Of a stretch of 62,720 nucleotides of DNA, positions 1-62,720 are shown one piece after another (positions within the stretch are counted from its first letter, which is position 1; every line of letters starts with the position of its first letter). A program made the translations under genes and the position numbers. The stretch is taken from positions 1 to 62,720 of the forward strand of contig CALKES010000017.1 in the NCBI GenBank assembly GCA_938084715.1, in the 5' to 3' direction. Below the pieces are notes generated by a model. That model did no database searches, was not told the origin of the DNA, and saw nothing but the letters and a program-made list of their open reading frames with translations. This DNA is from Candidatus Bipolaricaulota bacterium (GTDB lineage: Bacteria > Bipolaricaulota > Bipolaricaulia > Bipolaricaulales > Bipolaricaulaceae).

Positions 1-1
1 G

Positions 2-1432
2 CGGAACGTGGTGGTCACCGAGACCTACCCGGCGGGGTTCACGTTTGTGTCTGCGGATCCTGCTCCCACGGCCGGGAACAATACCTGGAGCCTGGGGGAT
101 CTGGCCCCAGGGGCGGCGGTGACGATCACGATCCGGGGAACAATCGCGACGGTGGGTCAGGTGCTCAACTTAGCCTCTGTATTCTCTCCCGCTTCTGATC
201 CAGACCCCACCGACAATGTAGCCTTCGAAACCACTATGGTCATCGGGCCCAGGGCGGCTGGGGTTCCGGTGGCCGAGGACGACTACGCCAGTGCGAGGTC
301 AGGTGGCTCGGTCGTCATTCCTGTTCTAGCGAATGACGGCCATACCTCCGGGGCCCCGATCCAAGTGGTTCAGGTGGGTGCTCCGACATATGGCTCAGCC
401 GAGCTCCTTGCTGACGGGACCGTTCGGTACACCGCACGAGATGGCGCTGGCCTGATTGACTCGTTTGTGTACCGGATCGCCGACCCCGAAGGACGAACGG
501 ACGAGGCCACAGTCTGGGTTACGATTACCTTCGATTCAATTGCTCTTCTCAGCGAGTCCCCTGCGACCCCCGTCGTGATCAACGAGATCGCCTGGATGGG
601 TACGCCTGCAGGGGAACTTCACGTATGGGTTGAGCTTCTCAACCTCACGGAAAGCTGGCAGGACCTTACCGGCTGGCAGCTCCGCTGGCGGCGGAAGATC
701 CCTGCGACGCCTGAGGACCAGGTGTGGAAGTACATCACCCTGGAAGGCCGCGTAGCACCGCGGGGTCTCTTCCTCATCGAGAGGGCACGCGACACGGTGG
801 TACGTGATATCCGCGCTCACCTGGTGGTTCAAGCTGAGAGCCCCGAGCACTTCGCCTTCCACTGGGAAGGGGATATCGTCCAGCTGGTAGATCGCGAAGG
901 GAGGGTTGTAGACACCGCAAACGCTGATAATCCCCTCCGGGACGGCTGGATTGCGGGTTCACCTGCCGAAGGCTTTGCGACGATGGAGCGCCTTGACCCC
1001 TACAAGCCTGATCGCGACGAGAACTGGCGAACCAACCGCGGTGTGATCGTACGCGGTCTTGACGAGGAGGGGAGCGTCCTACTTGCCACGGCGGCCTTCC
1101 CCAACGAGGAGTACCTTCTGATGTTGACGTGGAGCCAGATTCCAACCGTCCAAGCTCCGGGTACACCCCTTGAGGTACGCTTCAGCATTCCAGCATGGAC
1201 GCGGAGCCTTCCCGGCCTTCCGTGGGTCACAGTCCTCAGACTGGTGAACGGAGAGCTTCTGGTGCAGGCGGGGCCAAGAGCTCCCTCGCCCGCGCTTCTG
1301 GTGGTTTTCGAAGGTGAGACATATCGCGTTTCAATCGACACCTCAGAGCTGCCCGAGGGCGAGTATCTGGTGTGTGTAACCCTGGGGAACGGCATGTTTG
1401 AAGCCCGAAGGGTCCAGATCCAGAACCAATAG
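2..1432 (+). CDS. Surface protein, C-terminal part (DUF11, Ig-like, lamin-tail domains); 5' end outside window
   Basis: The reading frame is open from base 2, so the N-terminus and any signal peptide lie upstream of the window. In order, the visible part shows the end of a DUF11-type repeat (VVVTETYPAGFTFVSADP, then a W-x-LG-x-L-x-PG pattern), a cadherin-like/Ig-like module with the VIPVLANDG and DSFVYRIAD patterns (about residues 88-175), and a lamin-tail domain starting at VVINEIAWMG (about residue 186) with its W-V-E-L-x-N core. The last 130 residues are another beta-rich segment. These modules are typical of secreted or cell-surface adhesion proteins; the exact role cannot be told. Third-position GC looks lower than in most of the window. 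A strong hairpin follows 10 bases after the stop. Confidence 0.75.
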   Translation, partial: RNVVVTETYPAGFTFVSADPAPTAGNNTWSLGDLAPGAAVTITIRGTIATVGQVLNLASVFSPASDPDPTDNVAFETTMVIGPRAAGVPVAEDDYASARSGGSVVIPVLANDGHTSGAPIQVVQVGAPTYGSAELLADGTVRYTARDGAGLIDSFVYRIADPEGRTDEATVWVTITFDSIALLSESPATPVVINEIAWMGTPAGELHVWVELLNLTESWQDLTGWQLRWRRKIPATPEDQVWKYITLEGRVAPRGLFLIERARDTVVRDIRAHLVVQAESPEHFAFHWEGDIVQLVDREGRVVDTANADNPLRDGWIAGSPAEGFATMERLDPYKPDRDENWRTNRGVIVRGLDEEGSVLLATAAFPNEEYLLMLTWSQIPTVQAPGTPLEVRFSIPAWTRSLPGLPWVTVLRLVNGELLVQAGPRAPSPALLVVFEGETYRVSIDTSELPEGEYLVCVTLGNGMFEARRVQIQNQ

Positions 1433-1441
1433 GGTAGGGTT

Positions 1442-1480
1442 GGAACCGGGGGTACGGCGCTCCGCCGCGCCCCCGGTTCC
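1442..1480 (+). terminator. Hairpin after the surface-protein gene
   Basis: GGAACCGGGGG (1442-1452) pairs perfectly with CCCCCGGTTCC (1470-1480), and an inner CGGCG/CGCCG stem caps it. There is no T-tract, so this is either a stem-type terminator or an mRNA 3'-end stabiliser. Confidence 0.6.
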
Positions 1481-1772
1481 GTAGACCGTTCGTCAGGAAG
1501 CCAGGGGAGGCAGGTTCAAGACGTTTCTCGTCGACCCTAACCCACAGATTGGGGCTCCCCTGGTGGACTGGTGGGCCCCACGACCACCCGGTGGCTACCC
1601 GGGCTGCCTCCCCGTTCTCTGCGGCCGCCAAGTCTTCCTCCTAAGCCCCCCCTCTTGAGGGTGCTCCCTCCAGAGTACCGAGCGACCCCTCTCTGGGGTG
1701 CCCTGTAACGCATGTTACAGACAGGAACGGAGGTAATGTCTATACTCCCTCCAGCAGGGAGGCACCGGCTTG
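1481..1772 (+). promoter_or_regulatory. Intergenic region with inverted repeat and -10 box before the second surface gene
   Basis: Apart from the terminator, this non-coding gap holds a perfect inverted repeat CTGTAAC-GCAT-GTTACAG (1703-1720) and a TATACT -10-like box (1741-1746). The right arm of the repeat includes TTACAG, which could serve as a poor -35 (spacer 20). The ribosome binding site GGGAGG (1757-1762) sits inside a possible hairpin CTCCCT-CCAGC-AGGGAG (1745-1761). The repeat looks like an operator placed over the -35 region; that reading is inference. I see no gene in 1481-1700. Confidence 0.4.
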
Positions 1773-3221
1773 ATGCGATTCCTCCTGTTGGGTCTACTGG
1801 TTGGGGTTGTCGTGGGGGCTGCAGGACAGCCACCAGTTGCCAGGTCTTGGGTTGTATACGTACAGTCGGGGACCACTGTCCAGTTCAGCCTTTGGGACCA
1901 TCCGGAACAGGCCGACGCTCTGGGCTACGAGTTTACGGTGATCGTACCCCCGGCATACGGTCGGCTGGGGGGGACGCCACCCGTCCTTTCTTACACCCCA
2001 TCTCCCGGTTTCTATGGGCGGGACCATCTGCAGTACGTCGTCCAGGACAGACAAGGCCATGTCGACTCAGGGACGGTTCGCATCGTGGTCCTCCCGGCCG
2101 TCACCCTCGGCCGTCCCCCAGTCCCGGGTCTGTCCGTCGCCTACCGGGGGGGCTTCGCCGCAGACGCTCTTGGAGTGAACTTGAGCCGCTTTGAGGCTTC
2201 TCTCACTGCAAGGACAGGGTTTCTCGAGCAGGGCTTTCGTGCAGTAGGCAACGAACTCGGGCTGACCGAGGTTGCTGCTACGTCCCGCGTCACTCTTGTT
2301 GGAGTGGGGGTGGCGGGGTTTGAAATACCCCTCTCGGTACACCTCACATTCAACCCATCCCTTCCTGGTCTGTCGAGCGCCGCCGCCGCGGGAAGGGCAG
2401 GGTTTGGAGATCTACATACTGCTTTCACCGCGACCTACTATGCGGCCAATCCTTCTCTGAGCTCCCTTGTTCTCGTAGGCACCACCCTTGTAGGGGAGCT
2501 CATGGTGGAGGTCCGCGGCTCCTGGCGGTTCATCCCCGTTGAGTTTGACACACTGACCGTACTGCTGCGGGGGCCCGGTCCGGCGTTCGGGTGCCCGAAC
2601 TGCCCACTTCAGCTCGAAGTGGCGTTCTCCTTTACAAAGAGCAATGGGTTAAGGGAACTCCGCGGGAGGTTGCGAAATCTCCCTCTACCCTGTCCAGCTT
2701 GCGCTACACTGCGGGCTGTCCTTGATCTTGACATTTCGTTTACAGCGGCCGAAAAGAAGCTCGAGCCTACGCTTCGGCTTGAGTCGCCCTTGGATCTATG
2801 CGTGAGGCCACTCGTTGAGTTGGTTCCGCGGGCGTCGGGTCTTGGTTGGGCCGGGGTTCGACTATATGGCTTTGAGGTCAAGTGTACTTTCGTTGGGGGA
2901 TACGAGTTCCGGGCTGCGACCTCCTTCGCGGACGAGAAAAACGCCGCGGTGACCGGGGATGCCCGGTTCTTTGAGGTCTGGCGAATCGTGGGCCCCGTCG
3001 GCTCTTGCTGCGGCCCTCAGGGTTGGTGGCGGCTCTCGACCTACTTCGTGCGGACCTCGGACAACCTGTTTGGGTGGGGTATGTCGGAGGTAGAGCTGAA
3101 GCTACCGTTTGGGTATGAGTTCTCTCTTCAGCTGTCGGCGAGAATGGGCGCAGTGGACCCGGGGGATCCCGGTAAAACCTGGTCAGTAAAGCTAGAGCTC
3201 AGCGCTCTCCTCGGCGGTTAG
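1773..3221 (+). CDS. Secreted Ig-like/beta-rich protein, possible outer-membrane or sheath protein
   Basis: The ATG at 1773 follows GGGAGG by ten bases; a TTG at 1770 is in frame directly before it. The protein has 482 residues. Residues 1-19 form a signal peptide (LLLGLLVGVVVGAAG), and about 20-110 form a cadherin-like Ig domain (PAYGRLGGTPPVLSYTPSPG, then DHLQYVVQD). The remaining 370 residues are beta-rich with paired cysteines (CPNCP, CPAC) and no recognised domain. The stretch around residues 270-390 resembles part of the secreted protein encoded at 5996-7246: both have an LxLxVxFxFTK motif, an FTxxxKxL motif, and then a GxRLxxxxxxxVxxGGxYxF pattern. I read them as paralogues of a lineage-specific envelope family. 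Composition is less GC-rich than in the genes beyond 3.4 kb. Confidence 0.65.
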   Translation: MRFLLLGLLVGVVVGAAGQPPVARSWVVYVQSGTTVQFSLWDHPEQADALGYEFTVIVPPAYGRLGGTPPVLSYTPSPGFYGRDHLQYVVQDRQGHVDSGTVRIVVLPAVTLGRPPVPGLSVAYRGGFAADALGVNLSRFEASLTARTGFLEQGFRAVGNELGLTEVAATSRVTLVGVGVAGFEIPLSVHLTFNPSLPGLSSAAAAGRAGFGDLHTAFTATYYAANPSLSSLVLVGTTLVGELMVEVRGSWRFIPVEFDTLTVLLRGPGPAFGCPNCPLQLEVAFSFTKSNGLRELRGRLRNLPLPCPACATLRAVLDLDISFTAAEKKLEPTLRLESPLDLCVRPLVELVPRASGLGWAGVRLYGFEVKCTFVGGYEFRAATSFADEKNAAVTGDARFFEVWRIVGPVGSCCGPQGWWRLSTYFVRTSDNLFGWGMSEVELKLPFGYEFSLQLSARMGAVDPGDPGKTWSVKLELSALLGG

Positions 3222-3478
3222 GCGATCGCCAGCCAGCTTCTTGGGCTAAGACCGGGCGGTTCAGGGGGATGGAAAACAGTCCCGTCGAGGCCGTCATAAC
3301 CGAGGAACGGGCCACCACCCCACGGGCACCCCACCCAGCTCAACAGATGTTCCACCCGCGCGCAATCCTGTCGATATGGTTTGCCCGCGAGAGCCCACCG
3401 CCCCCGAGGGGGGGGCGCGCCTCGGACAGGCGGGCTACACCACATGACTGGCCGAAGTTTTCTTCGTCTTCGCAGCCG
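3222..3478. other. Intergenic region between convergent genes
   Basis: No convincing gene is present. A GC hairpin (CGCCCCC 3399-3405 with GGGGGCG 3411-3417) and a small CGAAG-TTTT-CTTCG stem (3453-3466) just after the mutS stop are candidate terminators for the two converging transcripts. Confidence 0.4.
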
Positions 3479-5959
3479 TCAGCTGGCGGCTTCCCGTGTC
3501 TTGCCCAGCTCCCGCTTCAGCCGGTAGAGGAGGTCGAGGGCCTCGAGGGGGGTCAACCGGTCGGGGTCCATCTCCCGGAGGAGTTGAAGGGCCGCGGGTT
3601 CCGAGGAGAACAGGGGGAGCTGCTCTGGCCGCGCAGGGACCGGCGGAGCATCGGCTCCCCTCAGGATCCGCTCCGCCTCCCGCAGGACCTCCTCGGGAAG
3701 CTGGGCCAGCCGGGCCACGTGGACCCCGTAGCTCCGCTCGGCCACCCCGGGAAGGATCCGGTACAGGAACACGACCTCCCCCTTCCACTCCCGAGCCGCG
3801 GCGTGGAGGTTCACCACGCCGGGGACCTCGTCCGCAAGGCGGGCGAGCTCCCGGTAGTGGGTGGCAAAAAGCGTTGTGCAGCCCACCCGCTCGGCGAGGT
3901 ACCGGGCGATCGCCCAGGCGAGGGCCATCCCGTCGTGGGTGCTCGTCCCCCGCCCGAGTTCGTCGAGGATCACCAGGGATCGCCGGGTCGCCCCGCGGAG
4001 GATCCCCGCTGCCTCGGTCATCTCGGCCATGAACGTGGACAGCCCTCCCGTAAGGGCGTCGGACGCCCCCACCCGGGCGTAGATCCGGTCAAAGATCGGA
4101 AGCTCGGCCTCCTTGGCTGGGACGAAGGAGCCCATTTGAGCCAGCAACGCAATGAGGGCCGTCTGGCGCAGGAACACCGACTTCCCAGCCATGTTCGGTC
4201 CCGTGACCACGGCGAGGTGGACCCCGGGGACGAGGTGGAGGTCGTTGGGGACAAACCGGGTCACCGTCTCGACCATTGGGTGTCGGCCCTCGGCAATCCG
4301 GAGGGGGCCGTCGGTGAACCGGGGCCGGGTGTAGCCCCGCCGCCGGGCCACCTCAGCCAGGGAGGCCAGGGCGTCGAGCTCCGCGAGGGCCTCCCCCACC
4401 CCCCGTAGGGCACCCAGGGCCGCCGCGACCCGGTCGCAGAGGGAGGAGAAGATCTCCCTTTCCCGTTCGGTGATCGCCTCCTCCAGGGCCGCGAGGCGGT
4501 CGGCCTTGGCGGCGAGGACGTCGCTTGTGAACCGCTCCCCCCCGGTGAGGGACTGCCGCCTCCGCCAGTCGGGAGGGACCTTCCCCAGATGCGCCCGGGT
4601 GACCTCGAAGTAGTAGCCGAACACCCGGTTGTAGCCGACCTTGAGGCTGGGGATCCCGGTCCGGGCTCGCTCCTCCCCCTCCAGGCCGGCGATCTCCCCC
4701 CGCACCCCCTCCGCCTCCTCCCGCCGGGAGTCCAGCACCGGGTCGTAGCCGGAGGCGATCACCGGACCCTCCCCCAACGCCAGCGGAGGGGGGTCCACAA
4801 GGGCCCGCCGGAGGTCGGCCCCGAGGTCCACCGGCGCGGCCTCCAGGGCCCGGGAAATACGGACCAGCAGTTCCGGGATGGGGGGAGGGAGCTCGAGCAG
4901 GGCCTGCCGGGTTTTCTCCGACACCTCCAGGCTCCGGGCGAGGGCCAGGAGATCTCCCGGAGAGAGGCTTCCTGTGGCCGCCCGTCCAAGGAGCCGGGGG
5001 AGGTCCCCGCACCGGGCCCACTCCAGGCGCTCGGCGAGGCCGGACCGGAGCAGGGCGTCCACGGCGTCGAGCCGTTCCTCGATCGCCTCCCGGCGGACAA
5101 GGGGGGCAAGGACCCACCGCCGCAGGAGCCTGCGGCCCATCGGCGTCCGCGTCCGGTCAAGGACGGATAGAAGGGTCACCCCGCCCTCGGGCCGGATCGG
5201 AGCCACGAGCTCCAGCGACCGGACGGTGAACGGATCGAGGACCAGCACCTCCCCCCCGACGGTGGGGGGCTGGAGGTGGGCAAGCTCCCCCACCGTTGCC
5301 GTGAGGTACCCCAGCACCGCGCCGGCGGCCCTGCGGGCCAACGGGTAGGCCAACAGCGCCCCCGGGAACCGCTGGTCCAGGGCCTCGGCCGCAAACTCGC
5401 CAACCGGCCGGGGGGTGGAGGCCCCCGGCAGGGGGACAGGGGGGGGCCAACCCTCGGGGAGAAGCCACTCCGCCGCCCCCAGGCGTGCCGCGAGCGCCGG
5501 GAGCTCCCCCAGGGGCACCTCGTCGGCCCAAAACTCCCCGGACGCCGCCTCGGCCCACGCCACCCCCACCCGGTCCCCCTCAGGCCACAGGGAGGCGAGG
5601 AACGCGTCGGACCCCGGTTCCAACGCCCCCTCCTCGAGAACCGTCCCCGGCGTGAGCACCCGGACCACGGCCCGCCTAAGGAGGCTCTTCCCCTTCCCCG
5701 GCCGCTCGAGCTGGGGCCCCAGGGCCACCTTGTACCCCCGGCGGAGGAGCTTCTGAATGTAGAGCTCCGCCTTGCGAACCGGAACCCCGGCCATCGGGAC
5801 CCCATCCCGGCTCGTGAGGACAATCTCCAGCTCCCTCGAGACGGTCTCCGCATCGTCGTAGAACGTCTCGTAGAAGTCGCCGAGCTGGAAAAAGAGGAGG
5901 GCGTCCGGGTGGCGGGCCTTGAGGTCGTGGTACTGCCGCATGACCGGGGTGAGTTCCAT
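3479..5959 (-). CDS. mutS: DNA mismatch repair protein MutS
   Basis: This is the mismatch-recognition ATPase that clamps onto mispaired DNA and signals repair. It has 826 residues, normal for MutS1. The N-terminal mismatch-binding domain keeps the Phe-x-Glu motif (GDFYETF, F29 and E31), which separates it from MutS2. The connector, lever and clamp regions follow, and the C-terminal ATPase carries Walker A GPNMAGKS, Walker B LDELGRGTSTHDG and the FATHYRELA segment. No mutL is adjacent. It lies 36 bases behind the preceding gene on the same strand, so read-through is likely. A TATACT box nine bases before the ATG (5974-5969) could also give it its own near-leaderless transcript. Confidence 0.97.
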   Translation of the reverse strand: MELTPVMRQYHDLKARHPDALLFFQLGDFYETFYDDAETVSRELEIVLTSRDGVPMAGVPVRKAELYIQKLLRRGYKVALGPQLERPGKGKSLLRRAVVRVLTPGTVLEEGALEPGSDAFLASLWPEGDRVGVAWAEAASGEFWADEVPLGELPALAARLGAAEWLLPEGWPPPVPLPGASTPRPVGEFAAEALDQRFPGALLAYPLARRAAGAVLGYLTATVGELAHLQPPTVGGEVLVLDPFTVRSLELVAPIRPEGGVTLLSVLDRTRTPMGRRLLRRWVLAPLVRREAIEERLDAVDALLRSGLAERLEWARCGDLPRLLGRAATGSLSPGDLLALARSLEVSEKTRQALLELPPPIPELLVRISRALEAAPVDLGADLRRALVDPPPLALGEGPVIASGYDPVLDSRREEAEGVRGEIAGLEGEERARTGIPSLKVGYNRVFGYYFEVTRAHLGKVPPDWRRRQSLTGGERFTSDVLAAKADRLAALEEAITEREREIFSSLCDRVAAALGALRGVGEALAELDALASLAEVARRRGYTRPRFTDGPLRIAEGRHPMVETVTRFVPNDLHLVPGVHLAVVTGPNMAGKSVFLRQTALIALLAQMGSFVPAKEAELPIFDRIYARVGASDALTGGLSTFMAEMTEAAGILRGATRRSLVILDELGRGTSTHDGMALAWAIARYLAERVGCTTLFATHYRELARLADEVPGVVNLHAAAREWKGEVVFLYRILPGVAERSYGVHVARLAQLPEEVLREAERILRGADAPPVPARPEQLPLFSSEPAALQLLREMDPDRLTPLEALDLLYRLKRELGKTREAAS

Positions 5960-5968
5960 CCCTTGGGG

Positions 5969-5974
5969 AGTATA
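5969..5974 (-). promoter_or_regulatory. Possible -10 box for mutS (near-leaderless)
   Basis: TATACT on the minus strand ends nine bases before the mutS ATG. A transcript would start within about three bases of the start codon. I see no good -35. Confidence 0.35.
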
Positions 5975-5995
5975 CCCCGGCCCCCGGCGGCCCCC

Positions 5996-7246
5996 TCAGA
6001 GCCCGTAGAGGTTGAAGGTGTACTTGAACACGAAGGTGATGCGCCGCCAGCCGGTGTCGGTGGCCACCTCCGCCGTTAGGCTGAACTGGACGTCGCCGAG
6101 CCACGTCGCCTGGACCTGAAAGACCACCAGCCCTAGCCCAAACGGGTACTCCCCCTCGGTCGCAAAGTACAGGTCGATCCCGAGGTCGCTTGCGGGCGTG
6201 CTCTGCCGAAGGGACAGGACCAAATCGTACCGGGGAAGGCCGGAGAGGCCCCCTCGGTACACGCTTCCCGCGAAGGAGTACCGCCCACTCAGGGTAACCT
6301 CCCCGAGCCGAACTCCGCTCAGGCTGGCTTCCTCAAGCCGGAGCCCGCTGACCGTGAAGTTCCCGGGACCGAGGGTCGCGGGAACGAGGGAGTAGGTGAG
6401 GTAGAGCTCGGACCCCGTCCCAGGGCAGGTGAGGCGGGGGACGATCGTCAGCGTCTTCGCCGACGGGGTGAACGTGGCCGTAGCCGAAGCCAGGACCGCG
6501 GCCTCCCCCACGGAAAAGGTGTACGCGGTGGCGATCCGGGCGGATTCAAACCCGGCCTTTGTGAACCGAACGGTCAGGCTGAGGCTGAGGCAACAGACCG
6601 GGAGGGTCCCGAGGCCGAGGGTGGCACCCCGGTACTCGAACATCCCGCCGCCCACCTGACCCTGGCTCACGGCCCGGGAGAGCGCCGCTCGGTCCGTGGT
6701 CAGACCGAACTGGGAGGCCAGGCTCACGACCAGGCCCCGCAGGGTCGTCCCCTCCACCCCGACCTCCATGCCCGATCCCACCCGGGCGTCGGCCCGGGCC
6801 AGGGACGCCTTGACCCGAAGGGCCGCTCCACCGTAGTGGACCCAGGCGTAGGACCACAGGTACTGGCGCCTCTGGTCCCAGGAGAGGGCAAGCTCCGCCA
6901 CCGCCCCGGCCACGCCCACCGGCCAATCCATCACGATGTCGGTCTTGACGTAGCCGAAGAACTGGACGTAGGCCCCCGCCCCCGGGGAGGGGAGCACGAC
7001 CTGATACCCATGTCCTAGCGACCTCTCGACGTTCTCGGCCAGGGAGGGAATCGAGCTCAGGGTGGACCGGGACAGGTCGGCCACCGCGCCGGAGAAGAAG
7101 CTCCAGCTGAAGTTCATCCCCAAGGTGACCTCCGTCGGGGTAAGCGTGGTCTGCACCCCCAGTTCCCCGAACGCCTTGGCCGCGAGGGCCTCCCCGCCCC
7201 CGGCCACGAGGGCCGCCAACGCCAACCCCCAAAGCTCCCGCCCCAT
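5996..7246 (-). CDS. Secreted beta-rich protein, candidate outer-membrane protein
   Basis: The ATG at 7246 has an AGGAGG site 5 bases upstream; the open frame extends further 5' but would overlap the permease gene. The protein has 416 residues, with a signal peptide of about 22 (LALAALVAGGGEALA) followed by repeated amphipathic beta patterns and an aromatic-rich end (FVFKYTFNLYGL). That end is reminiscent of outer-membrane beta-barrels. The middle resembles the C-terminal part of the secreted protein at 1773-3221 (shared LxLxVxFTK, FTPSAKTL and SGLRLxxxxLSGVRLG patterns). It is the last gene of a run with an ABC ATPase and a MacB-like permease and starts ten bases after the permease stop. It may therefore be cargo or a partner of that transporter; this is inference. 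Confidence 0.65.
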   Translation of the reverse strand: MGRELWGLALAALVAGGGEALAAKAFGELGVQTTLTPTEVTLGMNFSWSFFSGAVADLSRSTLSSIPSLAENVERSLGHGYQVVLPSPGAGAYVQFFGYVKTDIVMDWPVGVAGAVAELALSWDQRRQYLWSYAWVHYGGAALRVKASLARADARVGSGMEVGVEGTTLRGLVVSLASQFGLTTDRAALSRAVSQGQVGGGMFEYRGATLGLGTLPVCCLSLSLTVRFTKAGFESARIATAYTFSVGEAAVLASATATFTPSAKTLTIVPRLTCPGTGSELYLTYSLVPATLGPGNFTVSGLRLEEASLSGVRLGEVTLSGRYSFAGSVYRGGLSGLPRYDLVLSLRQSTPASDLGIDLYFATEGEYPFGLGLVVFQVQATWLGDVQFSLTAEVATDTGWRRITFVFKYTFNLYGL

Positions 7247-7256
7247 GGTTCCCCTC

Positions 7257-8546
7257 CTATTCGTGGCGCAGCGCCTCCACCGGACGAAGCCTCGCCGCGC
7301 GGAGGGCCGGCAGCGCCCCCGCCAGGGCTCCCAGCACGAACGATCCGGCGAGCGCGCCCGCAACAAGCCAGGGCTCCAGGCGCGGGGAGAACGTCCCGGC
7401 CAGCGACGCGAGGTCCCCCGACGCCTCGAACGCCCGTCCCACGCTCAACCCCGCGACGCCGCTCAGCACGGCCCCCAACCCAACCCCGATCCCCCCTCCT
7501 AGGAGCCCAAGAAGCCCGGATTCCACCAGGAACAGCCCCAGCACATGGCGATCTTTGGCCCCGACCGCCTTCATCACCCCGATGTGCCGTGTCCTCTCCA
7601 AGACCGACGTGTACATCGTGTTCGTCACCCCGATCCCCCCCACGAGGAGGGCCACCGAGGCGATGGCGGCGAGGGTGGACTGCAGCCCCCCTAGCACGGC
7701 GGTGATCCGGGCGCTCAGCTCCTCGGTGGTCACGGCGGTCACCGGAATTCCACTCCCGGCAAACGTGGTGCGGACAAGCTCCGCAACCCGCTCCACATCC
7801 TCCCCGGGCCGGGCCTCGACCAGGCCCAGGGTGAACCGGTCCGGGCTTCCAAACAGCGCAGCCAGATCCTCGATCGGGACGAACAAGGCCAGGTTGAGGT
7901 TCCCGTAGGTGATCCCCACCCCAGCCGCCTTCGTCGGAGAGAGAATCCCCACCACCACAAACTCCCGGTCCTCGATCCAAACGGTGGTCCCCACCTTCGC
8001 CCCGAGGTCGGCCGCCACGTCGGCCCCGAGGAGGAGGGCCTGGCGATCCCCCGCCTCGAGGTTCCGGCCCTCGCCCACGGCAAAGCCCGGGAAGTAGCCC
8101 GGGAAGTCGTCGAAGATCCCTGCGCTCACCCCGCTCACCCGCAGCACGCCGAGCCCCGGCATGCCCGGGGAGGTCACAAAGGCCGTCTCCGTACGGAGGA
8201 TCCCGGCCCGGACCACCTCGGGAAGGGCCCGGATCCCCTCCAGCGGGGCGGAGCTGGGGCGGCGAAGGGGCCCCCCCCACGGGGCCTCGGCCCGGAGGGG
8301 CGAGAACCGGTCCGCGACGGTGCCCAGGGCTGTGGCCCCAGGCTCGCCCCCTCCGGGAGTCACGACGACCGTGTTGTATCCAATGGCCCGAAACTGCTCC
8401 TGAACAGAACTGCGCATCCCCTGGCCGATGGCAACGAGGGCGGCCACGGCCGCCACCCCCACGGCGACCCCGAGGACCGTGAGCCCGGCCCGGGTGGGCC
8501 GGGAGCGCAGGTTGTGAAGAGCCAGCCCGAGGTGCTCCAGGTTCAT
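7257..8546 (-). CDS. MacB/FtsX-family ABC transporter permease
   Basis: The protein has 429 residues. An N-terminal membrane helix (about residues 20-42, LTVLGVAVGVAAVAALVAIG) is followed by a large MacB-type periplasmic domain (about 45-270). Three C-terminal helices of the FtsX fold follow, starting near the IASVALLVGGIGVTNTMYTSVLERTRHIG segment, whose ERTRHIGVMKAVGA pattern is the conserved coupling region. Its start overlaps the ATPase stop as ATGA, so the two are translationally coupled. Such mechanotransmission transporters do not move substrate through the membrane helices. They drive periplasmic events such as lipoprotein release, toxin or peptide export, or cell-wall control. The substrate is unknown; the flanking secreted proteins suggest envelope biogenesis. 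Confidence 0.9.
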   Translation of the reverse strand: MNLEHLGLALHNLRSRPTRAGLTVLGVAVGVAAVAALVAIGQGMRSSVQEQFRAIGYNTVVVTPGGGEPGATALGTVADRFSPLRAEAPWGGPLRRPSSAPLEGIRALPEVVRAGILRTETAFVTSPGMPGLGVLRVSGVSAGIFDDFPGYFPGFAVGEGRNLEAGDRQALLLGADVAADLGAKVGTTVWIEDREFVVVGILSPTKAAGVGITYGNLNLALFVPIEDLAALFGSPDRFTLGLVEARPGEDVERVAELVRTTFAGSGIPVTAVTTEELSARITAVLGGLQSTLAAIASVALLVGGIGVTNTMYTSVLERTRHIGVMKAVGAKDRHVLGLFLVESGLLGLLGGGIGVGLGAVLSGVAGLSVGRAFEASGDLASLAGTFSPRLEPWLVAGALAGSFVLGALAGALPALRAARLRPVEALRHE

Positions 8547-9232
8547 CGCCCTGCCCCCCCGTCGCCGTCGGGCACGATCCTCCCGTCCCTCATGTGGACC
8601 CGGCGCCCGGCGAGCCGGGCCACCTCGGGCTCGTGGGTCACGACCACAAGCGCAATCCCCCGCTCCCGGTTGAGCCTGGCCAAGAGGTCCATGATCTGGG
8701 CCCCCGACGCGGAGTCGAGGTTCCCCGTGGGCTCATCGCACAGGAGGACCTCCGGGTCTGCAACCAGGGCTCGGGCGATGGCCACCCGTTGCTGCTCGCC
8801 ACCGGAGAGCTCGCCCGGGCGGTGACCCAGGCGGCCGGCCAGCCCCACCTGCTCCAGCCGCTCTGCGGCCCGAACGCGCCGCTCGCGGCGCCCCACCCCT
8901 TGAAAGACCAACGGAAGCTCCACGTTCTTTTGGGCGCTGAAGGTCGGGATCAGGTTGAAGGTCTGGAACACAAACCCCACCTTCTGCCCTCGGAACTCGG
9001 CCAGGGTGTTCCGGGACTGCTGCGAAAGCACCCGCCCCCTGTACCTCACCTCCCCCCGGTCGGGAACGTCCAGTCCCCCAAGCAGGTTGAGCAGGGTGCT
9101 CTTGCCCGACCCGGAGGGACCCGTGATCGCCAGGAACTCCCCTTCGTGGACCTCAAGGTCCACCCCCCGCACCGCATGGACCGCCGCGCGGCCCAGCCGA
9201 TAGGTCCGGACCACCCCCAACGCCTCGAGCAT
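8543..9232 (-). CDS. LolD/MacB-type ABC transporter ATP-binding protein
   Basis: This 229-residue ATPase has Walker A GPSGSGKS (residues 38-45), a Q-loop ([10 protein letters not shown]), the signature [15 protein letters not shown], Walker [13 protein letters not shown] and the switch histidine in VVVTHEPE. The PTGNLD form of Walker B is typical of the LolD/MacB/FtsE group. It powers the permease encoded directly downstream (ATGA overlap) and lies seven bases behind the secreted protein gene at 9239-9901. The four genes form one probable operon. Confidence 0.93.
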
Positions 9233-9238
9233 GGCGCC

Positions 9239-9901
9239 CTAGGGGGTGTGGCTGAACTCCACGAGGATGATCTTGCTCCGCACGACCCCGTCGGCCTCGG
9301 TGACGCTCAGGGGAGGAAAGGGGAGAAGCGCGCTGATCTCGGGCTTGGTGAACGCCATCTCCACCCGTTGCCCGGGGAAGCCAGGATGGGTGTAGATACC
9401 GATTACCACGTCGATCCCCGCGATGACGCTTGGGTCGCCGGTCACCAGGCGGGCTCCATCGGGGAGGTAATAGCTCTGGTTCGGCTGGACCACGATCCCC
9501 TTCTCCTCTAGGACCTGAAGGGGGGTGAGGTCGATGTTGCCCCCCCGGAACCGCTCGAACCGGGCCGCCATCGCCCCTGCTGCCCCGGACGGCCCAAACC
9601 CCGTCGCCACCCGCCCCAACACCACGTCGAACAGCGTCGTGCTCTCGATCACGTCGTACTTATCCCCCCGCTGGACGACCTCGAGGGTGTAGAGGTGGGG
9701 CTTATCCTGCCCCATCTGCCAGATCTCATAGGTCACCTTCGTCGACCCCCCCGGGTAGTTGGTGAGCCCCAGGCCAAACGAGCGCTGGACGAGCGGGGGC
9801 CGGCCCCCCGCGGGCGGGCTCTGCGCCCACCCGACGACCCCCAAGCAGAGGAGAACGACGCTCCAGGGCACAACCACGGCAGCCCCCGCTCTTCTCATCA
9901 T
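9239..9901 (-). CDS. Secreted protein of unknown function
   Basis: I do not recognise this 220-residue protein. Residues 1-27 form a signal peptide (VVLLCLGVVGWAQ). No lipobox is present, since the cysteine is not preceded by Gly or Ala. The mature part mixes beta patterns with a PNQSYYLPDGARL segment. Two consecutive ATG codons start the gene, with GGGAGGG about ten bases upstream. It is the first gene of the run with the ABC ATPase, permease and beta-rich protein, so it may be the periplasmic partner or substrate of that transporter. Confidence 0.7.
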   Translation of the reverse strand: MMRRAGAAVVVPWSVVLLCLGVVGWAQSPPAGGRPPLVQRSFGLGLTNYPGGSTKVTYEIWQMGQDKPHLYTLEVVQRGDKYDVIESTTLFDVVLGRVATGFGPSGAAGAMAARFERFRGGNIDLTPLQVLEEKGIVVQPNQSYYLPDGARLVTGDPSVIAGIDVVIGIYTHPGFPGQRVEMAFTKPEISALLPFPPLSVTEADGVVRSKIILVEFSHTP

Positions 9902-10121
9902 CCCGCATCCCTCCCTCGTTCAGTGGTCTACAGCCTTTCAGCCCACGGTACGGGGCCGACCATGGAGACCCGTGGGCAGGGTTGTGGCAGGATCGTGGAG
10001 GCCCACGGCCGTCCGTCCCCGGCCCCTCCTCTCTTCCTCTACGGATCTGACTCCTCCGGACGCGGAGGTCGGGGACGTCCCGGCTTCCCAAGGCCCTCCG
10101 CCCGGCTAGACTTCCGGGGGG
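9902..10121. promoter_or_regulatory. Divergent intergenic region with repeated GCCCACGG motif
   Basis: This 220-base gap between divergent transcription units should carry promoters for both. I see no clear -35/-10 pair. The octamer GCCCACGG occurs at 9941-9948 and 10001-10008, with its complement CCGTGGGC at 9970-9977. The repeats could be operator half-sites, for example for the adjacent response regulator, or alternative hairpin arms. Confidence 0.3.
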
Positions 10122-10805
10122 ATGAAACGGGTTCTTCTCGTGGACGACGAGCTCTGGGTGCGGAAGCTTGTCCGGGGGTACCTGGAACGGGCCGGTTTCT
10201 CCGTCACCACCGCCGCCACCGGCTTGGAGGCCCTGGCCGAGTTTGAAGCCCGCCCCCCCGACCTCGTCCTCCTCGACCTCATGCTCCCCGGGATGGACGG
10301 CCTGGAGGTTGCCCGGAGGATCCGCGAGAAGTCCAAGGTCCCGATCATCATGCTGACCGCCCGCTCCACGGAGGACGACCGGGTGGTGGGGTTGGAGCTG
10401 GGGGCGGACGACTACATCGTGAAGCCGTTCAGCGCCCGGGAGCTTGAGGCGCGGGTTCGGGCCGTCCTCCGGCGGGCGGAGGGGAGGCCGGGCGAGGCCC
10501 GGGTGGTCCAGGCGGCGGGGATCCGGATGGACCTCGACCGCCGGGAGGCGTGGGTCGACGGGCGGCCCGTCGAGCTTACTGCCCTGGAGTTCGACCTCCT
10601 GGCGTTCCTTGTCCAGCACCCCGGTCGTGCGTTCACCCGCCTGGAGCTCCTCGAGGCCGTGCGGAGCTCCGCCTTCTCCTCGTTTGAGCGGGCGGTGGAC
10701 TCCCACATCAAGCGCCTGCGGCGGAAGGTCGAGCCAAACCCCGAGGCCCCCTCGCGGATCCTCACCGTGTACGGGGTGGGGTACAAGCTTGCGGGGGACG
10801 GCTGA
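10122..10805 (+). CDS. OmpR/PhoB-family response regulator
   Basis: This 227-residue two-component regulator has a receiver domain with the acidic pair D8/D9, phosphoacceptor D52 (VLLDLMLPG), T79 and K101 (IVKPFS). A winged-helix DNA-binding domain follows (about residues 130-225), with the recognition region around SFERAVDSHIKRLRRKVE and the wing TVYGVGYKL. Its stop overlaps the start of the histidine kinase gene, so the pair is co-translated. The stimulus is unknown. The neighbours are an envelope ABC operon (divergent) and an oxygen-defence operon (downstream). Confidence 0.95.
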   Translation: MKRVLLVDDELWVRKLVRGYLERAGFSVTTAATGLEALAEFEARPPDLVLLDLMLPGMDGLEVARRIREKSKVPIIMLTARSTEDDRVVGLELGADDYIVKPFSARELEARVRAVLRRAEGRPGEARVVQAAGIRMDLDRREAWVDGRPVELTALEFDLLAFLVQHPGRAFTRLELLEAVRSSAFSSFERAVDSHIKRLRRKVEPNPEAPSRILTVYGVGYKLAGDG

Positions 10806-12157
10806 TGCGCCCGTTCCGCTCCTGGTCGCTGGGGACGAAGCTCGTGGCCGCGTTCCTCCTCGTCGTCGGCCTCGTCACCGGGCTCGGCTACGGCCTCATC
10901 AAGCTCTCGGTTGACCGGGCCCTGGCCGACCTGTCCCTCCGGGAGGGGCGGGCCTATGACCAATGGGTCCGCACCCTCATCGTCCGGTTCCGGGGTCTGC
11001 GGGTTTCGGTGGAGGAGGTCCGTGTCATCCTCGATGAGGCCCCCCGGCCCCTGGGGTTCGTTCTTACCGATCCCCTGGGGCGGGTGGTCCTCGCCCGGGA
11101 CCCGGGGCTCCTGGACAAGACCGTCCCCCCCCAGGAGTTGGCGCGGGGGCTCCCCATTGAGCTTTCGGATGGGACCCGCTGGATCCTTGTCCCTCTGGCG
11201 CGAACACCGCCGAACCCGCTCCACCAGCGGTTCATGGACGCCGTGAACCGCTCCCTGTGGGCGGCCGCCGCGGTGGTGGGGGCACTGGCCCTTGTTCTCG
11301 CCTGGATCTTTGTCCGGCACTTCACGGGGCCGCTGCGGCGGCTGGAGGTCGCTGCCGGACGGATCGCGAAAGGGGACTTAGGAGCTCGCGTCGAGGAGAC
11401 GGGAGAGGACGAGTTGGGGAGGTTGTCCAGGTCGTTCAACGCCATGGCCCGAAGCCTGGAGCGGGCCGAGGAGGCCAAGCGCCAGCTCATCGCCGACGTC
11501 GCCCACGAGCTTCGGACCCCGATCGCCGTCCTTCGGGCCGCGGTGGAGGGGTTCGAGGACGGTGTTCTAGAGCCCAATCCCGAGAACCTGTCCGCCCTCA
11601 AAGACCGCCTCCACCTTACAGCCCGGCTCATCGACGACCTCCAGCAGCTGGCGCTGGCCGACGCCGGCCAACTCACCTTGCGCACAGAGACGGTTCCCCT
11701 AGGCGATCTCATCGAGGATATTGCGGGTCTTATTCAACCCCATCTCGAGGACTCCGGGATCTCGCTCTCCATGGACGTTCCGCCGGGGCTTCCCCCCGTG
11801 CGCGGGGACCGCGGTCGGATTGAACAGGTGCTTCTTAACCTCCTGTCGAACGCCATGCGCCACACTCCGCCCGGCGGGAGGATCACGGTGGCCGTCTTCC
11901 CGCAAGGGTCTCAGCTTGAGGTTGTGGTCTCCGACACCGGTTCCGGCGTTCCAGCGGGGGACGAGGAGCGGATCTTCGAGCGGTTCTACCGCGGGCCGAA
12001 CGCGCCGCCCGGCGTCCCGGGCTCGGGGTTGGGGTTGGCTGTGGCCAGGGCCATCGTGGAGGCCCATGGGGGCCGGATCTGGGCCGAGAACCGACCGGAA
12101 GGGGGGGCGGCCTTCCACTTCACCCTCCCCCTGGACGGGCCGGCGGGGGAGGGGTAG
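10805..12157 (+). CDS. Membrane sensor histidine kinase
   Basis: This 450-residue kinase has two membrane helices (about 13-33 and 151-170) flanking a periplasmic sensor domain of about 115 residues. HAMP linker 171-224 and the dimerisation/phosphoacceptor domain follow, with H234 in DVAHELRTP. The ATPase domain carries the N box (LLNLLSNAMRHT), G1 (VSDTGSGVP) and G2 (GSGLGLAVARAIVEAHGG). It should phosphorylate D52 of the regulator encoded immediately upstream (one-base overlap). The last codons overlap the -10 box proposed for the Fur-family gene. Confidence 0.95.
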   Translation: MRPFRSWSLGTKLVAAFLLVVGLVTGLGYGLIKLSVDRALADLSLREGRAYDQWVRTLIVRFRGLRVSVEEVRVILDEAPRPLGFVLTDPLGRVVLARDPGLLDKTVPPQELARGLPIELSDGTRWILVPLARTPPNPLHQRFMDAVNRSLWAAAAVVGALALVLAWIFVRHFTGPLRRLEVAAGRIAKGDLGARVEETGEDELGRLSRSFNAMARSLERAEEAKRQLIADVAHELRTPIAVLRAAVEGFEDGVLEPNPENLSALKDRLHLTARLIDDLQQLALADAGQLTLRTETVPLGDLIEDIAGLIQPHLEDSGISLSMDVPPGLPPVRGDRGRIEQVLLNLLSNAMRHTPPGGRITVAVFPQGSQLEVVVSDTGSGVPAGDEERIFERFYRGPNAPPGVPGSGLGLAVARAIVEAHGGRIWAENRPEGGAAFHFTLPLDGPAGEG

Positions 12158-12179
12158 AATGCGAATGCTAAGCATGCGC
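12155..12179 (+). promoter_or_regulatory. -10 box and 19-bp palindrome (candidate Fur/PerR operator)
   Basis: TAGAAT (12155-12160) is a good -10 hexamer that overlaps the kinase stop codon. It is followed at once by GCGAATGCT-A-AGCATGCGC (12161-12179), a 9-1-9 inverted repeat with one mismatched pair. The 9-1-9 layout is that of Fur/PerR boxes. Its place on the transcription start of a Fur-family gene points to autoregulation and control of the downstream oxygen-defence genes. Confidence 0.55.
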
Positions 12180-12650
12180 ATGAACAGGCTCCCCCCCAAG
12201 CGGAAGCGGGTCCTCCAGGCCCTCGCCGACCGCCGAGACCACCCGTCGGCGGAGGACCTCTACCGGTCCCTGGCCAGCCAAGGCGAGGAGATCAGCCTGG
12301 CCACGGTCTACCGAGCCCTCGGAGCACTCGCCCAGGACGGCCTCGTGGCGGAGCTCCGGCTCGGGGGCCCGGCCCGCTACGATCCAGTGGTCGAACCCCA
12401 CCACCACTTCTCCTGCCGGCGCTGCGGGGGGCTGTTCGACGTGGCGGGGCCCCGGGTCCGCCCGCCGGCGGACGGCCTGCTCCCGGGGTTTGTCGCCGAG
12501 GGCTATTCGGTCACGTGGACCGGGCTGTGTCCGGCCTGTGCTCAGGCCAAGGAGGGAAACGATGGCCAACGTCGCGCGAGAGATGGTGGAAAGGACAGGA
12601 CTGAAGGTGGATCAAATCGTGGATCTTCTCGTGAAAAACGCCGCCGCTGA
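12174..12650 (+). CDS. Fur-family metalloregulator, PerR-like candidate
   Basis: The winged helix spans about residues 10-70 ([24 protein letters not shown]). A metal-binding and dimerisation domain follows, with [10 protein letters not shown] and a final CPAC, the two CxxC pairs forming the structural zinc site. In-frame ATGs lie at 12159, 12165, 12174 and 12180. No ribosome binding site is visible, and with transcription starting near 12167 either 12174 or 12180 is most likely. The last 30 codons run over the next gene's ribosome binding site and start, an odd tail rich in Arg and Gly. As first gene of the peroxide/iron operon it is the probable repressor of that operon. PerR versus Fur cannot be settled by eye. 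Confidence 0.85.
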
Positions 12651-12816
12651 GCTCACCACGTACTACTACTACACGATCCTCCGGGCCAACCTCATCGGCC
12701 TCGATGGGGAAGGGATCAAGGAGATCGCCGAGGTTGCGCGGATCGAGGACCGGAACCACTTCGAGGCCCTCGTCCCGCGGATCTACGAGCTGGGGGGGAG
12801 CTCCCGCGGTGCATGA
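12562..12816 (+). CDS. DpsL-like ferritin, N-terminal half (frameshifted)
   Basis: This piece encodes the first two helices of a thioferritin/DpsL-type protein: a glutamate-bearing helix ([20 protein letters not shown]) and a second helix with an E/D-x-x-H element ([19 protein letters not shown]). It ends four bases into the next reading frame (ATGA overlap). Homologues continue directly from YELGG into the sequence encoded by the next frame. One extra G in the G7 run just before the break (about 12790-12796) would restore one continuous protein of about 184 residues through [12 protein letters not shown]. Either this is a one-base deletion or sequencing error in the homopolymer, or the ferroxidase is genuinely made as two coupled chains. 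Confidence 0.8.
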
Positions 12817-13112
12817 AGGAGTTCCACGACACGTCGGCATGTCCCCCGGCAAGCCTGCCCAAGGACCCCCGGGACATCCCAGCAATGCTCCGGACCCTCG
12901 TCGAGGCCGAGCGGTGCGCGGTGCGGGGCTACACCCACATCTGCAACCTCACCGCCGGGAAAGACCACCGGACCTACGACCTGAGCTTGGCGATCCTGAA
13001 CGAGGAGATCGAGCACGAGTCCTGGTTCTCGGAGTTCCTCGGGGAGGGCCCGTCGGGGCACTTCATGCGCCGCGGGGAGACGTCGCCGTTTGTGTCGAAG
13101 TTCCTGAGGTAA
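12813..13112 (+). CDS. DpsL-like ferritin, C-terminal half (frameshifted)
   Basis: This is the second half of the same fold. It has the thioferritin cysteine segment [11 protein letters not shown], a helix with E and C ([12 protein letters not shown]), and a last helix with the ExxH motif ([11 protein letters not shown]). Together with the upstream half it supplies all four carboxylates and both histidines of a di-iron ferroxidase centre plus the two cysteines typical of thioferritins. No ribosome binding site precedes its ATG, so separate expression would need coupling to the upstream frame. The expected role is iron storage and peroxide consumption as a 12-mer cage; that is family knowledge. 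Confidence 0.8.
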
Positions 13113-13123
13113 GGAGGTAACCC

Positions 13124-13627
13124 ATGCGCAAGATGACGGAAGCGAACCTGAAGGACGCCTTTGCCGGCGAGAGCCAGGCCCACATGCGGTACCTCATCTT
13201 CGCCCAGGTGGCGGAGGAGGAGAGGCGCCCGAACCTCGCCCGGCTGTTCCGGGCCATCGCCTACGCTGAACAGGTCCACGCCACAAACCACCTCCGCGAG
13301 CTGGGCCTTGTCCGCACAAGCCCCGACAACCTCCAGGAGGCGATCGGCGGCGAGACGTTCGAGGTCGGGGAGATGTACCCGGCCTACCACGCCGTGGCCG
13401 AGCTCCAGGGGGAGAAGGGGGCGATGCGCTCCACCCACTACGCCCTGGAGGCGGAGAGAATCCACGCCGCGATGTACACCAAGGCCCGGGAGGCCGCCCT
13501 GGCCGGAAAGGACATCCAAATCGGAAGGATCCAGATCTGCGAGGTGTGCGGGCACACCGTGGAGGGGGAGGCCCCGGAGCGGTGCCCGATCTGCCAGGCC
13601 CCCCGGGCCAAGTTCAAGGCGTTCTAA
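13124..13627 (+). CDS. rbr: Rubrerythrin
   Basis: This 167-residue non-haem iron NADH peroxidase is typical of anaerobes. The ferritin-like four-helix domain carries E-x-x-H pairs (AGESQAHMRY, AYAEQVHATNH, EAERIHAAMY). The C-terminal rubredoxin domain has C139-x2-C142 and C154-x2-C157 for the Fe(SCys)4 centre. It has a strong site (AAGGAGG) six bases before the ATG and sits 11 bases after the ferritin fragment. It reduces hydrogen peroxide with electrons from rubredoxin or NADH and belongs to the operon with peroxiredoxin, ferritin and superoxide reductase. Confidence 0.96.
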   Translation: MRKMTEANLKDAFAGESQAHMRYLIFAQVAEEERRPNLARLFRAIAYAEQVHATNHLRELGLVRTSPDNLQEAIGGETFEVGEMYPAYHAVAELQGEKGAMRSTHYALEAERIHAAMYTKAREAALAGKDIQIGRIQICEVCGHTVEGEAPERCPICQAPRAKFKAF

Positions 13628-13637
13628 GGAGAAGACC

Positions 13638-14309
13638 ATGGACCAGCGTATCCCGCTCATCGGGGATCCAGCCCCCGCGTTCACAGCCCAAACCACGCGG
13701 GGAAGGATCGAGTTTCCCAAGGACTACCACGGAAAATGGGTGATCCTCTTCTCCCACCCCGCCGACTTCACCCCGGTGTGCACGACCGAGTTCGTGGCGT
13801 TCGCCCAGCGGTACCGGGAGTTCCAGAAGCTGGGGGCCGAGCTGCTGGGGCTTTCGGTTGACCACGTCTTCTCCCACATCAAGTGGGTCGAGTGGATCCG
13901 CGAGAAGCTCCAGGTGGAGATCCCGTTCCCGATCATCGCCGACACCACGGGGAGGATCGCCGAGCTCTATGGGATGATCCACCCTGGGGCCTCGGAGTCG
14001 GCGGCGGTGCGGGCGGTGTTCCTCATCTGCCCCCAGGGGATCGTCCGCGCCATCATCTACTACCCGATGAACATCGGGCGGAGCATGGACGAGATCCTGC
14101 GGCTCCTCCAGGCGTTCCAGACGGCCATGAAGGAGAAGGTGGCCCTCCCCGCGGACTGGCCGGAGAACGCGCTGATCGGAGATCAGGGGATCGTCCCGCC
14201 GCCGGACACGGAGGACGGGGCGAAGAAGCGCCTGGAGGAGGCAAAATCCGGCCAGGTGAAGTGCTACGACTGGTGGTTCTGCCACCGGACGCTCAAGGAG
14301 AAGCCATGA
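13638..14309 (+). CDS. Archaeal-type (Prx6-like) peroxiredoxin
   Basis: This 223-residue thiol peroxidase has the peroxidatic C48 in PADFTPVCTTEF. A C-terminal arm ends with C209 and C215 in the CYDWWFC motif, found in the archaeal Prx6-like group (Aeropyrum type), where the two tail cysteines take part in resolving the sulfenate. AAGGAGA precedes the ATG. The stop overlaps the ferritin start as ATGA. It reduces peroxides in the cytoplasm as part of the oxygen-defence operon. Confidence 0.95.
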   Translation: MDQRIPLIGDPAPAFTAQTTRGRIEFPKDYHGKWVILFSHPADFTPVCTTEFVAFAQRYREFQKLGAELLGLSVDHVFSHIKWVEWIREKLQVEIPFPIIADTTGRIAELYGMIHPGASESAAVRAVFLICPQGIVRAIIYYPMNIGRSMDEILRLLQAFQTAMKEKVALPADWPENALIGDQGIVPPPDTEDGAKKRLEEAKSGQVKCYDWWFCHRTLKEKP

Positions 14310-14803
14310 TCGGGAAGAAGATGGAAGAGGCGCTGAACGCCCAAGTTCGGGAGGAGCTCGGCTCGGCCTACCTGTACCTGGCGATGGGGGCGTACTTCGC
14401 CCACGAGGGCTGGGATGGGATGGCCCACTGGATGCGGATTCAGGCCCAAGAAGAGCTGGGGCACGCGCTGCGGATCTTCGACCACATCCTCGAGCGGGGC
14501 GGGGAGGTGGTCCTCCAGGCCCTGCCCGCCCCGGAGGGGAAGTGGGCCTCGCCCCTCGCGGCGTTTCAGGCCGCCTACCAGCACGAGGGGCACATCACCG
14601 GGCGGATCCATCGCCTGGTGGAACTCGCCCAGGCGGAGAAGGACCACGCCGCGGCGGGGATGCTCCAGTGGTTTGTGGCCGAGCAGGTGGAAGAGGAAGA
14701 CCAGGCGCTGAAGGTGGTCCAGCTTCTCGAGCGGGTCGGGGGCGACAGCCGGGGCCTCGTCTTGGCCGACCGCGAGCTGGGCCAGAGGACGAAGGAGGAC
14801 TGA
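14306..14803 (+). CDS. ftnA: Ferritin (non-haem, bacterial Ftn)
   Basis: This 165-residue subunit of an iron-storage cage keeps the ferroxidase ligands E17 (VREELGSAYLYLAM), E50 and H53 (QAQEELGHALRIF), then glutamates of the third and fourth helices (EHTE-like AYQHEGHITG and FVAEQVEEED). It is coupled to the peroxiredoxin gene by an ATGA overlap and followed after one base by superoxide reductase. Peroxide removal and iron sequestration are thus made together. Confidence 0.94.
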   Translation: MIGKKMEEALNAQVREELGSAYLYLAMGAYFAHEGWDGMAHWMRIQAQEELGHALRIFDHILERGGEVVLQALPAPEGKWASPLAAFQAAYQHEGHITGRIHRLVELAQAEKDHAAAGMLQWFVAEQVEEEDQALKVVQLLERVGGDSRGLVLADRELGQRTKED

Positions 14804-14804
14804 G

Positions 14805-15197
14805 ATGCCCATCGCAGCGAAGATTCAGACCGCAGATTGGAAGGCGGAGAAGCACGTTCCGGCCATCGAGGCCCCCGACCGGGTCAAGGCCGGGGAGTGG
14901 GCCACGGTGAAGGTGAGCCTCGGCAAGGCCGCAGCCCACCCCAACACCACCGAGCACCACATCCGCTGGATCGGGGCCTACTTCGCCCCCGACGGGGACA
15001 AGTTCATCTACGACCTGGGGAAGTTTGAGTTCAATGCCCACGGGGAGGCGGTGGCCGGCCCCAACCAGGGCCCGGTGTACACCCACCACGAGGTGACGTT
15101 CGCCTTCAAGACGGCCAAGCCGGGGACGCTCCACGCCCTGGCGTACTGCAACATCCACGGGCTGTGGGAAGCGGAGAAACGGGTCGAGCTGGAGTAG
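14805..15197 (+). CDS. sor: Superoxide reductase (neelaredoxin type)
   Basis: This 130-residue enzyme reduces superoxide to hydrogen peroxide without making oxygen. The catalytic site is intact: E15-K16-H17 (EKHVP), H45 and H51, and C115-N-I-H118. There is no N-terminal desulforedoxin domain, so it is the one-iron neelaredoxin class. Its peroxide product would be handled by the rubrerythrin and peroxiredoxin encoded in the same operon. Confidence 0.95.
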   Translation: MPIAAKIQTADWKAEKHVPAIEAPDRVKAGEWATVKVSLGKAAAHPNTTEHHIRWIGAYFAPDGDKFIYDLGKFEFNAHGEAVAGPNQGPVYTHHEVTFAFKTAKPGTLHALAYCNIHGLWEAEKRVELE

Positions 15198-16165
15198 GCA
15201 CGGCCTTCGCCCGACCGCGGGTGGTGGTCTCCCGCTGCCTGGGGTTCGACCACTGCCGCTACGACGGGAGCACGATCTCCGCTCCCGAGGTCCAGGCGCT
15301 CCGGGGCGAGGTGGAGTTCCTCACCGTGTGCCCGGAGATGGCGATCGGGCTCCCCTCCCCCCGCCAGCCCCTGCGGCTCGTGGGGGAGCGGGAGCCCCGC
15401 CTGCTGCAGCCGGCCACGGGGCGGGACTTCACCGCCCCCATGCGCCGGTTTGCCGAGGACTTCCTCACCTCCCTCCCCCCGGTGGACGGCTTTGTCCTCA
15501 AGAACCGGTCCCCCTCCTGCGGGATCGCCGACGCCAAGGTGTACGCCTCGACGGAGAAGGGGGCCGCGATCGCCCGCCGCGCCGGGCTGTTTGGAGAGGC
15601 GGTCCGGGGGAGGTTCCCCGTCCATCCGATCGAGGACGAGGGCCGGCTCACAAACCGCGCCCTGCGCGAGGCGTTCCTCACCGCAATCTTCGCCCTGGCG
15701 TCCCTCCGCGCGGTGGAGGAAGCGGGACGAATGTCCGACCTCGTGGCGTTCCACGCCCGGTACAAGCTCCTCCTGATGGCGCTCGGGGAGGCGCGGCTCC
15801 GGAAGCTGGGGCGGATCGTGGCCAACGCCGAGCGGCTCCCTCCGAGGGAGGTGGTTCGCCTCTACCGAGCGGAGTTTCAGGACGCCCTCCGCCGCCCCCT
15901 GCGCCGCCCGTCGGCGGCCAACGCCCTCCTCCATGCCCTGGGCTACGTCTCCGACGGTCTCTCCCCCGGGGAGCGGGCGTACTTCCTCGAGGCGGTCGAC
16001 GAGTACCGGGCCGGACGCGTCCCCCTCTCCACGGTGGTGGGGGTCCTCCGGGCCTGGATCGTCCGGTTCGACGTCCCCTACCTCGCGGACCAGCGCCTGT
16101 TTTTCCCGTTCCCGTCGTCCCTCCTCTCCCCCGAGGACTCGGGGGGAGGCCGCGAACCCCGGTGA
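15164..16165 (+). CDS. DUF523-DUF1722 protein (YbbK-YbgA fusion)
   Basis: The DUF523 half (about residues 18-160) shows VVVSRCLGFDHCRYDG, a CPE motif (VCPEMAIGLPSPR) and LKNRSPSCG, a set of conserved cysteines that suggests a metal or iron-sulfur site. The DUF1722/YbgA half follows (HARYKLLLMALGE and the FPFPSSLL end). The GTG start at 15164 overlaps superoxide reductase by 34 bases; a GTG at 15221 would cut into the conserved FARPRVVVSRC stretch. The molecular function is not established. This fusion is often found next to photolyase-type genes, and here it leads a UvsE/photolyase operon, so a role in the UV response is plausible. Confidence 0.85.
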   Translation: MGSGETGRAGVGTAFARPRVVVSRCLGFDHCRYDGSTISAPEVQALRGEVEFLTVCPEMAIGLPSPRQPLRLVGEREPRLLQPATGRDFTAPMRRFAEDFLTSLPPVDGFVLKNRSPSCGIADAKVYASTEKGAAIARRAGLFGEAVRGRFPVHPIEDEGRLTNRALREAFLTAIFALASLRAVEEAGRMSDLVAFHARYKLLLMALGEARLRKLGRIVANAERLPPREVVRLYRAEFQDALRRPLRRPSAANALLHALGYVSDGLSPGERAYFLEAVDEYRAGRVPLSTVVGVLRAWIVRFDVPYLADQRLFFPFPSSLLSPEDSGGGREPR

Positions 16166-17064
16166 GGATCGGCTACCCCTGCATCCACCTTGGCCTCCCC
16201 TGCCGGCCCAGCCGGACCTTCCGCCTCGCCTCCCTGTCCGAGGAGCGCCTGTACGCGACGGTGGAGGGAAACCTCGCCTGCCTGGAGGAGATCGTCCGCT
16301 GGAACGCCGCCCATGGGCTCCTCTTTCTCCGGATCACCTCCGACCTCGTCCCGTTGGCCTCCCATCCGGACAATCGGTTCCCGTGGGCGGAGGCGTTCGC
16401 CCCGCAGTTTGCCAAGATCGGGGAGCTCATCCACCGGTACGGGATGCGGATCTCGATGCACCCAGGCCAGTACACCCTCCTCAACTCGCCCCGGGCGGAG
16501 GTCGTGACGGCCGCGCGGGAGGAGCTCCGCTACCACGCCACGGTCCTGGAGCTCCTCGGGCTTGACCGGACGGCGAAGATCCAGATCCACGTCGGGGGTG
16601 TGTACGGGGACAAGGGTCGGGCGGTCGAGCGCTTCGTCCACGAGGTGGAGGGGCTCCCGCCCGCGGTCCGGCAGCGCCTCGCCGTGGAGCACGACGAGCG
16701 CCTGTTCACTCTGGAAGACGTCCTGGCGATCAGCCGGAGGACCGGGTTTCCGGTGGTGTTCGACTCCTTCCATCACCACCTCCACGGCGACGGCCGGTCC
16801 CTGGCCGAGGCCCTGGCCGCCCAGGCCGAAACCTGGGGGCCTGGGGACGGGCTCCCGATCGTGGACTACTCCTCCCCTCTCCCGACCGGGCGGAGGGGAA
16901 GCCACGCCAAGGCCCTGGACGAGGCGGACTTCGCCCGGTTCCTTCGGGAGAGCCGGCCCCACGACTTCGACCTCATGCTCGAGGTGAAGGACAAGGAGAG
17001 GAGCGCCCTGCGGGCCCTCGAGCTTGCCCGGGGGGACGAGCGGTTGGTGACGGAGGCCCGATGA
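16162..17064 (+). CDS. uvsE: UV damage endonuclease UvsE/UvdE
   Basis: This 300-residue TIM-barrel endonuclease nicks DNA 5' to UV photoproducts. It begins at a GTG overlapping the previous stop (GTGA) with the usual RIGYPCIHLGLPC start. Metal-ligand segments follow: RITSDLVPLASHP, RISMHPGQYTLLNSP, IQIHVGGVYGDK, LAVEHDERLFTL, VVFDSFHHHLH and MLEVKDKE. These His, Asp and Glu residues match the three-metal site of the family. The gene lies between DUF523/DUF1722 and a hydrolase/photolyase pair in a tightly overlapping operon. Confidence 0.94.
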   Translation: MRIGYPCIHLGLPCRPSRTFRLASLSEERLYATVEGNLACLEEIVRWNAAHGLLFLRITSDLVPLASHPDNRFPWAEAFAPQFAKIGELIHRYGMRISMHPGQYTLLNSPRAEVVTAAREELRYHATVLELLGLDRTAKIQIHVGGVYGDKGRAVERFVHEVEGLPPAVRQRLAVEHDERLFTLEDVLAISRRTGFPVVFDSFHHHLHGDGRSLAEALAAQAETWGPGDGLPIVDYSSPLPTGRRGSHAKALDEADFARFLRESRPHDFDLMLEVKDKERSALRALELARGDERLVTEAR

Positions 17065-18035
17065 CCGCCGGCCTGGGGATTGCCCTGGGGATCGGCTTGG
17101 TCCTCCTCCTCGTCGCCCCGCTCGTGGTGCCCATCCCTCCGCCCCGGGGCACCCTTCCGCCGGAGGAGCTGGCCCCGGGGGGTGGCGAGTTCCTCCCCGT
17201 GGGCGGGGTGAAGGTGTACGTCGAGCGGGCGGGGGGAGGGGAACCGGGGTTCCTCCTCCTCCACGGCTTCGGCGGAAGCACCTTCTCCTGGCGGGAGGTC
17301 TTGCCGGCCCTCGCCCGGTGGGGGACGGCGGTGGCCTACGACCGACCGGGGTTTGGGCTCACCGAGCGCCCCCTCCGCTGGGACGGCCCGAGCCCGTACG
17401 GCCTGGAGTTCGGGGTGAAGCTTTCCGAGGGTCTCCTCGACCACCTGGGTTTGGACCGGGCCGTGGTCATGGCCCATTCCGCCGGGGCGGTAGTGGGGCT
17501 CGAGCTCGCCCTCCAGCGGCCCGTCCGGGTGAGCGCCCTCGTCCTCGTGGCCCCCGCCGTGGGGCTCGGGAGCCCCCTGCCCCCTCCGATCCGGGCCCTC
17601 CTGGCGACGCCCCACGCCCGGCGGCTGGGACCGGTCCTCCTCCGCCGGGTGGCACGGGGCGTTCCGGAGGCCCTGCGCCAGGCGTGGCACGATCCAGGCG
17701 GGGTCACCCCCGACGTCGAGGCGGGCTACCTCCTCCCGTTGCGGGCCCGGGACTGGGACCGGGGGCTGTGGGAGGTCCTCCTCGCCGCGCGGCCGACGCC
17801 CCTCCACGAGAGGCTTCGGGAGCTGAAGGCGCCGGTCCTGGTGGTCACCGGGGACGACGACCGCCTCGTCTCTCCGGACCGGGCCCGGGAGCTCGCCGCG
17901 CGGATCCCCGGGGCCGAGCTCGTGGTCGTCCCCCGCTCTGGCCACCTCCCCATGGAGGAGCGGCCGGCGGAGTTCCTCGCCGCCGTGGAGGCGTTCCTCG
18001 TCCGCCACGGCCTCCTGGGAGGGGCGCGGCCGTGA
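17061..18035 (+). CDS. Membrane-anchored alpha/beta hydrolase
   Basis: This 324-residue protein has an N-terminal hydrophobic helix (residues 4-24, an anchor or uncleaved signal) followed by an alpha/beta-hydrolase domain. The oxyanion-hole segment is LLHGFGGSTFSW and the nucleophile elbow is AHSAGA. The catalytic aspartate is probably in VVTGDDDRLVSP and the histidine in RSGHLPMEE. The substrate is unknown. It overlaps uvsE (ATGA) upstream and the photolyase gene (GTGA) downstream, which ties it to the same transcript, but its part in the UV response is unclear. Confidence 0.85.
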   Translation: MTAGLGIALGIGLVLLLVAPLVVPIPPPRGTLPPEELAPGGGEFLPVGGVKVYVERAGGGEPGFLLLHGFGGSTFSWREVLPALARWGTAVAYDRPGFGLTERPLRWDGPSPYGLEFGVKLSEGLLDHLGLDRAVVMAHSAGAVVGLELALQRPVRVSALVLVAPAVGLGSPLPPPIRALLATPHARRLGPVLLRRVARGVPEALRQAWHDPGGVTPDVEAGYLLPLRARDWDRGLWEVLLAARPTPLHERLRELKAPVLVVTGDDDRLVSPDRARELAARIPGAELVVVPRSGHLPMEERPAEFLAAVEAFLVRHGLLGGARP

Positions 18036-19399
18036 GGGAAGCCGTCGTCGAGCCCGAGCGGGTGCGCCATCTCAACGACCGCCCCCTCCAGGGAGGGCGG
18101 TACGTCCTCTACTGGATGCAGGCCTCCCAGCGCGGGAGCGGAAACCCCGCCCTCGCCCACGCGATCTCGCTTGCGGACGAGCTCCGGCTCCCCGTGGTCG
18201 TGGGCTTCGGCCTGACCCCGAGCTACCCCGAGGCGACCCTGCGCCCCTACGCGTTCATGGCCCAGGGGCTTCAGGAAGTGGCGCGGGACCTTGAAGAGAG
18301 GGGGATCCGGTGGGTCCTGCGGGTGGGGGAGCCGCCCGCGGTGGCCCTGGCCCTCGCCCAGGACGCAGCCCTCCTCGTCACCGACCGGGGCTACCTCCGC
18401 CACGGGCGGGCGTGGCGGGAAGAGGTCGCGGCCCGCGCCCCCTGCCCGGTGGTCGAGGTCGAGGGGGACGCCGTGGTCCCGGTGGAGCTGGCCTACAGCC
18501 GGGGGGCGTGGAGCGCCGCCGTCCTCCGCAGGCGGATAACCCCCCTTCTTCCCCGGTTCGTTCGTCCCCTTCCCGAGCGGGCCCCGCGGAGGAGCTCCCG
18601 CGGGATCGACGTCCCGGGGGAGGATCCCGAGTCCCTCCCGGAGCTCCTCGCGCGGCTTCCGATCGACCGCTCGGTCCCGCCCGTCTCCCTCCCCGGGGGG
18701 ACGGCCGCCGCCCGGGCCCGGCTGGCCCAGTTCCTCGAACAGGGCCTTCCCCGCTACGCTGCGGAGCGGAACGACCCGGGGGCCGCCGCGACCTCCGGCC
18801 TCTCCCCCTACCTCCACTTCGGCCAGATCTCCCCGGTCGAGGTTGCGTTGCGGGTTCAAGGGTCTGGAGGCCCCGGGGCGGAGGCGTTCCTCGAGGAGCT
18901 TGTCGTCCGCCGGGAACTGGCCCTGAACTTCGTCCTCTACAACCCCAACTACGACACGTTCGAAGGCCTTCCCCCGTGGGCCCAGGCGACCCTCCGCCGC
19001 CACGCCGCCGACCCCCGCCCCGCCCTCTACTCCCCCGCCGAGCTCGAGGAGGGCCGGACCGAGGACCCGATCTGGAACGCGGCCCAGACGGAGCTTAGGC
19101 TCACCGGGGCGATCCACGGCTACCTCCGGATGTACTGGGGAAAGCAGATCCTCCTCTGGGTTCCCCAGCCCGAGGAGGCGTTCCGGATCGCCCTCCACCT
19201 CAACAACCGCTACGCTCTCGACGGCCGCGATCCGTCGAGCTACGCCGGGGTCGGGTGGTGCTTTGGGCTCCACGACCGGCCTTTCCCCGAGCGGCCCGTG
19301 TGGGGGAAGGTCCGCCCGATGACCCGCCGGGGGATCGAGGGGAAGTTCGACCTCGGGCCGTACCTCGCCCGGGTTCAGGCATTGAAGGAGGTCCCATGA
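18032..19399 (+). CDS. phr: Class II CPD photolyase
   Basis: This 455-residue flavoprotein uses blue light to split cyclobutane pyrimidine dimers. The N-terminal Rossmann domain starts with VLYWMQASQRGSGNPAL, characteristic of class II. The C-terminal FAD-binding domain has GLSPYLHFGQISP, the EELVVRRELALNFVLYNPNYD segment, GAIHGYLRMYWGKQILLW and SYAGVGWCFGLHDRP. The GTG start overlaps the hydrolase stop. Together with UvsE it gives both direct reversal and excision of UV damage. Confidence 0.95.
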   Translation: MREAVVEPERVRHLNDRPLQGGRYVLYWMQASQRGSGNPALAHAISLADELRLPVVVGFGLTPSYPEATLRPYAFMAQGLQEVARDLEERGIRWVLRVGEPPAVALALAQDAALLVTDRGYLRHGRAWREEVAARAPCPVVEVEGDAVVPVELAYSRGAWSAAVLRRRITPLLPRFVRPLPERAPRRSSRGIDVPGEDPESLPELLARLPIDRSVPPVSLPGGTAAARARLAQFLEQGLPRYAAERNDPGAAATSGLSPYLHFGQISPVEVALRVQGSGGPGAEAFLEELVVRRELALNFVLYNPNYDTFEGLPPWAQATLRRHAADPRPALYSPAELEEGRTEDPIWNAAQTELRLTGAIHGYLRMYWGKQILLWVPQPEEAFRIALHLNNRYALDGRDPSSYAGVGWCFGLHDRPFPERPVWGKVRPMTRRGIEGKFDLGPYLARVQALKEVP

Positions 19400-20313
19400 C
19401 GCGTCTCTTGGTGGTGCTTTCCAGTTTGCTCTTTGCGGTCTCTGCCCTGGGGGCGGGGACCCCGCCCCGCGGCCCGTTCCCCGTCCAGGCAACGGAGTTC
19501 ACCCTCCGCGACCCCTCCCGGGGCCGCGGGGTCCAGGTCCTCCTCGTGGCCCCCCAGGGGTCGGAGCGAGCGGCGCTTGTGTTATTCAGTCCTGGTTTTC
19601 TCCTTTCCGGGGCGGCGTACCGGGGGACCGGGGAGATCCTCGCCTCCCACGGGATCGCGGTCGCCCTCCTTACCTACGACGTGAACCTGTTCACCGCCGA
19701 CCACCGGGTGCTCGCGGCCGACCTGCGGTTCGTCCTACGGGCACTGCCCCCAGAGGCGGGGGCGCGGGGCGTGGCGCTCGATCCAGAGAGAATCGGGCTT
19801 GTCGGGCACTCCCTGGGGGGTAAGCTCTCGTTCCTCGTCGCCGCCGAGGAGCCCGCGGTCCGGGCGGTGGCCGGGCTCGACCCGGTGGACGGGGGGGCCC
19901 CGGGGGTCAACGACCCCGCCCGGTTCCCCTCGGCGGTGGCGGTCATGGACCGGGTGCAGGTTCCCGTCCTCCTCCTCGGGGCCGAGCGGGGGGGGGTGGT
20001 CCGGTTTGGGACCCCGTGTGCCCCACCGGAGGGGAACTACACGAAGTTCTTCGCCAGGGCATCCGGGCCGGCCCTGGAGGTGACCCAGCTCGGGGCCGGG
20101 CACATGGACTACCTCGATGACCCGGACTGCGGGTTCGCCTGCTCCCTGTGCGCCCCGGGGCTGAACCCGGCCCAGGCCCGGGCCGATGCCCAGACCTACC
20201 TCGTCCTCTTCTTCCGCGCCCACCTCCTTGGGGATCCAGGCGCGCTCGGCGCCCTGACCGACCAGCTCGCCGAGGGCGAGGCGGCAGGACGGGTCCGGGT
20301 CCAGAGAAAGTAG
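19396..20313 (+). CDS. Secreted alpha/beta hydrolase, chlorophyllase/dienelactone-hydrolase-like
   Basis: This 305-residue protein has a signal peptide of about 20 (LLVVLSSLLFAVSALGAG) and an alpha/beta-hydrolase domain with the nucleophile in GLVGHSLGGKLSF, an aspartate region near VAGLDPVD and a late histidine (GAGHMDYLDDPDCGF). Four cysteines near the C-terminus (CGFACSLC and CAPP) may form disulfides, fitting an exported enzyme. AAGGAGG precedes the ATG, which overlaps the photolyase stop. The overall pattern resembles plant-type chlorophyllase and bacterial polyester hydrolases. The substrate is unknown. Confidence 0.8.
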   Translation: MTRLLVVLSSLLFAVSALGAGTPPRGPFPVQATEFTLRDPSRGRGVQVLLVAPQGSERAALVLFSPGFLLSGAAYRGTGEILASHGIAVALLTYDVNLFTADHRVLAADLRFVLRALPPEAGARGVALDPERIGLVGHSLGGKLSFLVAAEEPAVRAVAGLDPVDGGAPGVNDPARFPSAVAVMDRVQVPVLLLGAERGGVVRFGTPCAPPEGNYTKFFARASGPALEVTQLGAGHMDYLDDPDCGFACSLCAPGLNPAQARADAQTYLVLFFRAHLLGDPGALGALTDQLAEGEAAGRVRVQRK

Positions 20314-20338
20314 GAGGGGCGGGAGAGCCCCGCCCCTC
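20314..20338. terminator. Strong hairpin between convergent genes
   Basis: GAGGGGCGGG (20314-20323) pairs perfectly with CCCGCCCCTC (20329-20338). It begins right after the hydrolase stop and lies about 20 bases from the stop of the converging gene, so it can serve both strands. There is no T-tract. Confidence 0.65.
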
Positions 20339-20358
20339 GTCACCTCCCCGAAGACCGG

Positions 20359-22230
20359 CTAGCCGATGATGTCCCCGTACCAGACGACGATCTTCACCTT
20401 GGAGCTCATCGTCACGGTGATCGAGTAGTACTCCCTCCGGGCGTCCCAGGTCCCGGTCTTCCGGGTCGGGGTCGTGGCGTCCCCCACGTACTCATCGTAG
20501 TAGAGAGGCGCCCGACCGTAGGCTCCACCGGAGATCCGGCCCGGGAAGCGGAGCGTCACCGTCGTTCCCGGGCTGAACGAGGCGGTGAACGGGGTCACCC
20601 GATCTGCGGTCTCCCCGATGGCCCGCACCGGGACCTTCAGCTCCTCGTACCCCGGCGTCACGCTCACCTGCCGCCGGGCGTAGACCTCGAGGGTGTAGGT
20701 GATGGGCCGAATGATGATCGGCCCGATGATCGTGGGGAGACAGGCCTCCAGCTCAACGGTGGCCTCTGCTGTCTTGGTCCGGCCGGCAGCGTCGTTCGCC
20801 TGGACTCGCACCGTGACCTTCCCGCCGCCGGAGAGGGCGGCCCGCAGGCCCACCGACCCAGAGGCCGGGAACCCGTCGATGATCGCCTGGGTCCTCCCAT
20901 CGGGGTAGACGAGGCTCACCGGCCCGATGTGAATCGGCGAGGTGCCACCGCTCGCCTGCCAGTACACGGTGACGAGGTGGCTGTAGTCCTTGTCGCACAC
21001 CTTCTCCACCGCCACCCGGGTGATCTGGACCGTGAGGTCCGGAACCCGGGCCGTGGCCGTCCGAAGGGTAACCGAGTACCGGAAGAGCTCGCAGTTCCTC
21101 CCGTCGTAGAGCCCAAAGAGAACGTCGTAGCTTGCCCCCGCGGTGGGGAGGGTCCCGGTGAGGATCCCGACACCGCCTGCAAGGTCGAGGGCGAGCTGGG
21201 CCCCGGTGGGGAGGTTCGAGGAGATCGTCGTCACTTTGGTGATCCCCGCGGAGCGGAACCGGGAGAGGTCACCGCTCGGGATCGCCTTCGAGGTGAGGAG
21301 GTGAAGCCCCGTCGCGACCTCACCGAAGTCCCACTTGAGGCCGGTGAAGGGCGGACACTGGGCCGTCGCCGCCGTGGAGACGGTGATCGTGAGCCGAACC
21401 ACCGGGCACTTGTTCCGATCGAGGAGGTTGTAGACGATCGTCCACCGGCCCCCTTCCCGGGGTACCGTCCCCTGGAGCCGGCCCTGCCGCGAGGAGAGGA
21501 GGAGCTCGAAGTTGAGCCCGGAGGGCAAGGTCGAGCTCACCCGCGCGGCGTCGACCACCCCAAGCGAGGTCACCGCGCTCGTGAGGTCTGCGGGGAAGCC
21601 CTTCGTCGTGTTCACGCTGCTTCCGGCCGTCACCTGACCGAAGTCCCAGGCGAGCTCCCGCGTCGGGGGGCAGCCCGGGGTTGCCGGAACGTAGAGGTCG
21701 CACGTCGGCCGGAGGCAGTTCGGGTCAATGAACGTCCGGATGTTGGCCTCGATGCTCGGGACGATCTCGACCGACGTGGAGGCGGTGGCCGCCACCCCCG
21801 CGCTCGCCTCTGCTTCCGCCAGGGCGACGGCGCATGCCTGGACAAGTGCCGCCACGGCCGCCGAAGCCTCGGCATCCGCCTGGGCACACGCTGCCGCCGA
21901 CGCCGACGCATCGGCGTGGGCCCGGGCGCAGGCGGTCACAAGGGCCTGGGCCGCGGCCTCCGCCCGGGCCACGGCCTGGGCCTCCGCCTGGGCCTCGGCG
22001 CTCGCCGCCGAGGCCTGACTGAGGAGCGTGGCTACGCTCAGCCCGTCGAGGAGCTTCTGGGCCGCCGTCGCCACTGTCTGAGCTTGAGCCGCTGCCAGGG
22101 CCGCCGCCTGGGCCTTCGCCAAGGCCGCAACGTCGGCAAGGAACGGCTGATGGGTGGTCTGTCCGAGAGTCGGAACGAACGTACCGGCTAGGAGACAGGC
22201 CACGACGAGGAAAGTCCCTGTTCTCGCCAT
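20359..22230 (-). CDS. Secreted protein with Ala-rich helical stalk and twin beta repeats
   Basis: I do not recognise this 623-residue protein. A signal peptide (cut near residue 23) is followed by a strikingly Ala-rich region (residues 32-150) with Gln, Glu and Asp in helix-friendly spacing and a few Cys and His. It is probably a long helix or coiled-coil stalk. Two homologous beta modules of about 101 residues follow, at 187-287 and 292-392, each opening with CPP-x4-L-x-WDFG-x-V, passing an S-x-LP-[ST]-G motif and ending in a C-x5-[TY]-x-[TV] strand. A Fibronectin/Ig-like segment (about 398-495) and a beta-rich tail complete it. AGGAGG lies eight bases before the ATG. A surface spacer or sheath protein, like coiled-coil Omp-alpha in architecture only, is plausible. 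Confidence 0.7.
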   Translation of the reverse strand: MARTGTFLVVACLLAGTFVPTLGQTTHQPFLADVAALAKAQAAALAAAQAQTVATAAQKLLDGLSVATLLSQASAASAEAQAEAQAVARAEAAAQALVTACARAHADASASAAACAQADAEASAAVAALVQACAVALAEAEASAGVAATASTSVEIVPSIEANIRTFIDPNCLRPTCDLYVPATPGCPPTRELAWDFGQVTAGSSVNTTKGFPADLTSAVTSLGVVDAARVSSTLPSGLNFELLLSSRQGRLQGTVPREGGRWTIVYNLLDRNKCPVVRLTITVSTAATAQCPPFTGLKWDFGEVATGLHLLTSKAIPSGDLSRFRSAGITKVTTISSNLPTGAQLALDLAGGVGILTGTLPTAGASYDVLFGLYDGRNCELFRYSVTLRTATARVPDLTVQITRVAVEKVCDKDYSHLVTVYWQASGGTSPIHIGPVSLVYPDGRTQAIIDGFPASGSVGLRAALSGGGKVTVRVQANDAAGRTKTAEATVELEACLPTIIGPIIIRPITYTLEVYARRQVSVTPGYEELKVPVRAIGETADRVTPFTASFSPGTTVTLRFPGRISGGAYGRAPLYYDEYVGDATTPTRKTGTWDARREYYSITVTMSSKVKIVVWYGDIIG

Positions 22231-22269
22231 GCCCTACCACCTCCTCCCCCCGGAAGGTGGGCAGACGAT

Positions 22270-22275
22270 CACTAT
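22270..22275 (-). promoter_or_regulatory. Possible -10 box for the Ala-rich protein gene
   Basis: TATAGT on the minus strand lies about 40 bases upstream of the start codon. A TTGAAA lies only five bases upstream of it, so no well-spaced -35 is seen. The surrounding 30 bases are AT-rich compared with the rest of the window. Confidence 0.35.
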
Positions 22276-22409
22276 ACACTTTTTCAAGGATGAAGGTGTC
22301 GAGCAAAGGCCAACGCTCACGCCCGCCTTCCCTAGGCTATTTTCCTGGGGGCGGGAGCGCATGGCGGAAGACAGCGAGCCGGGTACCATGTTTCCCGGAG
22401 GTGATCGGG

Positions 22410-22748
22410 ATGAAGCTCACCAGGTACCACTTCGGGCGGATCGAGGTGGACGGAGTGGTCTACGAGCACGACCTCGCCGTGACGCCGACGGAGGTCCGGG
22501 AGTGGCGGCGGAGGGAGGGGCACGCGGTCCACCCAGAGGACCTCGAGCTTGCCCTCGCCGCCGGGCCCCAGGTCCTCGTGATCGGAACCGGCTTCTCGGG
22601 GATGCTCCGCGTGACGAGGGAGGCCGAGCGGGCTCTCCGGGACCGGAAGGTGGAGCTCGTCGCCGAGCGGACGGCGGAGGCGGTGGAGGCCTTCAACGAG
22701 CTCGCCCCCTCCCGGCGGACCTGCGCCCTCCTCCACCTCACCTGCTAG
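22410..22748 (+). CDS. Mth938/DUF498-domain protein
   Basis: This 112-residue protein matches the Mth938 (DUF498, NDUFAF3-like) fold. It has YHFGRIEVDGVVYEHDL at the start, a central VLVIGTGFSGMLRV that forms the conserved G-T-G-x-x-G loop, and the FNEL segment near the end. The strong site GGAGGTGATC sits three to four bases before the ATG. The biochemical function of bacterial members is not established. It stands alone before the M42 peptidase gene. Confidence 0.85.
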   Translation: MKLTRYHFGRIEVDGVVYEHDLAVTPTEVREWRRREGHAVHPEDLELALAAGPQVLVIGTGFSGMLRVTREAERALRDRKVELVAERTAEAVEAFNELAPSRRTCALLHLTC

Positions 22749-22836
22749 ACCCCGGCGGCTGCAGGCCCCCCTTGCCCCGAACGCACGCCCGGCGGGATCG
22801 AGTAAGCTTCGGCATCCTTGCCTGCGGAGGGAGACC

Positions 22837-23958
22837 ATGGATAGGGCACAGCGAGGTTTTCTGGAGCGATTCCTGGGGACGATCAGCCCGTCGGGGTTCG
22901 AGACGGAGGCCGCGGCGGTGTGGCTTGAGGAGGCGCGGTTCGCCGACCGCACCTGGGTGGACCTCCACGGGAACGCGTTCGCGGCCCTCAACGAAAGCGG
23001 CGCCCCCCGGGTCATGCTCGCCGGGCACATGGACGAGATCGGGCTCATGGTGTCCCACGTCACGGACGGGGGCTACCTCTACGTCCGCCCGATCGGGGGC
23101 TGGGATGCCCAGGTGCTTCCTGGGCAGCGGGTGTGGGTTCGCTCAAAGAAGGGCCGCGTCCTGGGGGTCGTGGGCCGCAAGCCCATCCACCTCCTCGACG
23201 AGGACGCCCGACGGACTGTGGTCAAGATCGAGGACCTGTGGATCGACATCGGGGCCAGCTCCAAGGCCGAGGCCCTCCGGCAGGTAGAGATCGGGGACCC
23301 GGTCGTCCTCGCCCAGGAGCCAGAGTACCTCGGGGACGGGCTCCTCCTCGCCCGGGGGATCGACGACCGGATCGGGGCGTTCGTGGCCTTGGAGGCCCTC
23401 CGGATTCTGAAGAAGCTCAAGCCGAAAGCCGCCGTGTTCGCCGTGGCCACGGTCCAGGAGGAGATCGGCCTCCGGGGGGCGCGGACGAGCGCCTACGGCC
23501 TCGATCCGACCGTGGGCATCGCGATCGACGTCTGTCACACCACCGACACCCCCGGCACCGAAGGGGAGAAGAAGAAGCTTGGCGAGATCAGCCTCGGCAA
23601 GGGCCCGGTCCTCGCCCGCGGTCCGAACATCAACCCCAGGCTCTTCGACCTCCTCGTGGCGACGGCCAAGAAGGGGAAGATCCCCTACCAGGTCGAGGCC
23701 GCGCCGGGGGGAACGGGGACGGATGCCAACGCGATGCAGCTCAACCGGGCGGGGATGGCCACCGCCCTCGTGTCGATCCCCAACCGCTACATGCACTCCC
23801 CGTGCGAGGTGGTGTCGCTCCGGGACGTGGAGAACGCGGCGAAGCTCGTCGCCCAGGCCGTGGCCCGGCTCGACGGGAAGACCGACCTCATCCCCCGAGA
23901 GGAGTTCAAGCCGGCACGGCCCAGCGCCACCCCGCGCGGGCGGCGGAAGCGGGCCTAG
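22837..23958 (+). CDS. M42-family aminopeptidase/deblocking peptidase
   Basis: This 373-residue dinuclear metallopeptidase belongs to the TET/M42 group. Metal and catalytic residues are all visible: H64 and D66 (AGHMDEIG), the bridging aspartate in ARGIDDRIGA (D176/D177), E208/E209 (VQEEIGLRGA), D231 (IAIDVCHT) and H320 (RYMHSPCE). The PDZ-like insert domain lies between about residues 72 and 165. Members form large tetrahedral cytoplasmic peptidases that trim oligopeptides. A GGAGGGAGA site precedes the ATG. Confidence 0.93.
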   Translation: MDRAQRGFLERFLGTISPSGFETEAAAVWLEEARFADRTWVDLHGNAFAALNESGAPRVMLAGHMDEIGLMVSHVTDGGYLYVRPIGGWDAQVLPGQRVWVRSKKGRVLGVVGRKPIHLLDEDARRTVVKIEDLWIDIGASSKAEALRQVEIGDPVVLAQEPEYLGDGLLLARGIDDRIGAFVALEALRILKKLKPKAAVFAVATVQEEIGLRGARTSAYGLDPTVGIAIDVCHTTDTPGTEGEKKKLGEISLGKGPVLARGPNINPRLFDLLVATAKKGKIPYQVEAAPGGTGTDANAMQLNRAGMATALVSIPNRYMHSPCEVVSLRDVENAAKLVAQAVARLDGKTDLIPREEFKPARPSATPRGRRKRA

Positions 23959-24020
23959 CGAGGAAAGGGGCGGCCCACGGAGTCCGTGGGGAGCGCCATC
24001 GAGTGGGGAAGGAGGGGTCC

Positions 24021-25484
24021 ATGAGAATCGGCGCAGGAAGCAAGTACCTTCTCCGTAGGCTTCTCGGCAGTCCGGTTGGGACGCCGGTGCTCCTCCTCGG
24101 AGCCGAGCTTCTGCGGACGGAGGCGACCCGGGGCCCCCTCCTCGGGGTTGTCAAGCGGACCCTCCGCAGGTGGGCTGCCGATCCGCGGCTTCCCCGGGAG
24201 TGGCGGGCGCGGGCCCGGGAGCGGACGCTCCTGGGTCTGGCGGCCGTCCAGTCCCTGGAGCGGAGCCTCAACCGGGGAACCCTCTCCCCCCACGTCCTGC
24301 GGGCCATCACCGTCCTGTGGGCCCGGGCGGGGCTCCTCCCGAACCGGGAGACCCGGGCCGGGCGCCGGTTCGCCCAGGCCCATGGGGAGCCGCCCCCATG
24401 GTTTGTCGTCCTCGCCCCCACGGGAGCGTGCAACCTCCGCTGCCCCGATTGCTACGCGGGGGATGGGGGAGACACCAACCTTCCGTGGACAGTTCTAAAC
24501 AGGGTTCTTGCCGAAGCGGGCGACCGCTGGGACGCCCGGCTCGTCGTCCTCTCCGGGGGGGAACCCCTTCTCTACCGATCGGAGGGCCACGGCGTCCTCG
24601 ACCTCGTCGCCCGCCACCGGAGGCTCCTCTACCTCATGTTCACCAACGGGACCCTCATCACCCCCGAGGTCGCCCGGAGGCTCGGGGAGCTGGGGAACCT
24701 GACCCCGGCGATCTCGGTCGAGGGGGGGGAGGAGACAACCGACCGCCGGCGAGGGAAGGGGACCTTCCGCCGGGTCCGCGAGAGCATGGCCCTCCTCCGG
24801 GAGCACGGTGTCCCGTTTGGGATCTCGGTCACCGTGACGAGAGACAACTTGAGCGAGGTCCTGTCCGAGCCCTTCCTCGACCTCTACTTCGGGGAGGAGG
24901 GGGCGTTCTACGGGTTCCTGTTCCACTACATGCCGATCGGCCGCCGGCCCGACCCGTCGCGGATGATCACCCCGGAGGAGCGCCTCGCCCTGTGGCGGAG
25001 GTCGTGGGAGGTCGTGGAGAGGCGGGGGATCTTCCTGTTCGACTTTTGGAACTCCGGTCCGGTGGTCCAGGGGTGCCTCGCCGCGGGGCGGGAGGGGGGG
25101 TACCTCTACATCGACTGGAACGGGGACGTCTTCCCGTGCGTGTTCGTCCCCTATCGGGGGGCGAACGTCGTGGAGGCCTTCGCCCACGGGGAGACCCTCG
25201 ATGACGTGTGGGAGGCCCCCCTGTTCTCCGCCCTCCGGGCGTGGCAGCGGAGCCACGGCTACGGGGCCCCGGTCCCGACCCCAGAGGGGGACTGGCTCCG
25301 CCCCTGCCCGATCCGGGACCACCACGCCGAGCTCCGGTCCCTCCTCGAGGGCCTCCCCGAGGAGTTCCCCCCGCCCGACCCCGGGCTCTCCGCCGCCCTC
25401 GACGTCTTCGACGCAGACCTAGAGAAGCTCACTCGGCCCGTTTGGGAGCGACACTACCTTGGGAAGAACAAGGTAGAGAGCTAG
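24021..25484 (+). CDS. Radical SAM protein with SPASM-like C-terminus
   Basis: This 487-residue protein has the radical SAM cluster motif C137-x3-C141-x2-C144 (GACNLRCPDCY) after a 130-residue helical N-terminal extension. It has the SAM-binding GGEP element (LSGGEPLLY) and a C-terminal part with single cysteines placed as in auxiliary-cluster domains (VVQGCLAAG, VFPCVFVPY, WLRPCPI). The YLYIDWNGDVFPC pattern resembles SPASM/MoaA-like enzymes that modify peptides or make cofactors. No obvious substrate peptide gene adjoins it, so the reaction is unknown. A GGAAGGAGG site precedes the ATG. Confidence 0.88.
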   Translation: MRIGAGSKYLLRRLLGSPVGTPVLLLGAELLRTEATRGPLLGVVKRTLRRWAADPRLPREWRARARERTLLGLAAVQSLERSLNRGTLSPHVLRAITVLWARAGLLPNRETRAGRRFAQAHGEPPPWFVVLAPTGACNLRCPDCYAGDGGDTNLPWTVLNRVLAEAGDRWDARLVVLSGGEPLLYRSEGHGVLDLVARHRRLLYLMFTNGTLITPEVARRLGELGNLTPAISVEGGEETTDRRRGKGTFRRVRESMALLREHGVPFGISVTVTRDNLSEVLSEPFLDLYFGEEGAFYGFLFHYMPIGRRPDPSRMITPEERLALWRRSWEVVERRGIFLFDFWNSGPVVQGCLAAGREGGYLYIDWNGDVFPCVFVPYRGANVVEAFAHGETLDDVWEAPLFSALRAWQRSHGYGAPVPTPEGDWLRPCPIRDHHAELRSLLEGLPEEFPPPDPGLSAALDVFDADLEKLTRPVWERHYLGKNKVES

Positions 25485-25588
25485 AGGCCCCTCCAGAAAC
25501 ACGCGAGCCCTTCGGATCATCCTCTAGAACTCTCCGCCCTCGCCGCGTTGCCGGAGTCCTCCCGGGACCTTCCTTACCTCGTTGCCGC
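25485..25588. other. Intergenic region between convergent genes
   Basis: The gap holds a widely spaced inverted repeat CTAGAGG (25481-25487) and CCTCTAG (25521-25527). It is a weak terminator candidate; nothing else is seen. Confidence 0.3.
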
Positions 25589-26431
25589 TCAGTGGAGCTT
25601 GGGGTCGAGGGCGTCCCGGAGGCCGTCCCCCATCATGTTGAACCCAAGGACCGTGACGAGGATCGCCAGCCCGGGGAAGACGGAGAGCCAAGGGGTCACC
25701 ACGAGCCACCGCACCCCCTCCCGGATCATGTTCCCCCAGGTCGGCGTGGGCGGCGAGACCCCAAGCCCGATGAAGGAGAGGTTCGCCTCCACCCGGATCG
25801 CGGTCGCCGTCCAGAGGGTGGACATGACGAGGATCTCGCCGAGGACGTTGGGGAGGACGTGCCGGACGATGATCCGCCCCGGGGCGGCCCCCGCCGCCCG
25901 GGCCGCGGTCACGTACTCCGTCTGGCGGATCGCCACCACGGATCCGTGGACGATCCGCGCCACCTGGGGGGCAAGGACGAGACCGATGGCCAGGATGAGC
26001 TTGTCCATCCCCGGGCCGAGGATCGCCATGAACATGAGCCCCATCACGAGGGCTGGGAACGACATCAGAAGGTCCACAACCCTCATGAGAAGGAGCTCGA
26101 CCCGCCCCCCGAAGTAGCCGGCCACCAGCCCCGCCACCGATCCCAGGACGGCTCCGATGAGAACAGAGCACACCCCCACCGTGAGGGACACCCGAGCCCC
26201 GGTGAGGATCCGGGCGAGGACGTCCCGCCCCAGGTCGTCGGTCCCCAGGAGGTGGGTTCCCCCGGGGGGAGCAAGCATGTTGTACACGTTCTGCTCGAGG
26301 GGGTTGTGCGGAGAGAGGTAGGGGGCCAGGACGGCGAGGCAGGCCACCACCAGGGTCAGGACCAACCCCACGAGGGCGGTCCGGTTCCGGACAAACGCCC
26401 GAAGTCTCCGGCCCCCAAACCGCCTAGTCAT
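25589..26431 (-). CDS. dppC: Dipeptide/oligopeptide ABC transporter permease (DppC type)
   Basis: This 280-residue inner-membrane permease has the OppC_N-like segment (FVRNRTALVGLVL), LGTDDLGRDVLARILTGARVS, six predicted helices and the EAA loop (YVTAARAAGAAPGRIIVRHVLPN) that contacts the ATPase. The ATG at 26431 overlaps the dppB stop by eight bases; an upstream GTG-type start would lengthen it by nine residues with no support. It partners DppB and the binding protein encoded upstream. No ATPase genes follow. Confidence 0.93.
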   Translation of the reverse strand: MTRRFGGRRLRAFVRNRTALVGLVLTLVVACLAVLAPYLSPHNPLEQNVYNMLAPPGGTHLLGTDDLGRDVLARILTGARVSLTVGVCSVLIGAVLGSVAGLVAGYFGGRVELLLMRVVDLLMSFPALVMGLMFMAILGPGMDKLILAIGLVLAPQVARIVHGSVVAIRQTEYVTAARAAGAAPGRIIVRHVLPNVLGEILVMSTLWTATAIRVEANLSFIGLGVSPPTPTWGNMIREGVRWLVVTPWLSVFPGLAILVTVLGFNMMGDGLRDALDPKLH

Positions 26432-27365
26432 AGCGGATCCGGGGGTCCACCACCCCATAGAGGAGGTCGGTGACGAGGTTGATGACCACGACGAGCCCGG
26501 CGTAGAGGACGATCATGCTCTGGAGGGCGATGTAGTCCCGCTGGTTCATCGCCTGGACCATGAGCCGCCCCAGGCCGGGGCGGGTGAACACGATCTCCGT
26601 CATCACCGAATCGCCGATGAGCACCGCGGCCTGGCTCCCCACCACGGCCACGACCGGGATCAGGGCGTTGCGCAGGGCGTGGAGGTAGATCACGGTCCGC
26701 TCCCGGAGCCCCTTGGCCCGGGCCGAGCGGACGTACTCCTCCCGGAGGACGTTGAGGAGCGCCGAGCGGGTCATCCGGGTCACGAACGCGGTCATGATGA
26801 TCCCCAAGGTGAGCGCCGGGAGGACGAGGTGGCGGAGGTTCGCCCAGGGGTCCGAGAACTCCCCCGACCCCATCACGGGGAACCACCGGAGGCGCACGGA
26901 AAACGCGAGGATGAGGAGGATCCCGAGGTAGAACGCGGGGACCGAAAGCCCGGCCAGGGCAAACGTCCGCCCGAGGTAGTCGGGGAGGCGATTCCGCTTC
27001 ACGGCGGTGAGGACCCCGGTCGGGATCCCAAGGAGAATCCCCACGAGGAGCCCGGCGAAGGTGAGCTGCAGGGTGTGGGGGAGGACGGAGGCGACCTGGG
27101 TCCCGATCGGGATCCCGGTGATGAGGGACCGGCCGAGGTCTCCCCCCAGGTACCCGAGGAGCCCCCGCCCGTACTGGACGATCAAGGGGTCGTTGAGCCC
27201 CATCCGTTCCCGCAAGGCCCGCACCGCCTCCGCCGAGGCGTAATCCCCCAGCGCGGCTACCGCCGGGTCCCCCGGCGCGACCCGGACGAACAGAAACACC
27301 AGGGTGTAGGCCGCAAGAAGGGCCGGGATCGCCACGAGGATCCGCCGGAGGACGTACGAGCCCAT
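26424..27365 (-). CDS. dppB: Dipeptide/oligopeptide ABC transporter permease (DppB type)
   Basis: This 313-residue permease has the typical N-terminus (YVLRRILVAIPALLAAYTLVFLFVRVAPGDP), six membrane helices and the EAA loop (YVRSARAKGLRERTVIYLHALRNALIP). It ends in DLLYGVVDPRIRY, the usual DppB terminus. No good ribosome binding site precedes the ATG; the perfect GC hairpin between this gene and the binding-protein gene ends nine bases before the start. It forms the membrane channel with DppC. Confidence 0.93.
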   Translation of the reverse strand: MGSYVLRRILVAIPALLAAYTLVFLFVRVAPGDPAVAALGDYASAEAVRALRERMGLNDPLIVQYGRGLLGYLGGDLGRSLITGIPIGTQVASVLPHTLQLTFAGLLVGILLGIPTGVLTAVKRNRLPDYLGRTFALAGLSVPAFYLGILLILAFSVRLRWFPVMGSGEFSDPWANLRHLVLPALTLGIIMTAFVTRMTRSALLNVLREEYVRSARAKGLRERTVIYLHALRNALIPVVAVVGSQAAVLIGDSVMTEIVFTRPGLGRLMVQAMNQRDYIALQSMIVLYAGLVVVINLVTDLLYGVVDPRIRYD

Positions 27366-27373
27366 AGAGGGGC

Positions 27374-27397
27374 GGGGGCGCCCCGCAGGGCGCCCCC
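27374..27397 (-). terminator. Perfect 10-bp hairpin between binding-protein and permease genes
   Basis: GGGGGCGCCC (27374-27383) and GGGCGCCCCC (27388-27397) flank the tetraloop CGCA. Hairpins here commonly cause partial termination or protect the upstream mRNA, so that binding protein is made in excess over permeases. Their use here is inferred from position. Confidence 0.6.
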
Positions 27398-27405
27398 TGC
27401 CTCCA

Positions 27406-28962
27406 TTACTTCAGCGATGTGAGCTCGTTGATCGGTGGGTAGAGCGCAAGCGTGGACTTGAGCTCGTACCCGTAGTCCAACCGGTCCGAGCGCGCGAACA
27501 CGAACTTGAGGACGTAGAACGGCAGCGCCGCCGCCCTCCGGAGGATCACCTCCTGGGCGTCCTTCCACAGCGCCGCCTGAACCGCGGGTTCCAGTGCAGC
27601 CCGGGCCTGCTCAATGAGTGCGTCGGCCTCGGTGATGTGGGAGAAGTTCGTGTCCGGTTTGGCCCCCGTCACGACGATGGACGCCGAGTGGTAGAACCGG
27701 GTGAGGAACGCGTCGGCGCTCGGCCGCCACGCCTCGTAGTGGACGAGGGGGTTCACATCTTGGCGGATGAGGGAGTGGAACGAGGAGTGGTCCGTGACCT
27801 TGATCTCAAGCTTGATCCCCACCCGGGCGAGCTGGGCCTGGATGTTCTCGAACGGCTTCCGGTAGGAGGCCCGCTCGGTGATGTAGGCACTCAGGGAGAA
27901 CCCGTCGGGGTACCCCGCTTGAGCAAGGAGGGCCCGCGCCTTGGCGAGGTCCGCCTCGTAGAACACCCCCCGAGCCTGAGCCTCGTCGCAGCTTAGACCA
28001 CCGGCAAGGTACGTCGGCACAACCCCGCAGAGGGGCTCGGCCAGGTCAGGACCAATGGCCTGAATGAGCTCGGTTCGGCTCAGGGTGTAGGCAATCGCCT
28101 CTCGGATGATGGGGTTATCCAGCGGAGACTTTGTCATGTTCAGGTGAAGGATGTGGGTCTCCCCTGGACCGAACACGTCCACCACGAGTCCCCGCATCCG
28201 CTTGACCGTGTCCACCCACGCCTGCTCCCGCACGCCCTCGATCAGGTGGACCTCGCCCGTGGCGAGGGCGCTCAGACGGGCCGTGACGTCGGGCATGTAC
28301 CACACCTCAACCCCAGCGAGCTTCGGCTTTCCCCGGAAGTACCCGGCGAATGCCGCAAGCTCAACTTTCTGCGCCGGGACGTGGCGGACGAACCGGAACG
28401 GCCCCGTCCCCACGGGGTTCGTGGCGAACTTCTCCCCTAGAGCTTCGTACGCCCGCTTGGGGACGATGAACCCACCCGCGTAGTCCGCCACCTTGGGGAG
28501 AAACAGGCTCGGGGAGAGGGCCTGGGGTAGGGTGATCGTCACCGTGTAGGGATCCACGGCGGCAAACGTCATCCCCGCGTACTCGCCGGCGTAGGCCGAG
28601 GTCTTGGAGTCCGCGGCCTTGGTGAGGGAGAACACCACGTCCTCGGAGGTCAGCTCGTACCCGTCCAGCGCGCCGGTGAACGGGTGGACGCGCACACCCT
28701 TCCGGAGGTAGAAGGTCCAGGTCTTCCCGTCCGGGGACACCTCCCACCGCTCGGCGAGGTCGGGCTCAAACACCGTGATGTCCCCTGGCTTATAGCGGAC
28801 AAGCCCGTTAAAGACCATGTCCACGACGGCTCGATCCATCGTCGCGGACGCGTAGTGGGGATCGAGCGTCCGCAGGTCCGCAGCGTCGAAGGCGATCTTC
28901 AGCACCTGGGCCGACGCAGCAACGCCCAAGGTGAACACTGCGAGGCAAACCCACCGCTTCAC
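27406..28962 (-). CDS. dppA: Family 5 extracellular solute-binding protein (DppA/OppA type)
   Basis: This 518-residue periplasmic binding protein has a short signal peptide (WVCLAVFTLGVAASAQ). The SBP_bac_5 fold shows the conserved opening IAFDAADLRTLDPHYA, the LAERWEVSPDGKTWTFYLRKG motif, VGTGPFRF and the REAIAYTL hinge segment. The GTG at 28962 is chosen because GGAGGTGG lies at the right distance; an in-frame start six codons upstream lacks one. The ligand may be a peptide or another small solute. It heads the dppABC genes. Tandem TATAAT boxes lie about 100 bases upstream. Confidence 0.9.
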   Translation of the reverse strand: MKRWVCLAVFTLGVAASAQVLKIAFDAADLRTLDPHYASATMDRAVVDMVFNGLVRYKPGDITVFEPDLAERWEVSPDGKTWTFYLRKGVRVHPFTGALDGYELTSEDVVFSLTKAADSKTSAYAGEYAGMTFAAVDPYTVTITLPQALSPSLFLPKVADYAGGFIVPKRAYEALGEKFATNPVGTGPFRFVRHVPAQKVELAAFAGYFRGKPKLAGVEVWYMPDVTARLSALATGEVHLIEGVREQAWVDTVKRMRGLVVDVFGPGETHILHLNMTKSPLDNPIIREAIAYTLSRTELIQAIGPDLAEPLCGVVPTYLAGGLSCDEAQARGVFYEADLAKARALLAQAGYPDGFSLSAYITERASYRKPFENIQAQLARVGIKLEIKVTDHSSFHSLIRQDVNPLVHYEAWRPSADAFLTRFYHSASIVVTGAKPDTNFSHITEADALIEQARAALEPAVQAALWKDAQEVILRRAAALPFYVLKFVFARSDRLDYGYELKSTLALYPPINELTSLK

Positions 28963-29062
28963 GCACACCACCTCCCTCACGTACAGACCCGAGAATCGCT
29001 TGTCAAACCGTCAACAACCTGGGCACCTCTTCTCTCCGCGTCCACCACCCCCTTTCGGGCCA

Positions 29063-29098
29063 CCGTTCGCGGCCATTATACCGTTCGCGGCCATTATA
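29063..29098 (-). repeat. Tandem 18-bp repeat carrying two TATAAT boxes
   Basis: CCGTTCGCGGCCATTATA occurs twice back to back (29063-29080 and 29081-29098). Read on the minus strand each copy gives a perfect TATAAT -10 hexamer, 18 bases apart, upstream of the dppA-type gene. No convincing -35 lies upstream of either. Confidence 0.75.
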
Positions 29099-29127
29099 GG
29101 GAGGCGCCCCGGGGGCGAGAAGGGGGC

Positions 29128-31116
<1,989 letters not shown>

Positions 31117-31124
31117 CGCCCCTC

Positions 31125-31130
31125 ATTCTA
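31125..31130 (-). promoter_or_regulatory. Possible -10 box for uvrB (near-leaderless)
   Basis: TAGAAT on the minus strand ends eight bases before the ATG. No clear -35 is seen upstream. Confidence 0.35.
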
Positions 31131-31168
31131 CCGCCCGGGGGCTTGATCCCATCCCGGGGGCGCGAGTT

Positions 31169-31648
31169 CTACCGGGTCAGGGCCCAGAGGAGGGCGAGGG
31201 TCAGCGCCACGCCCAAGGCAACCAGGATGGGAACGGGGACCGAGCGGGAAGGTGGGGGGGCCAGGGGCTGGGCGGGGGCGGGGGGAAGCCGGGAAAGGGG
31301 GGACGGGCAACCCCGGAGGGCGCACCGGGCCACCTCCTCCCACAGGGCGAGCTCCACCGCGACCCCGACCCCGGTCGTGGCCACGTTCCCCACCGCCACG
31401 AGAGGGGTGGCGAACGTCTTGAGCCCGTAGGCCGCGGCCACCGCCGCCATGAGCTCGAAGTTCTCGGTCCCCACCGCAACTTCGTGGGCGATGACCGTGA
31501 GCTCAGGGAACTCCGCAGCAAGCTGGCCGAGGAACTCCTTCATCCGGGCGCAGTCCGGGCAGGTGGGGGACCAGAAGTAGTGGAGCTCCACCGGCGCCGC
31601 CGCCGCGGTCGCCCCCACGAGAGCCGCCAGGATCAGCAGCCGTCGCAT
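31169..31648 (-). CDS. Exported thioredoxin-like protein with C-terminal membrane anchor
   Basis: This 159-residue protein has a signal peptide (LLILAALVGATAAAA), a thioredoxin fold with the redox pair C30-P-D-C33 (YFWSPTCPDCARM) and the cis-proline region FATPLVAVG. Two more cysteines (RCALRGC), a Pro-rich linker and a C-terminal helix (VPILVALGVALTLALLW) follow and would tether it to the membrane facing outward. A disulfide reductase or oxidase role is likely. It is divergent from the DUF89 gene. Confidence 0.8.
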   Translation of the reverse strand: MRRLLILAALVGATAAAAPVELHYFWSPTCPDCARMKEFLGQLAAEFPELTVIAHEVAVGTENFELMAAVAAAYGLKTFATPLVAVGNVATTGVGVAVELALWEEVARCALRGCPSPLSRLPPAPAQPLAPPPSRSVPVPILVALGVALTLALLWALTR

Positions 31649-31654
31649 GCCCCA

Positions 31655-31685
31655 ATATTACCCTCCACCGCCCCTCCGCTATCAT
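31655..31685. promoter_or_regulatory. Divergent -10 boxes close to two start codons
   Basis: TAATAT (31660-31655, minus) lies six bases before the thioredoxin-like ATG. TATCAT (31680-31685, plus) lies six bases before the GTG of the DUF89 gene. Neither gene has a ribosome binding site, which fits leaderless transcripts. Confidence 0.35.
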
Positions 31686-31691
31686 CCCCAG

Positions 31692-32528
31692 GTGCGGACC
31701 TATCCGGACTGCATCCCGTGCATCCTCCGGGCGACCCTGGGGGGGGCGCGGCTTGGGGGAGGCACGGACGAGGAGGCGTGGGAGGTCGTGGCGGCTGGGG
31801 CCCGGATCGCCGCGGGCTGGGACCGGAGGAAGCCCCCGATCCTCCTTGGGGCCGCCGTCGGCCGGGTCCTCCGGGACAAGCTTGGCCGCGACCCGTACCA
31901 GGACTTCAAGCGCGAGGTGAACGCCCTCGCCCTGGCCCGGTACGGGCAGTGGAAGGCCGAGGTGACCCGGGCCCCCGATCCCCTCCTCCACGCCCTCCAG
32001 CTCGCCGCGGCCGGAAACGCCCTCGACCTCGGGGCTCACCCCGCGGCCGACCCGGGGCAGCCCGTGGGAGGAGAGTTTGCCCGCCTCGACTACCCCCAGT
32101 TCCGAGCTGCGCTCGAGCGGGCGCGGACCGTCCTCTACCTCGCCGACAACGCCGGGGAGATCGTCCTCGACCGGATCCTCGTCGAGGAGCTCCTCGCCCG
32201 AGGGAAGGGGGTGACTGTGGCCGTCCGTGGGGGTCCCACCCTCAACGACGCGACCCTCGACGACGCCCGGGAGGTGGGCCTCACCGAGGTGGTCCAGGTC
32301 CTCACCACCGGCTCGGACGTCCCGGGCGTGTTCCTCCCCGAGGCGTCGGCCGAGTTCCGAGCCGCGTTCAAGGCCGCCGACCTCGTCCTCGCCAAGGGGA
32401 TGGGGAACTTCGAGGGGTTGTCCCAGGAGCGGGGCCCGCTCTTCTTCCTCCTCCAGGCCAAGTGCCGGCCCGTGGCCGAGGAGGTCGGGGTCTCCCAGGG
32501 GAGCCTCGTCCTCCTCAGCCGGGGTTGA
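31692..32528 (+). CDS. DUF89/ARMT1-family metal-dependent phosphatase
   Basis: This protein of 278 residues starts at GTG. The N-terminal TYPDCIPCIL has the C7-x2-C10 pair seen in prokaryotic DUF89 proteins. The active-site core is LADNAGEIVLDRILVEEL (Asp-Asn ... Glu ... Asp), followed by VRGGPTLNDAT and VLAKGMGNFEGL. The family hydrolyses damaged or excess phosphometabolites using a divalent metal (damage-control phosphatases). The exact substrate here is unknown. It lies 35 bases before the second Fur-type gene. Confidence 0.88.
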   Translation: MRTYPDCIPCILRATLGGARLGGGTDEEAWEVVAAGARIAAGWDRRKPPILLGAAVGRVLRDKLGRDPYQDFKREVNALALARYGQWKAEVTRAPDPLLHALQLAAAGNALDLGAHPAADPGQPVGGEFARLDYPQFRAALERARTVLYLADNAGEIVLDRILVEELLARGKGVTVAVRGGPTLNDATLDDAREVGLTEVVQVLTTGSDVPGVFLPEASAEFRAAFKAADLVLAKGMGNFEGLSQERGPLFFLLQAKCRPVAEEVGVSQGSLVLLSRG

Positions 32529-32563
32529 CGGAGGGGCGGCGGCGGGGCATCGTGGGAAGGGCG

Positions 32564-32998
32564 ATGGCGGGCAAGCCGGCAGAGCTCTTCGAGGCCTTCC
32601 TGCGGGGGCGGGGCCTCCATGTGACCCGCCCCCGGCGGGCCGTGGTGGAGGCCGTCTTCTCCCTCCCCCGTCACTTCGAGGCGGCGGACCTGTGGGCCGC
32701 GGTCCGGGGACGGGTCTCCTCGGCCGCCACGGTCTACCGGACCCTGGAGCTCCTCGAGGAGGCTGGACTCGTCCGCCGGGTCTCGTTTGGGGAGGCCCAC
32801 GCCCACTACGAGCACGTCCTGGGGCGGGAGGACCACGGCCACCTCGTGTGCCGGCGCTGCGGCCGGGTCGTAGAGTTCTCGGACCCCAAGCTCAAGGACG
32901 TGGTCGCCCAGGCGGCTGCCCGCCACGGGTTCTCCCTCACCGAGGCCGTGGTCCAGGGCTACGGCCTGTGCCCGGCCTGCCGGGAGGGCGGGCTATAA
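32564..32998 (+). CDS. Fur-family transcriptional regulator (second copy)
   Basis: This 144-residue protein has a winged helix (LHVTRPRRAVVEAVF and SSAATVYRTLELLEEAGLV) and then the regulatory metal site region HAHYEHVLGREDHGHLVCRRCG. A final CPAC provides, with CRRC, the structural zinc site. It keeps more of the Fur/Zur histidine set than the copy at 12174. Iron, zinc or peroxide sensing cannot be told apart here. Its last two codons and stop contain the TATAAT that probably drives tRNA-Leu. Confidence 0.92.
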   Translation: MAGKPAELFEAFLRGRGLHVTRPRRAVVEAVFSLPRHFEAADLWAAVRGRVSSAATVYRTLELLEEAGLVRRVSFGEAHAHYEHVLGREDHGHLVCRRCGRVVEFSDPKLKDVVAQAAARHGFSLTEAVVQGYGLCPACREGGL

Positions 32999-32999
32999 T
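32994..32999 (+). promoter_or_regulatory. -10 box for tRNA-Leu
   Basis: A perfect TATAAT overlaps the stop codon of the Fur-type gene and ends nine bases before the mature tRNA. No good -35 is seen. Confidence 0.5.
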
Positions 33000-33008
33000 C
33001 TCCGCAAG

Positions 33009-33094
33009 GCCGGGGTGGCGAAACTGGCAGACGCGCGGGACTCAAAATCCCGTGCCCCGGAAGGGGTGTGTGGGTTCGACTCCCACCCCCGGCA
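33009..33094 (+). tRNA. tRNA-Leu (anticodon CAA)
   Basis: Acceptor GCCGGGG pairs with CCCCGGC. The anticodon stem is CGGGA/TCCCG with loop CTCAAAA, giving anticodon CAA. A long variable arm (CCCC-GGAA-GGGG) and T-loop TTCGACT confirm class II. The 3' CCA is not encoded. Confidence 0.95.
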
Positions 33095-33098
33095 CCCG

Positions 33099-33638
33099 AT
33101 GACCACGGCCCTGCGCATCCTCGGGCACCTCCTCCGGGGGCAGACGCGCCTCTGGCTCCTCTACACGAACGTGAACTGGCGGACGTGCGAGGGGTGCCTC
33201 GCCTGGCACGGCCGGATCGTCGCCCGCCCCGACGACTTCCCCCCCCACAACGGCTGTCCCCACGAGGCCCGACCGTTTCCGGTGTGGAAGCTCGGGGAGT
33301 ACCGGGAACTTTCGGCGCGGATGGCCGACCGGGCGGGGGCCGAGCTCCGCCGACGGGCCCTCCTCCGCGAGGCCCGCTCCCTCCTCCCCACGGACCCCGA
33401 ACGGGCCCTCGCCCTCCTCGACGAGGCCGGGGCAGTCAACGTCTACCTTCCCGAGGTGGAGGCCCTCGCCCGGGATCCATCCCTCTCCGACTCCGCCCTC
33501 CGGGCGAGGGTCCGGGCCGTCCTCCTTTCCCGTTGGAAGGCGAAGTTCGCCCACGACCGCTACGAGCGGCAGCCGGAGCTCGCCCGCACGGAACAGGAGC
33601 GGTGGGGTGTGCGGCGAATTGAGGAGCTTCTCGCGTAA
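33099..33638 (+). CDS. Conserved-looking Cys/His protein of unknown function
   Basis: I do not recognise this 179-residue protein with confidence. Near the N-terminus it has NWRTCEGCLAWHGRIV and HNGCPHEARPFPVW, a CxxC-x3-H and C-x-H pattern that could bind a metal. It is faintly like the C-terminal motif of phage Mu F-type head proteins. The rest is helical and Arg-rich. It begins four bases after the tRNA and overlaps the HhH gene downstream by 32 bases if that gene starts at its GTG. Confidence 0.6.
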   Translation: MTTALRILGHLLRGQTRLWLLYTNVNWRTCEGCLAWHGRIVARPDDFPPHNGCPHEARPFPVWKLGEYRELSARMADRAGAELRRRALLREARSLLPTDPERALALLDEAGAVNVYLPEVEALARDPSLSDSALRARVRAVLLSRWKAKFAHDRYERQPELARTEQERWGVRRIEELLA

Positions 33639-34020
33639 GAGGGCGGAGGCCCGGTTCTGGGCCGCCTCTCTCCTCGTCCTGGGCCTCCTCGTCTGGGCCG
33701 CCCTCCGCCTCGTCCTTCCCCCACCCCTGCCTTCCATCTCCCTCCGCCCGGTGGACGTCCCCGGGAACGTCGTCCCCATCACCTTTGTGATCCCAGGGAG
33801 GCTGAACGTGAACCGGGCCACGGCGGCGGAGCTGGAGAAGCTCCCGGGGATCGGACCCAGCCTCGCCGCCCGGATCGTCGCCTACCGAGCGGAACACGGC
33901 CCGTTCCGGGCGGTGGACGAGCTCGTCCGCGTTCCCGGGATCGGCCCCAAGACCTTGGAGGGACTGCGGGACCTCGTCACCGTGGAGGACGAGGAGGGGG
34001 TCATCGTTCCCGTGCCGTAG
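33607..34020 (+). CDS. ComEA-like helix-hairpin-helix protein
   Basis: The protein of 137 residues has a membrane helix (about 17-37, FWAASLLVLGLLVWAALRLV), a short linker and a ComEA-type HhH domain. The domain has two hairpins (LNVNRATAAELEKLPGIGPSLAARIV and FRAVDELVRVPGIGPKTLEGL), each with the GIGP turn that binds DNA backbone. It would sit at the outer face of the cytoplasmic membrane as a DNA receptor for transformation. No other competence gene is in view. The GTG at 33607 overlaps the upstream gene; a TTG at 33619 is an alternative start. Confidence 0.85.
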   Translation: MCGELRSFSRKRAEARFWAASLLVLGLLVWAALRLVLPPPLPSISLRPVDVPGNVVPITFVIPGRLNVNRATAAELEKLPGIGPSLAARIVAYRAEHGPFRAVDELVRVPGIGPKTLEGLRDLVTVEDEEGVIVPVP

Positions 34021-34037
34021 CGGGGCAAGGGCCCCGC
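34020..34037 (+). terminator. Hairpin after the HhH gene
   Basis: GCGGGGC (34020-34026) and GCCCCGC (34031-34037) flank AAGG. The stem starts on the last base of the stop codon. There is no T-tract. Confidence 0.5.
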
Positions 34038-34110
34038 GGGCCCAGGGACATGCGCGCTTTTCCCCGGAGAACGCGTCGGGTAAGCTCTCCCTCCTTTGAG
34101 GAGGCACGAG

Positions 34111-36501
34111 ATGCGAGCGCGTAGAGCAGTGGTGGCTTTTTGTCTTGTGGGGATCGGGGTTCTTCTCGCTGGGTGCCGGGGGACCCCGCCCACCCTCTCG
34201 GTTCAGCCCACGTCCCAAACGGTGTGCGCAGGGGGGTCCGTCACCTTCTCCGTGAAGGCCGCGGGGACCGCCCCGCTAAGCTACCAGTGGCAGAAGGACG
34301 GGGCGGCGATCTCCGGGGCCACCGGCGCCAGCTACACGATCCCGGCCGTGGCCGCGGCCCACGCCGGGAGCTACAGGGTCGTGGTGTCCAACAAGGCGGG
34401 AAGCGTGACCTCGACCCCGGTGACCCTCACCGTGAACGCCCCCCCGACGATCACCGCCCAGCCTGAGTCCCAGTCCGCCTGCGCCGGGACCTCGGTCTTG
34501 TTCACCGTTTCCGCGACCGGGACCACTCCCCTCTCCTACCAGTGGAAGAGAAACGGGACCGATATCCCCGGGGCCACCACGGCGGTCCTCACCCTGTCCC
34601 CGGTCGCCGAAGCCCACGTCGGGACCTACACCGTGGTGGTTACGAACGCCTGCGGGAGCGCCACCTCGACCCCGGCGACCTTGTCCCTTCAGGCACCGCC
34701 GGCCCTCGCCCTTCAGCCGCGCTCCCAGACGGCCTGCGCAGGACAACCGGTGACCTTCGAGGCCACGGCCGCGGGGTCCGCGCCCCTCTCCTACCAGTGG
34801 AGGAAGGACGGGGCGGCGATCCCCGGCGCCACCGGACCGAGCTACACGATCCCCGCGGTCGTTCCCGGCGACGCCGGGACGTACACCGTAACGGTGACCA
34901 ACCCCTGCGGGTCCGTCACCTCCCCGGAAGTCGCGCTGACCGTGAACGTCCCCCCCGCCATCACCCTCCACCCCATCTCCCAAACCGCCGAGGCCGGGAC
35001 CGCGGTCACCTTGAGCGTGATCGCCACCGGAACGTCGCCGTTCTCCTACCAGTGGAAGAAGGACGGGCAGGACATCCCTGGGGCCACCGCTGAGCTCTAC
35101 ACGATCTCCTCCGTCGCCTCCGCCGACGCGGGAACCTACACCGTGGCCGTGACGAACCCCTGCGGAAGTGTCACCTCCAACCTCGCGACCCTCACCGTCA
35201 CCCCCCCCGCCACGGCCCCCCTCGCACCGCCTCCACCCCCAGAAGGGGCGTTGGCGACCGTGAACGGCCGTCCGATCACCCGAGAGGCGTTTGAGTCGAT
35301 GCGGGCGGAGATCCTCGGCTACTACGCCCGGCTCTACGCCCAGTTCGGGATCGACATCCGGGTGTTCCTCGTCGGCGCCCGGGGCCGGATGTTCGAGCTC
35401 GACATTGCGGCCACGGCCCTGAGCACCCTCATCACCCGCACCCTCGTCGAGGCCGAGGCCGAGCGGCGGGGGGTCCGCGTCTCCCCGGAGGAGATCGAGG
35501 CGGAGTTCGAGCGCCAGTACCAGGCGATGCTCGAGGCCTACGGGATCACCGAGGAGTTCCTCATCGGGTACTTCGCGGCTCAAGGGGGGTCCCTGGAGGA
35601 GTTCAAGGCCGAGGGCCGGGCGAGCGTGGCCGAGCAGCTCCTCTACGAGGCCGTTCAGCGGGCGGTCGCCGGGCCGATCGAGCTCGGGCAGGCCGAGCTC
35701 GAGGCCTACTTCGCCGACCACAAGGCGGACTACAGCGTGGAGGAGCAGGTGAAGGCGTCCCACATCCTCGTCGCCACCCGGGAGGAGGCCCAGGAGATCC
35801 AGGACCGGCTCGCCGCCGGCGAGGACTTCGCGGAACTGGCCAGGGCCCGCTCCAAGGACACCGGCAGCGCCGCCCGGGGCGGGGACCTCGGTTGGTTCGG
35901 CCGGGGGGACATGGTCCCCGCGTTCGAGGAGGCGGCGTTCGCCCTCCAGGTTGGGGAAACGAGCGGAATCGTGGAGACCCAGTTCGGATTCCACATCATC
36001 CGGGTCACGGACCGCCGGGAGCCCCGGGAGCCCCCGTTCGAGGAGGTGGCCGAGCGCGTCCGGGCCGACGCGGAGAAGGACATCGCCAGCCAGCGGTTCG
36101 AGGCGTGGCTCAAGGCCGCCCGGGAGGGGGCCGAGCTCACCGTCTCCGACCCGGTGCTCTACGCGTTCTACCTCAAGGACCGCGACCTCGACGGGGCGAT
36201 CGGCGTCTTGGAGCGCCTCCTGGCGGGGGGAACGAGCGAGGAGAAGTACCTCGCCTTCATCCTCGGGCAGCTCTACGAGGAGAAGATGGCCGCCCTGGAG
36301 TCGGACAAGGAGGCCATCGAGATGGGGCTCCCCGAGGGGCCGGAGCGGGAGGCGAGGCTCGCCGCGCTGGACAAGGCCATCGCCGCGGCCCGGGACTCCG
36401 CCCTCGCCGCCTACAGGAAGGCCCTTGAGGCCATCCCGGGCGACGAAGACGTCAAGGAGCGGATCGCGGCCCTGGAGGGGCAGGGGGCAACCCCGCGCTA
36501 G
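34111..36501 (+). CDS. Lipoprotein with four Ig-like domains and a SurA/PpiC parvulin chaperone
   Basis: This 796-residue protein is exported as a lipoprotein (lipobox LLAGC, C22). Four tandem Ig-like domains of about 85 residues follow (about 27-370), each with the AGxxVTF start, a SYQWxKDG core and a DAGTYTVxVTN signature. A Pro-rich linker leads to a SurA-like N domain (about 384-545, NGRPITREAFESMRAEI) and a parvulin prolyl isomerase domain (about 555-645, VKASHILVATREEA, GGDLGWFGRGDMVPAFEEAAF, TQFGFHIIRV). A helical TPR-like tail ends the protein. The chaperone half should assist folding of exported proteins. Ig modules may bind surface glycans or proteins. GAGGAGG precedes the ATG. Confidence 0.9.
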   Translation: MRARRAVVAFCLVGIGVLLAGCRGTPPTLSVQPTSQTVCAGGSVTFSVKAAGTAPLSYQWQKDGAAISGATGASYTIPAVAAAHAGSYRVVVSNKAGSVTSTPVTLTVNAPPTITAQPESQSACAGTSVLFTVSATGTTPLSYQWKRNGTDIPGATTAVLTLSPVAEAHVGTYTVVVTNACGSATSTPATLSLQAPPALALQPRSQTACAGQPVTFEATAAGSAPLSYQWRKDGAAIPGATGPSYTIPAVVPGDAGTYTVTVTNPCGSVTSPEVALTVNVPPAITLHPISQTAEAGTAVTLSVIATGTSPFSYQWKKDGQDIPGATAELYTISSVASADAGTYTVAVTNPCGSVTSNLATLTVTPPATAPLAPPPPPEGALATVNGRPITREAFESMRAEILGYYARLYAQFGIDIRVFLVGARGRMFELDIAATALSTLITRTLVEAEAERRGVRVSPEEIEAEFERQYQAMLEAYGITEEFLIGYFAAQGGSLEEFKAEGRASVAEQLLYEAVQRAVAGPIELGQAELEAYFADHKADYSVEEQVKASHILVATREEAQEIQDRLAAGEDFAELARARSKDTGSAARGGDLGWFGRGDMVPAFEEAAFALQVGETSGIVETQFGFHIIRVTDRREPREPPFEEVAERVRADAEKDIASQRFEAWLKAAREGAELTVSDPVLYAFYLKDRDLDGAIGVLERLLAGGTSEEKYLAFILGQLYEEKMAALESDKEAIEMGLPEGPEREARLAALDKAIAAARDSALAAYRKALEAIPGDEDVKERIAALEGQGATPR

Positions 36502-36540
36502 AACCGGGTCAGCTGTCCTTGCCCTCGCCGCCCGAGGGGC

Positions 36541-36634
36541 TAGGATTAGGATGCCTAGGCACCCATCCTCCCGGCCCCGTGCTGGGATCACAAGGAGGTG
36601 GGAAGTTGGCCACAGCGAGGTGGAACAGATAGAC
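36541..36634 (+). ncRNA. Candidate small transcription unit without a proper gene
   Basis: The gap between convergent genes holds a -10-like TAGGAT (36541-36546) and an inverted repeat AGGATG (36548-36553)/CATCCT (36564-36569) enclosing the palindrome TGCCTAGGCA. An excellent ribosome binding site AAGGAGGTG (36592-36600) follows. Five bases later a TTG opens only eight codons (36606-36632). The terminator hairpin at 36635 follows at once. This could be a small RNA, a leader peptide or the remnant of a lost gene. Confidence 0.25.
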
Positions 36635-36664
36635 GGACCGGCCCGCGCCCTGCGCGGGCCGTCC
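36635..36664. terminator. Strong hairpin between convergent genes
   Basis: GGCCCGCGC (36640-36648) pairs with GCGCGGGCC (36652-36660) around CCT. GGAC/GTCC extends the stem past one bulged C. On the plus strand it is followed by TTCATTT. On the minus strand it comes five bases after the stop of the DUF47 gene. Confidence 0.7.
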
Positions 36665-36669
36665 TTCAT

Positions 36670-37332
36670 TTACGCTCCCGAGACGAGAGCCCGCAGGTCC
36701 CCGGCGGCGTTCTCCACCTGGTCGGCCACCCCCCCGAGCATGAGCACAAGCTGGATCAGGTGGTAGCGGTCAAACGGGGGGAGGTCCTCGGTTTGGTAGA
36801 TTGTGGCCACGATCTCCCGCTCCACGAGGTCGCTTTCGTGCTCGAGCTGGTTGATCCGGTCGACCCCCTCGGCGATCTTCTCCGCCGCTCGTCGGAGGTC
36901 CCGGCTGGCGATCGCCCCGTCGAAGTCCTCGATCGCCACCCCATAGGCGTGGACGATCCGGCTCACCGCCTCGGCCAAGGCCCGGTATGCGTCCTCCAGG
37001 GCAATCCCTAGCTCCGGTCGCCGAAGGGCCATGAGGAGGGCCGCGTCCTGGCACAGGTCCGCGATCTGGTCCTGGTGCCAAAGGAGCTCGTACAGGGCCG
37101 ACCGGGGAAACGGGAGCCGCCGGGACCGGGTAAGCTGGTTTCGGATCTCCCGCTTCAGGAGGTCCGCCTCGTGCTCCTTCTGGCTCACGAGGTCGGCGTT
37201 CACCGGTTCCCCCCGGAGCCAGGCCCGGATCTGTCGGCCTAGCTCCTCCGCTGCGTCCTCCACCGCCCGGGCGTGGGCCCCAAACGAGATGACGGGCCGC
37301 CGGACCCCAAGGTAATCTGCCACTCGCACCAT
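36670..37332 (-). CDS. DUF47/PhoU-like protein
   Basis: This 220-residue all-helical protein is of the DUF47 (TIGR00153-like) family. It has E/D-rich metal-binding segments (VSQKEHEADLLKREIRNQL and NQLEHESDLVEREIVATIY) with the paired E-H-E-x-D motifs typical of PhoU-like folds. Such proteins usually accompany PiT phosphate transporters and regulate or gate them. No pit gene is present here. GGAGGTGGG precedes the ATG. It follows a paralogous gene by 20 bases on the same strand. Confidence 0.88.
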   Translation of the reverse strand: MVRVADYLGVRRPVISFGAHARAVEDAAEELGRQIRAWLRGEPVNADLVSQKEHEADLLKREIRNQLTRSRRLPFPRSALYELLWHQDQIADLCQDAALLMALRRPELGIALEDAYRALAEAVSRIVHAYGVAIEDFDGAIASRDLRRAAEKIAEGVDRINQLEHESDLVEREIVATIYQTEDLPPFDRYHLIQLVLMLGGVADQVENAAGDLRALVSGA

Positions 37333-37352
37333 CCCACCTCCTCGCTCCGCCC

Positions 37353-38000
37353 CTAGGGGCGCCGCACCGCCACCGCGAGAACCACGAGGTCCCCCACGTC
37401 CTCGGCCCGATCGGAGATCACCGCAACCCTGTCCAGGAACTCCCGGGCAAGGATCTTCTCGGCGAGGGGGAGGTCGGAGGCAAACAGCCGCGACACCGCG
37501 CGGCGGTAGAGGTCGTCCACCCGGCTCTCCTTCCGGTCGACCTCCTCGGCCCGGGCCACCGTCCCCGGGTCGCCCCGGAGGAGGCCCTCCACCGCCTCCC
37601 GGACGTCCTTCACCTGGCTCCGCACCGTGTCCAGGGCGTCCCGGACCAGGGGGTGGAGGAGCTCGGGGAGGGAGACCCGCTGGAGGGAGAGGAAATCCAG
37701 AGCCGCCTCGGCGGCGTTGGCCACCCCATCCGCCCCCTCGACGATGTCGAGGAGGGTCCGCCGCGTTCCGGCGAGGTACGCCCCGCGGACGAGCTCCCGT
37801 TCGATCTCCCGCCGGACGTCGTCGGCCCGGGATTCCGCGCGGTGGGTGAGAACAGCGAGCTCCTCGACGGCATCCCACGCCCCCCCTGTCAGGGCGGTCT
37901 CGACCCCCCGGGCCATCGTGACCACGGCCTCCTCGACCTGGGCCAGATGCTGGCCCACGAGCTGGGCAATCTCCTTGCCGCGGCTCCGTCGGAACCTCAT
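37353..38000 (-). CDS. DUF47/PhoU-like protein (second copy)
   Basis: This 215-residue helical protein is paralogous in layout to the downstream gene. It has LTHRAESRADDVRREIERELVRGAYL and RAEEVDRKESRVDDLYRRAVSRLF as the two metal-binding helix pairs, and GTRRTLLDIVEGADGVANAAE as the conserved central segment. Both copies are probably co-transcribed and may form a heteromeric PhoU-like complex. AAAGGA lies seven bases before the ATG. Its 5' region is divergent from the EF-G-like gene. Confidence 0.88.
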   Translation of the reverse strand: MRFRRSRGKEIAQLVGQHLAQVEEAVVTMARGVETALTGGAWDAVEELAVLTHRAESRADDVRREIERELVRGAYLAGTRRTLLDIVEGADGVANAAEAALDFLSLQRVSLPELLHPLVRDALDTVRSQVKDVREAVEGLLRGDPGTVARAEEVDRKESRVDDLYRRAVSRLFASDLPLAEKILAREFLDRVAVISDRAEDVGDLVVLAVAVRRP

Positions 38001-38031
38001 GGCCGTCCTTTGGGGGACATCTCTGGGGTAG

Positions 38032-38037
38032 GATATA
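38032..38037 (+). promoter_or_regulatory. Possible -10 box for the EF-G-like operon
   Basis: The hexamer ATATAC/TATACT in GGATATACTGCC lies about 40 bases before the ATG. A ribosome binding site (GAGGTGATC) follows. The -35 is unclear. Confidence 0.35.
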
Positions 38038-38078
38038 CTGCCGCCGCGTCGCCGAGCAACTTCCTGAGGTGATCGGGG

Positions 38079-40031
38079 ATGAGACAAGCCCACAGCGTGT
38101 GTTTCGTTGGCCACTCCGGCTCGGGCAAGACCGCGCTCGCGGAGGCGATCCTCCGCGCCGCCGGCGTGTCCGGGGAGCTGTCCCTGGATCGAACCCCGGA
38201 GGAGAAGAGCCGCCGGCAGTCCCTGGACCTGTCCGCTGCCTCCTGCACCTGGGGGGGCAAGCGGGTGGAGCTCCTCGTGACCCCGGGGCTTGGGGAGTTC
38301 GTCGAGGAGATCCACAAGGGGGTGGACGCCGCGGACCTCGTGGTGCTCGTCGTGAACGCCGAGAAGCCAGTGGAGGTGGTCACGGAGCAGGCGTGGGAGA
38401 TCCGGCGGGCGCGGGGCCGGCCGGCCCTCGTGTTCGTGAACATGCTCGATAAGCCCCTGGCCGACCCCGACGCCGCCCTGGAGGCGATCCGGGGGGCCCT
38501 CGACGGGAGGTTCCTCCCCCTCCAGGTCCCCGTGCGGGAAGAGCAGAGCCTCCTTGGGCTCGTGGACGTCCTCACCGGGAACCCCACCGCGGGGAAGGCT
38601 GCCCCGGACGAGGCGAAGGCCCGCGCCGAGGAGCTCCGGGCCGAGCTCCTCGAGGAGGCGGCCACGTTCAACGACGCCCTCCTGGAGAAGGTCCTCGCCG
38701 ACGAGAAGCCCTCCCGGGAGGAGATCCTCGCGGCCCTCCGCGCCGGGATGGCCGCGGGCTCCCTCGTCCCCGTCCTGTGGGGATCGGCAACCCAAGGGAT
38801 TGGGGTTCGGGAACTCCTCGACACCGCCCTCCTCCTCGCCCCCGAGGGGGACGGGGGGGCGGGCACCCTCCTCCGGGTCTTCTCCCTCGCCCTCGACCCC
38901 TACCTCGGGAAGCTCGCCTACGTGAAGGTCCTCTCGGGCGAGGTGGCGGAGGGGATGGCCCTGGTGAACCTCGAGACGAAGGACAAGGTCCAGGTCCGGG
39001 ACGTGTACACGTTCGCAGGGGCCAAGCTTGAAAAGACCGGCCGGGCCGGGACCGGCGCGATCGCCGCGCTGGGGAAGCTCGACGGCCTCTCCCTGGGGGC
39101 GACCCTCGCCTCGGACGGGACCGCGACCCCTCTTCCCCCGATCCCGTTCCCAAAACCGGTGTTCATCCGGGCCATCGCCGCCAAATCCCAGGCCGAGGAG
39201 GAGAAGGTGAGCTCGGCCCTCCGGGACATCGTGGCCACCAAGGCCACCCTCGCCTTCCACCGCGACCCGGTGACGAAGGAGGGGCTCCTCTCCGGAATGG
39301 GGGACGTCCAGCTCGACGTCCTGGCCGAGCGGCTGCGGAACAAGTACGGGGTGGAGGTCCAGTACCGGGTGCCCAAGGTCCCGTACCGGGAGACGATCCG
39401 CAAGACGGCGACGGCGATGTACCGCCACAAGAAGCAGACCGGGGGCCACGGCCAGTTCGGGGAGGTCCACCTCCGGATCGAGCCCCTTCCCCGCGGGGCG
39501 GGGTTCGAGTTCGTGGACGAGATCAAGGGCGGCGTGATCCCCCAGCAGTTCATCCCCGGGGTGGAGAAGGGGGTACGGGAGGCCATGGAGGAGGGAGTCC
39601 TCGCCGGGTTCCCGGTCGTGGACGTCCGGGCCGCGGTGTACTATGGGACGTACCACGAGGTGGACTCCTCGGAGCTCTCGTTCAAGATCGCCGCCCGGAC
39701 CGCGTTCAAGCTCGCCGCCGAGCAGGCCGAGCCCACGCTCTTGGAGCCGATCATGTCCCTCGAGGTCACGACCCCCGACGCCTTCACCGGGGACATCATC
39801 TCCGACATCACCTCCCGCCGGGGGCGGATCCTCGGGATGGAGGCCCAGGGCGGGCGGACCACGATCCGGATCGAGGTCCCGATGGCGGAGACTCTTTCTT
39901 ACGCTCTCGACCTCAAGGCCCTCACCCAGGGCCGGGCCACGTTTCAGATGACCTTCGCCCGGTACGACTACGTCCCGGCCCAGCTCCAGGAGCGGCTCCT
40001 CCCCCAGCTGCGGGCGGCCCATGCGGGTTAG
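38079..40031 (+). CDS. EF-G-like translation factor paralogue with degenerate GTPase motifs
   Basis: This 650-residue protein has the full EF-G domain order (G domain, domain II, III, IV with KQTGGHGQFGEVHL, and V with GDIISDITSRRGRILGMEAQGG). The P-loop is intact (G11-HSGSGK-T18), but the other GTPase motifs are not. The switch I RGITI region is replaced by RQSLDLSAA without the catalytic Thr, DTPG is VTPG (67-70), and NKxD is NMLD (121-124). It belongs to the EF-G-like family distinct from the canonical elongation factor. Loss of G2, G3 and G4 residues suggests weak or no GTP hydrolysis. Its role is unknown. It overlaps the CBS gene by 11 bases. Confidence 0.9.
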   Translation: MRQAHSVCFVGHSGSGKTALAEAILRAAGVSGELSLDRTPEEKSRRQSLDLSAASCTWGGKRVELLVTPGLGEFVEEIHKGVDAADLVVLVVNAEKPVEVVTEQAWEIRRARGRPALVFVNMLDKPLADPDAALEAIRGALDGRFLPLQVPVREEQSLLGLVDVLTGNPTAGKAAPDEAKARAEELRAELLEEAATFNDALLEKVLADEKPSREEILAALRAGMAAGSLVPVLWGSATQGIGVRELLDTALLLAPEGDGGAGTLLRVFSLALDPYLGKLAYVKVLSGEVAEGMALVNLETKDKVQVRDVYTFAGAKLEKTGRAGTGAIAALGKLDGLSLGATLASDGTATPLPPIPFPKPVFIRAIAAKSQAEEEKVSSALRDIVATKATLAFHRDPVTKEGLLSGMGDVQLDVLAERLRNKYGVEVQYRVPKVPYRETIRKTATAMYRHKKQTGGHGQFGEVHLRIEPLPRGAGFEFVDEIKGGVIPQQFIPGVEKGVREAMEEGVLAGFPVVDVRAAVYYGTYHEVDSSELSFKIAARTAFKLAAEQAEPTLLEPIMSLEVTTPDAFTGDIISDITSRRGRILGMEAQGGRTTIRIEVPMAETLSYALDLKALTQGRATFQMTFARYDYVPAQLQERLLPQLRAAHAG

Positions 40032-40581
40032 GGACTTCATGACCCCGAATCCGCCCGTTGCCCGGGCCGAGGCCCCGGTGGCCGAGGCGGGCCGGATCGC
40101 CGCCGAAGCCGGGGTCGCGGTTCTGTTCGTCGTTGATGGGGAGGGGCGCCTCGTGGGGTTCCTCACCCGCAAGGCCCTCGCCGCCGCCCCGGACGGCTCC
40201 CTCCCCGCGGGAAAGCTCGCCTCTCCCCCCGCAGTCACGATGCAGCCCGACGACCCCCTGGAGCGGGCGGTGGTCCTCCTCTCGGAGCGGTACCTCCTCC
40301 TCCCGGTGGTCGACGAGGGGGGAAGGCTCGTGGGGGTCCTCACCGGGGTCGGGCTCCTCCGCGGGATCGCCCACATGGCCGGCCTGGGGGAAGATGGGAT
40401 CCGGATCCGGATCCTCCCCTCCTCCCCCGAGGAGGCGTACCGGGCCCTGGCCGTCCTCGGGGCGCGCGGGCTCCCCCTCGTCGCCGTCCTCCGAGGGAAG
40501 GAGGGGGAGCTCATCATCCACGTCCAAGGGGTGACGGATCCCCAGGGGCTCCTCGCCGACCTCCAGGGGACGCTGCGGTGA
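40021..40581 (+). CDS. Two-CBS-domain protein
   Basis: This 186-residue protein starts with MRVRDFMTPNPPVARAEAPV, a typical CBS opening. The second CBS motif is in LLSERYLLLPVVDEGGRLVGVLTG, and a beta-alpha C-terminal part of about 55 residues with ACT-like features completes it. CBS pairs usually bind adenine nucleotides and act as energy sensors. It is embedded between the EF-G-like gene (11-base overlap) and yjbQ (GTGA overlap), so a common function for the three is possible. Confidence 0.87.
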   Translation: MRVRDFMTPNPPVARAEAPVAEAGRIAAEAGVAVLFVVDGEGRLVGFLTRKALAAAPDGSLPAGKLASPPAVTMQPDDPLERAVVLLSERYLLLPVVDEGGRLVGVLTGVGLLRGIAHMAGLGEDGIRIRILPSSPEEAYRALAVLGARGLPLVAVLRGKEGELIIHVQGVTDPQGLLADLQGTLR

Positions 40582-40976
40582 GCCGCCGCGGGGAGATCGT
40601 CCTCCACACGGAAGCCCGGGAGGCGGTCCTGGATATCACGGCCCAGGTCGAGGAGGCGCTGGGGGCCCTGGGGATCGAGAACGGAGCGGTCCTCCTCTTT
40701 TGTCCCCACACCACCGCCGCCCTGACCGCGAACGAGGTCGACGACCCCGACGTCCGGACCGACGTGGGGAGGGCCCTGGCGGCCATGGTTCCCGGGGTCC
40801 CCTTCGGCCACAGGGAGGGGAACTCCTCCGCCCACGTCCGGGCCGCGCTCCTCGGGCCGTCCCTCCTCCTCCCGGTGGCCGGAGGGAGGCTCGTCCTCGG
40901 GACGTGGCAGGGCGTGTACTTCCTGGAGTTCGACGGCCCGCGGGAGCGGCGGGTGTGGCTGTTCCCCGTGGGCTAG
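40578..40976 (+). CDS. YjbQ/UPF0047 family protein
   Basis: This 132-residue protein has the family hallmarks: GAVLLFCPHTTAALTANE, the acidic DDPDVRTDVGRALAAMVP, HREGNSSAHVRAALLGPS and GTWQGVYFLEFDGPRERRVWL. The His and Asp/Glu residues form the shared active-site pocket. Members have been linked to a secondary thiamine-phosphate synthase activity and to resistance to a metabolite analogue; the physiological role is unsettled. It starts at a GTG overlapping the CBS gene stop. Confidence 0.93.
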   Translation: MSRRGEIVLHTEAREAVLDITAQVEEALGALGIENGAVLLFCPHTTAALTANEVDDPDVRTDVGRALAAMVPGVPFGHREGNSSAHVRAALLGPSLLLPVAGGRLVLGTWQGVYFLEFDGPRERRVWLFPVG

Positions 40977-40982
40977 CCTGGC

Positions 40983-41011
40983 TTGCCCGTCCTGTTCCCC
41001 TCCAGTATAGT
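40983..41011 (+). promoter_or_regulatory. Promoter of the tRNA-tuf cluster
   Basis: TTGCCC (40983-40988), a 17-base spacer and TATAGT (41006-41011) form a well-spaced promoter 26 bases before the first tRNA. Confidence 0.55.
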
Positions 41012-41037
41012 CGGCCCGCGCCCCCGGGGACTCGGCG

Positions 41038-41113
41038 GCCAGTGTAGCTCAATTGGCAGAGCATCCGCCTTGTAAGCGGAAGGTTGCCCGTTCGATTCGG
41101 GCCACTGGCTCCA
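41038..41113 (+). tRNA. tRNA-Thr (anticodon TGT)
   Basis: Acceptor GCCAGTG/CACTGGC. Anticodon stem CCGCC.../...GGCGG-like arms around loop CTTGTAA give anticodon TGT. T-loop TTCGATT, and CCA is encoded at 41111-41113. Confidence 0.95.
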
Positions 41114-41169
41114 CGCGCCCCGAGGTCGGGCCGGGCTCCTCGGCCGGGAGGGCCAACCGGGGGTTTCGC

Positions 41170-41256
41170 GGAGGGGTAGCGAAGCGGCCAAACGCACCGG
41201 GCTGTAAACCCGGCGGCCTGAGGCCTTCGGGGGTTCGAATCCCTCCCCCTCCACCA
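41170..41256 (+). tRNA. tRNA-Tyr (anticodon GTA)
   Basis: Acceptor GGAGGGG/CCCCTCC. Anticodon arm CGGG-CTGTAAA-CCCG gives GTA. A long variable arm (class II) and T-loop TTCGAAT are present. CCA is encoded at 41254-41256. Confidence 0.95.
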
Positions 41257-41260
41257 GGGC

Positions 41261-41290
41261 TTGCGCGCCACGGGCGCGATAGGGTAGACT
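41261..41290 (+). promoter_or_regulatory. Promoter before the second tRNA-Thr
   Basis: TTGCGC (41261-41266), an 18-base spacer and TAGACT (41285-41290) lie just before the tRNA at 41301. This gives the tRNA-Thr/tuf part an extra promoter. Confidence 0.45.
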
Positions 41291-41300
41291 GTGCGTCCTC

Positions 41301-41373
41301 GCCCGTGTAGCTCAGTCGGCAGAGCACTTCCTTGGTAAGGAAGAGGCCGTCGGTTCGATTCCGACCGCGGGCT
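41301..41373 (+). tRNA. tRNA-Thr (anticodon GGT)
   Basis: Acceptor GCCCGTG/CGCGGGC with one G-T pair. Anticodon arm CTTCC-TTGGTAA-GGAAG gives GGT. T-loop TTCGATT. CCA is not encoded (CCC follows). Confidence 0.95.
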
Positions 41374-41433
41374 CCCGACCGGGAGCGGGCGACGGGACTT
41401 CCCCCCACCCGGGGAGCACAAGGAGGATGGAGG

Positions 41434-42648
41434 ATGGCGAAGGAACAGTTTGTACGGACAAAGCCTCACGTGAACATCGGCACGATTGGGCACATCGACC
41501 ACGGCAAGACCACGCTCACCGCGGCGATCACGAAGGTGCTGGCCATGAAGGGCCTGGCCAAGCAGCGTTCCTACGACGAGGTGGCCAAGGCCGACGCCAA
41601 GCTCTTCCGCCGTGATGCGACCAAGATCCTCACCGTGAACGTGGCCCACGTGGAGTACGAAACCGAGTCCCGACACTACGCCCACATCGACTGCCCAGGG
41701 CACCACGACTACATCAAGAACATGATCACCGGTGCCGCCCAGATGGACGGGGCGATCCTCGTCGTCTCCGCCGTCGACGGCCCGATGCCCCAGACCCGGG
41801 AACACGTCGTGCTCGCCCGGCAGGTGAACGTCCCGGCCATCGTCGTCTTCCTCAACAAGGTCGACCTCGTCGAGGACCCGGACCTCCTCGACCTCGTGGA
41901 GATCGAGATCCGCGACCTCCTCTCCAAGTACGACTTCCCCGGGGACAAGACCCCCATCATCCGCGGGTCGGCGACCAAGGCCCTCCAGGCCTCCTCCGCC
42001 GACGACCCGGCGGCCAAGCCGATCCTCGACCTCATGCAGGCCGTGGACACCTTCATCCCCCTCCCCAAACGTGAGGAGGACAAGCCGTTCCTCATGCCGA
42101 TCGAGGACATCTTCTCCATCAAGGGCCGGGGGACCGTGGTCACGGGCAGGGTCGAGCGGGGCCGGATCACCCCCGGGGCCGAGGTCGAGATCGTTGGGCT
42201 CACGGACGAGATCCGCAAGACCGTGGCCACGAGCCTGGAGATGTTCAACAAGGTCCTCGACCAAGCCATCGCCGGGGACAACGTGGGGATCCTCCTCCGG
42301 GGGATCGAAAAGGACGAGGTGGAGCGGGGCCAGGTCCTGGCCGCGCCGGGTTCCATCACCCCCCACACCGAGTTCGAGGCCCAGGTGTACGTCCTGTCCA
42401 AGGACGAGGGCGGCCGCCACAGCCCGTTCTTCAACGGCTACAAGCCCCAGTTCTACTTCCGAACGACGGACGTGACGGGCGAGATCCAGCTCCCTCCGGG
42501 GGTGGAAATGGTCATGCCCGGGGACAACGTGGACAAGCTGGGGTGCAAGCTCCTCAAGCACATCGCGATGGAGGAGGGGCTCCGGTTCGCGATCCGGGAG
42601 GGGGGCCGCACCGTGGGCGCGGGCGTGGTGACGAAGATCATCCGCTAA
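41434..42648 (+). CDS. tuf: Elongation factor Tu
   Basis: This 404-residue GTPase delivers aminoacyl-tRNA to the ribosome. P-loop GHIDHGKT (19-26), DCPGH (86-90), NKVD (141-144), domain II ([13 protein letters not shown]) and domain III ([14 protein letters not shown]) are all present. Switch I is unusual. Between SYDEV and HVEY lie 21 residues instead of the usual 16, and the RGITI motif is replaced by [12 protein letters not shown]. The residue after the catalytic His90 is His rather than Ala. The GHID P-loop and ATK-type switch resemble variants I recall from Planctomycetes. The ATG at 41434 follows GGAGGATGGAGG. It is linked to upstream tRNAs and to rpmG one base downstream. Confidence 0.97.
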
Positions 42649-42649
42649 G

Positions 42650-42811
42650 ATGCCGAAGAAGGATACGGTGCAGCTGGTGACGCTGGCCTGTTCCGTGTGC
42701 GGGCGGCACAACTACCACACCCGCCGCAACCGGAACAACACCCGGCAGAAGCTCGCCCTGCGGAAGTACTGCCGGTGGTGCACCAAGCGCACCGAGCACA
42801 AGGAGACGTGA
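42650..42811 (+). CDS. rpmG: 50S ribosomal protein L33 (zinc-binding form)
   Basis: This 53-residue protein of the large subunit has four cysteines forming a zinc ribbon (C14, C17, C41, C44). The family core [15 protein letters not shown] and [14 protein letters not shown] are intact. It lies between tuf and tRNA-Trp/secE, the usual place in this gene order. The GTG-rich spacer to the tRNA is 35 bases. Confidence 0.95.
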
Positions 42812-42846
42812 GGTACGACCCGCCGCAGCCAGAGGCGGGACGCGAC

Positions 42847-42922
42847 AGGCCCGTAGCTCAACTGGCAGAGCAGCGGACTCCAAATCCGCAGGCTGGGGGT
42901 TCAAGTCCTCCCGGGCCTGCCA
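42847..42922 (+). tRNA. tRNA-Trp (anticodon CCA)
   Basis: Acceptor AGGCCCG/CGGGCCT. Anticodon arm CGGA-CTCCAAA-TCCG gives CCA. T-loop TTCAAGT. CCA is encoded at 42920-42922. Its place between rpmG and secE matches the common bacterial order. Confidence 0.95.
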
Positions 42923-42935
42923 GCGAGGGAAGACG

Positions 42936-43130
42936 ATGAACGTGGTGACGAAGGTTCGGGAGTACATAGCAGGCGTGCGCACCGAGGTCGGGCGGGTCAG
43001 CTGGCCCTCCCGGCGGGAGGTGGTGAGCCTCACGGTCCTCATCATCCTGATGTCGGTGGTGCTCGGGGTGTACCTGGGGCTTGCTGACCTCATCGTCACC
43101 CAAGTCCTGCGCCTTCTCCTCCAGCGGTAG
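42936..43130 (+). CDS. secE: Preprotein translocase subunit SecE
   Basis: This 64-residue single-span subunit has the conserved amphipathic segment REYIAGVRTEVGRVSWPSRREV before one membrane helix (VLIILMSVVLGVYLGLADLIV). It clamps the SecY halves together. It lies 10 bases before nusG, the universal order. Confidence 0.95.
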   Translation: MNVVTKVREYIAGVRTEVGRVSWPSRREVVSLTVLIILMSVVLGVYLGLADLIVTQVLRLLLQR

Positions 43131-43140
43131 GCCGCCGACC

Positions 43141-44244
43141 ATGCAGCGCAAGAGGTGGTACGCCATCCAGACCTACGCGGGCTCGGAACTGCGCCTCAAG
43201 GAGCAACTTGAGGAGCGGGTCCGCAAGCTGGGCTGGGAGCGCCAATTTGAGCCCATCCCCACCGGAGAGGCCAAGGAGTTCTTCTTCGTCCCGGTGGAGG
43301 AGGTGGTGACCTCCCGCTCTGGCCGGGGACGCTCGAGCGACTACCGGGTCTCCTACGACTACGACGTGCTGGTGTCCACGAACGAGCGGGTCCAGCGGGG
43401 AGCGGTGCTCGCCCGGCGGCCGCCGGTCCACCTCGCCCAGGACGCGGAGGTGGTGGCCGTGGAGCCCCTCTGGCGGGTGATCGTGGAGACCCCGGCCCAC
43501 ACCGAGGTGGAGTTCCTGATCCCCCAGGAGAAGGTCCTCCGGCGGGACGTGCGGGTCGGGGAGCGAACCCGCCCCGGCCTCCCCCTCACCGCCGACGCCG
43601 ACGAGCGGTACGTGTTCGAGGAGCGGGGGGAGATCGTGGTCCGGGAGAAGGTGAAGCGGGTCACCCTCCGCTACGCCGATGGGAAAGAGGAGACGCGGAT
43701 CGTCCCCGACGCCTACCTCTCTCCCCGGGTCCGGGTCGGGGCCACCCTCGCCAAGGGGGAGGAGATCGAGCGGGAGCACAAGATCTACGCCCGGGCCACG
43801 GGACTGGTGAAGGTCAAGGAGTACAAGGACAAGCGGGAGATCTCGATCCAGCGGATCGAGCGGCGCCGGCTCATCCCCGGGTACGTGTTCGCCAAGATGG
43901 GCCTCGAGGAGGAGGAGATGGCCGAGCTCCTGCGGGGCCTGGAGCGGTCGGCGCGGTTCGTGGGGAGCAAGACCCGGCCCGTGCCCATCGAGGGCCCGGA
44001 GATCCTCCTCGTCCAGCGGAAGGCCGGGCTGGCCGAGGTCCCCCAGGTCGAGGCCAAGGCCCCCCGGGTCGAGGTGGACTTCGAGGTCGGCGAGGTGGTC
44101 CAGATCGTGGAAGGGCCGTTTGCCGACTTCACAGGGGAGGTCCGGGAGATCGACAAGGAGGCCGAGGAGGCCGTGGTCATGGTGAAGATCTTCGGCCGCG
44201 AGACCCCGGTCCGCATCGGGTTCGACGGCATCGCCAAGGTGTAA
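43141..44244 (+). CDS. nusG: Transcription factor NusG with a large inserted domain
   Basis: This 367-residue protein has an NGN domain that begins [12 protein letters not shown] and is interrupted after [11 protein letters not shown] (about residue 65). It resumes at [22 protein letters not shown] (about 232). The roughly 170-residue insert is beta-rich with two barrel-sandwich-like stretches (around 75-135 and 165-228). The C-terminal KOW domain (about 305-367) has [20 protein letters not shown] similar-sized insert is known in Thermotoga maritima NusG. NusG binds RNA polymerase and couples it to Rho or the ribosome; the insert's function is not known to me. Confidence 0.96.
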
Positions 44245-44254
44245 GGAGACGAAG

Positions 44255-44683
44255 GTGGCAAAGCAAGTGGTGGCCAAGATCAAGCTCCAAATCCCGGCCG
44301 GGCAGGCCAATCCCGCCCCCCCGGTCGGACCGGCCCTCGGGGAGCACAAGGTCAACATCATGGACTTCTGCAAGAAGTTCAACGAGGCGACCAAGGGGGA
44401 GGAGCCCGGCCTCATCATCCCCGTGGAGATCACGGTGTTCCAGGACCGGTCGTTTGAGATCGCCCTCAAGCAGCCCCCGGTGGCCGTGCTCCTCCGCAAG
44501 GCCGCCGGGGTGGACAAGGGCTCCCCGACCCCCAAGCGCCTCCGGGTGGGCAAGGTGACGATGGAGCAGGTGCGCCGGATCGCCCAGCGCAAGCTCCCCG
44601 ACCTCAACACCGACGACCTGGAGGCCGCGGTGCGGATGGTGGTGGGGACGGCGGAGAACATGGGGCTCGAGGTGGTGCCATGA
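44255..44683 (+). CDS. rplK: 50S ribosomal protein L11
   Basis: The 142-residue protein starts at GTG after AAGGAGACGAAGG. It has the N-terminal [17 protein letters not shown], the FNEATK segment and the C-terminal rRNA-binding domain ([30 protein letters not shown]). It forms the stalk base with L10/L12 and lies four bases into the rplA start. Confidence 0.97.
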
Positions 44684-45387
44684 AGCGCAGCCGAAGCTAC
44701 CAGGCCAAGGTCGCCCTCCTGGAGAGGGAGAAGACGTACCCTGTCCGCGAGGCGATCGAGCTCCTCAAGAAGACGGCCACCGCCAAGTTCCCCGAGACGG
44801 CGGAGGCGGCGATCGTGCTGGGGATCAACCCCTCCCAGCACCAGGTGCGGGGGACCTGCTCCCTTCCCCACGGGACCGGGAAGCCGGTGCGGGTCCTCGT
44901 GTTCGCCCGGGGGGAGAAGATCCGGGAGGCGGAGGCCGCCGGGGCCGACTACGTCGGAGGGGAAGACCTCGCGGAGAAGATCCTCAAGGAGGGGTGGCTG
45001 GAGTTCGACCGGGTGGTGGCCACCCCGGACATGATGTCCGTGGTGGGGAAGCTGGGGAAGATTCTGGGGCCCCGGGGGCTCATGCCCTCCCCGAAGACGA
45101 ACACCGTCACCATGGACGTGGGCCCGGTGGTCCGGGAGCTCAAGGCGGGGATGATCGAGTTCCGCGCCGACAAGGGGGGCACCGTCCACGCCGTGTTTGG
45201 GAAGGCGAACTTCGAGGCGGAGCAGCTCGAGGAGAACCTGATCGCCCTCATCCGGGCGATCGTCGAGCGCCGGCCCGAGGGGGTCCGGGGCCGGTACATC
45301 CAGCGGGTGTACATCTCCTCCACGATGGGCCCGGGGATCCGGGTCGACGAGGGGGAGCTCCTGGCCCTCGCCCAGGGGAGGAGGTGA
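44680..45387 (+). CDS. rplA: 50S ribosomal protein L1
   Basis: The 235-residue protein has [35 protein letters not shown], and [12 protein letters not shown], all strongly conserved. It binds 23S rRNA at the L1 stalk and, in many bacteria, represses its own rplK-rplA mRNA. It overlaps rplK by four bases. Confidence 0.97.
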
Positions 45388-45391
45388 GGCG

Positions 45392-45916
45392 ATGCCCCGA
45401 CCGGAGAAAGTGGCCGCAGTGGAGGAGCTTCGGGAGCGGCTGGCCCGGGCCTCGGCCGTCGTGGTCCTCGACTACCGGGGCCTCCCTGGGGGGGAGATGG
45501 CGGACCTGCGGCGGTTCGCCCGCCGCCAGGGGGTCGAGCTCAAGGTCGTGAAGAACACCCTCACCCGCCTCGCCGCCCAGGAGGCCGGGATCGGGACCGT
45601 CCTCACGGAACTCACGGAGACGAACGCCCTCCTCCTCGGGGAGGGGGACCCGGCCCTCCCGTTCCGGGTGGCCCGGGAGTGCGTCCGCCGGTACCCGACC
45701 CTCAAGGTGAAGGCAGGCCTGTTCGACCGGGCCCCGGTGTCGGCCGCCGAGGCCGACTTGTACGCCAACCTCCCCACGAGGGAGGAGCTTCTGGCCAAGC
45801 TCGCCGGGGCCCTCGCCGGCCCGATCCGGGGGCTCGCCGGGGCCCTGTCCGGGGTCACCCGCAAGCTCGCCGTGGCCCTGAGCGAAGTAGAGAAGAAAAA
45901 AGGAGCGGAGGGATAG
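45392..45916 (+). CDS. rplJ: 50S ribosomal protein L10
   Basis: The 174-residue protein has [30 protein letters not shown] and the C-terminal helix that anchors L12 dimers ([16 protein letters not shown]-like end). Only four bases separate it from rplA, so there is no room for the long L10 leader found in some bacteria. Confidence 0.96.
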
Positions 45917-45919
45917 ACG

Positions 45920-46297
45920 ATGACGAAGGAAGAGTTCATCCAGGCAATCGAGTCGATGACGGTCAAGGAGCTCGCCGAGCTCGTGTCCGCGATCGAGGAG
46001 CGGTTCGGGGTCTCCGCGGCCGTGGCCGCGCCGGTGGCGGTGGCCACCGCCGCCCCCGTCGCCGCTGAGGCGGGCCCCGCCGCCAAGACCACGGTGGACG
46101 TGGTCCTCACCAACGCTGGCCAGCAGAAGATCCAGCTGATCAAGGTGGTGAAGGACATCACCGGCAAGGGCCTCAAGGAGTGCAAGGACCTCGTGGACAA
46201 GCTGCCGGCGGTGATCAAGGCCGGGGTGAGCCCGGACGAGGCGGAGGACATCAAGAAGAAGCTCGTCGCCTCGGGCGCCGAGGTCGAGCTCCGCTAG
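45920..46297 (+). CDS. rplL: 50S ribosomal protein L7/L12
   Basis: The 125-residue protein has an N-terminal dimerisation part ([30 protein letters not shown]), an Ala-rich hinge and the C-terminal factor-binding domain ([31 protein letters not shown]). It recruits translation GTPases. rpoB follows after seven bases. Confidence 0.97.
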
Positions 46298-46304
46298 AGA
46301 GCCC

Positions 46305-49300
46305 TTGATCACGGCCCAAGCCACGCGGCGCGGCTACGGACGGGCCCGGCGGTGGAGCGAGCCGCCGGAGCTCATCTCGGACCAGCTCGCCTCCTACGCG
46401 GAGTTCCTCCGCCAGGAGGTCGCCCAGGCGTTTGCCGAGGCAAGCCCGATCCGAGCCCCCAACCGGGACGACCTCTACATCGAGCTCGTCGACCCCCGCC
46501 TCGGGGAGCCCCGCCACGACGAGTGGGAGTGCCGGGACAAGGACCTCACCTACGCCGCACCCCTCAAGGCCACCGGCCGCCTCTGGGAGGGGGGCAAGGT
46601 CCGCCAGGAGGCAGAGCTGTACCTGGCGGAGATCCCCCTCATGACCCCCCGGGGGACGTTCATCATCAACGGGACCGAGAACGTCCTCGTCAACGAGCTC
46701 GTCCGCTCCCCGGGGGTGTACATCACCCAAGAGGAACCCCACCTCTACCGGGCCCATTTCCTCCCGGAGTCCGGGGCGTGGCTGGAGCTGGATCTCGACA
46801 CGAAGCGGTGGACCCTCCGCGCCCACCTCGACCGCCGGGGGAAGGTCCCGGCCACGACCCTCCTCCGGGCCCTGGGGCTCGCCGAGGGGGAGATCCTCGC
46901 CCGCTACGGGGTCACGGTCTCCGTGGAGGACCTCCCGGACTACCTCGCCCTGTGGAAGCGGGCGGTCCTCGCCGAGGCGGTCGCTACTGGAGACGGGGAG
47001 TGGCAGCCCGGGGAGGAGCTCACCCCGGAGCGGGCCTCCGCCCTTGCCCGGACCGGGCGGTCCAAGGTCCGCCTCCTCCACCCGGCGATCGCCAAGTCCC
47101 TCGAGGAAGAGCACGAGAAGCGGATCACCACCCAGGAGGAGGCCGCCCGCTACATCTACCTCCGGTTCCGGTCCGGGGAGCGGGTCACCTCCCACCAGGT
47201 CTTCGAGTACCTCCAGAACCTGTACTTCAACCCCGACACCTACCGGCTAACCCCGGTCGGCCGGTTCAAGGTGAACCGGAAGCTCGGGCTCTCCGGGGGG
47301 GAGACGTGCCTCACCCGGGAAGACATCACCGAGACGTTGGCCCTTCTCCTCCGGGCCCCCGACGACCCCTCCCTCATCGACGAGACGGACCACCTGGCGA
47401 ACAAGCGGGTCCGCCTCCCGGGGGAGCAGGCCCTGATGGCCCTCCGGGAGGGGCTGACCCGGATGGCCCGGATCGCCCAGGACAAGCTCTCCCACTACGA
47501 CCCGGAGGACAAGGACGCCCTGCGCCGGATCGTGTCCGCCCGGACGATCCAGGCCTCCCTGAACTACCTCTTCTACACGGGGCGGCTCTCCCAGTTTCTC
47601 GAGCAGACGAACCCGCTCGCGGAGCTCACCCACAAGCGGCGGCTGTCGGCCCTGGGGAGCCTCACCGCCCGGAGGGCGAAGATCGAGATCCGGGACGTCC
47701 ACCCCTCCCACTACGCCCGGATCTGCCCGATTGAAACCCCCGAGGGCCAGAACATCGGCCTCATCACCTCCCTTGCCCTCCACGCCCGGGTCAACCCCTA
47801 CGGGTTCCTCGAGGCCCCCTACGTCGTGGTGAAGGACGGGCGCGTGACGGGGGAGATCCGCTACCTCATGGCCGACGACGAGCGGCAGTACAAGATCGCC
47901 CCTGCTACGGTGCGGATCGGCAAGGACGGCCGGATCAAGGACGAGCGGGTCCAGGTCCGGACGGGGAACGAGGAGATCCTGTTCGTCCCCCCCGAGGAGG
48001 TGGACTTCATCGAGGTCGCCCCGGACGTCATCGTGGGGGCCTCCGCCGCCCTGATCCCGTTCCTCGAGCACGACGACGCCAACCGGGCCCTCATGGGGGC
48101 CAACATGCAGCGCCAGGCCGTCCCCCTCCTCCGCCCCCAGGCCCCCCGGGTGGGGACGGGGCTCGAGGGGAAGGTGGCCCGGGACTCGGGGGCCGCTCTC
48201 CTCGCCGAAGAAGACGGGGTCGTCACCTACGCCGACGCCCAGAGGATCGAGGTCAAGGGGAAGCGGGAGACGAAGGTCTACCGCCTCCTCAACTACGAGC
48301 GCTCGAACCAGGACACGATCCTCCACCAGTACCCCCTTGTCCGAGCCGGGGACAAGGTGAAGAGGGGGGATGTGCTCGCCGACTCCCAGTCCTCGGTGAA
48401 CGGGGAGCTGGCCCTGGGGACGAACCTCCTCGTGGGGTTCCTGCCCTTCGAGGGCTACAACTACGAGGACGCGATCGTGATCTCCGAGCGGCTGGTGCGG
48501 GAGAACCTCCTCGATTCGATCCACATCCAGGAGTTCGAGGTCCGGGCCGAGGAGACGAAGCTCGGGCCCGAGGAGATCACCGCCGACATCCCCAACATCT
48601 CCCGGGAGGCCCTTCGGAACCTCGATGAGCACGGGATCGTCCGGGTGGGGACCGAGGTCCAGACCGGGGACGTCCTCGTGGGGAAGATCACCCCCCGCGG
48701 CGAGGCCGAGCCGACCCCCGAGGAGCGGATCTTCCGGTCTATCTTCGGGGAGCGGATGCGGAACTTCAAGAACACGTCCCTCCGCATGCCCCCAATCTCG
48801 GGGACGGCAACGGTGATCCGGGTCAAGCGGATGAGCCGGGCCGCGGGGGACGAGCTCGAGGCAGGGGTGAACGAGCTCGTGAAGGTGTACGTCGCCCAGC
48901 GGCGGCGAATCGCGGTGGGGGACAAGCTCGCCGGCCGGCACGGGAACAAGGGGGTCATCGCCGTCGTCCTCCCCGAGGAGGACATGCCCTTCCTCCCCGA
49001 CGGCATCCCCCTCGACGTCGTCCTCAACCCGTTGGGGGTGCCCTCGCGGATGAACCTCGGGCAGATCTTCGAGGCGAACCTCGGCTGGCTTGCGACCCTC
49101 CGCGGGGAGACCGTGGCCTCGCCGGTCTTCGATGGGGCCCACGAGGAGGAGGTCCTCCGCGACCTCACCCAGGCCCTGGTCGAGCACGGCCTGGCCGACG
49201 GGTCGCGGCTGGATGGAAAGGTGATCCTCCGGGACGGGAGGACGGGAGAGCCGTTCCGGTCCCCGGTCACGGTGGGCGTGCTCTACCTCCTCAAGCTCGA

Positions 49301-49646
49301 GCACATCGCCTCGGAGAAGATCCACGCCCGGTCCACAGGGCCTTACGCCCTGATCACCCAGCAGCCCCTGGGGGGGAAGGCCCAGTTCGGCGGGCAGAGG
49401 CTCGGAGAGATGGAGGTATGGGCGCTGGAGGCTTACGGGGCTTCGGCCCTCCTCCAGGAGATGCTGACCCTCAAGAGCGATGACGTGAAGGGTCGCGTGC
49501 AGCTCTACAAGGCGATTTTGCGCGGGGAGGAGTTCCCCCGCCCCGGGATCCCCGAGTCGTTCCGGGTCCTGTGGCAGGAGCTGCGCTGCTTGGGGCTCTC
49601 GGCGAAGGCCTACGACAAGGAAAACCGAGAGCTCGAAATCGTGTGA
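46305..49646 (+). CDS. rpoB: DNA-directed RNA polymerase subunit beta
   Basis: This 1113-residue subunit has all conserved regions: the fork loop and rifampicin region (FLEQTNPLAELTHKRRLSALG), HPSHYARICPIETPEGQNIGLI, the RHGNKGVI motif, VLNPLGVPSRMNLGQ and the C-terminal GGKAQFGGQRLGEMEVWALEAYGA. It starts at TTG (46305) eight bases after rplL. The usual partner rpoC does not follow; a Nudix gene begins five bases later instead. Confidence 0.98.
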   Translation: MITAQATRRGYGRARRWSEPPELISDQLASYAEFLRQEVAQAFAEASPIRAPNRDDLYIELVDPRLGEPRHDEWECRDKDLTYAAPLKATGRLWEGGKVRQEAELYLAEIPLMTPRGTFIINGTENVLVNELVRSPGVYITQEEPHLYRAHFLPESGAWLELDLDTKRWTLRAHLDRRGKVPATTLLRALGLAEGEILARYGVTVSVEDLPDYLALWKRAVLAEAVATGDGEWQPGEELTPERASALARTGRSKVRLLHPAIAKSLEEEHEKRITTQEEAARYIYLRFRSGERVTSHQVFEYLQNLYFNPDTYRLTPVGRFKVNRKLGLSGGETCLTREDITETLALLLRAPDDPSLIDETDHLANKRVRLPGEQALMALREGLTRMARIAQDKLSHYDPEDKDALRRIVSARTIQASLNYLFYTGRLSQFLEQTNPLAELTHKRRLSALGSLTARRAKIEIRDVHPSHYARICPIETPEGQNIGLITSLALHARVNPYGFLEAPYVVVKDGRVTGEIRYLMADDERQYKIAPATVRIGKDGRIKDERVQVRTGNEEILFVPPEEVDFIEVAPDVIVGASAALIPFLEHDDANRALMGANMQRQAVPLLRPQAPRVGTGLEGKVARDSGAALLAEEDGVVTYADAQRIEVKGKRETKVYRLLNYERSNQDTILHQYPLVRAGDKVKRGDVLADSQSSVNGELALGTNLLVGFLPFEGYNYEDAIVISERLVRENLLDSIHIQEFEVRAEETKLGPEEITADIPNISREALRNLDEHGIVRVGTEVQTGDVLVGKITPRGEAEPTPEERIFRSIFGERMRNFKNTSLRMPPISGTATVIRVKRMSRAAGDELEAGVNELVKVYVAQRRRIAVGDKLAGRHGNKGVIAVVLPEEDMPFLPDGIPLDVVLNPLGVPSRMNLGQIFEANLGWLATLRGETVASPVFDGAHEEEVLRDLTQALVEHGLADGSRLDGKVILRDGRTGEPFRSPVTVGVLYLLKLEHIASEKIHARSTGPYALITQQPLGGKAQFGGQRLGEMEVWALEAYGASALLQEMLTLKSDDVKGRVQLYKAILRGEEFPRPGIPESFRVLWQELRCLGLSAKAYDKENRELEIV

Positions 49647-49651
49647 GCCCA

Positions 49652-50077
49652 ATGCCGGACGAGCGGGCGTCCGGGATGATCCTGTTCCGGGAAGGGGCCC
49701 GCGGCCGGGAGTACCTCCTCATCAAGAACCGTTCCGGGGGCCACTGGGGGTTCCCGAAGGGGCGGCTGGAGCCTGGGGAGGACGAGCTTGAGGCCGCAAG
49801 GCGCGAGGTGGCCGAAGAAGTGGGGATCCCAAGGCCCGAGATCGTCCCGGGGTTCACCCACGTCCTCTCCTACCGCTTCCTCCGCGGGGGTGAGCTCGTC
49901 CGGAAGGAGGTCCTCCTCTTCCTTGCGAGGGCCGACGGGCCTGGATTTCCCCAGTGGGAAGAGATCGACGCCCTGGAGTGGCTTCCCCTCCCCGAGGCCC
50001 TGGCTCGGCTCACCCATCCTGAGCAGCGGGGGGCCCTCCTCCAGGCCGAGGCGTTCCTTGCCCGGTCGGATCAGTAA
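49652..50077 (+). CDS. Nudix hydrolase (diadenosine tetraphosphatase-like)
   Basis: This 141-residue protein has a perfect Nudix box, GX5EX7REUXEEXGU, starting at GRLEPGEDELEAARREV. The preceding HWGFPKG and the SGMILFREG start resemble Ap4A hydrolases of the MutT family. It would remove alarmone-like or damaged nucleotides. It occupies the place where rpoC is normally found. Confidence 0.88.
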   Translation: MPDERASGMILFREGARGREYLLIKNRSGGHWGFPKGRLEPGEDELEAARREVAEEVGIPRPEIVPGFTHVLSYRFLRGGELVRKEVLLFLARADGPGFPQWEEIDALEWLPLPEALARLTHPEQRGALLQAEAFLARSDQ

Positions 50078-50083
50078 CCGATC

Positions 50084-51382
50084 ATGAGCGGGCCCGTCCT
50101 TGCCACAGCGCTGGCCGTCTTCGCCATCGCCTACGTCCTCCTGTTCTCGGGCTACCTCCCCCGGGCCCTGGCCGCGCTGGCGGGCGCGGTGGCGATGATC
50201 GTTGTGGGGACGGCGCTGGGGTTCTACTCCCCCGAGGCGGCGGTGGCCGCGATCGACACCGACACCCTGTGGCTCCTCTTTGGGATGATGGCCCTGGTGG
50301 GGCTCCTCAAGGAGACGGGGTTCTTCCAGTACGTGGCGATCCGGGCCGCCAAGGCCGCCCGGGGAAACCCCACAGTCCTGTTCCTCACCCTGGGGCTGGC
50401 GACCGCGGTGGCGTCGATGTTCCTCGACAACGTGACCACCCTCCTCACGGTCGCCCCGGTCACGGTGTCCATCGCCGACGTGCTGGGGCTCCCCGTGGCC
50501 CCCCTCCTCCTCATGGAGGCCGTGGCGGCCAACATCGGGGGCGCGGCCACCCTGATCGGCGACCCCCCGAACATCCTCATCGGATCCGCGGCAAACCTCT
50601 CGTTCAACGCGTTCCTCACCCACACCCTCCCCGTGAGCGTCGTGGCCCTGGGGCTGGCCCTGGGGTACCTCCTCATCCGCTTCCGGCGGCAGGCGCTGGG
50701 GGCTCCCCGGGGCGCGGAGGCCGTGATGGCGATGGACGAGCGGCGGGTCCTCTCCCATCCCCGGGCGATGCGGGCGCTCGTGGGCGTCCTGGGCCTCGTG
50801 TTCGTCCTGTTCACCGCCCACGGGGCCCTGGGCCTGACCCCGGGGGTGGTCGCCCTCCTCGGGGCGGCCCTGTGCGCCCTCCTTCTCCGCCCCAGCCTGG
50901 AGGCATTCCTCCGGGGGGTGGAGTGGGACCTCCTCATCTTCCTCTCGGCCCTCCTTGTCCTCACCGGGGGCCTAGAGGCGAGCGGGGCCCTGGGGGCCGT
51001 GGGGCGGTGGACCGTCTCCCTGGCCGGAGGCTCGACCCTGGCCCTGGCCCTCCTTCTCCTCTGGATCGGGGCCTTCCTCAGCTGGGCCCTGAGCTCGGTC
51101 CCCGTCACGGTGACCCTCGTCGCCCTTATCCGAGGCCTCTCCGGGACGGGGATCCCCCTCACCCCCCTGTGGTGGGCCCTCGCCCTCGGGGTGGGCCTGG
51201 GGGCGAGCGGGACCCCGTTTGGTTCCGCTTCCAACCTCGTTCTGACCTCGATCGGCGAGCAGGCAGACCGCCCCCTGACCGCAGGGGAGTGGCTCCGGGA
51301 CGGGATTCCCACCACCCTCCTCTCCTGCGGGGTGGCCAGCCTCTTCCTGTGGCTGGGGATCGCGACCGGATGGTTCCTATGA
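50084..51382 (+). CDS. ArsB/NhaD/SLC13-superfamily anion permease
   Basis: This 432-residue membrane protein has about eleven predicted helices. The superfamily signatures are FLDNVTTLLTVAPV and ANIGGAATLIGDPPNILIG in the first half, and the inverted-repeat counterpart SSVPVTVTLVALIRG with GASGTPFGSASNLVLTSIGE in the second. It could move arsenite, sodium/proton or organic anions; the sequence does not decide. It is separated from the Nudix gene by six bases and coupled (ATGA) to the next gene. Confidence 0.9.
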   Translation: MSGPVLATALAVFAIAYVLLFSGYLPRALAALAGAVAMIVVGTALGFYSPEAAVAAIDTDTLWLLFGMMALVGLLKETGFFQYVAIRAAKAARGNPTVLFLTLGLATAVASMFLDNVTTLLTVAPVTVSIADVLGLPVAPLLLMEAVAANIGGAATLIGDPPNILIGSAANLSFNAFLTHTLPVSVVALGLALGYLLIRFRRQALGAPRGAEAVMAMDERRVLSHPRAMRALVGVLGLVFVLFTAHGALGLTPGVVALLGAALCALLLRPSLEAFLRGVEWDLLIFLSALLVLTGGLEASGALGAVGRWTVSLAGGSTLALALLLLWIGAFLSWALSSVPVTVTLVALIRGLSGTGIPLTPLWWALALGVGLGASGTPFGSASNLVLTSIGEQADRPLTAGEWLRDGIPTTLLSCGVASLFLWLGIATGWFL

Positions 51383-52281
51383 GCGAGACCCCCCTTCCGC
51401 TGACCGAGGTCCATCCCGGAGTGTGGCTTCTGGACACGGACCAGTTCGGGGTCCCGGGCCAGGGGGGGATCTACCTCCTCCCGGGACGTCCGGCGGCCCT
51501 CGTCGAGGCCGGGACGTCCCTCGCCCAGGGGCGGATCCTCGCCGCCCTCGAGGCCCTCGGGGTCCGGCGGGAGGAGGTGGAGTGGATCTTCCTCACCCAC
51601 ATCCACCTCGACCACGGGGGGGGAGCGGGGGCGCTCCTCAAGGAACTTCCGCGGGCGAAGGCCGTCGTCCACGGCCGGGGGGCCCGGCACCTCGCCGACC
51701 CCTCGCGCCTCGTGGCCTCGGTCCGGGAGGCGGTGCGGGACCGGTTCCCCCTCTACGGGGAGGCGATCCCGATCCCTGAGGAGCGGATCCACATCGCCGG
51801 GGACGGGGAGGCCTTCCCTGCGGGAGGAGACACGATCCGGGCCGTCGAGACCCCCGGCCACGCCCCCCACCACCTGTGCTACTTCCTGGAGGGGGAAGGG
51901 CTCCTCTTCACCGGGGACGCGGCCGGGCTGTACCTGGGGGGCGTCCTTGTCCCGACCACGGTCCCCCCGAGCTTCGACCTCGAGCTCTCCCTCCGGACCC
52001 TGGACCGGATGGAGGCCCTGGGGCCGAGGCTCCTCCTCTACACCCACTTCGGCCCGGGGGACCCACGGCTCCTGGGGGAGTACAAGGCCCTCCTCCGGCG
52101 GTGGGTCGAGCGGGTCGAGGCGGGGTGGAGGGCCGGGCTCGACGAGGCGGCCCTCGTGGCCGAGGTCCTCTCCGAGGCCGAGCGGGAGGGCCTGATCCCG
52201 TCGGGCCCCGCCCGGGGGGACCTCGCGATGTCCGTGCGGGGGGTCCTCGCCTACCTCGAGGCCCGGGAGGGGAGGGCGTGA
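51379..52281 (+). CDS. Metallo-beta-lactamase-fold hydrolase
   Basis: This 300-residue protein has the HxHxDH motif (THIHLDHGGG) that binds two metals, followed by a later histidine (ETPGHAPHHL), an aspartate (FTGDAAGLYLG) and a final histidine (YTHFGPGD). The C-terminal helical part of about 80 residues is like that of glyoxalase II-like family members. The substrate is unknown. It sits between the permease gene and priA with four-base overlaps on both sides. Confidence 0.9.
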   Translation: MSETPLPLTEVHPGVWLLDTDQFGVPGQGGIYLLPGRPAALVEAGTSLAQGRILAALEALGVRREEVEWIFLTHIHLDHGGGAGALLKELPRAKAVVHGRGARHLADPSRLVASVREAVRDRFPLYGEAIPIPEERIHIAGDGEAFPAGGDTIRAVETPGHAPHHLCYFLEGEGLLFTGDAAGLYLGGVLVPTTVPPSFDLELSLRTLDRMEALGPRLLLYTHFGPGDPRLLGEYKALLRRWVERVEAGWRAGLDEAALVAEVLSEAEREGLIPSGPARGDLAMSVRGVLAYLEAREGRA

Positions 52282-54317
52282 TCGCCCGGGTGGCCCTCCC
52301 CATCCCCCGGGCCGCCCCGTTCGACTACGCGGTTCCGCCCGAGCTCCCCGTGGAGGCCGGCCACCGTGTCCGGGTCCCCTTCGGCTCCCGTCACCTCTGG
52401 GGGATCGTCGTCGAGGTCCAGGGGGAGCCCACGTTCCCCGGCCCCCTCCTCCCGATCGAGGCCAGTGCCGGTCCCGTCCTCTCCCCGGAGGGGCTCGCCC
52501 TCGTCTCCGAGGTGGCCCGCCGGTCGTTCGTCGGGGTGGGGATCGCCCTGGCCCGCCTCGTCCCCGCGCCGAGCGGGGCCCGGGTCCGGGAGGTCGAGCC
52601 CGGGGAGGGGCCGACGGATCTCACCACCGCCCAGGCCCGGGTGTGGGAGGCGGTCCGGGCGGGGACGACGGACGTCCGGGCCCTGCGCCGCCTCCCCGGG
52701 GGTTCCCAGGCCCTCCGGGAGCTCCTCGCCCTCGGGACCCTCCGCCCCCGCTACCTCCCCTTCGCCTACCGGGAGGCCCGAAAGGAGGTCGCCCTCACCC
52801 CCCACCAGGAGCGGTCGGTGGAGGAGATCACCCAGGGGATCGGCCTTGGGCGAAAGTACCTCCTCGTGGGCCCGCCGGGATCGGGGAAGACCGAGGTCTA
52901 CCTCCGGGCCGCCCGAGCGGCCCTCGGGGGAGGGCAGAGCGCCCTCCTCCTCGCGCCGGAGGTGTCCCTTCTCCCCCAGCTCTGGGCCCGGGCCGGTCTC
53001 GCCGCCGGGCGACCTCCGGCCCCGTACTTCGGAGAGCTCCCGGGCGGGGAGCGGTGGCGGACGTGGGCCGGGGCCCTGGCCGGGGAGGTCCGGCTCGCGG
53101 TGGGGACCCGGTCTGCTGCCTTCTTGCCCCTCCCGAACTTGGGCCTCCTCGTCCTCGACGAGGAGGGGGAGCCGGCCTACAAGCAGGAGGAGATGGCCCC
53201 CTACTACCACGCCCGGCAGGTGGCCGAGGCCCGGGCAGCTCGTGAAGGGGCGGCCCTCGTCCTTGGCGCCTCGGCCCCGTCCGTCGAGACCCACTTCCGG
53301 GCCGAGCGGGGCGAGCTCGCCCTCCTCTCCCTCCCCGAGCGGGTGGTGGGAAGCCCGCCCACGGTCGAGGCCGTCCCCCGGGGGGAGGACGTGATCGGCC
53401 CTCGGCTGCGGGAGGCGATGGCCCGCCACCTCGGGGCCGGGGGCCAGGTGCTCCTCTTCGTCCACCGGCTGGGGTTCTACACCGGGGCCGCCTGCCGCTG
53501 CCGGACCGTCCTCCGCTGCCCCACGTGTGAGATCCCCCTCGTCTTCCACCTCGAGGACCGGACGTTCCGCTGCCACGCCTGCGGGAGGGCCCTCCGGGAC
53601 CCCCGGTGCCCAAGCTGCGGGGGGAGCCGGTTCCACCTCTTCGGGGTCGGGACCGAGCGGGTCGAGCACGAGGCCCGCCGCCTGTTCCCGGGGGCGGCGG
53701 TGGCCCGCCTCGACGCCGAGACGGCCCGGGATCGGGACCGGATCCTCGCCGCCCTCGCCCGGGGGGAAATCAGGGTCCTCGTGGGAGCTCAGATGGTGGG
53801 GAAGGGGCTCGACTTCCCGGGGATCACCCTCGTGGGGGTGGTGAACGCCGACGGGCTCCTCTCCGCCCCCGACTTCCGGGCCGCGGAGCGGACGTACCAG
53901 CTTCTCTCGGGGGCCGCGGGCCGGGCCGGGCGGGGCGACCGGCCCGGGGAGGTGGTCGTCCAGACGGATCAACCCGACTTCTACCCCATCCGGTGCGCCC
54001 TCCGCGGGGACTACCTCGGGTTCTACCGGGAGGAGCTCCGGTACCGGGAGGCCCTCCGCTACCCGCCCTTCGCCCGCCTCGTCCGGCTCCTCGCCTCGGG
54101 GCGCGATGCCGAGGGGAAGGCGGAGAAGCTGGGGCGGACCCTCACCGCTCAGAGGTTCGAGGTCCTCGGGCCAGCCCGGCTCTTCCCCCGGCGGGGGATC
54201 CCCCGGGCCCAGCTCCTCGTCCGGGGGGACGAGGGCGTGGTCGAGGCCCTCGCCGCCGCCCTCCCCTCCCTTCCCCCCTGGCTCTCCGTGGACCCCGACC
54301 CGGTGTGGCTCGGCTAG
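52278..54317 (+). CDS. priA: Primosomal protein N' (replication restart helicase PriA)
   Basis: This protein of 679 residues starts at GTG. It has the 3'-end-binding domain (ARVALPIPRAAPFDYAVP), a winged helix, the helicase core with Walker A GPPGSGKT (198-205), a zinc-binding domain with paired cysteines (CRCRTVLRCPTC, CHACG, CPSCGG), GAQMVGKGLDFPG and SGAAGRAGRGDRPG. The Walker B box reads D294-E-E-G instead of DEEH. It reloads the replisome at stalled forks. It is coupled to the upstream gene (GTGA) and converges with a ferritin-like gene. Confidence 0.96.
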   Translation: MIARVALPIPRAAPFDYAVPPELPVEAGHRVRVPFGSRHLWGIVVEVQGEPTFPGPLLPIEASAGPVLSPEGLALVSEVARRSFVGVGIALARLVPAPSGARVREVEPGEGPTDLTTAQARVWEAVRAGTTDVRALRRLPGGSQALRELLALGTLRPRYLPFAYREARKEVALTPHQERSVEEITQGIGLGRKYLLVGPPGSGKTEVYLRAARAALGGGQSALLLAPEVSLLPQLWARAGLAAGRPPAPYFGELPGGERWRTWAGALAGEVRLAVGTRSAAFLPLPNLGLLVLDEEGEPAYKQEEMAPYYHARQVAEARAAREGAALVLGASAPSVETHFRAERGELALLSLPERVVGSPPTVEAVPRGEDVIGPRLREAMARHLGAGGQVLLFVHRLGFYTGAACRCRTVLRCPTCEIPLVFHLEDRTFRCHACGRALRDPRCPSCGGSRFHLFGVGTERVEHEARRLFPGAAVARLDAETARDRDRILAALARGEIRVLVGAQMVGKGLDFPGITLVGVVNADGLLSAPDFRAAERTYQLLSGAAGRAGRGDRPGEVVVQTDQPDFYPIRCALRGDYLGFYREELRYREALRYPPFARLVRLLASGRDAEGKAEKLGRTLTAQRFEVLGPARLFPRRGIPRAQLLVRGDEGVVEALAAALPSLPPWLSVDPDPVWLG

Positions 54318-54805
54318 AACGGCCAGAACTTCTGGTCGAACCAGATCCTCTGCTTCAGGTCCTGATCCAGGGCGGTGAGGAGGTCGAGGTGGGACCGCTC
54401 CCAACGGGCAAGCCACCCATAGAGGCGCCTCGCCTCCCCGGACGACTTCGCCTCCGCCTCGGTGTAGTAGGCTACAGCCCGCTCCTCGAGGGCCATCGCC
54501 GCGTAGAGGGCCGCCGCCTCGTGGGACGCGGCCTCGACCTCCGTTCGGACGGCCCCCAGCACCCGCTCGGCCACCGGGGGAACCTCCCCCAACACCCCCG
54601 GTTCGAACTTCCCCGTCCGAGCCAGCGAGACGAACGCCTGGGCGAGGACCTCGATGTGCCGGCCCTCCTCCTGGGCCAGGGTGAGGAAGAGCTCCCGTAC
54701 CCCGGGGTTGGACGTCCCGGCCGCGCTCGCCTCGTACAGGGCCTTCCCCCGCCGCTCCAAGAGAAGCGCCCCCTTCAAGATGTCCTCTGGGCTCTCCATC
54801 GTCAT
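54314..54805 (-). CDS. Ferritin-like di-iron family protein
   Basis: This 163-residue four-helix protein is of the rubrerythrin-related type without a rubredoxin tail. It has two E-x6-Y/E-x-x-H pairs: LLERRGKALYEASA with EEGRHIEVL, and LEERAVAYYTEAE with WERSHLDLL. These residues would bind two irons. A peroxide- or oxygen-related role fits the operon at 12-15 kb, but the gene stands alone next to fmt/def. Two ATGs (54805 and 54799) follow AGGAGG; the second has better spacing. Its stop overlaps that of priA on the other strand. Confidence 0.85.
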   Translation of the reverse strand: MTMESPEDILKGALLLERRGKALYEASAAGTSNPGVRELFLTLAQEEGRHIEVLAQAFVSLARTGKFEPGVLGEVPPVAERVLGAVRTEVEAASHEAAALYAAMALEERAVAYYTEAEAKSSGEARRLYGWLARWERSHLDLLTALDQDLKQRIWFDQKFWPF

Positions 54806-54841
54806 CCTCCTCGGACCAAGCTTATCCGGTCGCAGGCCGCT

Positions 54842-55765
54842 TCACCCAAACACTTCGCCAGGGGCCCGGCAGTAGCCGTTCAGGAACTCCCGGCCCGTGA
54901 GGACCCGGCACCCCGCGGGCTGGAGCTCCGCGACCTCGACCACGCCCCTCCCCGCCGCGACGAGGAGCCGATCCCGCCGGGGAAGAATCAACCCCGGAGC
55001 GCCCGCGACCCCCTCCCGGTCGGCGATCCGCGTCCGGTGGACCTTCACGAGCCGCTCCCGAAGGGTGGTGTGGGCCCCGGGCCAGGGTTGGGTGCCCCGA
55101 ACGAGGTTGTGGATCCTCCCCGCGTCCCACTCCCACCGGATCCGCCCGTCCTCCTTGTGGAGCTTGGGAGCGAGGGTCCCCTCGGCGGGTTGCGGCCGGG
55201 GGACGAGGGCCCCCGTGGCCAGGCCCTCGATGGATTCCACAATCAGGTCCGCCCCGAGCTCCGCAAGCCGGGCCTCGAGCTCCCCCGCGGTCTCGTCCTC
55301 CCCGATCGGGACCGCCCGCTGGAGGAGGATCGGCCCCGTGTCCATCCCCTCGTCGAGGACGAAGGTCGTCACCCCCGTCTCCCGTTCCCCTGCGAGGATC
55401 GCCCAGGCCACGGGCGCGGCCCCGCGGTACTTGGGCAGGAGGGAGGCGTGGACGTTCACGCACCCCAAGCGAGGAAGCCGGAGCACGGTCGAGCGGAGGA
55501 ACTGCCCGAACGCGGCCACGACGAGGACGTCCAGGGAGAGGGCCCGCAGCCGCTCGATCACCTCCGGAGCGTTGATCGAGCGGGGCTGGAGGACGGGGAT
55601 CCCAAGCTCGAGGGCCGCGGCCTTGGCCGGCGGGGGGGTCAGCCGAAGGCCCCTCCCCGCGGGACGGTCGGGCTGGGTGATCGCGAGGAGGACGCCGAAC
55701 TCGTGATGCAGCCGGCCGAGGGCCGGAACCCCAAACGCCCCCGACCCGGCGAAGGCGACCCGCAG
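54842..55765 (-). CDS. fmt: Methionyl-tRNA formyltransferase, apparent CTG start
   Basis: This enzyme formylates initiator Met-tRNA. The core shows VVAAFGQFL, VNVHASLLPKYRGAAPVAWAI with the Asn-His pair, and DEGMDTGPILL with the catalytic Asp. A C-terminal tRNA-binding domain follows. The conserved N-terminus (VAFAGSGAFGVPAL and TQPDRPAGRG) lies upstream of the first ATG/GTG/TTG, which would be at 55561. The only sensible start is a CTG at 55765, two bases after the def stop. That gives 307 residues, normal for Fmt. Very close coupling to def would support initiation there. Alternatively a base is missing or changed at the start codon. Confidence 0.92.
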   Translation of the reverse strand: MRVAFAGSGAFGVPALGRLHHEFGVLLAITQPDRPAGRGLRLTPPPAKAAALELGIPVLQPRSINAPEVIERLRALSLDVLVVAAFGQFLRSTVLRLPRLGCVNVHASLLPKYRGAAPVAWAILAGERETGVTTFVLDEGMDTGPILLQRAVPIGEDETAGELEARLAELGADLIVESIEGLATGALVPRPQPAEGTLAPKLHKEDGRIRWEWDAGRIHNLVRGTQPWPGAHTTLRERLVKVHRTRIADREGVAGAPGLILPRRDRLLVAAGRGVVEVAELQPAGCRVLTGREFLNGYCRAPGEVFG

Positions 55766-55767
55766 GG

Positions 55768-56277
55768 CTACCCGGCCGAAGGCACCTTCTCCTTCGTGGC
55801 CTCCCGCGCCCGGCGGTAGGCGGCGAGCACCGCCCGCCGCTCACCCTGGGGGAGGAGGTCCACGTAGAGGACCCCGTCGAGGTGGTCCACCTCGTGCTGG
55901 AGGACCCGGGCCTCGAGGTCGGAAAGCGCGAGTTCCACCTGGCTACCGTCCTCGCCTACGGCCCGGACGCGGACCTCCTTCGCCCGGGGAACCTCCGCCT
56001 CCACCCCGGGGAGGGAGAGGCACCCCTCCCAGTCCACCTCCACCTCCGCGCTCCGGGCGACGACCTCCGGGTTGAGGAGGACCCGCTCCTCGCCCCCGAG
56101 GCGGACGAGGATTGCCCGGAGGGGGAGGCCGATCTGGTTCGCGGCCAGACCGTGGGCAGCGAGGGAGGAGAACTCCTCCCTCAGGGCCGCGGCGACCTTC
56201 CGGGCCTCGGGGCTCCCCGGCTCGACGGGCTTGGCCCGCCGGCGGAGGATCGGGTGGGGATAGGTTAGGACCGCCAA
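55768..56277 (-). CDS. def: Peptide deformylase
   Basis: This 169-residue metal enzyme removes N-formyl groups from nascent proteins. All three motifs are present: GLAANQIG (Q48), EGCLSLP (C86) and QHEVDHLDG (H128, E129, H132). It starts at TTG with GGAGG about nine bases upstream. It is followed by fmt after two bases, so the formylation and deformylation enzymes are made together. Confidence 0.96.
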   Translation of the reverse strand: MAVLTYPHPILRRRAKPVEPGSPEARKVAAALREEFSSLAAHGLAANQIGLPLRAILVRLGGEERVLLNPEVVARSAEVEVDWEGCLSLPGVEAEVPRAKEVRVRAVGEDGSQVELALSDLEARVLQHEVDHLDGVLYVDLLPQGERRAVLAAYRRAREATKEKVPSAG

Positions 56278-56301
56278 TTTGAACCGCCTCCTCAGGGCCC
56301 C

Positions 56302-56307
56302 TAGTAT
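56302..56307 (+). promoter_or_regulatory. Possible -10 box for recG
   Basis: TAGTAT ends eleven bases before the recG ATG (the overlapping TATAGG ends eight bases before). A GGGGGA site could still act as ribosome binding site. Confidence 0.35.
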
Positions 56308-56318
56308 AGGGGGATCCG

Positions 56319-58571
56319 ATGGCGTCTACAACGGGAGAGGAACGGGTCCTCCTCGGCAAGGTCCTCGCCCTCGAGCGGAGGCTCGGGTTCACCGACGGGG
56401 CCGTCCTCGGGGGCCTGGAGCGGTTCGTCGCCCGCCACGTTCCCGAGGCCGCCCCCCTCGTCCGGGGCTACGCCCGCCGCGACCCGGCGGCCCGGAAGGA
56501 CGCCGTGGACGCCCTCGAGCGGTGGCTCGCCGGTCCCTTCCCCCCTCCGTGGGAGGTCCCCGTGGCGGGGCTCCCGGGGGTCGGAAAGCGCCGGGCGGAG
56601 CTCCTCGCGAAGCTCGGGATCCGAACGGTCGAAGATCTGCTGACCTACGTCCCCCGCCGGCTCGAGGACCGCTCGGGCCTCCGGCGGATCCGGGACCTCC
56701 GCGACGGCGAGGTCGCCCTCGTCGAGGGGGTCGTCCGGGCGAAGTCGAAGGTGAAGGTTCGGCGGGGCCTGGAGCTCGTGAAGGTGGCCCTCGACGACGG
56801 GACCGGCTTCCTCTTTGGGATCTGGTTCAACCAGCCCTGGGTCTGGGACGGGATCGCCGAAGGGGAGCGGTACGCCCTGTGGGGGAAGGTCCAAGCGCGA
56901 TTCGGGGAGCTCCAGATCGAGAACCCAGTGTGGGAACGGGCGGGGGCAAACGAGCAGACCGGGCGCCTCGTCCCCGTCTACCCCGCGACCGAGGGCCTCT
57001 CTCAGCCCGTCCTCCAGGGGTTCATCCGGCGGTCCCTCGACCGCTACCGGGCCGCCCTCCTCGACGTCGTTCCCGAGGCCGTCCGGGAGAGGTACGGGCT
57101 CCTTCCCCGGCGGGAGGCCCTGGAGCGGATCCACGCCCCCCGGAGCGAGGAAGAGTTCGAGCTCGCCCGGCGGAGCCTCGCCTTCGAGGAGCTCTTCCTC
57201 CTCCAGGTGGGGGTCCTCACCCGCCGGAGGCCCGAGGGAGGCGGCCGGGCCCTGAAGGTGGACCGGGGGCTCCTCAACCGGTTCCTGGGCCGGCTCCCCT
57301 TCGAGCTCACCCCGTCTCAGAGGCGGGCGATGGAGGCGATCGAGCGGGACCTCCGGTCCGGGCGGCCGATGCTCCGCCTCCTCCAGGGGGACGTGGGCTC
57401 GGGGAAGACGGTGGTGGCAGCCGCAGCGTGCGTCATGGCCGCCTCCGCCGGGGCCCAAGGGGCGATCATGGCCCCCACGGAGATCCTCGCCGAGCAGCAC
57501 TTCCTCGTCCTCGGGGAGCTCCTCGAGGGGCTTCCGATCCGGATCGCCCACCTTGGGGGGGGCCTGGGGCGCCGGGAGCGGAGGTCCCTCCTTCAGGCGA
57601 TCGCCGCCGGGGAGGTCGACCTCGTGGTGGGAACCCACGCCCTGATCCAGGACGACGTCCTCTTCCGCAACCTCGCCTTGGCCGTGGTGGACGAGCAGCA
57701 CCGGTTCGGGGTCGTCCAGCGGGCCATCCTCGAGGCGAAGGGGGAGGGCACAAACATCCTCGTCATGTCCGCAACCCCGATCCCCCGGACCGTGGTCCTC
57801 ACCCTGTACGGGGAGTTTTCGGTTTCCGTCCTCTCCGAGACCCCCCGCTCCCGGGGGAGGGTGCAGACGGTCTGGCTCTCTGCGTCCCGGCGGGAGGGGG
57901 TGTACCGGGAGGTGGGGGAGCGCCTGGGGCGGGGTGAGAGGGGGTACGTCGTATTCCCGGTGATCGAGGGCTCCGAGGAGCTCGACCTCCGGGCGGCCAC
58001 GGCCGGGTACGAGGAGCTGCGGAGGCGGTTCCCCGGGGTCGGGGTCGCCCTCCTCCACGGGCGGATGGCCCCCGAGGAGAAGCGGGGGGCGATGGGGGCG
58101 TTCCGGAGGGGGGAGGTCCAGCTCCTCGTGGCCACCACGGTGGTGGAGGTGGGGATCGACGTCCCCGACGCGAGTTTCCTCGTGATCGAGCACGCCGACC
58201 GGTTCGGGCTCGCCCAGCTCCACCAGCTCCGGGGCCGGATCGGGCGGGCGGGGCAGGAGGCCGTCTGCTACGCCCTGGGAGACCCGACGACGGACGAGGG
58301 CCGGGCGAGGCTCGCGGCGTTCCGGGACCTCGGGGATGGGTTCAAGATCGCCGAGGCCGACCTCCGGATCCGGGGGCCGGGGGACGTCCTGGGGACCGAG
58401 CAGTCGGGGTTCGTGTCCCGGCTCAAGGCGGCCGACCTCACCCGGGACCTGGGGCTCCTCGAGCGGGCGCGGGAGGAGGCCCTGCGGATCGTGGAGGAGG
58501 GGGTCCCCGAGCCCCTCCTTCAGGAGGCGGGGCGGCGGTTCGGGGCGGCCCTCGCCCTCCTCGGGGTCTAG
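56319..58571 (+). CDS. recG: ATP-dependent DNA helicase RecG
   Basis: This 750-residue branch-migration helicase remodels stalled forks. An N-terminal extension of about 85 residues precedes the HhH-like VAGLPGVGKRRAELLAKLGIRTVEDLL and the OB-fold wedge domain. Helicase motifs follow: GDVGSGKTVVA, DEQHRFGV, MSATPIPRT, VVEVGIDVP and LRGRIGRAGQ. The C-terminus has RIRGPGDVLGTEQSG. The extension resembles that of Thermotoga-type RecG. It begins a run with the queuosine-salvage and tgt genes, with no spacing before the next gene. Confidence 0.97.
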   Translation: MASTTGEERVLLGKVLALERRLGFTDGAVLGGLERFVARHVPEAAPLVRGYARRDPAARKDAVDALERWLAGPFPPPWEVPVAGLPGVGKRRAELLAKLGIRTVEDLLTYVPRRLEDRSGLRRIRDLRDGEVALVEGVVRAKSKVKVRRGLELVKVALDDGTGFLFGIWFNQPWVWDGIAEGERYALWGKVQARFGELQIENPVWERAGANEQTGRLVPVYPATEGLSQPVLQGFIRRSLDRYRAALLDVVPEAVRERYGLLPRREALERIHAPRSEEEFELARRSLAFEELFLLQVGVLTRRRPEGGGRALKVDRGLLNRFLGRLPFELTPSQRRAMEAIERDLRSGRPMLRLLQGDVGSGKTVVAAAACVMAASAGAQGAIMAPTEILAEQHFLVLGELLEGLPIRIAHLGGGLGRRERRSLLQAIAAGEVDLVVGTHALIQDDVLFRNLALAVVDEQHRFGVVQRAILEAKGEGTNILVMSATPIPRTVVLTLYGEFSVSVLSETPRSRGRVQTVWLSASRREGVYREVGERLGRGERGYVVFPVIEGSEELDLRAATAGYEELRRRFPGVGVALLHGRMAPEEKRGAMGAFRRGEVQLLVATTVVEVGIDVPDASFLVIEHADRFGLAQLHQLRGRIGRAGQEAVCYALGDPTTDEGRARLAAFRDLGDGFKIAEADLRIRGPGDVLGTEQSGFVSRLKAADLTRDLGLLERAREEALRIVEEGVPEPLLQEAGRRFGAALALLGV

Positions 58572-59519
58572 ATGGAAAACCCGGTTCGGGAAGGGGCTTC
58601 TTGGGTCGCCCGCCAGGCGCGGTGGGTTCGGGTCGATCCCGGGGGCGTGGGGCACCTCGCTGAGCAGATCCGGGAGGCACCCGTCCCCCCCTGGGAGGGG
58701 CGGTACCACTTCCGGGGGGAGGAGGAGCTCACCCTCCGCTACCTCCTCACCCTCGACGCCCTGAACTTCTGCTTCTGGCCACCTCTTCCGGGTACGGGGG
58801 CAAAGTGGGCGGTCCCCGGGCCCGGGGGAGAACAGCTCACCGGGTACTTCGCCCTCGCCTGGGCCCTTCGGAAAGCTGCCGAAGACGACCCCCTGTTCTT
58901 CGACCCTCACGCTTTGATCACGATCGACGGAGACAGGCTGAGGGCCGTCCTCGGGGAGATCCCCCTCCTCCGGTGGCGGATCCGCGCCCTCCGGGAGGTG
59001 GGAGAAGCCCTTCTCCGGTGGGGTTCGGCGGAGGCCTTCTTCGCCCGGGCCGGGGGCTCGTGCCGCGGGGTTGTGGAGCTCCTCACCGCCGAGCTCCCCC
59101 TGTTTCGGGACGCCGCCCTGTACCGCGGCCGGGGGGTCCCCTTCCACAAGCGGGCCCAGATCCTGTGCGCCGACCTGTGGGGGACGTTCGGGGGCCAAGG
59201 CCCGGGGGAGCTCCGCGACTTGGAGTGGCTCACCGCGTTCGCCGACTACAAGCTCCCCCAGCTCCTGTGGGCCGAGGGGGCCCTTGCGCTCCATCCGGTC
59301 CTGGCCCGGCGGCTCCGGCGGGGGGAGGAGCTCCGGCCAGGGTCCCCCGAGGAGGTCGAGCTCCGGGCGGCCACGGTCGTCGCCGTGGAGGGGGTTGTGG
59401 CGGAGCTCTGGCGCCTGGGCCGCCCCGTGCGGGCGTTCGAGGTCGACTGGATCCTCTGGAACCGGTCCCAAGGGTCGCTCCCGGTTCCCCACCCCCGGGT
59501 CCGGACCCCGGCCTACTGA
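58572..59519 (+). CDS. Queuosine 5'-phosphate N-glycosylase (Qng1/DUF2419)
   Basis: This 315-residue protein matches the queuosine-salvage family (DUF2419). It has RYLLTLDALNFCFWP (residues 57-70), VPFHKRAQILCADLW, LTAFADYKLPQLLW and FEVDWILWNRSQ, which line the nucleobase pocket of the family. The enzyme releases queuine from queuosine 5'-phosphate so that it can be reused. It starts on the base after the recG stop and overlaps tgt by one base, giving a two-gene salvage unit with the enzyme that would put queuine into tRNA. Confidence 0.9.
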   Translation: MENPVREGASWVARQARWVRVDPGGVGHLAEQIREAPVPPWEGRYHFRGEEELTLRYLLTLDALNFCFWPPLPGTGAKWAVPGPGGEQLTGYFALAWALRKAAEDDPLFFDPHALITIDGDRLRAVLGEIPLLRWRIRALREVGEALLRWGSAEAFFARAGGSCRGVVELLTAELPLFRDAALYRGRGVPFHKRAQILCADLWGTFGGQGPGELRDLEWLTAFADYKLPQLLWAEGALALHPVLARRLRRGEELRPGSPEEVELRAATVVAVEGVVAELWRLGRPVRAFEVDWILWNRSQGSLPVPHPRVRTPAY

Positions 59520-60721
59520 TGACCGAGTTCCGGATCACGTCTCGAGTTCCGGGGTCGGAGGCCCGGGCCGGGGAGCTTGTGACCCCCCACGGGACGGTTC
59601 GGACCCCGGCGTTCGTCGCCGTGGCCACCCGGGGGACGGTCAAGGCCCTCGGGGTGGACGACCTCGAGCGGCTCGGGGTCGAGGTCCTCATCGGGAACAC
59701 CTACCACCTCGCCCTGCGGCCCGGGGCGGAACGGGTCGCCGCCCTGGGCGGGCTGCAGGGGTTCACTGGCTGGCGGGGCCCCTGGTTCACCGACTCCGGG
59801 GGGTTCCAGGTGTTCAGCCTCGGGGCGGGGAAGGTCCACGGGGTGGGGAAGATCGCGTCCGTGTTCCCCGGGGACGCCCCCCCGAAACCCGTGGGGGAAA
59901 GCCTCGTCCACCTCACCGAGGACGGGGCCCACTTCCGGTCCGTGGTCGACGGCTCCCCGGTGTTCTTCTCCCCCGAGGGTGTGATCCGCCTCCAGCGGCT
60001 CCTTGGGGCCGACGTGATCCTCCCGTTGGACGAGTGCACGTCCCCGTTCCACGACCACGCGTACACGAAAAGGGCCATGGAGCGGACCCACCGCTGGGCG
60101 GAGCGGGCTCTCGCGGCGTTTGAGCGCACCCAGGGGGTGGGTCCGAACCCCGCGCAAGCTCTGTGGGGGATCGTCCAGGGCGGGGCCTACGAGGACCTCC
60201 GGCGGGCCTCGGCCCGGGCGATCGCGGGGATGGGTTTTCCGGGGTTCGCGATCGGCGGCTCCTTGGGCCGCTCGAAGGAGGAGATGCTCCGGGTCGTCGA
60301 GTGGACGGCCGAGGAGCTCCCCCCGGACAGGCCCCGGCACCTCCTCGGGATCGGGGGGGTGGAGGACGTCCTCCAGGCGGTGGCCCGGGGGGTGGACACG
60401 TTCGACTGCGCGGCGCCGACCCGCCTGGCCCGGAATGGGGTCCTCCTCTCGTTGGCGGAAGAAGGGTTCCGGATCCCCATCAAGAACGCCCGGTTCGCCC
60501 GCGACGACGGCCCAGTCGAGGAGGGGTGCGACTGCCCGACCTGCGGGCGGTACTCCCGGGCCTTCCTCCGCCACCTCCTCCAGGCAGGGGAGCTCTCCTA
60601 CTACCGGCTCGCCACCCTCCACAACGTGCGGTTCATGGTCCGGCTCCTGGGCCGGGTGCGGGCGGCGCTCGCGGCGGGGAAGGCCGTCTCCGCCGTCCTC
60701 CTGGATCCCTCGGCCGGCTAG
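59519..60721 (+). CDS. tgt: tRNA-guanine transglycosylase
   Basis: This 400-residue enzyme exchanges guanine-34 of GUN-anticodon tRNAs for a queuosine precursor or queuine. It has D92 in TDSGGFQVFSL, the PLDECTSP segment (D171), the nucleophile region DTFDCAAPTR (D293-D296) and zinc ligands C337, C339, C342 and H352. The substrate loop that reads GGLAVGE in preQ1-specific bacterial enzymes and GGLSGGE in eukaryotic queuine enzymes reads GGSLGRS here (246-252), with Gly where bacteria have Val. With the adjacent Qng1 gene this suggests queuine is the substrate. Confidence 0.96.
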   Translation: MTEFRITSRVPGSEARAGELVTPHGTVRTPAFVAVATRGTVKALGVDDLERLGVEVLIGNTYHLALRPGAERVAALGGLQGFTGWRGPWFTDSGGFQVFSLGAGKVHGVGKIASVFPGDAPPKPVGESLVHLTEDGAHFRSVVDGSPVFFSPEGVIRLQRLLGADVILPLDECTSPFHDHAYTKRAMERTHRWAERALAAFERTQGVGPNPAQALWGIVQGGAYEDLRRASARAIAGMGFPGFAIGGSLGRSKEEMLRVVEWTAEELPPDRPRHLLGIGGVEDVLQAVARGVDTFDCAAPTRLARNGVLLSLAEEGFRIPIKNARFARDDGPVEEGCDCPTCGRYSRAFLRHLLQAGELSYYRLATLHNVRFMVRLLGRVRAALAAGKAVSAVLLDPSAG

Positions 60722-60737
60722 GGGCCTCCTCGCCCCC

Positions 60738-60764
60738 TTGATAGCGGAGGGGGGTACCTATACT
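60738..60764 (+). promoter_or_regulatory. Promoter of the miniprotein gene (leader copy A)
   Basis: TTGATA (60738-60743), a 15-base spacer and TATACT (60759-60764) precede a leader of about 215 bases. The spacer is short. Confidence 0.45.
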
Positions 60765-60888
60765 AGAATGTAGGGTGGAGCCGGCCCGTCCGGGGTAATG
60801 GGTCGCCTCTGGGCCTTCCCGGTGGGCACACCGCGCACGACACCTCCAAATCCGGCCTCCCTGCCCCGACGGTCGGGACCCCGCCCAA

Positions 60889-60990
60889 AGGGGGTGATCC
60901 GCTGGAACGGATCCTTCGCCGTCCGGTCCTCGCCCTTGTCCGCAAGGGTGGGACCGACCAGTGAGAGACTGCAAGGAGGTGCGGGATGCG
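60889..60990 (+). repeat. Structured leader element, copy A
   Basis: These 102 bases recur at 62619-62720 with one difference. They can form three hairpins in a row: GATCCG/CGGATC (60896-60913), a long stem GTC-GGTCC ... GGACC-GAC enclosing CCCTTG-TCCG-CAAGGG (60921-60958), and CAGT-GAGAG-ACTG (60959-60971). These are followed by AAGGAGGT (60973-60980) and ATG at 60986. The single difference (A60944 versus G) lies in a stem opposite T and turns an A-U into a G-U pair, so pairing is kept. A cis-acting RNA controlling translation is the simplest reading. Confidence 0.7.
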
Positions 60991-61333
60991 GGCGACGGCT
61001 TTGGGGTTGGCCCTGGTGCTGGCGGTCGGGGTCCTCGGCCTGGCAGGTGATGGGAGCGTGGCGGGGCCGGTGGCAGTTGACGATGAAGGAGCCATCTCGG
61101 CAATGCCCCCCCAGGCTTCCCCGCCCACGGACTGGTGGTGTTGGTACAAGTGGCGTTGCGGCCCGGACCTAACCTGGTGGTACATCGGCTGCTATGGCGA
61201 GTATTGCGAGAACTTCATCGTCTTGCCCGTGATCGGACCGATCTGCCTGAGGTGGAGGACGTCGTACGTGTGTGGACCTTTCCCACCAGAAGCTATCCCG
61301 TACTCAGTAGGCGAGGTGGCGCTCGTGTACTGA
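60986..61333 (+). CDS. Secreted six-cysteine, Trp-rich miniprotein
   Basis: I do not recognise this 115-residue protein. It has a signal peptide (LALVLAVGVLGLAGDG), a Pro/acidic spacer that may be a propeptide (residues 22-48) and a compact part with six cysteines (52, 58, 69, 74, 87, 96) and seven tryptophans (DWWCWYKWRCGP, TWWYIGCYGEYC). Three disulfides are likely after export. A consensus ribosome binding site lies at ideal distance and is preceded by the repeated structured leader. Bacteriocin-like, binding or structural roles are all possible. Confidence 0.7.
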   Translation: MRATALGLALVLAVGVLGLAGDGSVAGPVAVDDEGAISAMPPQASPPTDWWCWYKWRCGPDLTWWYIGCYGEYCENFIVLPVIGPICLRWRTSYVCGPFPPEAIPYSVGEVALVY

Positions 61334-61348
61334 AGCGATGGGTAGCAT

Positions 61349-61380
61349 CCACCGCGGGGTGCCCGGAGCACCGGCGGTGG
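61349..61380 (+). terminator. Hairpin between the two secreted-protein genes
   Basis: CCACCGC (61349-61355) pairs with GCGGTGG (61374-61380), and the inner GGTGC-CCGGA-GCACC (61358-61372) caps it. It may be a partial terminator or an mRNA processing stem. Confidence 0.5.
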
Positions 61381-61411
61381 CTGGGGTTTGTCCCGACGCA
61401 AGGAGGTGGCG

Positions 61412-62221
61412 ATGAACAGGTTCTTGGCGCTGTCGTGTCTTGTCCTCGCTTCCGGGATCGGGGTTGAGGCCGCGGGGTCGCCCGTGCCGGGGGGGATTGG
61501 CCCAGGTCTCGGTTGGGTCTACCGGGCCCAGGTGACGGATCTGGCCCGAGACGTCACCCGCACGACGACTCTCACGTTTCTGGGCGTGGGCGAGCCCGGG
61601 GGGAGGCAAGCCATCGCGGTCATCGGCGACGACGACAGGGGGACGACGCTGAGCGTCTGGCCCGTGGGCCTCGGTGCCCCTCTGGCCACCCCCGCCGCGG
61701 GGCCGGACCCGGTGGTCCTGCGATGGCCCACGGTGCTCGACCTCGTCCCTGAGCTTCGGGGAGGGATGCCCCCGGTCCAGGGGGTTGCCCTCCCCGCGGT
61801 GCCGGTGCCGGAGCTGGAGTTGACGCTCTCGTTCCAGCAGCTGCTGGACGGAGGTGCCGTCGGACGAGGGGAGATCCGCCTGGCCCTCGGTCCCCACGGA
61901 GCGGTCACGGTCCCGGCGGGGACGTTCGGGGGCCTGTACGCGAGCACCTACTCCGCGAGCTGGGGAAACACCTCGCACCAGGGCCAGGCGTGGTGGCCCG
62001 GGGAGGACGGTGCGGCGGGGCCGGGGTGGATCCCCGTGCGGGCCCAGGGAACCCTGGGAGTCGCGGTGCGCTACACCTGGGAACTCGTGGAGCGCGTGGT
62101 TTTGGACGCAGAGGAGCTTCTGGCGCGGCTCCGGGATGCGCTCGCCGCTACGGAGAGGGTGAACCCCCCGCTCGCCCGGGAGGCGCGCGACGCGCTGAGG
62201 GAGGTTGGGATCGACCTCTAG
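61412..62221 (+). CDS. Secreted protein of unknown function
   Basis: I do not recognise this 269-residue protein. It has a signal peptide (FLALSCLVLASGIGVEAAG). A beta-rich body follows, with LGWVYRAQVTD, a VTVPAGTFGGLYAST segment loosely like DUF3108-type exported proteins, and an HQGQAWWPGEDG loop. The C-terminal helix (EELLARLRDALAATERV) is amphipathic. AAGGAGGTGG precedes the ATG. It follows the miniprotein gene by about 80 bases with a hairpin between, and the repeated leader recurs downstream, so the two genes may form a duplicated unit. Confidence 0.65.
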   Translation: MNRFLALSCLVLASGIGVEAAGSPVPGGIGPGLGWVYRAQVTDLARDVTRTTTLTFLGVGEPGGRQAIAVIGDDDRGTTLSVWPVGLGAPLATPAAGPDPVVLRWPTVLDLVPELRGGMPPVQGVALPAVPVPELELTLSFQQLLDGGAVGRGEIRLALGPHGAVTVPAGTFGGLYASTYSASWGNTSHQGQAWWPGEDGAAGPGWIPVRAQGTLGVAVRYTWELVERVVLDAEELLARLRDALAATERVNPPLAREARDALREVGIDL

Positions 62222-62618
62222 GTCGCGCCCCCGGCGATGACGGTCGGCAGGAGGGGGGCAGCCGAGGGGCGACCGTTGCCAGGGCTACGGTGGGCGTTGG
62301 TGCCCTGCTAGCCGCGTTCTGGGGTGGCCTGGGTCACGGGGGGGCGAATCGTAGGAACGCCCCATCCTTCCCTGAGCCGTGGCGCATCGCCCCGCCGGCC
62401 GGGACCCGCTCCGGCCCGGGGGCGCCGGCGGGACGACGGTCACCCCGAGGGCCCACCGGGGCGCAGTGGCCGCGTTCGCCGGCCAACACCGGATCGGGGC
62501 CGGGGTGCTCGCGGTCGAGCTCGAAGCCCTGCCATCGGGTTCGTCTTCTGGTCTCCTCCCCGGAGGTTGAGGTGGCTCCGGGTTCACTTTATATATTGTT
62601 GACGATGCCTCGAGGAAG
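62222..62618 (+). other. Intergenic region with promoter for leader copy B
   Basis: I see no convincing gene in these 397 bases. Near the end, TTGAGG (62567-62572), a 17-base spacer and TATATA (62590-62595) form a good promoter. It would start a transcript just before the repeated leader. The short AT-rich run around 62588-62600 stands out in this GC-rich context. Confidence 0.45.
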
Positions 62619-62720
62619 AGGGGGTGATCCGCTGGAACGGATCCTTCGCCGTCCGGTCCTCGCCCTTGTCCGCGAGGGTGGGACCGACCAGTGAGAGACT
62701 GCAAGGAGGTGCGGGATGCG
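62619..62720 (+). repeat. Structured leader element, copy B, with the start of a truncated gene
   Basis: This is the near-identical second copy of the leader at 60889-60990, ending at the window edge. It includes AAGGAGGT (62703-62710) and an ATG at 62716. The gene that follows begins ATGCG, like the miniprotein gene, but lies outside the window. With the promoter at 62567-62595, nearly the whole 5' untranslated region would be this element. Confidence 0.75.

Follow-up and report, generated by a model that had tools for sequence, protein, structure and literature searches.

The window, by which we mean the whole stretch of 62,720 nucleotides that was analysed, is part of a genome of 1.38 Mb from a Candidatus Bipolaricaulota bacterium. 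It contains a gene for a protein of 623 amino acids with a probable leader, an alanine-rich stretch, a linker and a string of predicted beta domains. The open reading frame has exactly the limits and the strand given in the first row of Table 1, and it is the only match to this gene in its own genome. Below, the alanine-rich stretch is called the stalk, the beta domains the head, and the whole product the rod protein.

Table 1. Features of the rod-protein gene and its neighbour, in coordinates of the window.
Feature	Coordinates	Strand	Basis
Whole gene, 623 aa, short form of the putative rod protein	20359..22230	-	ORF
Signal peptide, residues 1-23, probable cleavage between TLG and QTT	22162..22230	-	By reading
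Ala-rich alternating stalk remnant, residues 31-150	21781..22140	-	Sequence composition
Site where 32 stalk residues of relatives are absent, about residue 90-96	21943..21963	-	Diagonal shift 7 to 39 against L039
Site where about 614 stalk residues of relatives are absent, about residue 142-146	21793..21807	-	Diagonal shift 39 to 653 against L039
Linker, residues 151-186, with Cys172 and Cys177	21673..21780	-	pLDDT below 50 over most of it
Module 1 (CPP...WDFG), residues 187-291, predicted Ig-like, Cys187 and Cys275	21358..21672	-	Sequence, AF2
Module 2 (CPP...WDFG), residues 292-396, predicted Ig-like, Cys292 and Cys380	21043..21357	-	Sequence, AF2
Third beta-sandwich (FN3/Ig-like), residues about 397-498, Cys412 and Cys497	20737..21042	-	AF2, VIA-align
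C-terminal beta domain, residues about 499-623	20362..20736	-	AF2, lower confidence: blocks mostly 61-81, linker 36, end 50
Divergent neighbour, DUF498 family	22257..22748	+	Pfam; adjoins the stalk gene in several relatives too

Most of the aligned relatives begin as the window copy does, with a hydrophobic stretch, a small residue and then a Q. The window protein has no useful match in Pfam (best E 0.056), and a PHROGs search with it gave nothing meaningful. A Pfam scan at E 1 found no SLH domain in it. By reading there is also no membrane anchor in this protein, as its end, ...VKIVVWYGDIIG, has no hydrophobic stretch of about 20 residues. No promoter was found for the gene, and its single terminator-like site scores no better than chance. 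The neighbours of the gene look like housekeeping genes (DUF498, an M42 peptidase, an alpha/beta hydrolase and, by reading, a photolyase-like gene), and none of them stood out as an operon or partner gene, an anchor gene or an exit route through the outer membrane.

The original prediction described a helical region of 120 residues made almost purely of Ala, Gln, Glu, Asp and Val. The region is there (residues 31-150), while 'almost purely' is somewhat strong: the five residues sum to 72%, with 11 Leu, 8 Ser and 5 Thr besides. Alanine accounts for 57 of the 120 positions, against 36 in the Ala-richest 120-residue window found in 1000 shuffled versions of the protein.

Matches to the rod protein occur in 48 of 100 genomes, the window's own included, some of them through short pieces only. 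Eight loci were found independently. Six of these are named as Acetothermia or Bipolaricaulota/Bipolaricaulis. The others are a locus in a MAG that carries the label Thermotoga sp. and a doubtful match in Lachnospiraceae. The set of loci used for comparison has 18 members from 16 distinct genomes, where L035 and L043, and likewise L036 and L040, are the same contigs. A script placed the stalk bounds by a rule of 14 Ala per 40 residues. Two loci, L032 and L034, are truncated on the N-terminal side and were left out, which leaves 14 loci with a complete stalk, all from Bipolaricaulota-type MAGs.

These 14 relatives are far longer than the window protein. Their open frames run to 1205-1636 amino acids from stop to stop, and the stalk is 798-822 residues long in 13 of them and 901 in L051. 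In the long relatives a single frame covers everything: window residues 1-155 match its N-terminal part, and residues 74-623 its C-terminal part. A diagonal analysis against L039 found the two proteins collinear but for 2, 4, 32 and 614 extra residues in L039, all even numbers. Given the relatives' long frames, the 120-residue stalk of the window is a remnant of a stalk of about 800 residues. The idea that the window protein is the native form was dropped, since relatives join its N- and C-terminal pieces in one long frame. Judged by sequence, the family form has a hydrophobic leader, then a stalk of about 800 residues with alternating alanines and an amphipathic alpha-helical stripe, and then a string of cysteine-bearing beta domains. 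One relative, G032, has a TAA between the leader and the stalk frame.

In some relatives the gene is truly missing at the DUF498/M42 site. G012 and G016 have other frames next to DUF498 in place of the stalk gene; in G012 (L065, G012:C6:1-9000) this is, by reading, an elongation-factor-like frame at 1643-3943. In G028 there is no stalk-like frame within 12 kb around the M42 gene. Contig C45 of G011 is uninformative on this point because it starts at the locus.

The stalk has two regularities. The simpler one is that alanine, which makes up 45-50% of the 14 complete stalks, tends to occupy every second position. In six complete stalks, the autocorrelation of alanine is about +0.3 to +0.6 at even lags and -0.25 to -0.5 at odd lags, and this continues out to lag 39. 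Cut into blocks of 60 residues, the stalks mostly have an alanine share of 0.6-1.0 on one parity and below 0.4 on the other. From the second block to the end this parity is constant in 13 of the 14; L049 switches once. Two blocks show weaker alternation: the first, and the fifth, which contains a conserved interruption.

Alternation as such is also found outside the Bipolaricaulota, and hence is not unique. In a scan of viral contigs for a GCNNNN pattern, 112 of the 120 loci listed have at least 19 alternating alanines in some open frame; the matches were mostly simple repeats among the 12 inspected out of at least 120 loci. One viral contig (L178) carries an open frame of 696 residues with a run of 100 alternating alanines, in AKAQAD repeats. 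Among the relatives, a similar GCNNNN-type pattern matches 26 of 60 genomes, the window's own not being one of them, and the backwards control matches 0. A Pfam search with the stalk alignment matched no family in any of six members. Matches among solved structures look compositional (the best, at 3.3e-6, is transcription elongation regulator 1, and ribosomal eL29 also appears). In the open-access papers searched, nothing was found on Bipolaricaulota coiled coils, on Ala-rich Acetothermia proteins or on coiled coils with alanine at every second residue.

The other regularity concerns the large residues (V, I, L, M, F, Y, W and C). Their periodicity was compared with 300 parity-keeping shuffles in 12 of the 14 stalks, with L037 and L049 left out. 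In 11 of the 12, the peak at a period of 3.53 residues is higher than in any shuffle; in L051, 2 of the 300 reach it. Large residues are mostly on one parity, which means that 3.53 could alias to 4.6. The 3.53 peak is higher than the 4.6 alias peak in all 12 stalks, if barely so in L051 (10.4 against 9.8). The large residues on the alanine parity also share a helix face with those on the other parity, to within 63 degrees in 12 of 12. The z-score of this same-face test is over 2 in seven stalks, and 1.90 in L036, 1.43 in L044, 1.42 in L047, 0.77 in L046 and 0.21 in L051. L051 is thus the exception in stalk length and in the period tests, and the other four are weak in the same-face test.

Polar residues lie opposite the stripe, at 140-176 degrees, in all 11 stalks tested, and stalk cysteines lie on it in 8 of 8. 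The polar faces and the counts of alanine per angle come from a table of residue angles in which the residue itself enters the local phase estimate, a slight bias of which the parity-face test is free. The combination of a 3.53 period with a hydrophobic and a polar face is sequence evidence for a long alpha-helical coiled coil in the relatives. AF2 also models the stalk as helical, if at a pLDDT of 49, so the helix that was originally proposed stood up. Only two of the eight helix breaks in this model coincide with the conserved sites, PC...GG and AAGT. At that pLDDT the model does not support any particular helix packing or length.

On its own parity, alanine makes up 78-87% of the residues at every helix angle, which means the alternation is not a helix face. 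An alpha helix, which has no two-residue face, offers no demonstrated reason for such alternation. In coils of the Alacoil type, alanine regularly takes the core heptad positions. The stalk does something else: its stripe is enriched in large residues, and its alanines are on every face, on one parity. We know of no coiled coil that is so regular and so long.

Selection appears to act on this pattern. In six pairs of relatives, the dN/dS of the stalk is 0.038-0.149, which is below that of the C-terminal part in five of the six, so the repeat is held at the protein level. Between 359 of 383 and 391 of 394 alanines are kept in the four pairs where both stalks are complete. Alignment gaps in these pairs are 1-2 residues long, except for one of 11-22 residues in three of them, which we take to be unequal N-terminal ends of the stalk.

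At the other end of the protein, the two modules start with CPPTRELAWDFGQ at residue 187 and CPPFTGLKWDFGE at residue 292. Twin homologous modules with a CPP...WDFG signature had been predicted, and this is borne out: 36 of 105 aligned residues are identical, with a local score of 182 against at most 50 in 500 shuffles. The predicted module length of 101 residues is not, as the measured spacing is 105. By a regular expression, 14 of 17 sequences have two such modules, L050 and L051 have one, and L047 (G014:C225) has four, in a frame of 1636 residues. The genome of the latter has a second family member, on contig C348.

The head was modelled with AF2 over residues 150-623, using an alignment (A1) of the C-terminal 474 residues of the window protein with seven relatives. 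The result is a chain of beta domains with a mean pLDDT of 79 and a pTM of 0.32, in agreement with the predicted joining of a stalk to beta modules. Blocks over the two modules reach 79-94. The single domains look good in this model, but their mutual arrangement does not. Eight cysteines are invariant in all eight C-terminal regions; the linker and three of the domains have one pair each. No outer-membrane barrel is predicted in residues 150-623, where the last domain is less certain.

The modules had been put down as unrecognised, to be followed up by structure prediction and a profile search. They are probably of Ig-like fold. He_PIG (Pfam PF05345) matches four of the eight members weakly (best E 1.9e-4), although the window's own copy has no match at E 1. 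Both presumably share an LPxGL...GxL.G.P pattern; unlike He_PIG, the modules have a CPP...WDFG lead strand and paired cysteines. He_PIG is a generic family, and the match leaves the role of the module unfixed. NCBIfam, and a sequence search of solved structures with the C-terminal alignment, gave nothing meaningful.

Fold comparisons used the head as a whole. Many Foldseek and VIA-align rows are Ig, FN3 or cadherin chains, and the last domain is barely covered. Foldseek ranks a sperm axoneme chain first, and its matches also include pIgR, protocadherin, fucoidan hydrolases and the S-layer chains of Sap and EA1; TM-scores by query length are low (0.11-0.24 among the 50 matches listed). The Sap and EA1 rows show at most a common fold. 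VIA-align puts a large-adhesin repeat on top (6xi3, Z 10.0, rmsd 10.6 over 182), where the tool itself warns that a Z of 7-8 is common. The clean single-domain hits, to FN3/Ig chains, fall on the third domain (model residues 246-348); 6mfa, for example, has Z 9.5 and an rmsd of 2.3 over 91.

About 614 and 32 stalk residues, or about 80% of the rod, are absent from the window copy. It is a poor guide to the native form and should not be taken for it. It could equally well be a decayed or misassembled gene in itself, a matter separate from the role of the family. In favour of this, about 80% is missing from a stalk that is otherwise nearly constant in length, and assemblies do have trouble with this gene. 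The contigs of G002, G005, G008 and G020 stop within the stalk, and contig C45 of G011 begins inside the DUF498 gene. Contig C2 of G015 follows G025 at 93.5% identity over 3.7 kb, and another 322 bases, which reach the beginning of the stalk gene, match it at 89.8%. From there on the contig resembles the genus of the window instead, at 76.9% to the window over 4 kb, and a frameshift marks the point of change. Against it, the window gene reads through the junction without a stop and keeps both frame and alanine phase there, and there is the second, separate loss of 32 residues. Exact DNA repeats could not be demonstrated as a cause of collapse; the longest within the frames of the 18 relative loci are 16-53 bases. 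Between a real deletion and an assembly collapse of the window stalk, the balance is level.

The switch of genus in G015 (L042, G015:C2:11000-24000) lies inside the stalk gene, at about position 5620-5820, and this contig is probably a chimeric assembly. More generally, MAG assemblies break, splice and perhaps shorten the rod gene, which means that short copies can mislead.

The envelope of these bacteria has some bearing on what the rod may do. Three genomes were tested for Omp85 and all three have it, which makes an outer membrane likely. Each of these genomes also has one SLH match; that of G000 is on contig C11 and is not the rod protein. The open frames of this SLH protein are 166-182 residues long in the three genomes (about 160 aa for the protein), with a leader and one SLH domain (Pfam). 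By reading, they also have a short coil and a C-terminal hydrophobic helix, and adjoin a SecA-like frame. The loci (L072 at G000:C11:30490-30966, L073 and L074) have the layout of Omp-alpha in miniature. Matches to the SLH protein are found in 44 of 60 genomes, including G001 and G003, where no stalk gene was found. Its coil has about 50 residues by eye and would span about 8 nm, versus about 120 nm for a full stalk as one helix. As this is the Omp-alpha layout in small, the role of tether appears, on sequence grounds, to be taken by this short protein.

We give an even chance to the reading that the family is a secreted, self-associating coiled-coil rod of the Bipolaricaulota that displays an Ig-like head, as a structural fibre that is adhesive or forms a lattice. 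Here we infer export route, location, oligomer state and function. The protein would be exported by way of its signal peptide, which was identified by reading. Its helices would then associate along the stripe of hydrophobic residues and cysteines to form a left-handed coiled-coil rod, perhaps stapled by disulfides. Such a rod could be up to about 0.12 µm from end to end if unfolded. This figure takes the stalk as a single helix without folds, rising 0.15 nm per residue, and would be half as large for a hairpin. The fixed-length rod might serve as a stand-off or fibre, and present the Ig-like head for adhesion or for a surface lattice.

The main rival builds on the original prediction: a spacer or tether in the periplasm that holds an outer membrane or sheath off the cell body, like Omp-alpha in Thermotoga. 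A likely outer membrane and a conserved stalk length suit this, and long coils acting as spacers are described for Thermotoga (PMC3387000) and Deinococcus (PMC9388160). The parts of the predicted design that stood are probable export and a helical stalk with beta modules. The holding of an outer layer found no support: the rod protein has no SLH match, transmembrane anchor or predicted barrel, while the Omp-alpha layout belongs to the separate protein of about 160 aa, also in genomes where no stalk gene was found. In addition, a stalk of 120 nm would far exceed the span of that protein's coil, except if it were folded back. We consider the spacer unlikely. Ran1, a member of the same phylum, is described in PMC6092417 as having bipolar prosthecae about 0.26 µm wide, with the question of a mono- or diderm envelope left undecided. 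Parallel rods might stiffen or coat such cell extensions, a role that is distinctly improbable on present evidence. The stalk could also be a silk-like beta structure, of which a two-residue period, in phase over most of the stalk, would be the natural signature, and for which a helix of 3.6 residues offers no reason. Large residues nevertheless prefer 3.53 to the alias of 4.6, and their two phases agree on one helix face, which makes beta silk very improbable.

Several known systems resemble the proposed coiled-coil rod in part. Omp-alpha (OmpA1) of Thermotoga maritima is likewise a long alpha-helical coiled-coil rod, from a lineage with an atypical envelope, for which a spacer has been thought of. 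It is described with an N-terminal SLH domain, a coil of 316 residues and a C-terminal hydrophobic anchor (PMC3387000). The rod protein differs in having neither an SLH match nor an anchor, and in its stalk of about 800 residues, its Ig-like C-terminus and its alternating alanines. The SlpA/OmpM connectors of Deinococcus-Thermus similarly have a signal peptide, a long coil and a large beta C-terminal part. SlpA, as PMC9388160 describes it, combines an SLH domain with a trimeric, 30-stranded outer-membrane barrel, whereas separate beta-sandwich domains are predicted here. Honeybee silk shares the Ala-rich coiled coils with small core residues. Its coils have about 210 residues, in four different chains (PMC12284834), and in the passages drawn on here that source gives no every-second-residue rule.

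A tentative suggestion, with the chances clearly against it, is that the stalk is a new kind of coiled coil: a rod of about 0.12 µm with alanine at every second residue, its phase unchanged over hundreds of residues, so that a heptad position that is small in one heptad is variable in the following one. Helices shifted by one heptad against each other would then interlock on every face, with small residues meeting large ones, and form a cable of fixed length. On this view the alternating alanines would encode the register, as opposed to reflecting a bias in composition.

Should the rod prove real, it would be a strikingly regular and long coiled coil, in a phylum where one member is stalked and the envelope plan is undecided. 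It also poses a puzzle, in that an alpha helix has no two-residue face and yet alanines at alternate positions are maintained by selection across hundreds of residues. Separately, the short Omp-alpha-like protein may offer a testable handle on the question of an outer membrane tethered close to the wall.
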